From positions 233 to 36,510 of the forward strand of contig JAADFN010000007.1 of assembly GCA_013152895.1 (NCBI GenBank): a DNA stretch of 36,278 nt, written 5' to 3'. Each line of letters starts with the position of its first letter. The stretch's first letter is position 1. Source of the DNA: Acidobacteriota bacterium (GTDB taxonomy: Bacteria; Acidobacteriota; Thermoanaerobaculia; Thermoanaerobaculales; Sulfomarinibacteraceae). Below the pieces are notes generated by a model. It had not been told where the DNA came from. It searched no databases and was given only the letters and a program-made list of their open reading frames with translations. Made by a program: the position numbers and the translations under genes. Positions 1-36,278 of this stretch are shown piece by piece.

Positions 1-2133
1 GCGCAGGTAACGGTGAGTTACCTGGTCCGAGGCCAGGCCAACCTGTCGCCCAGCCGGCAGATGGTGACGGTCGCTCCTGGCAAGACGATGAAGCTCGGGG
101 ATGTGTTCCAGGACCTGTTCGGGTTGAGCAATGCCGTTGGGGCATTGCGGTTCCAGAGCAACCGGAAGGTCGTGGTCTCCGCGCGCTCCTACAACCTGAC
201 GGCGTCGGGGCTTGCCGATTCGCAGGGACAGTTCGTGGCGGGGATGCCATCGGAGCTGGCGATCGGGTCTGGAAAGAAAACGTCGATTCCGGGGATCACG
301 CAACCGGCGAACGGGAGCTTCCGGAGCAACTTCGCACTGGTGGAGACGGCTGGTGGAACGGCCAACGTGCAGGTCACGGTGTATGACCGGGACGGCATGC
401 AGCTTGGCTCGAAGACGTACACGCTTGCGCCGTACGAGCCGATGCAGGTGAGCCTGCACGCGTTCAAGTCCGGCCTCACGGTGGACGGCGGGCGGATGGA
501 CGTCGAGGTACTTTCTGGCCCGGGGAAGGTGCTGACCTTTGCGTCGATGGTGGGCAACGGGACGGTCTCGCAGGATCCGTCGACGCTGGAGATGGAGTAT
601 GAGCTGACGCAGGGTTCCGGCTCGGGCCTGACGCAGGTCGCGCACGACAGCACGTTGGGAGGCGATGGGACGTCGTCGAGCCCACTGGGCCTGGCCAACG
701 GCGCCGTGACGAAGGCCAAGCTCGCGGCGTCCGGAGGCAGTGCGGGCCAGGTGCTCGCGACGGACGGCAGCTCGCTCACATGGCAGGACGCCGGCTCGGG
801 CGGCTCGGGCGATATCACGGCGGTCAACGCCGGCGCCGGGCTGAGCGGAGGCGGCGCCACGGGAGACGTGAGCATGGCCATCGCCAACGGTGGCGTCAGC
901 AACGCCATGCTCGCCAATGCGGCCGTAACGAAGGCCAAGCTCGCCGCCTCCGGGGGCAGCAACGGGCAGGTGCTGGGAACCGACGGTGCCAACCTCGTGT
1001 GGCAGAACGTCAGCGGCGGTCTGCAGCTGCCCTTTACCGGCTCGGCCAGCAGCTCAAATCCGACGCTGAAGATTAGCAACACAGGAGCGGGTATCGGCGT
1101 CGTCGGCGAGAGCCCGAACAACGTTGGGGTCTTGGGTCAAAGCACCACCAACTGGGGAGTGTTTGGAATGAGTGATAGCGACGAGGGCGTCCACGGTCAG
1201 AGCAACACGAGCTTCGGCGTGGTCGGCATAACCAATAGCGGCGACGGAGTCTTCGGAAAAACCGGCAGCGGTTTCGGCGTCCGCGGAGAGAGCACAAGCG
1301 GCGTTGGTATTCGCGGGTCCAGCACCAGCAACGATGGTATCAGCGGGTATTCGGGTGGCTCTGGGAAATCCGGCGTGTACGGAAACAACAGCGATGCTGC
1401 CGGGTTTGGCGTGTATGGCCGGAACACCGCTATCGGAGCGACTGGTTTCATCGGTGGGCGGGCAAGCTCCGGACAGTCGACCGGTGTTCTTGGGCAAAGC
1501 ACGTATTCGGACGGCGTTGGCGTCAAGGGGGTTGCCGATAACGGTTCCAACTCCTACGGCGTGTGGGGGGTGAGCAGCAACGGCTACGCCGGGTATTTCA
1601 GCGGCAAGGCGTTCGTCAATGGAAACCTCACCGTGAACGGACAGATCAACAAGTTGGGCGGCAATTTCAGGATCGACCATCCGCTGGATCCTAGCGGGAC
1701 GTACCTGTCGCACTCGTTCGTCGAGTCTCCCGATATGATGAACATCTACAACGGCAACGTCCGTACGGATGGCGATGGGTACGCGGTGGTCCAGCTCCCG
1801 GACTATTTCGATGCGCTCAACCGGGACTTTCGCTACCAGCTGACGGTCATCGGGCAGTTCGCCCAGGCCATCGTCGAGAAGGAGATCCACGACGGGCGCT
1901 TCGTCATCCGGACCAACCTCGGGATGGTCAAGGTCAGCTGGCAGGTCACAGGGATCCGGCACGACCCGTGGGCCAACGCCCACCGCACCATTGTCGAGCA
2001 GGCCAAGCCGGAAGAGGAGCAGGGCACCTACCTCGATCCTGAGGATTACGGTCAACCCAGAAGCAAGGGCCTGGCGGCGCGGATCGAGCAGCTCCGCCGT
2101 GCGGCACAGCACACGGCTGAGCCTGAGAAGTAG
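1..2133 (+). CDS. Tail-fibre-like repeat surface protein, 5'-truncated by window edge (paralogue of 20111-22504)
   Basis: The reading frame is open from base 1, so the start lies outside the window; 710 residues are visible. Alignment by eye to the complete paralogue at 20111-22504 suggests about 100 N-terminal residues (signal peptide and first strands) are missing. Visible order: beta-rich N-terminal region (nt 1-600); two linker repeats built on a [10 protein letters not shown]...GQVL.TDG...WQ pattern (about nt 706-1020); a run of roughly ten-residue GV.G.S repeats (about nt 1085-1600) of the kind that forms beta-solenoids or trimeric fibres; then a conserved C-terminal module (about nt 1660-2060) with [29 protein letters not shown] and a late YGQP motif. 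By inference from signal peptide and repeats in the paralogue, it is an exported adhesin or fibre. No catalytic motif is seen. The gene stands alone and is followed by a strong terminator. Confidence 0.85.
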
Positions 2134-2149
2134 AACGTTCCAACCACCT

Positions 2150-2204
2150 CCGGTGGGAGCTACGACGGGAACGACTTTCATCGTAGCTCTCGCCGGCCTG
2201 TTTT
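2150..2204 (+). terminator. Rho-independent terminator after the left-edge surface protein
   Basis: A 16-bp stem (2150-2165 pairing with 2181-2196, including two G-T pairs) contains a perfect 9-bp core GAGCTACGA/TCGTAGCTC, with a 15-nt loop, and is followed by TTTT at 2201-2204. It lies 16 nt after the stop of the plus-strand gene and before the convergent gene ending at 2246, so it may serve both directions. Confidence 0.85.
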
Positions 2205-2245
2205 CTCCCCGTCACCCACCCCGGCCCGCCGCACGAGTGGGCCGG

Positions 2246-2608
2246 CTATTCCGCGGGCTCAACCTGCTCGAGGAGGCGGCGCATGGCGGCAGCGAGCTCG
2301 CGCAACGTGCGTTTCTGACGATCGTCGAGCGAGCCGTACCCCGTCAGACGTTGGGGCTCGATATCGTCGGCCAGAACCTGGAGAGCCGCTAGAAGCGAGC
2401 GGATGTTGGCCTTTTGCGAAGTTTCCTGGGCTGCGTCGCCGAGCTCCCGGAGCCGGGCGAGCTCGGCGGTGGGCACACTGGCAGTCCCTTCAAGGAGCAG
2501 TCCCGTCAATCTCCGTTCGAGATGATGCAGCACCGCCGCCACCGCCCGGCGGTGGTTTTCCGGCAGCCCCGCAACGGCCGCCTCGTCCGGCCACTCGATC
2601 CCGCTCAT
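2246..2608 (-). CDS. Small predicted helical protein, function unknown
   Basis: The 120-residue product is rich in Ala, Leu, Glu and Arg with no signal peptide or membrane segment; heptad-like spacing of Leu and Ala suggests a helical bundle or coiled coil (for example residues 20-45 and 95-118). I do not recognise a family. The ATG at 2608 is chosen because a promoter-like pair (TTGAAC, 17 bp, TAGAGT) ends nine bases upstream, which would give an almost leaderless transcript; an AGGAC string nearby is only a weak ribosome site. It is a single gene convergent with the surface protein at 1-2133. Plus-strand frames across the same DNA look like shadows. Coding status is probable, not certain. 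Confidence 0.6.
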   Translation of the reverse strand: MSGIEWPDEAAVAGLPENHRRAVAAVLHHLERRLTGLLLEGTASVPTAELARLRELGDAAQETSQKANIRSLLAALQVLADDIEPQRLTGYGSLDDRQKRTLRELAAAMRRLLEQVEPAE

Positions 2609-2617
2609 CGGTCCTGA

Positions 2618-2646
2618 ACTCTACTCGGGTCGCCGCGCTTGTTCAA
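2618..2646 (-). promoter_or_regulatory. Predicted sigma-70-type promoter for the gene ending at 2246
   Basis: Read on the minus strand, TTGAAC (2646-2641) and TAGAGT (2623-2618) are separated by 17 bp; each hexamer matches consensus at four of six positions. Only nine bases separate the -10 from the ATG, implying a leader of about 0-3 nt. Confidence 0.5.
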
Positions 2647-2859
2647 TGCATGAACCGGGCCTGGACATTCCCGGGCGTCCATTCGAGACGGAGGCGCATG
2701 CCGGATCGCGGATGGTGAAGCGCGGAGCACGTGGTAAACACGCAGAGAGCAACCATGACAGGGATGGAACGGGTTCGGCCCGGAGACATACCGGGGAATA
2801 TATGTGGCCATGATGTCAAGTCTGCTGTCGACAAACCTCATGCAATGGTGGGGAAAGTG

Positions 2860-2880
2860 AGTCAGCGTATGCTGACTTTT
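2860..2880 (+). terminator. Orphan terminator-like hairpin (no gene upstream)
   Basis: A 7-bp stem AGTCAGC/GCTGACT (2860-2866 with 2871-2877) closes a GTAT tetraloop and runs into TTTT on the plus strand. No plus-strand gene precedes it, so it either ends an unrecognised small RNA or short transcript, or insulates the tetR promoter from upstream read-through. Confidence 0.5.
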
Positions 2881-2935
2881 CTCCACGAAAAACACGTTTT
2901 CCAACAAGATCACAAGAGAAATACCCCATGAACCC

Positions 2936-2964
2936 TTGACACCTCGATGCGTATACTCCATATT
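2936..2964 (+). promoter_or_regulatory. Promoter of the tetR-RND operon
   Basis: A perfect TTGACA (2936-2941) is followed after 17 bp by CATATT (2959-2964, four of six consensus matches). Transcription would begin near 2971, directly at the edge of the TetR-type operator. An alternative TATACT at 2952 is too close to the -35 to pair with it. Confidence 0.7.
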
Positions 2965-2971
2965 ACCGGAG

Positions 2972-2991
2972 GTAAGTGAATGGTCACTTAC
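2972..2991. promoter_or_regulatory. TetR-type operator, perfect inverted repeat
   Basis: GTAAGTGA and TCACTTAC form a perfect 8-bp inverted repeat around a 4-bp spacer. It sits just after the -10 and about 20 bp before the tetR ATG, where a bound repressor would block initiation. Size and position fit autoregulation by the TetR-family protein encoded at 3011; the pairing of this protein with this site is inferred. Confidence 0.8.
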
Positions 2992-3010
2992 TTCTCCAAA
3001 GGAGACGCTC

Positions 3011-3631
3011 ATGACGATCCGGACAGGCCCAGCAAGAACGCCTCGACAGGTCCAGATTCTCGAAAAAACCCTTGAGCTGGTGCGGGAAGGCGGCTTGGCT
3101 CACGTGACGACCAAGAGAATCGCCGAACGGGTTGGCTTTACCGAGGCCGCCATCTACCGGCACTTTCCGACGAAGCAGGCTCTCATCCTCGGCCTGATGG
3201 ATCTGCTCGAAGACATGCTGGTCGAGCCGATCCGCGCCATCGCCGGAGACGGCTCGCTGAGCGTGCGGCAGCGCCTGGAAGCGATCGTCAGGCATCACAC
3301 GACGCTCGTACGCGAGCAGAACAGCCTCCCCATCCTGCTTCTGGCGGAAGCTTCGGTTTCCGAAGACCCGGCGCTGCTCGGCCGCATGCGTTCGATCTTT
3401 CACGATTATCTCTCCGTGCTCGAGGGACTCGTCCGCGAGGGCCAGGCGCAGGATGAGATCGTGCAGGCCCCGGAGGCGGACTGCCTCGCGTTGCTTCTGC
3501 TGGGCGCCCCGGCCGCCCTGGCCATTCGTCACCGCCTCTTCCCGGACGCGCGCGCCGAAGACAGGTTCGAACATTCCCTCATTCCGCACTTGGTATCGTC
3601 CCTCGATCTCAATCCAGGGAGGAAGGCATGA
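3011..3631 (+). CDS. TetR/AcrR-family repressor of the downstream RND efflux operon
   Basis: The 206-residue product has an N-terminal helix-turn-helix at about residues 33-52 (TTKRIAERVGFTEAAIYRHF, typical TetR recognition helix ending YRHF) followed by an all-helical ligand and dimer domain. ATG 3011 is chosen over an upstream in-frame start because GGAG at 3001-3004 lies six bases before it and because the upstream start would lie inside the promoter. It is the first gene of a four-gene operon and overlaps the next gene by four bases (ATGA). It probably represses the operon, itself included, through the palindrome at 2972-2991 and is released by a pump substrate; the inducer cannot be read from the sequence. 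Confidence 0.9.
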   Translation: MTIRTGPARTPRQVQILEKTLELVREGGLAHVTTKRIAERVGFTEAAIYRHFPTKQALILGLMDLLEDMLVEPIRAIAGDGSLSVRQRLEAIVRHHTTLVREQNSLPILLLAEASVSEDPALLGRMRSIFHDYLSVLEGLVREGQAQDEIVQAPEADCLALLLLGAPAALAIRHRLFPDARAEDRFEHSLIPHLVSSLDLNPGRKA

Positions 3632-5010
3632 GAAGCATCCATGGCTCCTTGTTCCTGCTCGCCGTCATCTCGCTGATGCTTGGCAGCGCCGCGACCGCTC
3701 AAACAGCGCCGGCACCTTTACCTCGACCCGCTGAAGTGGCCTCGCACACGGCTGCGAAACCGCTTCACCTCACGCTGTCCGGGGCCGTCTCCCGTGCGCT
3801 TGAGGCGAACCCGGCTCTCAGGGCGCTGCACCACCGCACGGCCGCCGCGGCCAAGACCGCCAGGGCCGCGTCCCTGGCCCGCTGGGGCGCCATCGATGCG
3901 GTCGCATCGTACAGCCGCTTCAACGACGACTGGATGGTCCGGCCGATGTCCGAGGAGCTCTTTGCCAGGGGCGGATTCACGGGGCTTCCGTGGGACCGGA
4001 ACCAGATGCACTACGGAGTCACGTTCGAAGTCCCGCTCTACCTCGGCGGAACGCTCACTAATGGCATCAAGATCGCCCGGCTCAAGTCCGAGCAGACCGC
4101 AGCCCTCGTGACGGGAAGCCGGTGGCAGGTGCGATTCAACGCGACGTCGCTCTACACGGCGGCGCAGAGCTTGGATGCCGTCGGCGCGGCTCTGGATGAG
4201 TTGATCGCCTCCCTGGAGAAGACCAGGGAGCGTCTCGACCTGATGGTCAAGGAGGGCAAACGTCCCGAGCTGGACCGACTCAAAGTGCTCGAGCAGTACC
4301 AGGATGCCGTGGCCCAGCGGGAAGCCGTGGCCGCCGACCGTACCAGGGTCGCCTCGCTCCTCCTCGCGCTGATGGGCGAGAATCCCGCCCGCCAGCTCGA
4401 GGTCGACCCCCTTCCCGATCGCGTCCCTGCGCTTCATCGAGATGCCGCCACGCTCATCGATGACCTGTCGCACGTATCGGCCATCCGCCGCGCGAGGTTG
4501 GCCGTCGAGATGGCATCAAGCTCCGAGAAGATCGCACGGGGCGCCTTCCTGCCGCGAGTCATCGCGTCGGGCAATTACATGCAGAACAACGCCCCCTCCA
4601 TCAACAACGCCCTCGACACGTGGCAATTCTCCGTTGGCGTCAGGCTCCCGCTGTTCGCCGGCGGGTCGAGATTCGAGCGGCTGGGAGCGGCCAAGGAAAA
4701 CCGCAGCGCTGCCCTGATGAGTCTCAAGAACACCCGGCTCGAGGTCCAAGCGCGGCTCCGCGATGCCCTCGCCCGTTTTGCCGCCGCACAGGCACAGCTC
4801 ACGGCTGCGCGCGCCCGGGTCGCTGCGGGCAGCGAAGCCGCCCGGATCGAGCAGATCCGGTACAACACCGGCGCGGGAACCATCGAAGACCTCCTGCGGG
4901 CTGATGCGCGTCGCGAGGGGGCACAAGCGTACCTGGCCCGCGCCCGTGCCGGCATTCTTCAAGCTGCCCAACGCATCAACGCCATCGTCGAGGAGGAGGC
5001 CGTCAAATGA
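3628..5010 (+). CDS. Outer-membrane efflux factor, TolC family
   Basis: The 460-residue protein begins with a signal peptide (charged MRSIHG, hydrophobic LFLLAVISLMLG, likely cleavage after AATAQ). The rest shows the repeated TolC pattern of long Ala-rich helices (for example about residues 55-85, 180-245, 350-400 and 420-455) separated by beta-strand regions such as YGVTFEVPLYLGG and FSVGVRLPLFAGG, which insert in the outer membrane. Length is normal for the family. It forms the exit duct of a tripartite efflux pump with the membrane fusion protein and RND permease that follow. Start overlaps the tetR stop by four bases, and its own stop overlaps the next start in the same way, so translational coupling is likely. 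Confidence 0.92.
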   Translation: MRSIHGSLFLLAVISLMLGSAATAQTAPAPLPRPAEVASHTAAKPLHLTLSGAVSRALEANPALRALHHRTAAAAKTARAASLARWGAIDAVASYSRFNDDWMVRPMSEELFARGGFTGLPWDRNQMHYGVTFEVPLYLGGTLTNGIKIARLKSEQTAALVTGSRWQVRFNATSLYTAAQSLDAVGAALDELIASLEKTRERLDLMVKEGKRPELDRLKVLEQYQDAVAQREAVAADRTRVASLLLALMGENPARQLEVDPLPDRVPALHRDAATLIDDLSHVSAIRRARLAVEMASSSEKIARGAFLPRVIASGNYMQNNAPSINNALDTWQFSVGVRLPLFAGGSRFERLGAAKENRSAALMSLKNTRLEVQARLRDALARFAAAQAQLTAARARVAAGSEAARIEQIRYNTGAGTIEDLLRADARREGAQAYLARARAGILQAAQRINAIVEEEAVK

Positions 5011-6185
5011 AAAAACTGACATGGATCGTGGTTCTTGTCCTGATCGCCGTCGCACTCGTGCTCGTGCGCGCGAAACGTGTCCGCCAGCTCAACCATGCCC
5101 CGCTCGTGGAACAGGTACCGGCGGCGGTCAACGTGGTGCCGGTGAGCTACGCAAGGGTCGTTCATACCCGCCACGTGCTCGGGACCGTGATTGGCCAGGA
5201 CGAGGCCGCCGTCGCTCCCCGCGTCATGGCCCGGGTTCTCACGGTCACCGTTCGCGAAGGAGCGGCGGTCCAGAAGGGGCAGCTCCTCGCCACGCTCGAT
5301 CCCTGTGAGCTCCAGGACGCCGTCGCCAGCGCCGAAGCCGGCGTCGATGCGGCCACGGGAAACCTGGCTGCGGCGAAAGCCGGTTATGCCGCCCGTCACG
5401 CCACGACGGCCCGCGACAAGACGCTGTTCGAGGCCAGGGCCATCTCCCAGGAGCAGTGGGACGATGCGCGCGCCGCCGACGCGGCGGCCGCCGCCAGGCT
5501 CGAAGCGTCCAAGGCCGAGCTCGAAGTCGCACGAAAACGCCTCGACCAGGCCAGGACCCGCCTCGGGTACTGCACCATCACCGCCCCGTTCTCCGGAACG
5601 ATCTCCCGGCGGCTGGCCGATCCGGGCGATCTCGCCATCCCCGGCAAACCGTTGCTCATGATGGTGCGGCAGGACAAGGTCCGGGTACGCGCCGAGCTGC
5701 CGCCCGAGGACTTCACGAGGCTTCACGCGGGGCTGCCGGTAACGCTCAGACTCGGCGCCCTGACGTTCGACGAGCCGATATCGCGCGTGTTCCCCGCCAT
5801 GGGGCCCAACCACCTGGCCTCGTTCGAGGTCGATCTCGACACGCCGCCGGCCGGCTTCGTCTCCGGCGCCACCGTTGGCATCGACGTCCACCTGGGCTCT
5901 GCAGAGGGTCTTTGTGTACCCGTTGATGCTCTTCTCGAGGGAGAAAGGGGCTCCTGGGTCTTCAAGGTAACCGGCAACACGGTGCATCCCGTCATGGTCA
6001 CGGTCCAGGACCACTCGATGAACAGGGCCGTCATCGTCGGCAATATCACGCAGGGCGATGACGTGATCGTCGCCCGGCCGTCGCGCCTGATGACGTTCGC
6101 CGACGGCATGAAGGTACGTGCTATGAGCAAGAATTCCCTCAAGTGGAAAGTCCATCACGTAGGGGGGCGTCATGAACCTCGTTGA
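5007..6185 (+). CDS. RND-type periplasmic adaptor (membrane fusion protein, HlyD/AcrA family)
   Basis: The 392-residue protein has one N-terminal membrane anchor (about residues 4-20, WIVVLVLIAVALVLV) without a lipobox. It then shows the split lipoyl/barrel-sandwich pattern: PRVMARVLTVTVREGAAVQKGQLL at about 72-95 and TITAPFSGTISRRLADPGDL at about 190-210, flanking an Ala-rich helical hairpin (about 98-182), then a beta-barrel domain and a membrane-proximal domain. It links the RND permease in the inner membrane to the TolC-like duct. The ATG overlaps the previous stop by four bases and the 3' end overlaps the RND gene by 14 bases. Substrate cannot be inferred. Confidence 0.93.
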   Translation: MKKLTWIVVLVLIAVALVLVRAKRVRQLNHAPLVEQVPAAVNVVPVSYARVVHTRHVLGTVIGQDEAAVAPRVMARVLTVTVREGAAVQKGQLLATLDPCELQDAVASAEAGVDAATGNLAAAKAGYAARHATTARDKTLFEARAISQEQWDDARAADAAAAARLEASKAELEVARKRLDQARTRLGYCTITAPFSGTISRRLADPGDLAIPGKPLLMMVRQDKVRVRAELPPEDFTRLHAGLPVTLRLGALTFDEPISRVFPAMGPNHLASFEVDLDTPPAGFVSGATVGIDVHLGSAEGLCVPVDALLEGERGSWVFKVTGNTVHPVMVTVQDHSMNRAVIVGNITQGDDVIVARPSRLMTFADGMKVRAMSKNSLKWKVHHVGGRHEPR

Positions 6186-9100
6186 AAGCTACCTGAAAAA
6201 GCCCCACCTGCTGACGTCGCTCGTGTTGCTCGCCGCGGTGATCGGGTTCGTGGGCTACCACAGGATGCCGGTCAATCTCTTTCCCGATTCCGAGCGGCCA
6301 CAGATCGCGGTGGTGACCGTCTACCCCGGGGCCTCCGCGACCGATGTCGAATCCGAGGTCAGCCGGACGATCGAGAAGGAGCTCTCCACCATCGAACAGG
6401 TGCGGCGCGTGACCTCCGTCAGCAAGGATGAAGTCTCGGCCGTCACCGTGGAGTTCCGGTATTCCAAGGGTCTCGACTCGGCTGCAACCGACGTGGCCAA
6501 CGGCCTCCAGAAGATCAAGGCCAAGCTCCCGCTCACGATCCGGCCCCCGATGATCTTCAAGGTCTCCTCGGCGACCCCGGCGGTGCTGACACTGGCACTG
6601 AGACCGAAGAAAGGCTCACCCCTCGACCTTTCGATGGTCCGGCAAATCGCCGACAACCAGATCAAGGACCAGCTCCTGCAGCTGCCCGAGGTTTCCAACG
6701 TGGAGGTCTTCGGCGCACATGAGCCCGTGGCGCGGGTGATCCTCGACCGTGACAAGCTCGAACGGTACGGCCTGACGCCGCTGGTCGTGCGGCAACGGCT
6801 GGTCCAGTTCAACGCGAACCAGCCGGTCGGCCTCCTGATCACGTCGGGAAGCCAGTTCCTGCTCAAACGGACGGGTGAATTCCAGCGCCTGCGGGACATC
6901 GGCAGAATCACGATTGCCCACCGTGCCGGTGGCGACGTGCATCTCGCCGATGTCGCCTCCATCCGGCGGGGGGTCTTGGAGCCGCAGAGCGCATATCACG
7001 GTGACGGCAAACCCGCCATCGCCGTCAACATCCAGCGTGGAACCGCCGGCAACGCCCTCGACACGATCGCCAACGTGGCCACGGCCCTGCCACGGCTCGA
7101 GAAGGAGTTTCCGGGCATCGCGTTCTCGATTCCCGACACGCAGGGCACGCTCATCCGGCTGTCCGTGGGCAACATGCTCGACGCGCTGCGGGACGCCGTC
7201 ATCATGACGGTGCTGGTCATTTTCCTCTTCCTCGCGGATCTGCGCGGCATGATCCTGGCGGCCATCTCGATCCCGTTTACCTACCTGTTGACGTTCGCCA
7301 TCATGTGGCTGATCGGGTACGAGTTCGACATGGTGACCCTGACGGCGGTGATTATCGCGGTCGGCATGTTGTTGGACGACGCCATCGTCGTCCTGGAGAA
7401 CATCGAGCGGCACTACCACGAGGCTGGCGCCGATGTGCATGACGCGGTGGTCGGCGGCACCCAGGAGGTCATGCTGGCCATCTTCTCCGGTACCTATGCC
7501 ACCATCATGGTGCTCCTGCCGATCATCTTTATCGGCGGCTTCGTCCAGACCGTCCTCCGTCCCCTGTCCATTTCCCTCGTCATCGCCCTGATCTCTTCGT
7601 ACATCATCTCCGTCACCGTCATTCCACTCCTGGCACCGAGCATTCTCAAGAGACCCAAGAGCTCGGGGCGGAATCGCTTTGAACGTCTCGTCTTCCGTTT
7701 CGACGAGCTGGTCGTGGAGCCGATCCGCGACTTCTACGTCCGTCTCACCGGCGTGGCACTGAAACATCGTGGCCTGTTCGTGCTGATTGCAATCATCCTG
7801 TTCGTGGTTTCCGCGAAGCAGATGCCCCTGATCGGCCGTGACCTGATGCCCCCGATGGACACAGGCATCATCAAGATCAACTTCGAGACCGATGCCAACA
7901 CCTCCCTGGCGGCGACCGAGGCGATCATGAGCCGTATGGAAAAGATCATCATGGCCAGCCCGGAGACGATTTCGGTTTCCTCGGTGATCGGTTCCGAGCC
8001 CGCCGTCATCTCCTTCGGGGCGGGACGTCTCCCGCAACAGGGCCAGATCACGGTCCATCTCGTCGACCGCTTTCATCGAAAGAAGACCATCTGGCAGATC
8101 GAGAACACGTTCCGGGACGAGTTTCACAAGATTCCGGGACTCACAAGCGTGGACGTCTTCGACTTCGGCGCCACTGCACTGTCCACGATTCGCGCATCGG
8201 TCGACATCATGATCTCCGGACCTGACATCCAGGAGCTGAACAAGATCGGCAACGAAGTCCAGATGCGGCTCAGGAAGCACCTGCGTGGCGCGACCTCGAT
8301 CACCCGGTCCTGGACGTTGGATTCGATCGAGGTCCAGTTCCACGCCGACCCCGAGAAGCTCGCCCTCTACAAGATCTCCCCCCCCGCCGTCGTGGGCCAG
8401 CTCGCCGGCGCCATCCGCGGCATGCCCAGCTCGGTGTTCCGGGTCCCCAATCAAGATGGGCTGGCCCTGTGGATCCAGCTCCCCCGCTCCCAACGGCGAC
8501 GCGTCAACCAGTTTGCGACCTACCCGATCATGACGCCGCTCGGACAGGTGCCGCTGGAGGCGCTCGGAACGGTCACGCATCGTCCGGTCGCCTCGGTGAT
8601 CACGCGGCAGGGGCTCCAACGGACCCTCGATATCCAGGCCTACCGCGCCAAACGGCCCATCTCTCACATGCAGGAAGACGTTGTCGCAGCGCTCGCCGGG
8701 ATCAAACTGCCACCCGGCTACCACATCAGCCACGAGGGTGATGTGAAGCAGATGAACGAGTCCTTTGGACGTCTGGGCAAGGCGATGCTCCTTGGCCTGA
8801 TCTTGCTCTACTTTTCGCTGGTGCCCGCGTTCAAGTCGTGGATTCACCCGCTCACCATCATGTCGGCCATCCCGCTCGCCCTGATCGGGGCATCGTGGAG
8901 CATGCTCATCGCCGGCAAGCACGGCTGCATGCCGTCGATGATGGGGATGATCCTTCTCGCCGGGATCGTTGTGAAGAATTCAATTCTTCTCATCGACTTC
9001 ATCGCAAAGGCGAAGGAGAGGGGCGAAAGCACGTACGACGCCCTGGTGGGCTCGGTGCGAATCAGGACCCGTCCGATTCTCATGACCGCCGTCGGAACCT

Positions 9101-9312
9101 CCGTGGGCATGATCCCGATCGCCGCGGAGTGGGCCATCGGCCTCGAGCGCCTGTCGCCGCTCGCCATCGTTGCGATCGGCGGGCTCATGGTTTCGACCTT
9201 CCTCACGATGGTGTACGTTCCAATCCTCTATTCCCTCTTTGAAGATGCTGAAACCGGAATCAAATCGTTCGTGGCCAGGTTGACCAACAAGGCGGAGGCA
9301 ACGATATCGTGA
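6172..9312 (+). CDS. RND-family efflux permease (AcrB/HAE-type fold)
   Basis: The 1046-residue protein has the size and twofold layout of RND pumps: TM1 near residues 12-30, a first large periplasmic loop (about 35-335), a block of membrane helices (about 340-500), TM7 near 535, a second loop (about 560-860), and a final helix block (about 865-1030). Proton-relay residues are intact: D402-D403 in GMLLDDAIVVLEN (TM4) and K935 in GIVVKNSILL (TM10). ATG 6172 follows a purine-rich GGGGGGCG ribosome site and lies inside the end of the adaptor gene. It exports a substrate from membrane or periplasm using the proton gradient, with the two preceding genes. The heavy-metal (HME) motif set is not obvious; drug, lipid or other amphiphile export is more likely, at low certainty. 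Confidence 0.95.
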   Translation: MNLVESYLKKPHLLTSLVLLAAVIGFVGYHRMPVNLFPDSERPQIAVVTVYPGASATDVESEVSRTIEKELSTIEQVRRVTSVSKDEVSAVTVEFRYSKGLDSAATDVANGLQKIKAKLPLTIRPPMIFKVSSATPAVLTLALRPKKGSPLDLSMVRQIADNQIKDQLLQLPEVSNVEVFGAHEPVARVILDRDKLERYGLTPLVVRQRLVQFNANQPVGLLITSGSQFLLKRTGEFQRLRDIGRITIAHRAGGDVHLADVASIRRGVLEPQSAYHGDGKPAIAVNIQRGTAGNALDTIANVATALPRLEKEFPGIAFSIPDTQGTLIRLSVGNMLDALRDAVIMTVLVIFLFLADLRGMILAAISIPFTYLLTFAIMWLIGYEFDMVTLTAVIIAVGMLLDDAIVVLENIERHYHEAGADVHDAVVGGTQEVMLAIFSGTYATIMVLLPIIFIGGFVQTVLRPLSISLVIALISSYIISVTVIPLLAPSILKRPKSSGRNRFERLVFRFDELVVEPIRDFYVRLTGVALKHRGLFVLIAIILFVVSAKQMPLIGRDLMPPMDTGIIKINFETDANTSLAATEAIMSRMEKIIMASPETISVSSVIGSEPAVISFGAGRLPQQGQITVHLVDRFHRKKTIWQIENTFRDEFHKIPGLTSVDVFDFGATALSTIRASVDIMISGPDIQELNKIGNEVQMRLRKHLRGATSITRSWTLDSIEVQFHADPEKLALYKISPPAVVGQLAGAIRGMPSSVFRVPNQDGLALWIQLPRSQRRRVNQFATYPIMTPLGQVPLEALGTVTHRPVASVITRQGLQRTLDIQAYRAKRPISHMQEDVVAALAGIKLPPGYHISHEGDVKQMNESFGRLGKAMLLGLILLYFSLVPAFKSWIHPLTIMSAIPLALIGASWSMLIAGKHGCMPSMMGMILLAGIVVKNSILLIDFIAKAKERGESTYDALVGSVRIRTRPILMTAVGTSVGMIPIAAEWAIGLERLSPLAIVAIGGLMVSTFLTMVYVPILYSLFEDAETGIKSFVARLTNKAEATIS

Positions 9313-9345
9313 CCAGGCGCATCATTTTCCTCCTCCTTTTCTCAT

Positions 9346-9374
9346 GCCCCCGCTCCTCCGGTGGGGGCCTTTTT
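9346..9374 (+). terminator. Rho-independent terminator of the tetR-RND operon
   Basis: GCCCCC (9346-9351) pairs with GGGGGC (9363-9368), extended inward by weaker pairs, and is followed by TTTTT at 9370-9374. It lies 34 nt after the RND stop codon. Confidence 0.88.
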
Positions 9375-9449
9375 CGTCTTCAAGAGAACCCATCGCACGG
9401 GCGGATGAATTGAAAACCGGGCCGTCTGAGGCCCCGCGAGGAGACCACG

Positions 9450-9455
9450 TACAAT
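9450..9455 (+). promoter_or_regulatory. Predicted -10 element for the DUF3187-like gene
   Basis: TACAAT lies seven bases before ATG 9463, so transcription would start at or next to the start codon. No good -35 is visible at 16-18 bp. Confidence 0.4.
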
Positions 9456-9462
9456 GAGCCCC

Positions 9463-10545
9463 ATGAAACGCCTCGTCGCCATTTCCGCCACTCTCTTCAT
9501 GATCATGACGGCTCTTTCGGCCGGGGCCCAGCAGGACCTCGGCCCGGTGGGGGTCAGGAACCAGCTCCCCTTCGATCAACTCTTCCTCGGACTGACGCCG
9601 GCCGGAGCCGCCACGCTCTCCAGCGGGAGGCTCCAGCTCTCGCTTTCGGCGAGCTGGTCGAACACGTTCATCATGTCCACGGGTATTCGCAACTGGATCG
9701 ATGACAACTGGAAACCGGGCCGCCACCACCTCACGCGTGCCGATCTCGAACGGATCGAGGCGGCATCGCCCGGGATGGATCTCTTTTTCTTTGACGGCGA
9801 GATTCTCCGTTGGAATGTCAGGCTCCACTACGGCCTGAGCAACACGATCGAGCTGACGCTGGACACCTCCGTCCAGAACCGGGGCGGCGGTTTTGCGGAC
9901 AGCTCCATCGAGTCGTTTCACGACCTCATCGACACGGGCAACGCGGACCGTTGGCGCTTCCTCCAGGATCACTTCGAGGTCTTCCTGAAGATGGGCGACC
10001 ATGAATATTTCCGCGACGGAACGCCGGGCAACACCGTCATGGGCGATACCAGCCTCGGCCTCAAGATCCGGTCGCCGCACCCATGGCTGGGATGGCTGGT
10101 TGCCGGCTCCGTCGCGGTCAAGGCCCCGACGGGCAACTCGAACCTCTTCGGCAGCTCGGGCGACTGGGACGAGCAAGTCGCCGGCTATGCCAGCCGCAAG
10201 CTCGGACCGGGGTGGCTGCATCTCAACGCGGCATACACCCTCATCGGCGATATCGACGCCCTTCCCGGCTTCGAGACGACCGACCTGTGGACATTCGTCG
10301 CCGGGTACGAGGTATGGAGCCCCAGTCACACGGTCAACTGGATCCTCCAGATGGAGATTTCGTCCTCGCCCTTTGCGGACGCCACCAACACCGACCTGTC
10401 CGATCCATCGTATCTCCTGCTCATCGGCGCGAGAATTCCAGCCGGCGCCAACGGATACGTGAGCTTCGCGGTCATCGAGAACGTGTTCAGGTTCGACAAC
10501 TCCACCGACCTCGCCCTGCACGCCGGCTACACCGTGACGTTTTAG
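9463..10545 (+). CDS. DUF3187-like outer-membrane beta-barrel protein
   Basis: The 360-residue product starts with a clear signal peptide (MKRLVAISATLFMIMTALSAGAQ). The mature part opens with a GPVGVRNQLPFDQLFLGL segment and a GRLQLSLSASWSNTF strand, then alternates amphipathic strands ending in an aromatic residue (final TVTF), as in outer-membrane barrels; I recognise the DUF3187 pattern (RNQ motif near the N-terminus, DGEI..WNVRLHYGL, GGGFADSSIESFHDLI). Two starts are possible. ATG 9454 has GAGGAG ten bases upstream; ATG 9463 gives a cleaner signal peptide and lies seven bases after TACAAT, fitting a leaderless transcript, so I prefer it. Function is unknown. It stands between the efflux operon and the sigma-factor pair but is separated by a terminator from the former. 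Confidence 0.8.
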   Translation: MKRLVAISATLFMIMTALSAGAQQDLGPVGVRNQLPFDQLFLGLTPAGAATLSSGRLQLSLSASWSNTFIMSTGIRNWIDDNWKPGRHHLTRADLERIEAASPGMDLFFFDGEILRWNVRLHYGLSNTIELTLDTSVQNRGGGFADSSIESFHDLIDTGNADRWRFLQDHFEVFLKMGDHEYFRDGTPGNTVMGDTSLGLKIRSPHPWLGWLVAGSVAVKAPTGNSNLFGSSGDWDEQVAGYASRKLGPGWLHLNAAYTLIGDIDALPGFETTDLWTFVAGYEVWSPSHTVNWILQMEISSSPFADATNTDLSDPSYLLLIGARIPAGANGYVSFAVIENVFRFDNSTDLALHAGYTVTF

Positions 10546-10548
10546 CCC

Positions 10549-10571
10549 GCACCACTCGTCATCCGTGGTGC
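10549..10571 (+). terminator. Hairpin after the DUF3187-like gene, weak terminator candidate
   Basis: GCACCAC (10549-10555) pairs with GTGGTGC (10565-10571) around a 9-nt loop, starting four bases after the stop codon. No T-run follows, so termination by this hairpin alone is doubtful. Confidence 0.35.
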
Positions 10572-10716
10572 ACCGCGCCCGGCGGCTTTCCTCCACACGC
10601 CCCTTCTCGCGGCCGGAGCACTGTCACACCGAGCGTGGGCGGCGATCCAACGATCCGGCACTCCGATACGTCTGAGTCTTGACCGCGGTCGAACGACACG
10701 TTTTGGAGGACGGCTC

Positions 10717-11343
10717 GTGAACGATACTGTACCAACCATGGTATGCGCAGAAACAGAGACCACCGGCGGCCACGCAACCTTCCCACGGGCCCAAGCGGAT
10801 CCTGATGGGATCACAGATCTCTTCGAACGCTATTACGATCTCATCCTGTCGTACACGGCCCGCCGCCTCCTCAACATGAGCGATGCCGAGGACGTCACCG
10901 CCGAGACGTTCAGCAGGGCCCTGACGGCCCTGCCGTCAATGTCGCCGGTGGCAGCCGCCCGCCGTGCCTGGCTGTACCGTACGGCGACCAACCTGATTCA
11001 TGACCTCCGGCGCCGCCGTGGCGCCCGGCCCGAGGTTCCACTCGCGACGATCGAGGAGTTGGGCCGGTGGATCGCGGACCCCGCCCGGGATCCTGAATCC
11101 CACGCCAACCAGCTCGAGGAGCTCCGGGAGATCGTCCGGGCGCTTCGCTCGCTCCCGGATAAGTACGAAAACGTCCTGGTCCTCCGTTTTTTCGAGGAGC
11201 TCAAGATCACGGAGATCGCTGATGTGCTCGGGATCCGCCCGGGCACAGTCAAGTGGCGGGTGCACGCGGCTCTTAGGAAGCTGGGCGCGGTTCTGACCGC
11301 CGATCCGTCATTCGAGCGTCTCGTCACCCGGAAAGGAGAATGA
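10717..11343 (+). CDS. ECF-type RNA polymerase sigma factor
   Basis: The 208-residue protein has sigma region 2 at about residues 29-95 (LFERYYDLILSYTARRL, then DAEDVTAETFSRAL, and WLYRTATNLIHDLRRRR) and region 4 at about 145-195 (LPDKYENVLVLRFFEELKITEIADVLGIRPGTVKWRVHAALRKLG, a typical helix-turn-helix). No region 1 or 3 is present, as in ECF factors. The GTG start is chosen because GGAGGA lies six bases upstream; ATG 10738 has no ribosome site. The next gene begins two bases after its stop and encodes a single-pass membrane protein, the usual partner arrangement for a sigma/anti-sigma pair. A 10-bp palindrome GACCGCGGTC at 10681-10690 lies upstream and could be a regulator site. The regulon cannot be told from this window. 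Confidence 0.9.
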   Translation: MNDTVPTMVCAETETTGGHATFPRAQADPDGITDLFERYYDLILSYTARRLLNMSDAEDVTAETFSRALTALPSMSPVAAARRAWLYRTATNLIHDLRRRRGARPEVPLATIEELGRWIADPARDPESHANQLEELREIVRALRSLPDKYENVLVLRFFEELKITEIADVLGIRPGTVKWRVHAALRKLGAVLTADPSFERLVTRKGE

Positions 11344-11345
11344 TC

Positions 11346-12548
11346 ATGAAGCCGAAAGACACCGCACGCCACGTGCTCGAAACCTTTTCGCCCCCGCACT
11401 TCGCCAACCCGGAGCATCGCGAAAAGCTCCACGGGCAGCTCGCGATCCGCGCCGCCCAGGCGTCGATGCGCACCACACCTGGCCCGACGCCTCGCTCACC
11501 GTGGCGCCCCCGCCTCCGCCTCGCAGCGGCCGTGACGGGCGCAGCAGTGATCGCCCTCGCCGCCTTTCTGGCGTTGGCGCCGCCCGAGAACCTGTTCGCC
11601 CGCGCCCTCAAACAGGCTGCCCGCTACCCGGTGGTGCACTACCGCCTGATGACTCGGGCCATGGCCAACACATGGGGGATCGTTTTTGACCCGAGGCAGC
11701 CGCTGACCGCCAACGCCGAGGTCTGGATTCATCTCGGGAAAGATGGTGCACCGCAAGCCGTCCGGTACGACTCCGGCCTCACCACCGGCGATCGCTTCGA
11801 GCGGCTCATCCGCGACGGCGAAATCGTCACCTACAAGCCCGCCGTCCGGTGGGCGTGGAAGATGCGGGGCGACCCCACGCCGTTCCTGCGTCTCGGCCCG
11901 CTGTCCATCCTGACAACCGCGCGCGCGCTCGACCGAAAGCAGTACGCGGTCCACCACGGCAACGGCGAGCTGACCGCCGTGGCGGTGATTCCGCCGACGG
12001 CCAGGCCGGCCGGCCGCGTGCCCGTTCGCCTGAACGAGCTGAAGACCCGGGACACGTTCGTGTTCGATGCCCACTCCGGCCTGCTTCGGCGGGTGACGAT
12101 CGAGGGTTTCTGGCAGCATCGGTGGATCACGCTCGCCAAGATCTCGAACATCCAGTACCTCGACTTCGATCCGGCCGTCTTCCGCCTCGCTCTGGCCCCG
12201 GACACCGTCTGGTCTGCTGGTCAAACCGCCTCCAGCCAGCCGAACGGGGAGACTCCCGAAGAGACCGCCAAGACCTTCCTCCACGCATGGATCTCCCAGG
12301 ACAAGGCAACGCTCCGGGCGCTTGGCGGCGGAACCCCGTACGATGCGCTGCTCGATCCTGCCCGCACCGGATCCCCGGCGCCCGTCGCCGTCGTATCCGT
12401 CGGTAGCGCGGAGCACGATCCCGACGGGATCTATCCCGGCGTCTGGATCCCGTACGCCGTGCGGTTCCCCAACGGGAACGTCAGGCATGGCCGTCTCGCT
12501 CTCAAGCAGAACTCCCGCGGAAGCTGGTTCGTCAACGGCGGCGTCTGA
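11346..12548 (+). CDS. Single-pass membrane protein, probable anti-sigma partner with periplasmic sensor and NTF2-like tail
   Basis: The 400-residue protein has a cytoplasmic N-terminus of about 50 residues, one membrane helix (about 53-75, LRLAAAVTGAAVIALAAFLAL) and a large periplasmic part. The first periplasmic portion (about 85-280), with VHYRLMTRAMAN, a WAWKM strand and YLDFDPAVFRLA, resembles the lipoprotein-carrier-like fold of RseB/DUF4367-type sensors. The last about 105 residues (ETPEETAKTFLHAWISQDKATLRAL ... VNGGV) look like an NTF2-like domain. No HxxxCxxC zinc anti-sigma motif is seen. ATG 11346 is preferred over ATG 11340 because GGAG at 11335-11338 is seven bases from the former and only one from the latter. 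An anti-sigma role is inferred from position and topology. Confidence 0.7.
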   Translation: MKPKDTARHVLETFSPPHFANPEHREKLHGQLAIRAAQASMRTTPGPTPRSPWRPRLRLAAAVTGAAVIALAAFLALAPPENLFARALKQAARYPVVHYRLMTRAMANTWGIVFDPRQPLTANAEVWIHLGKDGAPQAVRYDSGLTTGDRFERLIRDGEIVTYKPAVRWAWKMRGDPTPFLRLGPLSILTTARALDRKQYAVHHGNGELTAVAVIPPTARPAGRVPVRLNELKTRDTFVFDAHSGLLRRVTIEGFWQHRWITLAKISNIQYLDFDPAVFRLALAPDTVWSAGQTASSQPNGETPEETAKTFLHAWISQDKATLRALGGGTPYDALLDPARTGSPAPVAVVSVGSAEHDPDGIYPGVWIPYAVRFPNGNVRHGRLALKQNSRGSWFVNGGV

Positions 12549-12566
12549 GGCTCGCCCGGCACCGAT

Positions 12567-12598
12567 GATACGGCCCGCCTCGCGAGGCGGGCCGTATC
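12567..12598. terminator. Perfect 32-bp palindrome, probable terminator of the sigma/anti-sigma operon
   Basis: GATACGGCCCGCCTCG is followed immediately by its exact reverse complement (16+16 bp), 18 nt after the stop codon at 12548. Only CTTC follows on the plus strand rather than a T-run. It probably ends the operon or blocks read-through into purL, but it could also be a protein-binding site. Confidence 0.6.
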
Positions 12599-12740
12599 CT
12601 TCGTGCCAGGCATCCAGGTTTCCGTGATTTGGCGAAGACGGGCGGGGAGATCCATCCCGTAACGTCCGAAAGCGAGCCTTCGGTTGTCACACCATCATTG
12701 CCGGGTGGCGCTCGGGGGCGATCCCTGGTACAACCTGACC

Positions 12741-15700
12741 ATGCGTGTCGACCACTATTTCCGTTCGCCGGGGTTGGCTCCGAGCCAGGCCTCCGCGCTC
12801 CTCAAACGGGCGCGGAGGGAGGCCGTCGCCGGCCTCGAGGGGATCGAGACCGAGGTCTGTTTCAACGTCGAGCTGACGCGCGAGCTGACCCCCGGGGAGT
12901 CCGCCATTCTCCGGTGGCTGCTGGCCGAGACGTTCGATCCAGGTGGGTTCGCGGCGTCGAGCTTCCTCGATCCGGCGCGCGGTCCCGTACTCGAGGTCGG
13001 ACCGCGGATGACGTTCACGACGGCGTGGTCGACCAACGCGGTTTCGGTCTGCCGCGCGTGCGGGCTCGGCGCGGTCCGCCGGATCGGACGCTCCCGCCGA
13101 TACCTCCTGGCCGGCGCCGGACCGCTCGATGCGGACCAGGGGCGCGCCTTCCTCGCGCTGGTGCACGACCGGATGACAGAGTGCCCGTACCCGGAACCGA
13201 TCCGCTCGTTCGCCACGGGGATCGAGCCGGAGCCGGTGCGCATCGTGCCGGTCCTCGAGGAGGGACGGGCCGCGCTGGAGCGGCTGAATCGACAGATGGG
13301 GCTCGCGTTCGACGAGGCGGACCTCGAGTACTACACCAGGCTCTTCACCGAGAAGCTGCGCCGCAATCCGACCGACGTCGAGCTCTTCGACATCGCCCAG
13401 TCGAACAGCGAGCACTCCCGCCACTGGTTCTTCAAGGGCCGGCTCGTGATCGATGGCGAGGAGATGGCGGATGCGCTGATGTCCGTCGTCCGGGCGCCGC
13501 TCGACGCCAACCCCAACAACAGCGTCATCGCGTTTTCCGACAACTCGAGCTCGATCCGTGGGTTCGCCACGCCGGCCGTCATCCCCTCGCGCCCCGGCCG
13601 GCCGGCGCCGCTGGAGGAGCGAACGCTCGACCTCGACGTCATCTTCACCGCGGAGACCCACAACTTCCCTTCCGGCGTCGCGCCCTTCCCGGGCGCCGAG
13701 ACCGGATCCGGCGGCCGGATCCGCGACACGCACGCGGCCGGGCGCGGCTCGCTCGTCGTCGCGGGTACGGCCGGGTACTGCGTCGGGAACCTGCGCATCC
13801 CGGGCGCGGAGATGCCGTGGGAGGATCGCGGCTTCGACTATCCCCCGACGTTGGCCTCCCCGCTCGAGATCGAGATCGAGGCGTCGAACGGCGCGTCGGA
13901 TTACGGCAACAAGTTCGGAGAGCCGCTGATCGCCGGGTTCACCCGCTCCTTCGGCCTGCGCCTGCCCTCCGGCGAACGGCGGGAGTGGATCAAACCGATC
14001 ATGTTCTCGGGCGGGATCGGGCTGATCGATCACCGCCACTCCAGCAAGGGCGACCCGGAGCCGGGGATGCTCGTCGTCAAGGTCGGCGGACCGGCGTACC
14101 GGATCGGCATGGGCGGTGGTGCCGCCTCGTCGATGGTCCAGGGGGAGAACGCCGGTGAGCTCGACTTCAACGCGGTCCAGCGCGGCGACGCGGAGATGGA
14201 GCAGAAGCTCAACCGCGTGATCCGCGCCTGCTCGGAGCTCGGCGAGAACAACCCGATCGTCTCCATTCACGACCAGGGAGCCGGCGGCAACTGCAACGTC
14301 CTCAAGGAGATCGTTGCGCCGGCCGGGGCGCGCATCGAGATCCGGGAGATCCCCGTTGGGGACGAAACGCTCTCGGTGCTCGAGATCTGGGGCGCGGAGT
14401 ACCAGGAAAACGATGCGCTCCTGGTCCGTCCCGCCCACGCGGAGCTCTTCCGGGCCCTGTGCGAACGGGAGCAGGTCCCCTGCGCATTCGTGGGGACGGT
14501 GACGGGGGACGGCCGGATCGTGGTCCACGACGAGCGCGACGGCTCCACGCCGGTCGATCTCGACCTCGAGGACGTCCTCGGCGACATGCCCCGCAAGACG
14601 TTCGAGCTCGAGCGCATCGAGCCGGAGCTCGAACCGGTGCGTCTACCCGAAGGCACCGGCGTCCGCGACGCCCTCGACCGGGTGCTACGCCTGCTCTCCG
14701 TCGGGTCGAAGCGGTTCCTGACGACGAAGGTGGACCGCGCCGTCACCGGCCTCGTGGCGCGCCAGCAGTGCGCCGGCCCGCTCCAGCTGACCGTGTCCGA
14801 CGTCGCCGTCATCGCCACCGGACACCGGGCCACGACGGGCGGTGCCACGGCCATCGGCGAGCAGCCGCTCAAGGGCCTCGTCGATCCCGCCGCCATGGCC
14901 CGGATGAGCGTGGGCGAGGCGTTGACCAACCTGGTCTGGGCTCGCGTGACGGCGCTCGAAGACGTTCGCTGCTCGGCCAACTGGATGTGGGCCGCCAAGC
15001 TGCCCGGCGAGGGCGCGCGCCTGTGGGACGCGGCGGTCGCGATGCGGGACCTGATGCTCGAGCTGGGAATCGCCGTCGACGGCGGCAAGGACAGCCTCTC
15101 GATGGCCGCCCTGGCCCCGGGGCAGCACGGCGGGACTGAAACGGTCAAGGCCCCAGGCGCTCTCGTCATCTCCGCCTACTGCACCTGTCCCGATATCACG
15201 GCCACGGTGACGCCGGATCTCGAGCTGCCGGGAACGGGTCGGCTGCTGTTCATCGACCTCGGATCCGGCCACAACCGCCTCGGTGGCTCGGCGCTGGCCC
15301 AGGTCTTCGGCCAGGCCGGCGACGAGGTGCCCGACGTCGACGATCCGGCCCTCCTGGCGCGCAGCTTCAACGCCACGCAGGAGCTCCTGGCGCGTGGCCT
15401 CGTCACCGCCGGCCACGACCGGTCGGACGGTGGCCTGATCACGACGCTACTCGAGATGGCGTTTGCCGGCAACTGCGGGCTCGACGCCGACGTGCCGGGC
15501 GGTAGCGGTGATCCGCTGGCGGTGCTGTTCGCCGAGGAGCTTGGCCTCGTGCTCGAGATCGGCGAGGGAGACCTGGACGAGGCGAAGCACATCCTGGAGG
15601 AGCACGGCGTGCCCGCCACGGTCATCGGGACGACGCTGGCCGAACCAAGGATCCGCATCCGCGTCGGGGGCAAACCGGTCCTCGACGAGGACATGCGGAC

Positions 15701-16661
15701 GCTGCGGGACGCCTGGGAGGCGACGTCGTTCGCCCTCGACCGGCTGCAGGCCGATCCCGCCTGCGTCGAGCGGGAACGCTCCGGGCTCGCCGCACGCACG
15801 GCGCCGGCGTTTGCGCTCTCCTTCCGGCCGCGGAACACCGCCCCCGCCGTCCTCGCCAAGAGCGCCTCGTTCCCGGTCGCGGTGCTGCGGGAGGAGGGAT
15901 CCAACTCCGACCGCGAGATGGCGGCCGCCCTCCTGGCCGCCGGCTTCGAGCCGTGGGACGTCACGATGTCGGACCTTCTCGACGGCGGGATCACCCTCGA
16001 CCGGTTCCGCGGCATGGTCGCCGTCGGCGGCTTCTCCTACGCCGACGTCCTCGATTCCGCCAAGGGGTGGGCCGGGGTGATCCGCTTCAACCCGGCGCTG
16101 CGGGCACAGTTCGGCGCCTTCGCGGACCGGGACGACACGTTCATGCTCGGCGTCTGCAACGGCTGCCAGCTCTTTGCGCTGCTGGGGCTCGTCCCCTGGC
16201 GCGGCATCCCGGACGAGACACAACCCCGCTTCATCCGGAACGCCTCGGGACGCTTCGAATCGCGCTTCGCCACCGTCCGGATCCTCGAGAGCCCGTCGAT
16301 CTTCCTCCGCGGCATGGAGGGCTCCGTGCTCGGCATCTGGCTCCAGCACGGCGAGGGCCGGGCGCACTTCCCCGACCCTGCGACGCTCGAACGTGTCGAG
16401 GCGGAGGCGCTGGCGCCCGTGCGGTACGCCGATGACGCCGGTGAGCCTACCCAAACCTACCCGTTCAACCCGAACGGCTCGCCCCACGGCATCGCAGCGC
16501 TGAGCTCGCCCGACGGCCGCATCCTGGCGATCATGCCCCACCCCGAGCGCACCTTCTTGAAGTGGCAGTGGGGATGGATGCCCCAAGGGTGGCGGCGGGA
16601 GCTCGAGGCCTCCCCCTGGCTCAGGTTCTTCCAGAATGCGCGCGAGTGGTGCGGCACGTGA
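12741..16661 (+). CDS. purL: Phosphoribosylformylglycinamidine synthase, large single-chain form
   Basis: The enzyme converts FGAR, ATP and glutamine to FGAM in purine synthesis. The 1306-residue length matches the long one-chain type. Order: N-terminal PurS-like domain, linker, two AIRS/PurM-like ATP-binding halves (HNFPSGVAPFPGAETGSGGRIRD at about 305; HDQGAGGNCNVLKEI at about 510; VDGGKDSLSM at about 780), and a C-terminal glutaminase with nucleophile C1139 in LGVCNGCQL and MPHPERTF near the end. Start: ATG 12741 gives MRVDHYFRSPG, which aligns with the family N-terminus; an upstream TTG frame would add unrelated residues. TACAAC lies six bases before this ATG and no ribosome site is present, so leaderless expression is possible. 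No other pur gene is nearby. Confidence 0.96.
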   Translation: MRVDHYFRSPGLAPSQASALLKRARREAVAGLEGIETEVCFNVELTRELTPGESAILRWLLAETFDPGGFAASSFLDPARGPVLEVGPRMTFTTAWSTNAVSVCRACGLGAVRRIGRSRRYLLAGAGPLDADQGRAFLALVHDRMTECPYPEPIRSFATGIEPEPVRIVPVLEEGRAALERLNRQMGLAFDEADLEYYTRLFTEKLRRNPTDVELFDIAQSNSEHSRHWFFKGRLVIDGEEMADALMSVVRAPLDANPNNSVIAFSDNSSSIRGFATPAVIPSRPGRPAPLEERTLDLDVIFTAETHNFPSGVAPFPGAETGSGGRIRDTHAAGRGSLVVAGTAGYCVGNLRIPGAEMPWEDRGFDYPPTLASPLEIEIEASNGASDYGNKFGEPLIAGFTRSFGLRLPSGERREWIKPIMFSGGIGLIDHRHSSKGDPEPGMLVVKVGGPAYRIGMGGGAASSMVQGENAGELDFNAVQRGDAEMEQKLNRVIRACSELGENNPIVSIHDQGAGGNCNVLKEIVAPAGARIEIREIPVGDETLSVLEIWGAEYQENDALLVRPAHAELFRALCEREQVPCAFVGTVTGDGRIVVHDERDGSTPVDLDLEDVLGDMPRKTFELERIEPELEPVRLPEGTGVRDALDRVLRLLSVGSKRFLTTKVDRAVTGLVARQQCAGPLQLTVSDVAVIATGHRATTGGATAIGEQPLKGLVDPAAMARMSVGEALTNLVWARVTALEDVRCSANWMWAAKLPGEGARLWDAAVAMRDLMLELGIAVDGGKDSLSMAALAPGQHGGTETVKAPGALVISAYCTCPDITATVTPDLELPGTGRLLFIDLGSGHNRLGGSALAQVFGQAGDEVPDVDDPALLARSFNATQELLARGLVTAGHDRSDGGLITTLLEMAFAGNCGLDADVPGGSGDPLAVLFAEELGLVLEIGEGDLDEAKHILEEHGVPATVIGTTLAEPRIRIRVGGKPVLDEDMRTLRDAWEATSFALDRLQADPACVERERSGLAARTAPAFALSFRPRNTAPAVLAKSASFPVAVLREEGSNSDREMAAALLAAGFEPWDVTMSDLLDGGITLDRFRGMVAVGGFSYADVLDSAKGWAGVIRFNPALRAQFGAFADRDDTFMLGVCNGCQLFALLGLVPWRGIPDETQPRFIRNASGRFESRFATVRILESPSIFLRGMEGSVLGIWLQHGEGRAHFPDPATLERVEAEALAPVRYADDAGEPTQTYPFNPNGSPHGIAALSSPDGRILAIMPHPERTFLKWQWGWMPQGWRRELEASPWLRFFQNAREWCGT

Positions 16662-16811
16662 TCCGCAGCCCGGTGCACAGCGGCGGCGCCCGGCCGCTTC
16701 CGGCAGCGACGCCGATCCCTCGTTTCCGTCGTGAATCGTGTATCATGCGCGCGCTGCGAGCCGGCCGTTGCGCCGGAACACCGTGAGCTTCGCAATACGA
16801 GGAGGCAGACC

Positions 16812-17228
16812 ATGATCGAGCGTACCCTGACCATCATCAAGCCGGACTCCGTTGAGAAAAAGAACGTCGGCGCCATCATCGCCCACCTGGAGAGCGAGGG
16901 GTTCGAGATCCTGGCGGCCCGGATGACACGCCTGAGTGAGGCCCAGGCCCGCGCGTTTTACGAGGTGCACAAGGAACGGCCGTTCTACAACGACCTGGTC
17001 GCCTACATGACCTCCGGGCCGGTCTGGCCGATGTGCCTCCAGCGCGAGGACGCGATCGGGTACCTGCGCAAGGTGATGGGCGCGACCAACCCGGCCGAGG
17101 CCGAGCCGGGCACGATCCGCGCGCTGTACGGCGAATCGATCGAGCGCAACGCCATCCACGGCTCCGACTCTCCCGAGAACGCCGCCGGGGAGATCGCCTT
17201 CTTCTTTCCGACCGCGGACCTGGCCTGA
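16812..17228 (+). CDS. ndk: Nucleoside diphosphate kinase
   Basis: It transfers the gamma-phosphate of ATP to other nucleoside diphosphates through a phosphohistidine. The 138-residue length and full motif set fit: ERTLTIIKPDSVEK at the N-terminus, FYEVHKERPFY at about 52-62, TSGPV at about 71 and the active site NAIHGSDS with H116. ATG 16812 has GGAGG at 16801-16805, six bases away; an earlier in-frame start at 16731 would add an unrelated tail. A TATCAT at 16741 may be the -10 of its promoter, leaving a leader of about 60 nt. It follows purL and precedes the dCMP deaminase, so nucleotide metabolism genes are grouped here. Confidence 0.96.
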   Translation: MIERTLTIIKPDSVEKKNVGAIIAHLESEGFEILAARMTRLSEAQARAFYEVHKERPFYNDLVAYMTSGPVWPMCLQREDAIGYLRKVMGATNPAEAEPGTIRALYGESIERNAIHGSDSPENAAGEIAFFFPTADLA

Positions 17229-17273
17229 CACCGGCCGGCGGCGCGTCCCGGCGCACTGTCCGGGCCGTTCCGA

Positions 17274-17279
17274 TATACT
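17274..17279 (+). promoter_or_regulatory. Predicted -10 element of the dCMP deaminase-pfkA-trmB unit
   Basis: TATACT matches the -10 consensus at five of six positions and is seven bases before the ATG at 17287. No good -35 is seen. Confidence 0.5.
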
Positions 17280-17286
17280 TCCGCGC

Positions 17287-17745
17287 ATGACACGAGTCAG
17301 CTGGAACCGGTATTTCATGAACCTTGCGATCCAGGTCGCGACGCGCTCCACGTGTCCCCGCAAGCACGTCGGCGCCGTGATCGTCCGGGACAAGACCATT
17401 CTCTCGACGGGGTACAACGGCTCGATCCGTGGCGCGTCCCACTGCACCGAGGCGGGATGCCTGATGGAGAACGGCCATTGCATCCGAACGGTCCACGCGG
17501 AGGCAAACGCGCTGGTCCAGGCGGCGCGCAACGGGGTCCGCCTGGAAGGCGCGGAAATCTACGTGACCGCCTCACCCTGTTTCAACTGCTTCAAGCTGAT
17601 CGCGAACGCCGGCCTGAAGACCATCTATTATGGAGAGCTGTACCGGGACGAGCGCGTGTTGCGATTCGCCGACGAGCTCGGGATCCGCATGATCCATCTC
17701 GGGCTTTCCAGCGATGACGTTCCCAAGGAGGTCACAGATGTCTGA
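17287..17745 (+). CDS. Deoxycytidylate (dCMP) deaminase family protein
   Basis: The 152-residue zinc deaminase converts dCMP to dUMP, feeding dTTP synthesis. The catalytic HAE motif is H70-A71-E72 (TVHAEAN) and the second zinc ligands are C98 and C101 in SPCFNC. The N-terminus WNRYFMNLAIQVATRSTCPRKHVGAVIV and the GYNG segment are typical of the dCMP/ComEB type rather than free-base cytidine deaminase. ATG 17287 has no ribosome site, but TATACT at 17274-17279 is seven bases upstream, so a leaderless mRNA is likely. The 3' end overlaps pfkA by eight bases, so both are probably co-transcribed. Confidence 0.93.
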   Translation: MTRVSWNRYFMNLAIQVATRSTCPRKHVGAVIVRDKTILSTGYNGSIRGASHCTEAGCLMENGHCIRTVHAEANALVQAARNGVRLEGAEIYVTASPCFNCFKLIANAGLKTIYYGELYRDERVLRFADELGIRMIHLGLSSDDVPKEVTDV

Positions 17746-18862
17746 AATCCGGCAAATCGGAGTCCTCACCGGCGGCGGCGACGCTCCCGGTCTCAATGCC
17801 GTCATTCGCGCGGTGACCAAGTCGGCCATTCTCCGCCACCGGATTCGCGTGATCGGCATCCTGGACGGCTTCTCCGGCCTCGTTCACCTCAAGACCAAGG
17901 AGCTCGAGCTGCGCGATGTGCGGGGCATCCTGCCGAAGGGCGGCACCATCCTGGGCACCACCAACAGGGGCAATCCGTTCGAGTTCGTCGAGCAGCTCGC
18001 CGACGGGACCGAGCGGATCATCGACGCGTCGGCCGTGGTCAAGGAGAATTTTGCAAGGCTGGGCCTCGATGCGCTGGTCGTCATCGGAGGAGACGGGACG
18101 CTCGCCATCGGCCAGAGGCTGATGGAGGAGCAGGGGATGCCGGTCGTGGGCGTGCCAAAAACCATCGACAACGACCTGGCCGCCACGGACAGGACGTTCG
18201 GTTTTGCGACGGCGGTGGGCGTGGCCACCGAGGCCCTGGATCGTCTCCACACGACCGCCGAGAGCCATCACCGGATCATGCTGCTGGAGGTCATGGGCCG
18301 GGAGGCGGGCTGGATCGCGCTACACTCGGGGATCGCGGGCGGCGCCGATGTCATCCTCATCCCGGAAATTCCGTTCAGCCTCGATCCCATCGTCTCCAAG
18401 ATCTGGGCGCGTCAGAACCGGGGCAGCGCATTCTCCATCGTGGTCGTCGCCGAGGGCGCCCACTCGAAGGACGGCGAGCAAGTGTTCCAGAGCGTCGATC
18501 CCGTGACGGGCTGGAAGCGCCTCGGCGGAATGTCGTACCAGCTGGCGCCGCTTCTCCAGGAGAAGACGGGCCACGAGGTCCGCGTCACCGTGCTCGGCCA
18601 CATCCAGCGTGGAGGCACCCCGGCGCCGCTGGACCGCATCCTGGCAACGCGCTTCGGGTGCGAGGCCCTCGCCCTGGTCATGCGTGGCGAATTCGGGAAG
18701 ATGGTCGCCCTCCACGGCGAGAAGATCGCCGCCGTCCCACTGGCCAAAGCGACGAACCGGCTCAAGCTCGTCGAGCCCAAGGGCCAGCTCGTCACAAACG
18801 CGCGCGCCCTCGGCATCGTCTTCGGCGACGAGGATCCGGACGACGTGCTCGATAGCGAATGA
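17738..18862 (+). CDS. pfkA: 6-phosphofructokinase, group III (G/K type), probably ATP-dependent
   Basis: It phosphorylates fructose 6-phosphate to the 1,6-bisphosphate in glycolysis. The 374-residue protein starts IGVLTGGGDAPGLNAVIR (nucleotide loop), has GGDGT with D119-G120, and PKTIDND with K141 and the catalytic Asp. Gly after GGD is the marker of ATP use, whereas Lys in PKTIDND is shared with pyrophosphate enzymes; this combination is typical of the mixed-substrate group III family, most of which with Gly use ATP. Later motifs EVMGREAGWIAL, GGMSYQLAP and LGHIQRGG are complete. ATG 17738 has AAGGAGG six bases upstream and overlaps the end of the deaminase gene. It overlaps trmB by four bases. 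Confidence 0.94.
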   Translation: MSEIRQIGVLTGGGDAPGLNAVIRAVTKSAILRHRIRVIGILDGFSGLVHLKTKELELRDVRGILPKGGTILGTTNRGNPFEFVEQLADGTERIIDASAVVKENFARLGLDALVVIGGDGTLAIGQRLMEEQGMPVVGVPKTIDNDLAATDRTFGFATAVGVATEALDRLHTTAESHHRIMLLEVMGREAGWIALHSGIAGGADVILIPEIPFSLDPIVSKIWARQNRGSAFSIVVVAEGAHSKDGEQVFQSVDPVTGWKRLGGMSYQLAPLLQEKTGHEVRVTVLGHIQRGGTPAPLDRILATRFGCEALALVMRGEFGKMVALHGEKIAAVPLAKATNRLKLVEPKGQLVTNARALGIVFGDEDPDDVLDSE

Positions 18863-19461
18863 CCGAGGTCGATCTCAACGGCGTCTCGTGCCCCCTCTCC
18901 TGGATCGAGCTGTTCGGACGGTCCGCTCCAACCGACGTCGAGATCGGCGCCGGGAAAGGCCGGTTCCTCCTGGAGCTCGCGCTCGCGAATCCCGGGCGCA
19001 ACTTCCTCGGCGTGGAGCGGGCGTTCAAGTACCACGCCATGCTCTGCCGGCGGGCCGCCAGGCGTGGAGTTACCAACGTTCGGCTGGTACGGACCACCGC
19101 GGAGGATCTCCTCTTCCGGCTCCTCGCGCCGGCATCGGTCGAGAATCTGTACGTGCTCTTTCCCGATCCCTGGCCGAAGAAACGGCACCACAAGAGACGC
19201 CTGGTCACGCCGGCGGTCGTTGACGCCGCATGGCGCGCGCTTGCCCCCGGGGGACGCCTGCTGATCAAGACCGACCACCCGGAGTACGCCGAAGTCATCG
19301 GCGACGTATTGGCGCACGCACAGGGGTGGGCGCCTCACGACGCAACCGCCGTGTTCGAGGGGTTGCCCCTGACCGGCTTCGAGGTCAAGTACGTGCAGGA
19401 AGGCCGCCCGATCCGGGCCTTCGTCCTGGAAAAGCTGGAGGACGGTCCCGGTGATCCGTAG
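18859..19461 (+). CDS. trmB: tRNA (guanine-N7-)-methyltransferase
   Basis: It methylates G46 in the tRNA variable loop using S-adenosylmethionine. The 200-residue protein has the SAM-binding motif DVEIGAGKGRFLLELA (about residues 26-41), GVERAFKY (acidic loop after strand 2), and the TrmB signature YVLFPDPWPKKRHHKRRLV (about 97-115), followed by GGRLLIKTDHPEYAE. The length is slightly short because the usual N-terminal extension is absent. ATG 18859 overlaps the pfkA stop as ATGA, implying coupled translation. Confidence 0.94.
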   Translation: MTEVDLNGVSCPLSWIELFGRSAPTDVEIGAGKGRFLLELALANPGRNFLGVERAFKYHAMLCRRAARRGVTNVRLVRTTAEDLLFRLLAPASVENLYVLFPDPWPKKRHHKRRLVTPAVVDAAWRALAPGGRLLIKTDHPEYAEVIGDVLAHAQGWAPHDATAVFEGLPLTGFEVKYVQEGRPIRAFVLEKLEDGPGDP

Positions 19462-19518
19462 CATCGAACGTGTCGCCCCCCCGGACGGGGCACCGCGCGC
19501 GTGCGTGGCGGTCGCGCA

Positions 19519-19908
19519 ATGACCGGACGGACGACCCGCCGGACGGGGCACCGCGGCGAGCTGGCGGCCCGCTGGTTTCTCAGGATGAAGGGGTTGCGCC
19601 TGCGTCACAAGAACTGGACCGGCGGGGGCGGCGAGCTCGACCTCGTGATGAGCCGCCGGAAAGAGATCGTGTTCGTCGAGGTCAAGACGCGCTCCAGCGC
19701 GCTTTTCGGGGGCGCCGCCGCCGCCGTGACCCGGGAGAAGCAGGCCCGCATCGTGCGCTCCGCCGCCGCCTACCTCAGCCGGTTCGACCTGTGGGATGCG
19801 CCGTGCCGTTTCGACGTCGTCCTCGTCGAGAAAACCGGCCGGTTTCCCTTCTGGAAAGTGACCCACTACGTCAACGCCTTCCAGACCGACTTCGGGAGAC
19901 GGCTGTAA
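19519..19908 (+). CDS. yraN: UPF0102/YraN family nuclease-like protein
   Basis: The 129-residue protein matches the YraN pattern: GHRGELAARWFLRMKGLRLRHKNW at the start, then GGGELDLVMSRRKEIVFVEVKTR, which carries the E...D...ExK arrangement of the restriction-endonuclease-like fold, and a C-terminal FDVVLVE strand followed by HYVNAFQ. Cellular role in the family is not settled; DNA repair or recombination is suspected from the fold. ATG 19519 gives the family length; GTG 19501 is an alternative, and neither has a good ribosome site. It lies 57 bp after trmB on the same strand and is probably the last gene of that unit. Confidence 0.88.
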   Translation: MTGRTTRRTGHRGELAARWFLRMKGLRLRHKNWTGGGGELDLVMSRRKEIVFVEVKTRSSALFGGAAAAVTREKQARIVRSAAAYLSRFDLWDAPCRFDVVLVEKTGRFPFWKVTHYVNAFQTDFGRRL

Positions 19909-20110
19909 TGCCCGGACGTGAAGAGGGCGACGGCGTTGTGGAGATCGATAGCGCGGTCCGCTCGGCGGCGGGGATGGGCGCCTGCGCCACCTCCGCCGCC
20001 GTCAGCACCACCACCGCGCGCACGGGCCGCCGCGTCCTGCAGAGCATCCCGTCACAACGCAGCACGTCGTCACCCCTGTTTTTTCTTTCCAGGGCGGTAT
20101 CGCCAGTCAA
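19909..20110. other. Convergent intergenic region without a convincing gene
   Basis: Small frames on both strands here are Ala/Arg/Ser-rich with no ribosome site and look like noise. The region separates yraN from the convergent surface-protein gene. A pyrimidine-rich run around 20077-20092 is present but I could not find a stem next to it. Confidence 0.5.
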
Positions 20111-22504
20111 TCAACGTACGGAGCCAACGCCGGTGGTTTGCTCACGTCTCCGTTCACCCTCAAGCGCCCACTCGACGCCGAGCTCCTTCGGTTGGCCGTA
20201 CAGCTCGGGATACAGGTAGGTTCCCTGCTCGGCCTCCGGCTTCTCCTCCTCCACCGGGATGCGGTTCGCCTGGGCCCAGGCGTCGTGACGGATGCCCGTG
20301 ACCTGCCAGGAGACCTCCATTCCCGGCGAGCCGCCGGCGATCCGGAACCGGTTGCCGGCGATCTTCTCGGCGATGAACACCGGGGCGAAGCCGCCGATGC
20401 AGGTGAGCTGGTAGCGGAAGTCGCGGTTGAGCGCCTCGAAGTACGTCGGCAGCTCGATCCACGCCGCCCCGTCCCCGTCGAGCAGCACGTTCCCGTTGTA
20501 GACGTTCATCATGTCCGGCGATTCGACGAACGAGTGCGACAGGTACTCGTGCGCGGGGTCCAGAGGATGGTCGATCCTGAACGAGCCGCCGCCCTTGGTG
20601 AGGGTGCCGCCGACCCACAGGTCGCCGCTGATGTGAACCCTCCCGTCAAACCAACCGGCGAAGGCGTTCGACGAGGAAGTCCCACCATAAACCCCATAGG
20701 CGCTGCCACTTGTTCCGGTTGTATAGCCGTAGACCCCGATGCCCGACGTCGAGGTGCTCTTGCCGTATACGCCGGAGGACGGGCCGCCAAGGTAGCCGTA
20801 ATTCCCGTTGACCACATTCTTGCCGAACACACCGTTGCCGCTGCTGTTGGTGCTCTGCCCGTACACGCCGTCCTTCGATGCGGCCGAGGCGAGCCCCTGG
20901 ACGCCGTCGGCCGACGTGCTCTGGCCGACCACACCGGGACCCGAGCTTGAGGAACCCCAGACACCCTTGCCCGAGGTGGACACGCCCTTGACGCCGCCCC
21001 CCGAGGTGGACACGCCTGTGACGCCGTTCCCCGAGGCCGATTGGCCCATCGCGCCGGTGGCGGCTCCGGTGGCGCGGCCGAAGACGGCGATCGAGCCGGC
21101 GCCGCCGTTGCTGGTCCCCTTGATGCCGAGGCCTGCGCTGTTGGTGTTCGTGATGTTGAACACCACCCCTGAGGTGCTCGCCGTACCCGCGTACGGGAGG
21201 GTCACCCCCCCGCTCGCCGGGTTTTGCCAGGCAACGTTGCCACCGGTGGAGGTCAGCACCTGACCGGAGCTGGAGCCGGAGGCCGAGAGTTTGTTCGTGG
21301 TGACCGCGCTGCCCGCGATCTTGGCGTTGCTCACCGCGCCGCTCGCGAGCTTGGCCCCAGTCACACCGCCGTCGGCGATGGACAGGGTGACGGCCCCGGA
21401 GGTCCCACCCCCGGCGAGGCCGGCACCCGCGGTGACGCCGCTGATGTCGCCGCTACCACCCGCCGGAGCATCCTGCCACGCCACGCCGCCCCCTGTGGAG
21501 GTCAGCACCTGGCCCGATGCCGAACCGGACGGAGAGAGCTTACCCGTTGTCACCGCCCCGCCAGCGATCTTGGAGGAGGTGACGCCCCCGTCGGCGATGG
21601 AGAGCGTGACTGCGCCCGAGGTCCCGCCGCCGGAAAGCCCTTCGCCAGCGGTCACGGCAGTGATGTCACCACCTCCGCCGCTGGAGTTTGCAGCCAGCAG
21701 GCTGTCGGCATAGGCCATCTCGAACACCGAGGAATCGTTGGAACGGTTGGCGATACCGGTGCCGAAAGCCACGACCCTTCCCGAGCCCGACCGAACCTCG
21801 ACCCGCAGGCGGACGTTGGTGGCGTTTGGGCTCGCGACCAGGTCGGCGAGGTTGACCTGCTTCGGCTCGAAGGCCCGGAGGGAGTAGTCCTTCGACCCGA
21901 GGGTGCTCCCGTCCTCATCGCGGGCCGTGACACGTACCACGCAGGAGGCGCCGGCCACCTCGACGAAGCCGAAGTTGTAGCGAAGCTCGGAGCTGCTCCG
22001 GGGCGTTGTCTGGTAGACGCCGAGGATATCGGTGCTCTCGCCGCTTCCAATGGCGAAATCCACCGGTACGCCGGAGAAGAACTGCCCCTTGGAGTCGCCC
22101 TCGGTCCTCCCGGCCGGAGTGGAGGCAACACGGCTGTTGACAATCACGCGGCGGGAAGCGGTGATCCGCATGGCCCCGAACTTCGAGGCGAAACCGAACA
22201 GCGTCTGGGTGGCGTCGTTGTACTTGACGGTGTCGCCCGGCGGGATGGTCACCGAGTAGGTGCCGCTCGGCGTGACGTTGGAACGGCCACGCTCCCAGAG
22301 CTCGATCTGGACGTTGACGGAAGAGGCGCCCGGGTTGTAGATCCACAAGGTCGTCGCCCAGTTGGACCCGGCCACGCCCGGCCCCCTTCCTACCGAAGGC
22401 AGGACCACCTCGGTGCCGGCGAACGATGCGAAGACCGGCCCACCCGCGCCGGCCACGATGATGGCGACTGCGACACAAGCTGCGAAACGGAAAAGGCGAA
22501 ACAT
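20111..22504 (-). CDS. Tail-fibre-like repeat surface protein, complete (paralogue of 1-2133)
   Basis: The 797-residue product begins [26 protein letters not shown], a signal peptide. ATG 22504 has GGGAGG a few bases upstream and is preferred to an upstream in-frame start. Order: N-terminal beta domain (about 30-260: [18 protein letters not shown], later [17 protein letters not shown]); two linker repeats of about 75 residues (about 275-430: [20 protein letters not shown] ... [11 protein letters not shown]); about a dozen GV.G.S repeats of ten residues (about 450-625); and the C-terminal module (about 650-780: [40 protein letters not shown]). Export is supported by the signal peptide; a fibre or adhesin role is inferred. 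It lies downstream of, and in the same direction as, a sensor kinase and response regulator. DNA of the repeats contains near-identical 30-bp units. Confidence 0.88.
20971..21016. repeat. 30-bp tandem coding repeat inside the surface protein
   Basis: The 16-mer CCGAGGTGGACACGCC occurs at 20971-20986 and exactly again at 21001-21016, a 30-bp period that equals one ten-residue protein repeat. Flanking units in the same frame are degenerate copies. Confidence 0.8.
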
Positions 22505-22551
22505 GACATCCTCCCGTGTGTTCCCCCCCGCGCCGGTTTCCCACACGAGGG

Positions 22552-22580
22552 CATTGATCTTTGGACCTGGATCAACAATG
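22552..22580. promoter_or_regulatory. Imperfect dyad upstream of the surface-protein gene, possible operator
   Basis: Arms CATTGATC and GATCAACAATG form an imperfect inverted repeat around TTTGGACCTG, about 48 bp upstream of the ATG at 22504 and between the response-regulator gene and the surface-protein gene. It could bind the adjacent LuxR-type regulator; this is inference only. Confidence 0.3.
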
Positions 22581-22659
22581 GACCGGGACGCCGAAGAACG
22601 CCATCGCACGATCTGGTGAGGCTCTTACTGTGCAAGGAACGCCGGGGAAGGGAACCTGG

Positions 22660-23304
22660 TCAGCGCACGCCGTGGCGAAGGGCCAGGGTCACGGCCTCGA
22701 CCACGCTGTGAACCTGGAGCTTGGTGTAGATCGATCGCACGTGGGTTCGAACGGTATCGATGGAGATGCCGAGACGCGTGGCGACCTGCTTGTACGGAAG
22801 ACCGTCGACCAGGCAGTCGAGCACCTGCCGCTCACGTCCGGTGAGGCCCGCATCCACGCCGTGTTCATGAAAAGACGAGTGTTTCTCACCCCGGCGCACG
22901 ATCCCGAGGAGCGTGCGGGCGACACCCGCTGACAGCGGTGCGCCTCCCGCCATGATCGTTCTCAACTGATGGAGGAGCTCTTCGGGAGGCGTCCCCTTGG
23001 TCAGGTAGCCGTCGGCACCGGCACAGATGGCGTGCAAGATGGTCGCGGGGTCCTCGAAAACAGTGATGGCGACGACCCGGGTCGAGGGGACTCTCTGTTT
23101 GAGCTTCCGGGTAGCCTCGATACCACTCATACCGGGAAGGTCGATATCCATGAGCACCAGGTCCCACCGGGAATCGGCCGCCTCGAGCGCGGTCTCGGCA
23201 TCGGGAAACGCCCCCGCCATCTCGAAGCCCGGCGAGAGCTCGATGAGAGCAGCCAGGCTCTCCCTGAACCGCGGGTCATCCTCGATCACCGTAATCCGAG
23301 TCAG
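22660..23304 (-). CDS. LuxR/NarL-type response regulator, probable CTG start
   Basis: The product has a receiver domain (about residues 3-120: ITVIEDDPRF with the acidic pair, phosphorylation Asp in DLVLMDIDLPGMSG, conserved Thr-equivalent in VVAITVF, Lys in YLTKGTPPEEL) and a C-terminal NarL/LuxR helix-turn-helix (about 148-205: LTGRERQVLDCLVDGLPYKQVATRLGISIDTVRTHVRSIYTKL). Starting at the only nearby GTG (23289) would remove the first receiver strand and leave no ribosome site; a CTG at 23304 follows GGGGAGG by six bases and gives TRITVIEDD, the normal beginning. I therefore call CTG. It lies 55 nt after the sensor kinase on the same strand and is its likely partner. Confidence 0.85.
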   Translation of the reverse strand: MTRITVIEDDPRFRESLAALIELSPGFEMAGAFPDAETALEAADSRWDLVLMDIDLPGMSGIEATRKLKQRVPSTRVVAITVFEDPATILHAICAGADGYLTKGTPPEELLHQLRTIMAGGAPLSAGVARTLLGIVRRGEKHSSFHEHGVDAGLTGRERQVLDCLVDGLPYKQVATRLGISIDTVRTHVRSIYTKLQVHSVVEAVTLALRHGVR

Positions 23305-23359
23305 CGTCCACCTCCCCGAGGAGCCTTACAAGTGTGGATCCGGCCCGCCGCAATCGCCA

Positions 23360-26287
23360 TCACATGTTCATGCGACGCCGACTCCTGAAATGGCGCCGCC
23401 CGGCCGCCCCGGCCCAACACGGGTCGAAAGTCAACGTCACGATGGCGCCGGCGCCGGGAGCGGATTCGATCGCAAGCCGCGCCCCGATCGCCTCGGCCCT
23501 CCTCCACATGCTGTGCAACCCGAGGCTTACCGCGCTGTCCTGGTATTCCTCGGGGCGAAAGCCGACACCGTCGTCGGCGATCGACAACCGCCAAAGCCCA
23601 TCGCCGGCCGGTGCGACGGCCAGTTGCACCCGCTCGGCGTGAGCGTGCCGTGAAATGTTATGAAGCGCCTCGAGGCCGATGAGCAGGAGGTTGCGGCGCA
23701 CCAGTAGCGGCAACGGCCCGGGTGGCCATCGCTCGGGAACGATGACCTCGAAGCTTCCCTCCGGCCCACCCAAGAGCTTCGCACCGTGATCGGCCAACTG
23801 GGCAGCGGTGTCCCTCAGGCCGGCGTGCTGGTCTCGCAGCGACCACACGATGGCGCGCAGCGTGAAGCTCAGGCGCGCGCTGACGTCGCCGATGTCGCGG
23901 GCGAGCCCGATGCGACGCTCGGGCGAGAGCAGCTCGCCGGAGCCCATCGAGGCCAGGATTCCGATGCTGGCGAGGCCCGACCCGACCTGATCGTGCAAAT
24001 CCCCGGCGATTCTCTCGCGTTCGCGCTCGACCCGCGCGAGCGATGCCAACTGGAAGCTGCGCACGAGGGAGAGCACGCCTGCGACCGCCGCCGTCGCCAG
24101 CAAGAACGCCCACCAGGTCTGCCACCACGGGGGACGGACACGGAAGCGCAATGCCGCGGCCCGTGAGCTCCAGTGGGCCTCGTCCACCGAGGCCTGCACC
24201 GCAACCGAGTGGCGGCCGGGTGCGAGACCGCTGAGGGTGAGGCGCGAGCTGGTCCACGGTCGTGACCACATCCTGCCGTCGACGCGGCTCCGGTAGCGGA
24301 TCTTGGCGGGATCGCGAAACGATAACGCCGCGAACCGCAGGTCGAGTCGCCGGGCGTTCCAGTCGAGGATGAGTGGGGAGCGTGGCTGCCACTGTTCACC
24401 GTTGCGCAGAACCTCCACGATCACCACCGCGGGCGGCCCGACCGGGCGCGCTCGTGCGGCGGGAAGAACGTGAATGAGGCCGTTGTCCGTAGGGATCCAG
24501 AGGTTACCGTCGGCAAGCTCCAACACCTGGCCTCCGCTGCGGCTCGGCAGCCCTTGCCACGGCCCCAGGGTTTCCAGAACCCGCCACCCGCCCGGGCACT
24601 CCGGACAGGCGAGAACCCGCCGGACGAACCCCTTGCCAGCGATCCACACGCCGCCCCGCGGCGATCGTGCGAGGGAGAAGACGACCCGGCTGGGCAAGGT
24701 CTCCACTCCGGGGTGCTCCACGGCGCCACGCCGACCGAGGCGAAGGATTCCGAACCCTCTTCCGGCCAGCCACACCTCGTCACCGATCTGGGCGAGATCG
24801 AAGGCCTGTTCGACCTCCGGTTCGTCCCAGCACGTCCGCCCGGCGGGGGACCCGGCCAGCGCGGCCTCCACGGGCTGCCGGCAGATGCGTGTTCCGCTCA
24901 CCCAGATCAACTCCGACCGGGTGGTTTCGAGCACGCTGTCGACGGGCGCACCGCCATCCGTTCCGCCCCAGAGGGGTACCGTCGCCGGAACTCCGTTCCG
25001 AACAAGCTGGAGCCCGGCTTCGCCGGCGAGCCAGAGCCCGGTCCCTCCGGTCGCGCAACCACGCAGCGCGTGGGGACCGGGAATGACCCTGCGTGCCCGG
25101 CCACCCCTGTAACGGTAGAGCCCCTCCCGGTTGCCGAACCAGACGGCGCCGGTGGAGCCCGTGCACAACCGGCCGGTGGCGGACACCGGCTCGGTCGTCG
25201 CGCGCCAGCCCGCACCGTCGTCGCCGACCCGTCCCAGGCCTTGCCAGGTGGAAACGAGGACTCCATCCCCCGACCGGGCGACGTAGCGGGCATGGGCGGA
25301 CGGGAGCCCCTCGAGGTCGGTCCAGATGGTGGTATCAGGCTCGGGGAACTGGAGCAACCCCGAGAAGGTCCCCATCCACATGGAACCTTCGCGGTCGACC
25401 AGGAGCCGCCCACCGCTTGGAACACCCTCGGCGAGACCCATGACATCCGTCGCGTCGCCGGGGCCGATGCGCGCCAGGAAACGATCGAAGGCGGCCCACA
25501 CGACCGCCCCCCGTACCGCCAGCGCCACGCCCTTTCCGGGGAGCGTCAGGACCTTCGTGAACGTGACCGCCGAGGGTGGGGCGGACAGCACCTGGCCATT
25601 CAGCCTGAGCAGGATGAAACCGCCGTCGGCCCTGCGCACGACATCCGCGGCACCACTGATCGGTATGACCTGCTCGAGCTGACCGGAACTATCGATCAGC
25701 CTGACGTCCCTGGTCGTGAGCACAGCCATTGACTTGCCCAGCGAGCATAGATACCTGGGAGGATACCGCCCGAAAACCACGGGGTCCGGCTGGCCCCATG
25801 CTCTGGCCCGGATCCACACCCGGCCGTCGCGGATCACCCACAGCCGGCCGGCGACGTCGTAGGCGGCGTCTGTGATCCCGATGAGCTTGACGCCTCGTGG
25901 CCCCGGAACGGGCTCGACGCCGGTCTCGGTGGTTCGAAGGAGGGCACCGCGGGGGAGAAGGGCGAGGACACCGCGCTCGGGCCGGGCCACAACTTTCATC
26001 ACCGAGCCCGGGACACCATCACGCGCCCACCGGTCGAAGCCGTGGCCGTCGAAGCGAACAAGGCCCCCGTGAGTTCCAAGCCACAGGAATCCCTCGCGGT
26101 CCTGCACCACCGCTGTCACGGTGGCAACGGCCAGCCCGGAGGTCTCGTCGAGGCGGCGAAAGTAGCGATGCGCCGCATCGGCCCCGGTCGTGACGGCGAG
26201 CACCACCAGGACGCCGAGCCAGACCCCCACGGATCTCACACCACGCCAGGTCCACCGGCAGAGGGAGGCACTCCAGTTTGATCTCAT
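23360..26287 (-). CDS. Propeller-type sensor histidine kinase (Reg_prop/Y_Y_Y/HisKA_3/HATPase)
   Basis: The 975-residue protein has an N-terminal signal or anchor helix (about 17-38), a long periplasmic region (about 40-640) of beta-propeller repeats such as VVQDREGFLWLGTHGGLVRFDG, a Y_Y_Y-like domain (about 650-718, LDLRFAALSFRDPAKIRYRSRVDG), a membrane helix (about 722-745), a HisKA_3 dimer domain with the phospho-His in RIAGDLHDQVGSGL (about residue 763), and an HATPase (about 860-965) with HNISRHA, DDGVGF and GLHSMWRRAEAIGARLAIES. All kinase motifs are intact. Ligand is unknown; in the family, glycans or other polymers are common for hybrid relatives. The ATG at 26287 lacks a ribosome site but lies seven bases after a TGTTACACT extended -10, suggesting a leaderless mRNA. 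It probably phosphorylates the regulator encoded next. Confidence 0.92.
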   Translation of the reverse strand: MRSNWSASLCRWTWRGVRSVGVWLGVLVVLAVTTGADAAHRYFRRLDETSGLAVATVTAVVQDREGFLWLGTHGGLVRFDGHGFDRWARDGVPGSVMKVVARPERGVLALLPRGALLRTTETGVEPVPGPRGVKLIGITDAAYDVAGRLWVIRDGRVWIRARAWGQPDPVVFGRYPPRYLCSLGKSMAVLTTRDVRLIDSSGQLEQVIPISGAADVVRRADGGFILLRLNGQVLSAPPSAVTFTKVLTLPGKGVALAVRGAVVWAAFDRFLARIGPGDATDVMGLAEGVPSGGRLLVDREGSMWMGTFSGLLQFPEPDTTIWTDLEGLPSAHARYVARSGDGVLVSTWQGLGRVGDDGAGWRATTEPVSATGRLCTGSTGAVWFGNREGLYRYRGGRARRVIPGPHALRGCATGGTGLWLAGEAGLQLVRNGVPATVPLWGGTDGGAPVDSVLETTRSELIWVSGTRICRQPVEAALAGSPAGRTCWDEPEVEQAFDLAQIGDEVWLAGRGFGILRLGRRGAVEHPGVETLPSRVVFSLARSPRGGVWIAGKGFVRRVLACPECPGGWRVLETLGPWQGLPSRSGGQVLELADGNLWIPTDNGLIHVLPAARARPVGPPAVVIVEVLRNGEQWQPRSPLILDWNARRLDLRFAALSFRDPAKIRYRSRVDGRMWSRPWTSSRLTLSGLAPGRHSVAVQASVDEAHWSSRAAALRFRVRPPWWQTWWAFLLATAAVAGVLSLVRSFQLASLARVERERERIAGDLHDQVGSGLASIGILASMGSGELLSPERRIGLARDIGDVSARLSFTLRAIVWSLRDQHAGLRDTAAQLADHGAKLLGGPEGSFEVIVPERWPPGPLPLLVRRNLLLIGLEALHNISRHAHAERVQLAVAPAGDGLWRLSIADDGVGFRPEEYQDSAVSLGLHSMWRRAEAIGARLAIESAPGAGAIVTLTFDPCWAGAAGRRHFRSRRRMNM

Positions 26288-26294
26288 ATGAGCA

Positions 26295-26303
26295 AGTGTA
26301 ACA
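26295..26303 (-). promoter_or_regulatory. Extended -10 promoter element of the kinase-regulator operon
   Basis: On the minus strand TGTTACACT (TGn plus TACACT) ends seven bases before the ATG at 26287, so the transcript would start at the start codon. The same 9-mer precedes the aldehyde dehydrogenase gene at 29645-29653. Confidence 0.5.
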
Positions 26304-26465
26304 TAGTGTGCAATAACAGGCTTGCGTGAGCGGCGCGATCCCGTGCCGGGTCCCCAATAATCCGATCAATCCGTGGCTTTCTGGGCTTCGACTTTTCCGG
26401 ACGGCGGGATGCCCGACGGCATGTAGCGCTTGCTGATTGACACCGGAATCGATTATGGTGTCGGT

Positions 26466-27566
26466 ATGAGCGATCCGCAGCTTATCTGGCGTTTTGGCCG
26501 GTGGGTCGGTGCCCGGAGCACCGGGACGGCCCGGCTTGGCTGGACCGGCGGCGGCCTCATTCTTGCCGTGCGCGGGGCCAAGGCCGTCTCGGTCGAGGGG
26601 CCCGATCCATCTGACGTTTCGAACGCGCTCGGCTGTTCCCCCACGGGGCAGACGAATCTCCTGCTAGAGGCCCGGGCGGCCGCGTCGCGCACGGGCGCCG
26701 ATGAGACCCGGGCGGTTGCCATCGTCAAGTCGATCGTGGAAGCGGGGATCCGCTCGTGGATTCTCGACGAACGCCGGACCCTCGAGTTGGTTGAAGGTGA
26801 GGTCCCGGCCGGTGATGGCCCTACCATCTCTCTCCCGCACGCCATCGTTGAAATGGTGCTTTCCGACGAGAGTGACGAGCTGCCGCGAACGGTTCTGCAG
26901 GATCGCCGGGTTCTCTTGCGGCGCAGCCCCGGGTTCCTGGAAGGGTACGCCTCGCTCCAGTTGACCGAAGAGGCCGACCTGGTCGCCGCCAAGATTACCG
27001 GTCAGCGAACGGCGGAAGAGATCATCGAGCGTTCCCCGCAGGACAGCGACGAGGTCATGCGGCTCCTGGTCGCGCTGGTGGTCGCAGGATTCCTCGAGCC
27101 CGTCCTCGTCGCCGATCTCGAGCAGGAGCGCGCGAGTATCGATCCCGTCTTCGTTCCACCGGTCCAGGCGGCGGCGCGCCGGCTCCCGCCGGCCCTGATC
27201 ATCGGCGGTGTAATCCTCCTGGCGGTGATCCTTGCCGCCGTTGGCTGGCTCGTTCTCCATCACGCACATTCCAAGACAGCCTCGCCGGCCCGCTGGGGAA
27301 TCGTCATCGATCGCGGATGCCAGCCACAGGATCTCCAGAGAATCCTCGAGAAAGCGGGAAAGCACCCGCGAAAGCTCGTCGCCCAACCCGACAGTCAGAA
27401 AATGTCTGAGCCGTGCTGGGAGCTGGTCTGGGGAAGCTTCCGCTCCAAGGCTGAAGCTCGCAAGGCGCTCGCTAGAATTCCGAAGAGTCTCGTTCGGAGG
27501 GGCGTGACCGGGAGAATCGTCACGTTGAGCAAAACGCCGGGTTCGCCCGGCGGCCGAGGAAACTGA
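26466..27566 (+). CDS. Membrane-anchored protein with winged-helix-like module and SPOR-like tail, function unknown
   Basis: The 366-residue protein has a DUF4388-like N-terminal region of weak similarity (about 1-110), a compact helical module (about 155-215: EADLVAAKITGQRTAEEIIE ... LLVALVVAGFLEPV) that parallels a segment in the next gene, one membrane helix (about 239-265, ALIIGGVILLAVILAAVGWLVL), and a C-terminal segment with CWELVWGSFRSKAEARKALARI, which resembles SPOR peptidoglycan-binding repeats. ATG 26466 is favoured: no ribosome site, but TATGGT ends six bases before it. An upstream TTG in frame is the alternative. It abuts the next gene with no spacer, so the two probably act together. 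A role in envelope or polarity scaffolding is a guess from the SPOR-like tail. Confidence 0.75.
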   Translation: MSDPQLIWRFGRWVGARSTGTARLGWTGGGLILAVRGAKAVSVEGPDPSDVSNALGCSPTGQTNLLLEARAAASRTGADETRAVAIVKSIVEAGIRSWILDERRTLELVEGEVPAGDGPTISLPHAIVEMVLSDESDELPRTVLQDRRVLLRRSPGFLEGYASLQLTEEADLVAAKITGQRTAEEIIERSPQDSDEVMRLLVALVVAGFLEPVLVADLEQERASIDPVFVPPVQAAARRLPPALIIGGVILLAVILAAVGWLVLHHAHSKTASPARWGIVIDRGCQPQDLQRILEKAGKHPRKLVAQPDSQKMSEPCWELVWGSFRSKAEARKALARIPKSLVRRGVTGRIVTLSKTPGSPGGRGN

Positions 27567-29138
27567 ATGGCTCCGCACCAGAAAAGTCGCCTCGATCTGC
27601 GCCGGTCGTTGCCCCTCCCGGAGCTCATGGCCACCGCCCAGTACAACCGGTCAACGGGAATTCTCCGCGCCTCGGACGGGTCGGCGACCCGTGAGCTCAT
27701 CTTCGTCAACGGCGAGCTTCGGGCAGCCCATTCCAATCTCGAAGACGAAAAGCTGGGAAGCTGGCTGGTTGGGCGAGATCTGATCTCGGAGGATGAGAAG
27801 GCACTGGCCCTGCTCTCCCAGGGTGCCACCGACCAGCCGCCACTCGGGCATCTCCTCGTCCGGCGCGGGTGCATCGAACAGGATGCCCTGGAGCACGAGC
27901 TTGAAGACCTGACCGTCACGATCGTCCGCCGGGCAGCCGCGACACTTCGGACCTTGAACGAGTTCGTCGAGGGCCGGACGAGCAGCCAACCCGATACGAT
28001 TCCCAATCTGACGACGCCCCAGGTGATCCTGGTCGCGGCGCGCAGCCTCTCGAACCTGGAGGTTATCCGGTCCAATCTCGAGCCGCTGGAACAGGTCGCA
28101 TGGCCGAGCACGAGCCTTGAAACGCTTCTGAACGAGTTCACGTTGACGCCACAGGAGGCGTTCATCATCAGCCGGATGGACGGAAGCCGCTCCCTCAAGG
28201 GCCTGGCGGCCGTGCTCCCGGGCGGCGAAAACGAGGTGCTCCCAATTCTCTACGCCCTCCGCATGGCGGGCATCATCATCGTCGGAACGGCGTCGGAACA
28301 GACCAGGACCTTCACGCCGGACTTTTCCAGCGAGCCACCGGGCTCCGGCCAGCACATCAGCATCGTTGACGAGGCAAGCCTCGAGCCATCGCAGCTGAGC
28401 GAACGCGAGAGAATCCGGCGCCTGGCCGGCGAGTGCCAGCGCATGGATCATTATCGCGTCTTGGGTCTCGAACCGGGAGCACACAACAACGACATCCGGG
28501 GGGCGTGGGAACGTATCCAACAGGAGTTTTCTCCCGACAACTCCTCGATTCCACACCTTCGTGATCTCAAACCCGAGCTGACCACGATTGTCGATCGCGC
28601 CCGCGAGGCCTACGAGGTGCTCGCAGACCCCCGCTCCAGGAAACGGTACAACACGGTACTCCGGTCGATGCAGGACGAGGTCGAGCGGGCGAAGCGTGCC
28701 ACACGAGCGCCGAGGATCGATCCCCGTGTCAGGGCCCAGCTCGTCGAAGCCAATATCAAACGCGCCAGCGAGCTGATTCACAGTGGCGAGCCATACCTGG
28801 CCATCAAGCTGCTCGAACAGGCGTGCGAGATCGAGCGGCGGCCCGATGCTCTGCTCCAGCTCGCACGGCTTCTTCTGCGCAACCCACTCTGGAAGAACCG
28901 TGCGCTCAAGACGCTCCGCCTGGCGATCGAGGCCGACCCGCACTTCGTCGACGCCTGGATCGAGCTCGCCGAGTTCTGGAGGCGGCGGCAGAATCCCGAG
29001 CGGCAGCGCAAGGCTCTCGAACGTGCCGTCGCCGCCGATCCTGACCACGAGAAGGCCACCACGATGTACCGGCAGCTGATGGGTCAACGGGAGCTGGAGC
29101 GCCTCCTCAGCCGGGCGCGGCGCAGCCAAGCCAGGTAG
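27567..29138 (+). CDS. DUF4388 (PATAN-like) protein with degenerate J domain and TPRs
   Basis: The 523-residue protein starts with a DUF4388-type domain (about 15-115: LPELMATAQYNRSTGILRA ... RELIFVNGELRAAHSN), then a winged-helix-like module (about 190-250: LTPQEAFIISRMDGSRSLKGLA ... LRMAGIIIVG), a J-like domain (about 293-358: DHYRVLGLEPGAHNNDIRGAW ... AREAYEVLADPRSRKRYN) and TPR-like helices (about 400-505). The HPD tripeptide that activates Hsp70 is replaced by S322-P323-D324, so classic co-chaperone activity is unlikely. ATG 27567 follows the previous stop directly, with GAGGA six bases upstream. No signal or membrane segment is seen; it is a cytoplasmic scaffold or regulator by inference, coupled to the membrane protein encoded just before. 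Confidence 0.85.
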   Translation: MAPHQKSRLDLRRSLPLPELMATAQYNRSTGILRASDGSATRELIFVNGELRAAHSNLEDEKLGSWLVGRDLISEDEKALALLSQGATDQPPLGHLLVRRGCIEQDALEHELEDLTVTIVRRAAATLRTLNEFVEGRTSSQPDTIPNLTTPQVILVAARSLSNLEVIRSNLEPLEQVAWPSTSLETLLNEFTLTPQEAFIISRMDGSRSLKGLAAVLPGGENEVLPILYALRMAGIIIVGTASEQTRTFTPDFSSEPPGSGQHISIVDEASLEPSQLSERERIRRLAGECQRMDHYRVLGLEPGAHNNDIRGAWERIQQEFSPDNSSIPHLRDLKPELTTIVDRAREAYEVLADPRSRKRYNTVLRSMQDEVERAKRATRAPRIDPRVRAQLVEANIKRASELIHSGEPYLAIKLLEQACEIERRPDALLQLARLLLRNPLWKNRALKTLRLAIEADPHFVDAWIELAEFWRRRQNPERQRKALERAVAADPDHEKATTMYRQLMGQRELERLLSRARRSQAR

Positions 29139-29163
29139 TCCCGGCGCATCCAGGGGAGGCCAC

Positions 29164-29613
29164 ATGCCTTTTCTCATCGATGGGAACAACCTGATGCACG
29201 CGTTGCCGGCCGGCCGCCGTAGCCGTGACGCCGTCAGGCAGATGATGCTCGACCTCGCGCGCCGCGAACGGATCTCGATCACCCTCGTCTTCGACGGCCC
29301 CCCCGCAACCGGGGTCCCGGAGCGGGAAAACCTTGGCCGGGTGACCGTCATCTACAGCGGGGCGTCATCCGCCGACGATGTGCTGATTCGCCTCCTGCCA
29401 CAAAGGCCCGCCGTGCAGAGCTGGACGCTCGTCACCGATGACCGGGAGCTGACGGCCCGCGCCCGAAACGCCGGCGCACGGACGCGCCGTCTCTCGGAAT
29501 GGCGGCACAAGCTCACAGGTGTCATCCGGCCAGGCGGAAAGCCGGAGAAGACACTGTCGGAAGCCGAAATCCACGAGTGGGAAGACTACTTTCGCAAGGG
29601 CGGAGGTTCCTGA
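29164..29613 (+). CDS. NYN-domain (YacP-like) RNase
   Basis: The 149-residue protein has the PIN-like NYN fold: FLIDGNNLMHA at the N-terminus (first catalytic Asp), LVFDGPP at about 42-48, the acidic pair in SSADDVLIRLL at about 74-84, and LVTDDRELTARARNAGA at about 95-111. These are the metal-binding Asp residues of the family, which cleaves RNA. YacP-type proteins take part in RNA decay or maturation; the substrate here is unknown. The ATG has GGGGAGG about five bases upstream. It lies 25 bp after the DUF4388 gene and is probably in the same unit. Confidence 0.87.
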   Translation: MPFLIDGNNLMHALPAGRRSRDAVRQMMLDLARRERISITLVFDGPPATGVPERENLGRVTVIYSGASSADDVLIRLLPQRPAVQSWTLVTDDRELTARARNAGARTRRLSEWRHKLTGVIRPGGKPEKTLSEAEIHEWEDYFRKGGGS

Positions 29614-29625
29614 CCCGCCCCACCA

Positions 29626-29653
29626 TTGCCGGCCGGCGGCGGGATGTTACACT
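29626..29653 (+). promoter_or_regulatory. Promoter of the aldehyde dehydrogenase gene
   Basis: TTGCCG (29626-29631) and TACACT (29648-29653), with TG one base upstream (TGTTACACT), are separated by 16 bp. Transcription would start near 29660, giving a leader of about 38 nt that contains the strong ribosome site. Confidence 0.6.
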
Positions 29654-29697
29654 CTCCGCCGCGCGAGCCGGAAGCGCTCGCTCCAAGGAGGTGTGAC

Positions 29698-31227
29698 ATG
29701 ACAGACATCAAAGCGCTGTTGCAATCTCTCGGCATCGAGGACGTCAACACCGGCGCCTGCACGGGCCGGTGGATCGAATCGGACGGAGGCACGGAGCTGA
29801 CCTCGTTCACGCCGGTCGACGGGTCCCCGATCGCCACGGTGATCCAGGCCGACGAGGCAACCTACGAGAAGGTCATCGAAACGGCCCACGAGGCGTTTCT
29901 GAAGTGGCGGATGATGCCCGCCCCACAGCGCGGCCTCATCATCCGCGAGCTGGGCGACGCGCTGCGCGAGCACAAGGAACCTCTCGGCGAGCTGGTCTCC
30001 CTGGAGATGGGCAAGATCCTGTCCGAAGGGCTCGGCGAGGTCCAGGAGATGATCGACATGTGCGATCTTGCCGTTGGCCTCTCGCGCCAGCTCTACGGCC
30101 TGACGATGCACTCGGAGCGGGCGCGTCACCGCATGTACGAGCAGTGGCATCCGCTAGGCGTCGTCGGCATTATCACGTCGTTCAACTTCCCGGTGGCCGT
30201 GTGGGCATGGAACGCAGCCGTCGCGGCCGTCTGCGGCGACACGATGGTGTGGAAGCCATCCTCCTCGACGCCGCTGACGGCGATCGCCGTGCAGCACATC
30301 GTCAACCGGATCATGGAACGCCACGGCCTGTCGGGCGTCTTCAACCTCGTCATCGGCTCCGGCCGCGTCATCGGCGAGCGGATGATCAACGATCGCCGGA
30401 TCCCGCTGATCTCGTTCACCGGCTCGATCGAAATGGGCCGGCACGTCTCAGAGGCGACAGCGCGCCGCCTGGGGCGCTCGATCCTCGAGCTCGGCGGCAA
30501 CAACGGCGTCATCGTCATGGATGATGCCGATCAGAACCTGGCGTTGCGCGCAATCCTGTTCGCGGCGGCCGGGACTGCGGGCCAGCGGTGCACGACACTC
30601 CGCCGCCTGTTTCTCCAAAAGGGCATCGCCGCCCAGATGACCGAGCGCCTGATCAAGGCGTACCGCAGCATCCCGATCGGGGATCCACTCGACGAGAACA
30701 CCCTGATGGGGCCGCTCGTCGACGAGGCGGCCGTCCAGGCGTACCTCGGTGCCATCGACCTGATCAAGGAGCAGGGCGGCGAGATCCTCTACGGCGGTAC
30801 GCGCATCGACCGGCCCGGCTTTTACGTCGAACCGACCCTTGTCAAGGCGCACCCCGGCATGGAGATCGCACGCGAGGAGACCTTTGCACCGATCCTCTAC
30901 ATCTTCGAGATCGAGGACGTCGAGGAGGCCATCGCCCTTCACAACTCGGTCGACCAGGGCCTGTCGTCGGGCATCTTCACGTCGAACCTGTACGCCGCGG
31001 AAAAGTTCCTCTCCCACGAGGGCTCCGACTGTGGCATCGCCAACGTCAACATCGGAACGTCGGGCGCCGAGATCGGCGGCGCGTTCGGTGGCGAGAAAGA
31101 CACCGGCGGCGGCCGCGAGGCTGGATCCGACGCGTGGAAGGCGTACATGCGCCGCCAGACCTGCACGATCAACTGGGGGCACGAGCTGCCCCTGGCGCAA
31201 GGCGTCCACTTCGACGTCGAGGCGTAA
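29698..31227 (+). CDS. ALDH7-type NAD-dependent aldehyde dehydrogenase (aminoadipate-semialdehyde dehydrogenase-like)
   Basis: The 509-residue enzyme has catalytic C298 in GTAGQRCTTLRRLF, the general base E264 in LELGGNN, and the cofactor-binding GVVGIITSFNFPVAVWAWN and SFTGSIEMGR segments. The N-terminal sequence, the FNFPVAVW signature and the C-terminal NIGTSGAEIGGAFGGEKDTGGGRE stretch match the ALDH7 (antiquitin) family, whose best-known substrate is alpha-aminoadipate semialdehyde of lysine breakdown; some members act on other aldehydes or in stress defence. ATG 29698 has AAGGAGGTG about five bases upstream; the longer frame lacks support. It has its own promoter and terminator. No other lysine-catabolic gene is in the window, so substrate is uncertain. 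Confidence 0.92.
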   Translation: MTDIKALLQSLGIEDVNTGACTGRWIESDGGTELTSFTPVDGSPIATVIQADEATYEKVIETAHEAFLKWRMMPAPQRGLIIRELGDALREHKEPLGELVSLEMGKILSEGLGEVQEMIDMCDLAVGLSRQLYGLTMHSERARHRMYEQWHPLGVVGIITSFNFPVAVWAWNAAVAAVCGDTMVWKPSSSTPLTAIAVQHIVNRIMERHGLSGVFNLVIGSGRVIGERMINDRRIPLISFTGSIEMGRHVSEATARRLGRSILELGGNNGVIVMDDADQNLALRAILFAAAGTAGQRCTTLRRLFLQKGIAAQMTERLIKAYRSIPIGDPLDENTLMGPLVDEAAVQAYLGAIDLIKEQGGEILYGGTRIDRPGFYVEPTLVKAHPGMEIAREETFAPILYIFEIEDVEEAIALHNSVDQGLSSGIFTSNLYAAEKFLSHEGSDCGIANVNIGTSGAEIGGAFGGEKDTGGGREAGSDAWKAYMRRQTCTINWGHELPLAQGVHFDVEA

Positions 31228-31250
31228 ACGCACCCCGCACATCACGACGG

Positions 31251-31280
31251 CCGGCCGGGATCTCGACCCGGCCGGTTTTT
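31251..31280 (+). terminator. Rho-independent terminator after the aldehyde dehydrogenase gene
   Basis: CCGGCCGGG (31251-31259) pairs perfectly with CCCGGCCGG (31267-31275) around a 7-nt loop and is followed by TTTTT at 31276-31280, 23 nt after the stop codon. Confidence 0.93.
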
Positions 31281-31281
31281 C

Positions 31282-31308
31282 TTGACCCGCCGGCGGCCCT
31301 GATACCAT
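31282..31308 (+). promoter_or_regulatory. Possible promoter of the sigma-54 regulator gene
   Basis: TTGACC (31282-31287) and TACCAT (31303-31308) are 15 bp apart, slightly short. The -10 ends six bases before the GTG at 31315, again suggesting a leaderless start. Confidence 0.4.
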
Positions 31309-31314
31309 GCTGAC

Positions 31315-32655
31315 GTGGAAGGGCGGGTCCTGATCGTTGACGATGAGCCCGGGGTCCGGAAGGTCCTCCGGCACATCCTGACTGGCGCCGGTTACCAGGT
31401 CGACGAGGCGGCCGACGCGTTCCAGGGGCTCGATGCGCTCGATCGCCTCGTGCCGGACGCGCTCCTGCTCGACATCAAGATGCCGGGGATGGACGGCATC
31501 GCGTTGCTGGACAACTTGCGCCAGCGCGGCCTGGAAATCCCCGTGGTCGTCCTGACCGGGCACGGGGACGAATTCACGGCGCGGAACTGTCTGGAGGCCG
31601 GAGCGGTGGCGTACCTGACAAAGCCCCCCGACCGCGCCGAGCTCCTGCTCGCCGTTCGTGGGGCGGTGGCCCAGGGCCGCCTGGCGCACCGGCGAGTCGG
31701 TCCTCCGGAACCCCCTCCACTGCTTGGCGAGAGCCTGTCGATGCGGCGCCTGCGCGAGGAGATCGCCCGCGTCGCCCCTTCCCGGGCGACGGTGCTGATC
31801 CACGGCGAATCGGGTACCGGCAAGGAGCTTGCCGCACGGCGTTTGCACCATCTCTCGGACCGGGCGCTCGCCCCGTTCGTCAGGGTCAACTGCGCCGCCA
31901 TCCCCGAGGAGCTGATCGAATCGGAGCTGTTCGGCCACGAGAAGGGCTCGTTCACCGGCGCCCACCGGAGGCAGACCGGCAAGTTCGTCCAGGCGGACGG
32001 GGGCACGATCTTCCTCGACGAGGTCGGCGACATGTCGCTCAAAACCCAGGCGAAGGTGCTGCGCGTCCTGCAGGATGGCGAGGTCGAGCCCATCGGTGCC
32101 GGCACGCCGTTTACGGTCGACGTCCGGGTGCTCGCCGCGACCAACAAGGACCTGGCCCAGGAGGTTGCCGCCGGGAGGTTTCGAGAAGACCTCTACTACC
32201 GTCTCGCGGTCGTGTTGATCCGGACGCCACCGCTTCGCGAGCACGCCGACGACATCCCCCTGCTCGTCGAGCATTTCACCGCCGAGTTCTGCGACGCGTA
32301 CAACCGGCGGTTGAAGACGTGGTCGGACGAGGCCATGAAGCAGCTCCTCGCGTACACCTGGCCGGGGAACGTCCGTGAGCTCAAGAACGTTGTCGAGCGA
32401 GCGGTGATCATGGAGATCGACGACGTCATCCACGGCGTCGATCTCCTCGCCCCGCCGCAGGCATTGCCCGCACCGCCGTTCCTGGACGTGCCGACGCTCC
32501 AGGAGTTCCAGCACCGGGCGGAGCGGGCGTACATCGTCCACCAGCTCGAGCGGAACAACTGGAACGTCGCGGCCACGGCGCGGGCGATCGGGACGCCGCG
32601 TTCCAACCTGTACAAGAAGATCCAAGCGTACAAGATCACCAGGGAGAATCCATGA
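31315..32655 (+). CDS. Sigma-54-dependent response regulator (NtrC family)
   Basis: The 446-residue protein has a receiver domain (about 3-120; acidic pair in LIVDDEPG, phosphorylation site D53 in LLLDIKMPGMDG, Lys in YLTKPPDR), an AAA+ domain (about 138-370; Walker A GESGTGKE at 164-171, the sigma-54 contact loop GSFTGA at 211-216, Walker B in GTIFLDEVGD, arginine-rich RFREDLYYRL) and a C-terminal Fis-type helix-turn-helix (about 405-442, NWNVAATARAIGTPRSNLYKKI). GTG 31315 is used because no in-frame ATG is near and the receiver starts immediately. It has no kinase next to it. Its last four bases overlap pyrE, so both are co-transcribed. Targets unknown. Confidence 0.94.
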   Translation: MEGRVLIVDDEPGVRKVLRHILTGAGYQVDEAADAFQGLDALDRLVPDALLLDIKMPGMDGIALLDNLRQRGLEIPVVVLTGHGDEFTARNCLEAGAVAYLTKPPDRAELLLAVRGAVAQGRLAHRRVGPPEPPPLLGESLSMRRLREEIARVAPSRATVLIHGESGTGKELAARRLHHLSDRALAPFVRVNCAAIPEELIESELFGHEKGSFTGAHRRQTGKFVQADGGTIFLDEVGDMSLKTQAKVLRVLQDGEVEPIGAGTPFTVDVRVLAATNKDLAQEVAAGRFREDLYYRLAVVLIRTPPLREHADDIPLLVEHFTAEFCDAYNRRLKTWSDEAMKQLLAYTWPGNVRELKNVVERAVIMEIDDVIHGVDLLAPPQALPAPPFLDVPTLQEFQHRAERAYIVHQLERNNWNVAATARAIGTPRSNLYKKIQAYKITRENP

Positions 32656-33233
32656 CGACCTCACTGACCCTCGACGAGCTCACCGCCGCGGGCGCTCACC
32701 GCACCGGCCACTTCCGGCTCTCTTCAGGGCTGCATTCTGGCGACTACCTCCAGTGTGCGCTCTACCTCGCCGATCCGCGCCGTGCCGAACGCGCCGGCCA
32801 TCTGATCGCCGGGGGCTTGCGCGGGGCCGGCATCCGCCCGGAGCTTGTCGTGTCACCCGCGCTCGGAGGCGTCATCATCGGTCATGAAACCGCCCGCGCC
32901 CTCGGAGCGCCCTTCCTCTTCACCGAACGGGTGGACGGACGGATGACGCTCCGGCGGGGCTTCGCCATCGGTCCCGGCCAACGGATCGTGGTTGTCGAAG
33001 ATGTCGTGACAACCGGGAAATCGACCCGCGAAGTGGTTGCGGTGCTGGAACAGTCGGGCGGCCTCGTCATCGCCATGGCCTCGATCGTCAACCGGTCCGG
33101 ACAGGACAACCCGTTCGCGCCCATCCCCTTCATCCCGTTGCTCAGCGTGGCGTTTCCAACATGGCCTCCCGAGGAGTGCCCGCTCTGCCGCGAGGGCAAG
33201 CCGATCGAAAAACCCGGCTCCCGCCCCGTGTAA
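32652..33233 (+). CDS. pyrE: Orotate phosphoribosyltransferase
   Basis: It joins orotate to PRPP to form OMP in pyrimidine synthesis. The 193-residue protein has the N-terminal GAHRTGHFRLSSGLHSGDYLQ segment, VVSPALGGVIIGHETARALG at about 62-82, FTERVDGRMTLRRGF and the PRPP-binding VVVEDVVTTGKSTREVV at about 115-131. A C-terminal CPLCREGKPIEKPGS tail occurs in many bacterial PyrE proteins of this type. ATG 32652 has GGGAG six bases upstream and overlaps the regulator gene by four bases. No other pyr gene is in the window. Confidence 0.94.
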   Translation: MTTSLTLDELTAAGAHRTGHFRLSSGLHSGDYLQCALYLADPRRAERAGHLIAGGLRGAGIRPELVVSPALGGVIIGHETARALGAPFLFTERVDGRMTLRRGFAIGPGQRIVVVEDVVTTGKSTREVVAVLEQSGGLVIAMASIVNRSGQDNPFAPIPFIPLLSVAFPTWPPEECPLCREGKPIEKPGSRPV

Positions 33234-33312
33234 GCGGCAGGTATCACCCTGCCCGGACACGCAATCCCGGGCGTCCCATCATGCGGCCGGCGCCGTGATG
33301 TGGCGCGTCGCG

Positions 33313-35157
33313 TCAGTCCGCCGCGTCCGCGCCGCCGCCACGGCCGGCGCCTCCCGTGTCCCGCTTGCGAGGGCGCTGGTTGCTCCGGAGGATCCGCTTG
33401 CGGAGCCGGATCTCGGAGGGCGTGACCTCGACCAGCTCGTCGGCGTCGATCCACTCGAGCGCACGATCCAGAAACATACGCTGCGGAGGCGCCAGCCGGA
33501 GAGCCTCGTCGGAGCCGGCCGCACGCATGTTCGTGAGCTTCTTCTCCCGCGTCACGTTGACGATGAGATCGTTCTCGCGGCTGTACTGGCCAACGATCAT
33601 CCCCTCGTACACCTCGGTACCCGGGCCAACGAACAGGGTTCCCCGCGGTTGCAGGTGAAAGAGGGCGTACGGCGTCGCGCGGCCCGGACGGTCGGCGACC
33701 ATCGCCCCCGTGCTTCGTCCCGGGATTTCCCCCTGCCATGGCTCGTATCCATCGAACAGCGTGTTGATGATGCCGGTACCGCGCGTATCGGTGAGAAACT
33801 CGGACCTGAAGCCGATCAGTCCTCGCGACGGCACGCGAAACTCGAGCCGGACCCGGCCGTGGCCGTTGTTGCTCATCTTCTGCATGCGGCCGCCGCGACC
33901 GCCAAGCTTCTGGGTCACGACGCCGGTGTACTCCTCCGGGCAATCGACGACGACGATCTCGACCGGCTCGTGCAGGCGCCCGTCGATCTGGCGGGTCAGG
34001 ATGGTCGGCTGCGACACGCTGAGCTCGAATCCCTCGCGGCGCAACGTCTCGATCAGGATCGCGAGCTGGAGCTCACCGCGGCCCATCACCTTGAAGGCGT
34101 CGTTGCTCTCCTTCTCGACCCGGATCGAAACGTTGTGATGCGCCTCCTTTTCCAGCCGTTCCCAGATCTGCCGGGCGGTGACGTAGCTTCCCTCACGCCC
34201 CCCGAACGGGGATGTGTTGGCCGAAAAGACCATCGAGATCGTCGGCTCGTCGACCACGATCCGTTTCATCGGCATCGGGTTTTCCAGGTCGACCAGCGTA
34301 TCGCCGATGGTAACCTCCCCGAGGCCGGCGGCGGCCACGATGTCGCCGCACATCACCTCGACCGTCTCCACCCTCTTGAGCCCTTCGTACGTGTAAACCA
34401 TGGCAGCCTTGACCGGCGAGACGCCGTCTTCGCGGGCCACGCCGATCGGTTTGCCCGCCTGCATCCGCCCGTTGAAAACCCGGCCGATGGCCAGCTTCCC
34501 GACGTAGTCGTCCGCGTCGAGGTTCGTTACCAGGATCTGCAGCGGCGCGTCGGGGTCCCCCGTGGGGGCGGGGAGGCCATCGAGGATCTCGTCGAGGAGC
34601 GGCCTGAGATCCGTCGACTCGTCACCGAGCTCCCTGTGTGCAACCCCCTTGCGCGCATTTGTGTAAAACACTGGAAAGTCCAGCTGCTCCTCGCTCGCGT
34701 TGAGATCGATGAACAGGTCGTACACCTCGTCGAGCACCTCGGCCGGCCTGGCGTCGTCCCGGTCGATCTTGTTGAGGGCCACGATCGGCGGCAGCCCCAG
34801 GCGAAGCGCCTTCTCGAGCACGAAGCGGGTCTGGGGAAGCGGTCCCTCGGCGGCGTCCACGAGGAGCAGCACACCATCGACCATCTGCAATGTCCGTTCG
34901 ACCTCGCCGCCGAAATCGGCATGCCCCGGCGTGTCGACGATGTTGATCTTGACGCCGCGATAGTGCACAGAGGTATTCTTGGCGAGGATCGTGATCCCTC
35001 GCTCCCGTTCCAGCTCGTTCGAGTCCATGACCCGCTCCAGGACCCGTTCGTTCGCGCGGAAGATGCCGCTCTGCCACAGCATTGCATCGACCAGCGTGGT
35101 CTTCCCATGGTCGACATGGGCGATGATGGCGATGTTTCGAATCGGAAGCTCGGGCAT
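33313..35157 (-). CDS. typA: Ribosome-associated GTPase TypA/BipA
   Basis: A translation-factor GTPase that binds ribosomes and matters in stress and ribosome assembly. The 614-residue protein has G1 [10 protein letters not shown]2 RGITI, G3 [15 protein letters not shown]4 [10 protein letters not shown], then the EF-G-like domains and the TypA-specific C-terminal region ([25 protein letters not shown] and [23 protein letters not shown]). Length is normal; the tail ends in a basic then Gly-rich stretch. ATG 35157 gives [18 protein letters not shown] and has TTGGAGGA directly upstream; the longer frame starts inside the ribosome site. It is monocistronic with its own promoter and is convergent with pyrE. 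Confidence 0.96.
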
Positions 35158-35177
35158 GATTCCTCCAAGGGGCTGGG

Positions 35178-35206
35178 GTTCTATCACTTCCCCACCCCAG
35201 AGTCAA
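35178..35206 (-). promoter_or_regulatory. Promoter of typA
   Basis: On the minus strand TTGACT (35206-35201), a 17-bp spacer and TAGAAC (35183-35178) with an upstream TGn extended motif. The leader would be about 15 nt and holds the GGAGG ribosome site. A second TTGACT lies about 12 bp further upstream. Confidence 0.6.
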
Positions 35207-35400
35207 AGATGGAGTCAACCACGGGCGCACGGATGGTACCAATAATGTTGTATCCGGTGCAGCCGAACGAAACGCTCACCTGCACGATCCTTTCGGAAGG
35301 TTTCAGAAACGCCGCTGCCCCTCCCGGCTCGCGCCATCTCCCCTCCCCCCCCTTCGCCTGGCGCACACCGGACACCCTCTGACAACTTTCACCGGTACCT

Positions 35401-35796
35401 TTACTGCTGGCGTTCGGGCTTGCGAACCGCTTCAAGTTTCGGACCGAAGAATCCAACCGGAATCCCGGCATTTCGGCACGCTTTGGTCGCCCGCGAACTG
35501 AGAACCAGGATCGTGATCACGTTCCAGAAAGGAATCACCATCGCCACGGCCCACAGAACGCCGACCCGAGAACCCAGGGCCGATGCCGTGCGGTAGGCGT
35601 ATATCGCCAAAGCGACGATGGTGACGAGGATTCCAAGCACACGAGCCAGCGCCACTGCAAGCACCGTCTCTGCGTAACCTCTCGCCAGGATTATCGCAAA
35701 TGCGCCAACGATAATAATGACGTATTGAACCCCAGCCCAAAGCACCAACCGCCTGTACGAAGCGGCCAGCATACCCATGTCGACTTCCTCTTCCAT
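35401..35796 (-). CDS. Small integral membrane protein, unknown function
   Basis: The 131-residue protein has three predicted membrane helices (about residues 14-38 LWAGVQYVIIIVGAFAIILA, 45-70 ALARVLGILVTIVALAIYAY, and 80-103 LWAVAMVIPFWNVITILVL), followed by a conserved-looking cytoplasmic tail SSRATKACRNAGIPVGFFGPKLEAV. No enzyme or transporter motif is visible. ATG 35796 is chosen because AAGGAG lies eight bases upstream; the longer frame would add an unlikely polar extension. It is a single gene, codirectional with typA but about 195 bp upstream of the typA promoter. The ATKACRNAGI.VGFFG tail looks like a family signature, but I cannot name the family. Confidence 0.75.
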   Translation of the reverse strand: MEEEVDMGMLAASYRRLVLWAGVQYVIIIVGAFAIILARGYAETVLAVALARVLGILVTIVALAIYAYRTASALGSRVGVLWAVAMVIPFWNVITILVLSSRATKACRNAGIPVGFFGPKLEAVRKPERQQ

Positions 35797-36278
35797 GCGT
35801 TGTGCTCCTTCCTTCGAACTTCGTCTCAGTGGCACTCGCTGATCGATTTTCCCCGATACATGTAGCGAAAGTAGCATACCTTCTGTGCGCAAACACGCCA
35901 TCCGCAGCACTGGCAGCACTGGACGTACCCCGCTTTATGATGATGGTACGGCAGGCTCGACCGCCTCACGTGACTGCATACATTGATGCCGGACAAAGCA
36001 TGATCGACGCCCATCGTCCACGGAATGGATGCCACGGCCGGGGCATGACGATGCGGAGCAACCCAACATCGCTGCAAGCCGACGCCGAGCAATCTTCCCA
36101 TCCACTGCAAGCCGACGCCGAGGCGTAAGCCGAGGCACGGCGAGCAGCCCTTCAGCCCGCAGCACCCACACCGTCCACGCCCCGACACCCCGCGCAACCG
36201 GGCCTGCATGATGCACCATCCATCTACTGCAGGGCGGGATGCACCGCACCTGGTGGCGCTTTCTCGATGTGCTCGCTC
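35797..36278. other. Right-edge region without a convincing gene
   Basis: Frames here on both strands are Cys-, His- and Arg-rich, with stop-limited lengths under about 130 residues and no ribosome site, and look non-coding. Content: upstream DNA of the small membrane protein, then a direct repeat at 36072-36122. Short frames running off the right edge begin at ATG 36208 and ATG 36239; either could be the start of the next gene, but neither can be confirmed. Confidence 0.5.
36072..36122. repeat. Direct 18-bp repeat resembling half of an integron attC site
   Basis: CTGCAAGCCGACGCCGAG occurs at 36072-36089 and again, identical, at 36105-36122 (33-bp period). ACCCAAC at 36061-36067, fitting the attC box RYYYAAC, precedes the first copy. 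The complementary right half (GTTRRRY side) was not found nearby, so this is not a complete attC. Confidence 0.6.

Follow-up and report, generated by a model that had tools for sequence, protein, structure and literature searches.

A conserved gene pair of Acidobacteriota couples a SPOR-like membrane protein with a J-domain/TPR protein carrying the same PATAN/winged-helix module

We describe a pair of adjacent genes, here called A and B, that recurs across families of Acidobacteriota and whose products, judged from profile comparisons, have N-terminal halves that are one homologous module, a DUF4388/PATAN domain followed by a winged helix. The product of gene A continues with a transmembrane helix and a SPOR-like domain, while that of gene B continues with a J domain and TPR repeats and has no transmembrane helix; a YacP-like gene often accompanies the pair as a third member. 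The domains are known individually, and their combination appears to be new: none of the papers that we searched describes a SPOR protein whose cytoplasmic part is a PATAN module, and the two that mention both terms are, judged by their titles, unrelated. The arrangement is genuine and conserved, and we put at roughly 50% the probability that A and B serve as a cell-envelope landmark and its scaffold, respectively.

Architecture of the gene pair and its common module

The pair lies in a stretch of 36,278 nucleotides, which we refer to as the window, on contig C7 of a 2.99-Mb genome bin (97% complete). Its closest relatives among named genomes are metagenome-assembled Acidobacteriota and include one from Thermoanaerobaculia. 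Families are designated by codes; f1 is the family to which the window belongs, and f2 is the second family of that order. The features of the pair and its immediate surroundings are given in Table 1. There is no spacer between the genes, as a preliminary description made from the sequence alone had stated: the TGA of gene A ends at 27566 and is followed directly by the ATG of gene B at 27567.

Table 1. Features of the A/B locus, with positions in the window
Feature	Position	Strand	Evidence
Promoter-like element: TTGCTG (26430-26435), 18 nt, TATGGT (26454-26459), 6 nt before the gene A ATG	26430..26465	+	
Gene A (ATG start, 366 aa): bitopic; PATAN/DUF4388, winged helix, TM, SPOR-like	26466..27566	+	
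A residues 4-112: divergent DUF4388/PATAN core	26475..26801	+	hhalign, ortholog Pfam matches, AF2
A residues 138-215: winged helix common to A and B	26877..27110	+	hhalign E 1.1e-9
A residues 242-268: transmembrane helix	27189..27269	+	AF2 hydrophobic helix; hydrophobicity conserved in orthologs
A residues 274-357: SPOR-like domain, expected periplasmic	27285..27536	+	ortholog profiles, PDB match
Gene B (523 aa, without TM): DUF4388/PATAN, winged helix, J domain, TPR	27567..29138	+	
B residues 14-162: DUF4388/PATAN, MshEN-like helical insertion at 62-112	27606..28052	+	PF14332 1.4e-9
B residues 165-240: winged helix common to A and B	28059..28286	+	hhalign, AF2
B residues 293-365: J domain, SPD (28530-28538) for HPD	28443..28661	+	PF00226 5.6e-8
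B residues 391-505: TPR repeats	28737..29081	+	Pfam, structural match
YacP-like NYN-domain gene (149 aa), acidic residues conserved	29164..29613	+	PF05991 36.3 bits

The preliminary description had pointed to a winged-helix-like segment common to the two proteins. The segments that it quoted (A residues 169-186 and B residues 196-213) fall within the predicted winged helices, and the likeness proved larger than claimed, extending over the whole N-terminal halves. When we compared the two ortholog families using hhalign, A 9-214 was collinear with B 20-241 at a probability of 96% and an E-value of 4e-9, which supports the earlier picture of a membrane protein and a cytoplasmic protein that share one module; the negative control, in which the A profile was compared to the C-terminal half of B, gave a probability of 0.3%. 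Considered part by part, the winged helix alone carried the signal listed in Table 1 and the PATAN core alone gave a weak one (0.01), so homology of the two cores rests on their collinearity together with separate DUF4388 matches and predicted structures.

DUF4388 (PF14332), which we take to be the same domain as PATAN, was matched by the gene B protein with 38.4 bits against a cut-off of 25, and by all 28 of its orthologs. A Pfam search with the window's gene A protein alone returned nothing convincing and no DUF4388 match. Thirteen of the 29 A orthologs matched the domain (best E-value 7.7e-5), those scored singly falling below the cut-off, and A relatives in other families passed it with 31.8 to 68.8 bits. 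The AF2 models, built on a shallow alignment of four sequences (the window plus related loci), agree between A and B in the succession of their secondary-structure elements: a helix precedes three strands, next come helices, a long helix, a strand, two helices, and a further strand, and the module closes with the winged helix and its final strand. One insertion helix of B is missing from A. Model confidence (pLDDT) over the module was about 80 to 95 in A and mostly 70 to 93 in B. In a Foldseek/VIA search with A, which barely probed the PATAN core, the best structural match to the winged helix had a Z of 9.5 (73 aligned residues, rmsd 2.5). GATOR1 subunits and Lrp-like regulators were set aside as a functional clue for A, since they look like winged-helix resemblance only (Z of at most 9.5 over 73 residues). 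A PHROGs search with gene A yielded no match.

The module of A and B resembles that of PatA and PixE/PixG in being a DUF4388/PATAN domain with a helical insertion. Unlike those proteins, A and B have no receiver domain and have a winged helix after the PATAN core; in addition, A has its membrane anchor and SPOR-like domain and B its J domain and TPRs. The MshEN-like helices of the insertion could make B, and the longer forms of A, a second-messenger receptor for c-di-GMP, a reading that we consider highly improbable. An MshE-related c-di-GMP domain of NCBIfam matched B at an E-value of 2.8e-4, and one or two copies of a relaxed motif occur in nine of the 28 aligned B orthologs, all of them from f2. 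However, the NCBIfam score was 20.6 bits against a cut-off of 38, the published strict motif (the criterion being two copies of RLGxx(L/V/I)(L/V/I)xxG(L/V/I)(L/V/I)xxxxLxxxLxxQ) was missing from every A and B sequence tested, and the relaxed motif was missing from all f1 members, including the window. We therefore rejected c-di-GMP sensing for the window's B, which has no strict or relaxed copy, and given the missing motif, c-di-GMP binding is unlikely.

The C-terminal part of A was recognizable mainly through its orthologs. Against the window's A protein alone, SPOR (PF05036) gave no Pfam match up to an E-value of 5. It was matched by 22 of the 29 orthologs at E<1 (best 1.3e-5), one of which exceeded the curated cut-off (25.9 versus 21 bits), with most single members below it. 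The only significant PDB match of the A profile was the SPOR domain of DamX (2lfv, E 9e-4). These ortholog profiles and the DamX match uphold the earlier view of a membrane-anchored protein with a SPOR-like tail, although the window's sequence alone had no match. AF2 modeled this part with low confidence (pLDDT about 30 to 72), and Foldseek returned 2lfv only at an E-value of 1.9. Two cysteines of the domain, Cys285 and Cys317, are invariant in 29 sequences and may form a disulfide.

On the usual reading of such a topology, the module of A would be cytoplasmic and its SPOR-like domain periplasmic. Gene A thereby has the bitopic plan of FtsN, DedD, and DamX, with a cytoplasmic N-terminus, a single transmembrane helix, and a C-terminal SPOR-like domain. 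The long Pro/Ala-rich periplasmic linker of those proteins is likewise found in most families of A and is almost absent in f1/f2. A differs from FtsN, DedD, and DamX in that its cytoplasmic part is the PATAN-winged-helix module, its SPOR-like domain has the two invariant cysteines, and its gene is paired with a PATAN-J-TPR gene and an NYN ribonuclease gene.

The J domain and TPR repeats of gene B

The J domain of gene B scored 33.2 bits against a PF00226 cut-off of 27.8. In the window, S322-P323-D324 stands where HPD is expected, exactly as had been observed in the preliminary description. The HPD motif is absent from all 17 aligned f1 sequences, which have SPD, SPE, SPT, SPS, SPK, APE, GSE, DPE, and others in its place, and it is intact in all 11 aligned B orthologs from f2. 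It is also kept in the B proteins that we inspected from f11, f21, f34, f38, f41, f54, and f59, and no J domain was detectable in the f10 B protein. In f4, a protein distinct from B that combines DUF4388 with a J domain carries DPE in place of HPD. The proposal of a J domain freed from Hsp70 is thus not supported for the system as a whole; it would apply to f1, where the motif is lost throughout, and not to nearly all other families, where it is intact. Given this distribution, B was probably coupled to Hsp70 in the ancestor, and f1 would have lost this coupling.

Loss of the motif has not been accompanied by decay of the domain. In f1, the J domain is about as conserved as the neighboring parts of the protein (mean identity 49%), and relative to its nearest relative the J domain of the window's B has a dN of 0.086 with dS saturated. 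The f1 J domain may now serve as a binding surface. The TPR part is the most conserved part of B (96% identical to the nearest relative) and matched TPR domains with a Z of about 15; matches to TPRs dominated the structure searches with B. Compared to J-domain co-chaperones and cyanobacterial DnaJ3 (PMC9239167), B has a J domain of normal length, with HPD intact in most families. It departs from them in the loss of HPD in f1, the undetected J domain in f10, and the placement of the J domain between the PATAN module and the TPRs.

Linkage, predicted transcription start and the YacP-like gene

In all 30 other f1/f2 genomes examined, A and B are neighbors on the same strand, with gaps that are mostly a few to 33 bases, or with overlaps, and A is near-universal in these two families. 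YacP comes next, giving the order A-B-YacP throughout these relatives except for three whose contigs end before YacP. Linkage of the pair in relatives, which the preliminary description had left to be checked, thus holds throughout f1/f2 and extends to other families: A and B are adjacent in f54, A-B-YacP occurs in f11 and f10 (with the f10 B protein lacking the J domain), and in f34 and f59 the two genes lie within about 1.5 kb, with one gene between them. A is accompanied by YacP without a nearby B in f7, f4, f20, and f46, and in f53 YacP is divergent from A. Neither B nor YacP was found near A in f28, f42, f63, or f78. In f39, A is followed by an RlpA-like gene that encodes DPBB and SPOR domains.

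Two families separate the parts of A. In f21 and f41, the SPOR protein has no PATAN module, its cytoplasmic part ahead of the transmembrane helix being a short tail, and a PATAN-J-TPR gene is still found near it; YacP is also present in f41. As read from these loci, SPOR and PATAN are supplied either fused in A or split between neighboring genes, and this distribution is the best argument that the SPOR anchor and the PATAN scaffold work together.

An A profile matched 105 of 396 sampled Acidobacteriota genomes at an E-value of 1e-4, a rough count in that some matches cover one part of A only and a profile built from f1/f2 only misses distant relatives. The same bin contains a second A-B-YacP-ALDH copy on contig C19 (A 48%, B 57%, YacP 49%, and ALDH 79% identical). 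This copy clusters, with weak support, with G007 of another genus and is as distant from the window as other genera are. Given this grouping and distance, and given that nearly every relative has a single copy, C19 is likely a stray contig in the metagenome bin, and we did not count the copy as a duplication.

The gene A start codon is preceded by a recurrent promoter-like arrangement. A -10-like hexamer lies 5 to 9 bases upstream of the ATG in 27 of 29 A orthologs, compared to 1.3 expected from shuffles, and a -35-like hexamer is also present in 23 (0.2 expected). A Shine-Dalgarno-like site was found in one of the 29. Because the -10-like hexamer is so close to the ATG and Shine-Dalgarno-like sites are almost absent, the A transcript is predicted to be leaderless, starting at about the A start codon. 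The same arrangement occurs in 10 of 30 B genes, among them genes of f2, and is absent from YacP, which we used as a control gene. When the window was scanned for generic sigma-70 promoters, no site emerged.

The promoter-like elements bear on whether the linkage reflects a joint function at all. A, B, and YacP could be neighbors by old synteny, with the module being a common domain in unrelated proteins. This is consistent with the abundance of DUF4388 in the window's genome (nine matches), with flanking genes such as ALDH likewise being linked within f1, and with A, as well as B in f2, having a promoter-like element of its own. However, the ALDH neighbor is linked only within f1, and the A/B/YacP linkage is retained in many families whose other flanking genes differ completely, and we consider the absence of a joint function improbable.

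The third gene matched the YacP-like NYN domain (PF05991; cut-off 24.6, E 6.9e-9), and the acidic D residues of the domain are conserved across 31 sequences. The suggestion that this RNase belongs with A and B gained support, with linkage in 28 of 31 f1/f2 loci. YacP is also linked to A/B in f4, f7, f10, f11, f20, f41, f46, and f53, so that its linkage to A extends to families without a nearby B. Like the YacP/Rae1 NYN ribonucleases, the third gene passes the PF05991 cut-off and has conserved DGNN, FDG, and AD residues; unlike them, it is short (about 150 aa) and tied genetically to a SPOR-PATAN protein, and its ribonuclease activity is a prediction. In Bacillus subtilis, the related Rae1 acts as an endonuclease that depends on translation. 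The locus could encode a membrane-tethered ribonuclease station in which YacP is the effector and A and B keep it, and possibly ribosomes too, close to the membrane. The A-YacP linkage both with and without a nearby B, the conserved acidic residues, and the activity of Rae1 fit such a station. We nevertheless judge it to be unlikely, as YacP was not found beside A in f28, f39, f42, f54, f63, or f78 and neither A nor B has an RNA-specific feature.

Candidate roles at the septum and pole

The preliminary description could name no function for the pair. A function can nonetheless be proposed, given that PATAN partners in cyanobacteria and the ligand of SPOR domains have been characterized; the options that it listed, involving the envelope, polarity, or motility, remain sensible. 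SPOR domains bind denuded glycans produced by septal amidases (PMC6895207), and in Sinorhizobium an FtsN-like SPOR protein is required for reliable new-pole selection (PMC7822825). A direct PATAN-PilB interaction is reported for Synechocystis (PMC10519157, citing Han 2022). In Anabaena, the full-length PATAN protein PatA binds SepF and ZipN (PMC7380572), in Myxococcus the polar pilus regulator SgmX co-occurs with PATAN proteins (PMC11580455), and in Nostoc a DnaK/DnaJ pair acts at polar pilus motors (PMC9239167).

We infer that A would act as a bitopic landmark of the inner membrane. Its SPOR domain, on the outside, would bind denuded (peptide-stripped) peptidoglycan at the septum, which is inherited by the new poles, and would thereby display the PATAN-winged-helix module in the cytoplasm at the septum or pole. 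B would dock on A, probably module to module, and bring its TPR scaffold to this site, along with a J domain that in most lineages would recruit Hsp70. Either the divisome or the extension motor of type IV pili would be the probable client. As the third conserved member, YacP could possibly act on mRNA near the A/B site. In favor of this reading are the collinear homology and matching predicted structures of the two modules, the SPOR assignment, the linkage of A and B, the fused or split occurrence of SPOR and PATAN, and the RlpA-like neighbor in f39. Against it, the SPOR part of the AF2 model is of low confidence and most single sequences score under the Pfam cut-off, PilB does not follow the presence of A, and A was detected in 105 of 396 sampled genomes, though by a search that is insensitive outside the order.

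Two narrower readings differ in that client. In the first, A and B would position or activate PilB at the pole, like the PATAN regulators of Synechocystis and SgmX/SopA of Myxococcus, which we regard as a tentative possibility. Of the roles of PATAN domains, contact with PilB is the one best documented (PMC10519157, PMC7690835), and in other bacteria TPR and J-domain proteins work at the motors of polar pili (PMC11580455, PMC9239167). Seven T2SSE-family ATPase matches occur in the genome of the window, and PilB was above the cut-off in 34 of 40 genomes tested. However, no pilus gene was recognized beside A/B in the loci inspected, and the presence of PilB does not track that of A: G357 has A and no PilB above the cut-off, and PilB occurs in several genomes in which A was not detected. 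Because PilB is nearly universal, we set aside its co-occurrence with A as uninformative.

In the second, A would be a regulator of septal peptidoglycan synthesis or cell separation, like FtsN, DedD, and DamX, with its PATAN module talking to the Z-ring as that of PatA does. We regard this as an equally tentative possibility. It would account for the FtsN/DamX topology of A, the best PDB match to DamX, the long Pro/Ala-rich periplasmic linkers in most families, and the near-universal presence of A in f1/f2, and it agrees with the RlpA-like neighbor in f39 and with the binding of SepF and ZipN by PatA (PMC7380572). Against it, no fts or mur cluster was recognized beside A in the loci inspected, and the f1/f2 form of A is almost without a periplasmic linker. 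Given that the motor gene is nearly universal and that no pilus or division operon was recognized beside the pair, we give pilus motor and divisome equal weight as clients, although the RlpA-like SPOR gene beside A in f39 leans toward septal peptidoglycan.

The landmark-and-scaffold reading can be extended to an ancient system of the phylum, a picture that we put forward as speculative and rather unlikely in its entirety. A memory of the septum held in denuded glycans would be passed to a cytoplasmic PATAN platform, to which the J-TPR protein would bring Hsp70 in most lineages and for which an NYN ribonuclease would have been co-opted. Such a system would tie pole identity and pilus motors to the division site, and possibly also the local turnover of mRNA, and in f1 the J domain would now serve for binding alone.

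Acidobacteriota abound in soils, and to our knowledge their division, pole setting, and pilus placement are poorly understood. In this setting, a protein that combines SPOR and PATAN is a concrete trans-envelope candidate that may link septal peptidoglycan to pilus motors and the Z-ring, the two settings in which roles of PATAN proteins are documented. The family of the window is also a natural experiment on J domains, in which HPD is gone and the domain is still under purifying selection.

Variation in the J domain

The B protein of family f10 has the module and the TPRs, and no J domain can be detected in it. In f4, a separate DUF4388-J protein carries DPE instead of HPD, the tripeptide for Hsp70 coupling; this loss of HPD was apparently independent.

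Surroundings of gene A

A promoter-like element is conserved upstream of A, both in the window and at the equivalent site in relatives, and ends 5 to 9 bases before the ATG. The A transcript is predicted from sequence to be leaderless in f1, the window's own family, and in f2, the other family of its order. Other genes adjoin A in several families, including one for an apparently secreted TPR/peptidase-MA-like protein, which is placed between A and B in f59 and similarly in f34. Just upstream of A in the window lies a divergent two-component pair, whose sensor kinase has a long N-terminal part of beta-propeller-like appearance; this pair is not kept as a neighbor in the relatives searched.

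Coordinates of features associated with A and B
Feature	Location	Position or remark
B protein	L087:7128-8447	f10
DUF4388-J protein	L099:2647-4203	f4
Promoter-like element	window 26430-26465	upstream of A
Sensor kinase and response regulator	window 22660-26287 (-)	upstream of A
RlpA-like DPBB+SPOR protein	L119:6091-6945	f39, next gene after A
RlpA-like DPBB+SPOR protein	L121:7978-8829	f39, next gene after A
TPR + peptidase-MA-like domain protein	L124:5323-6792, L136:7665-8960	adjoins A
DUF4126 (PF13548) membrane protein	L029:1330-1881 (contig C19)	between B and YacP
DUF4126 (PF13548) membrane protein	L062:11060-11617	f7, after A
DUF4126 (PF13548) membrane protein	L063:11502-12059	f7, after A; assigned by eye

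A second gene set and the DUF4126 gene

Contig C19, in the same bin (G000) as the window, holds a second A-B-YacP-ALDH set, which stands at between-genus distance from the window's and adjoins type I-E cas-like genes (Cas3-like and Cse1-like, recognized by eye). This contig is probably a contaminant in the bin. A DUF4126 gene is missing from the window; it is likely also present at L032 and at L043, where some 530 bases separate B from YacP. The DUF4126 gene looks like an optional fourth operon member alongside A, B, and YacP.
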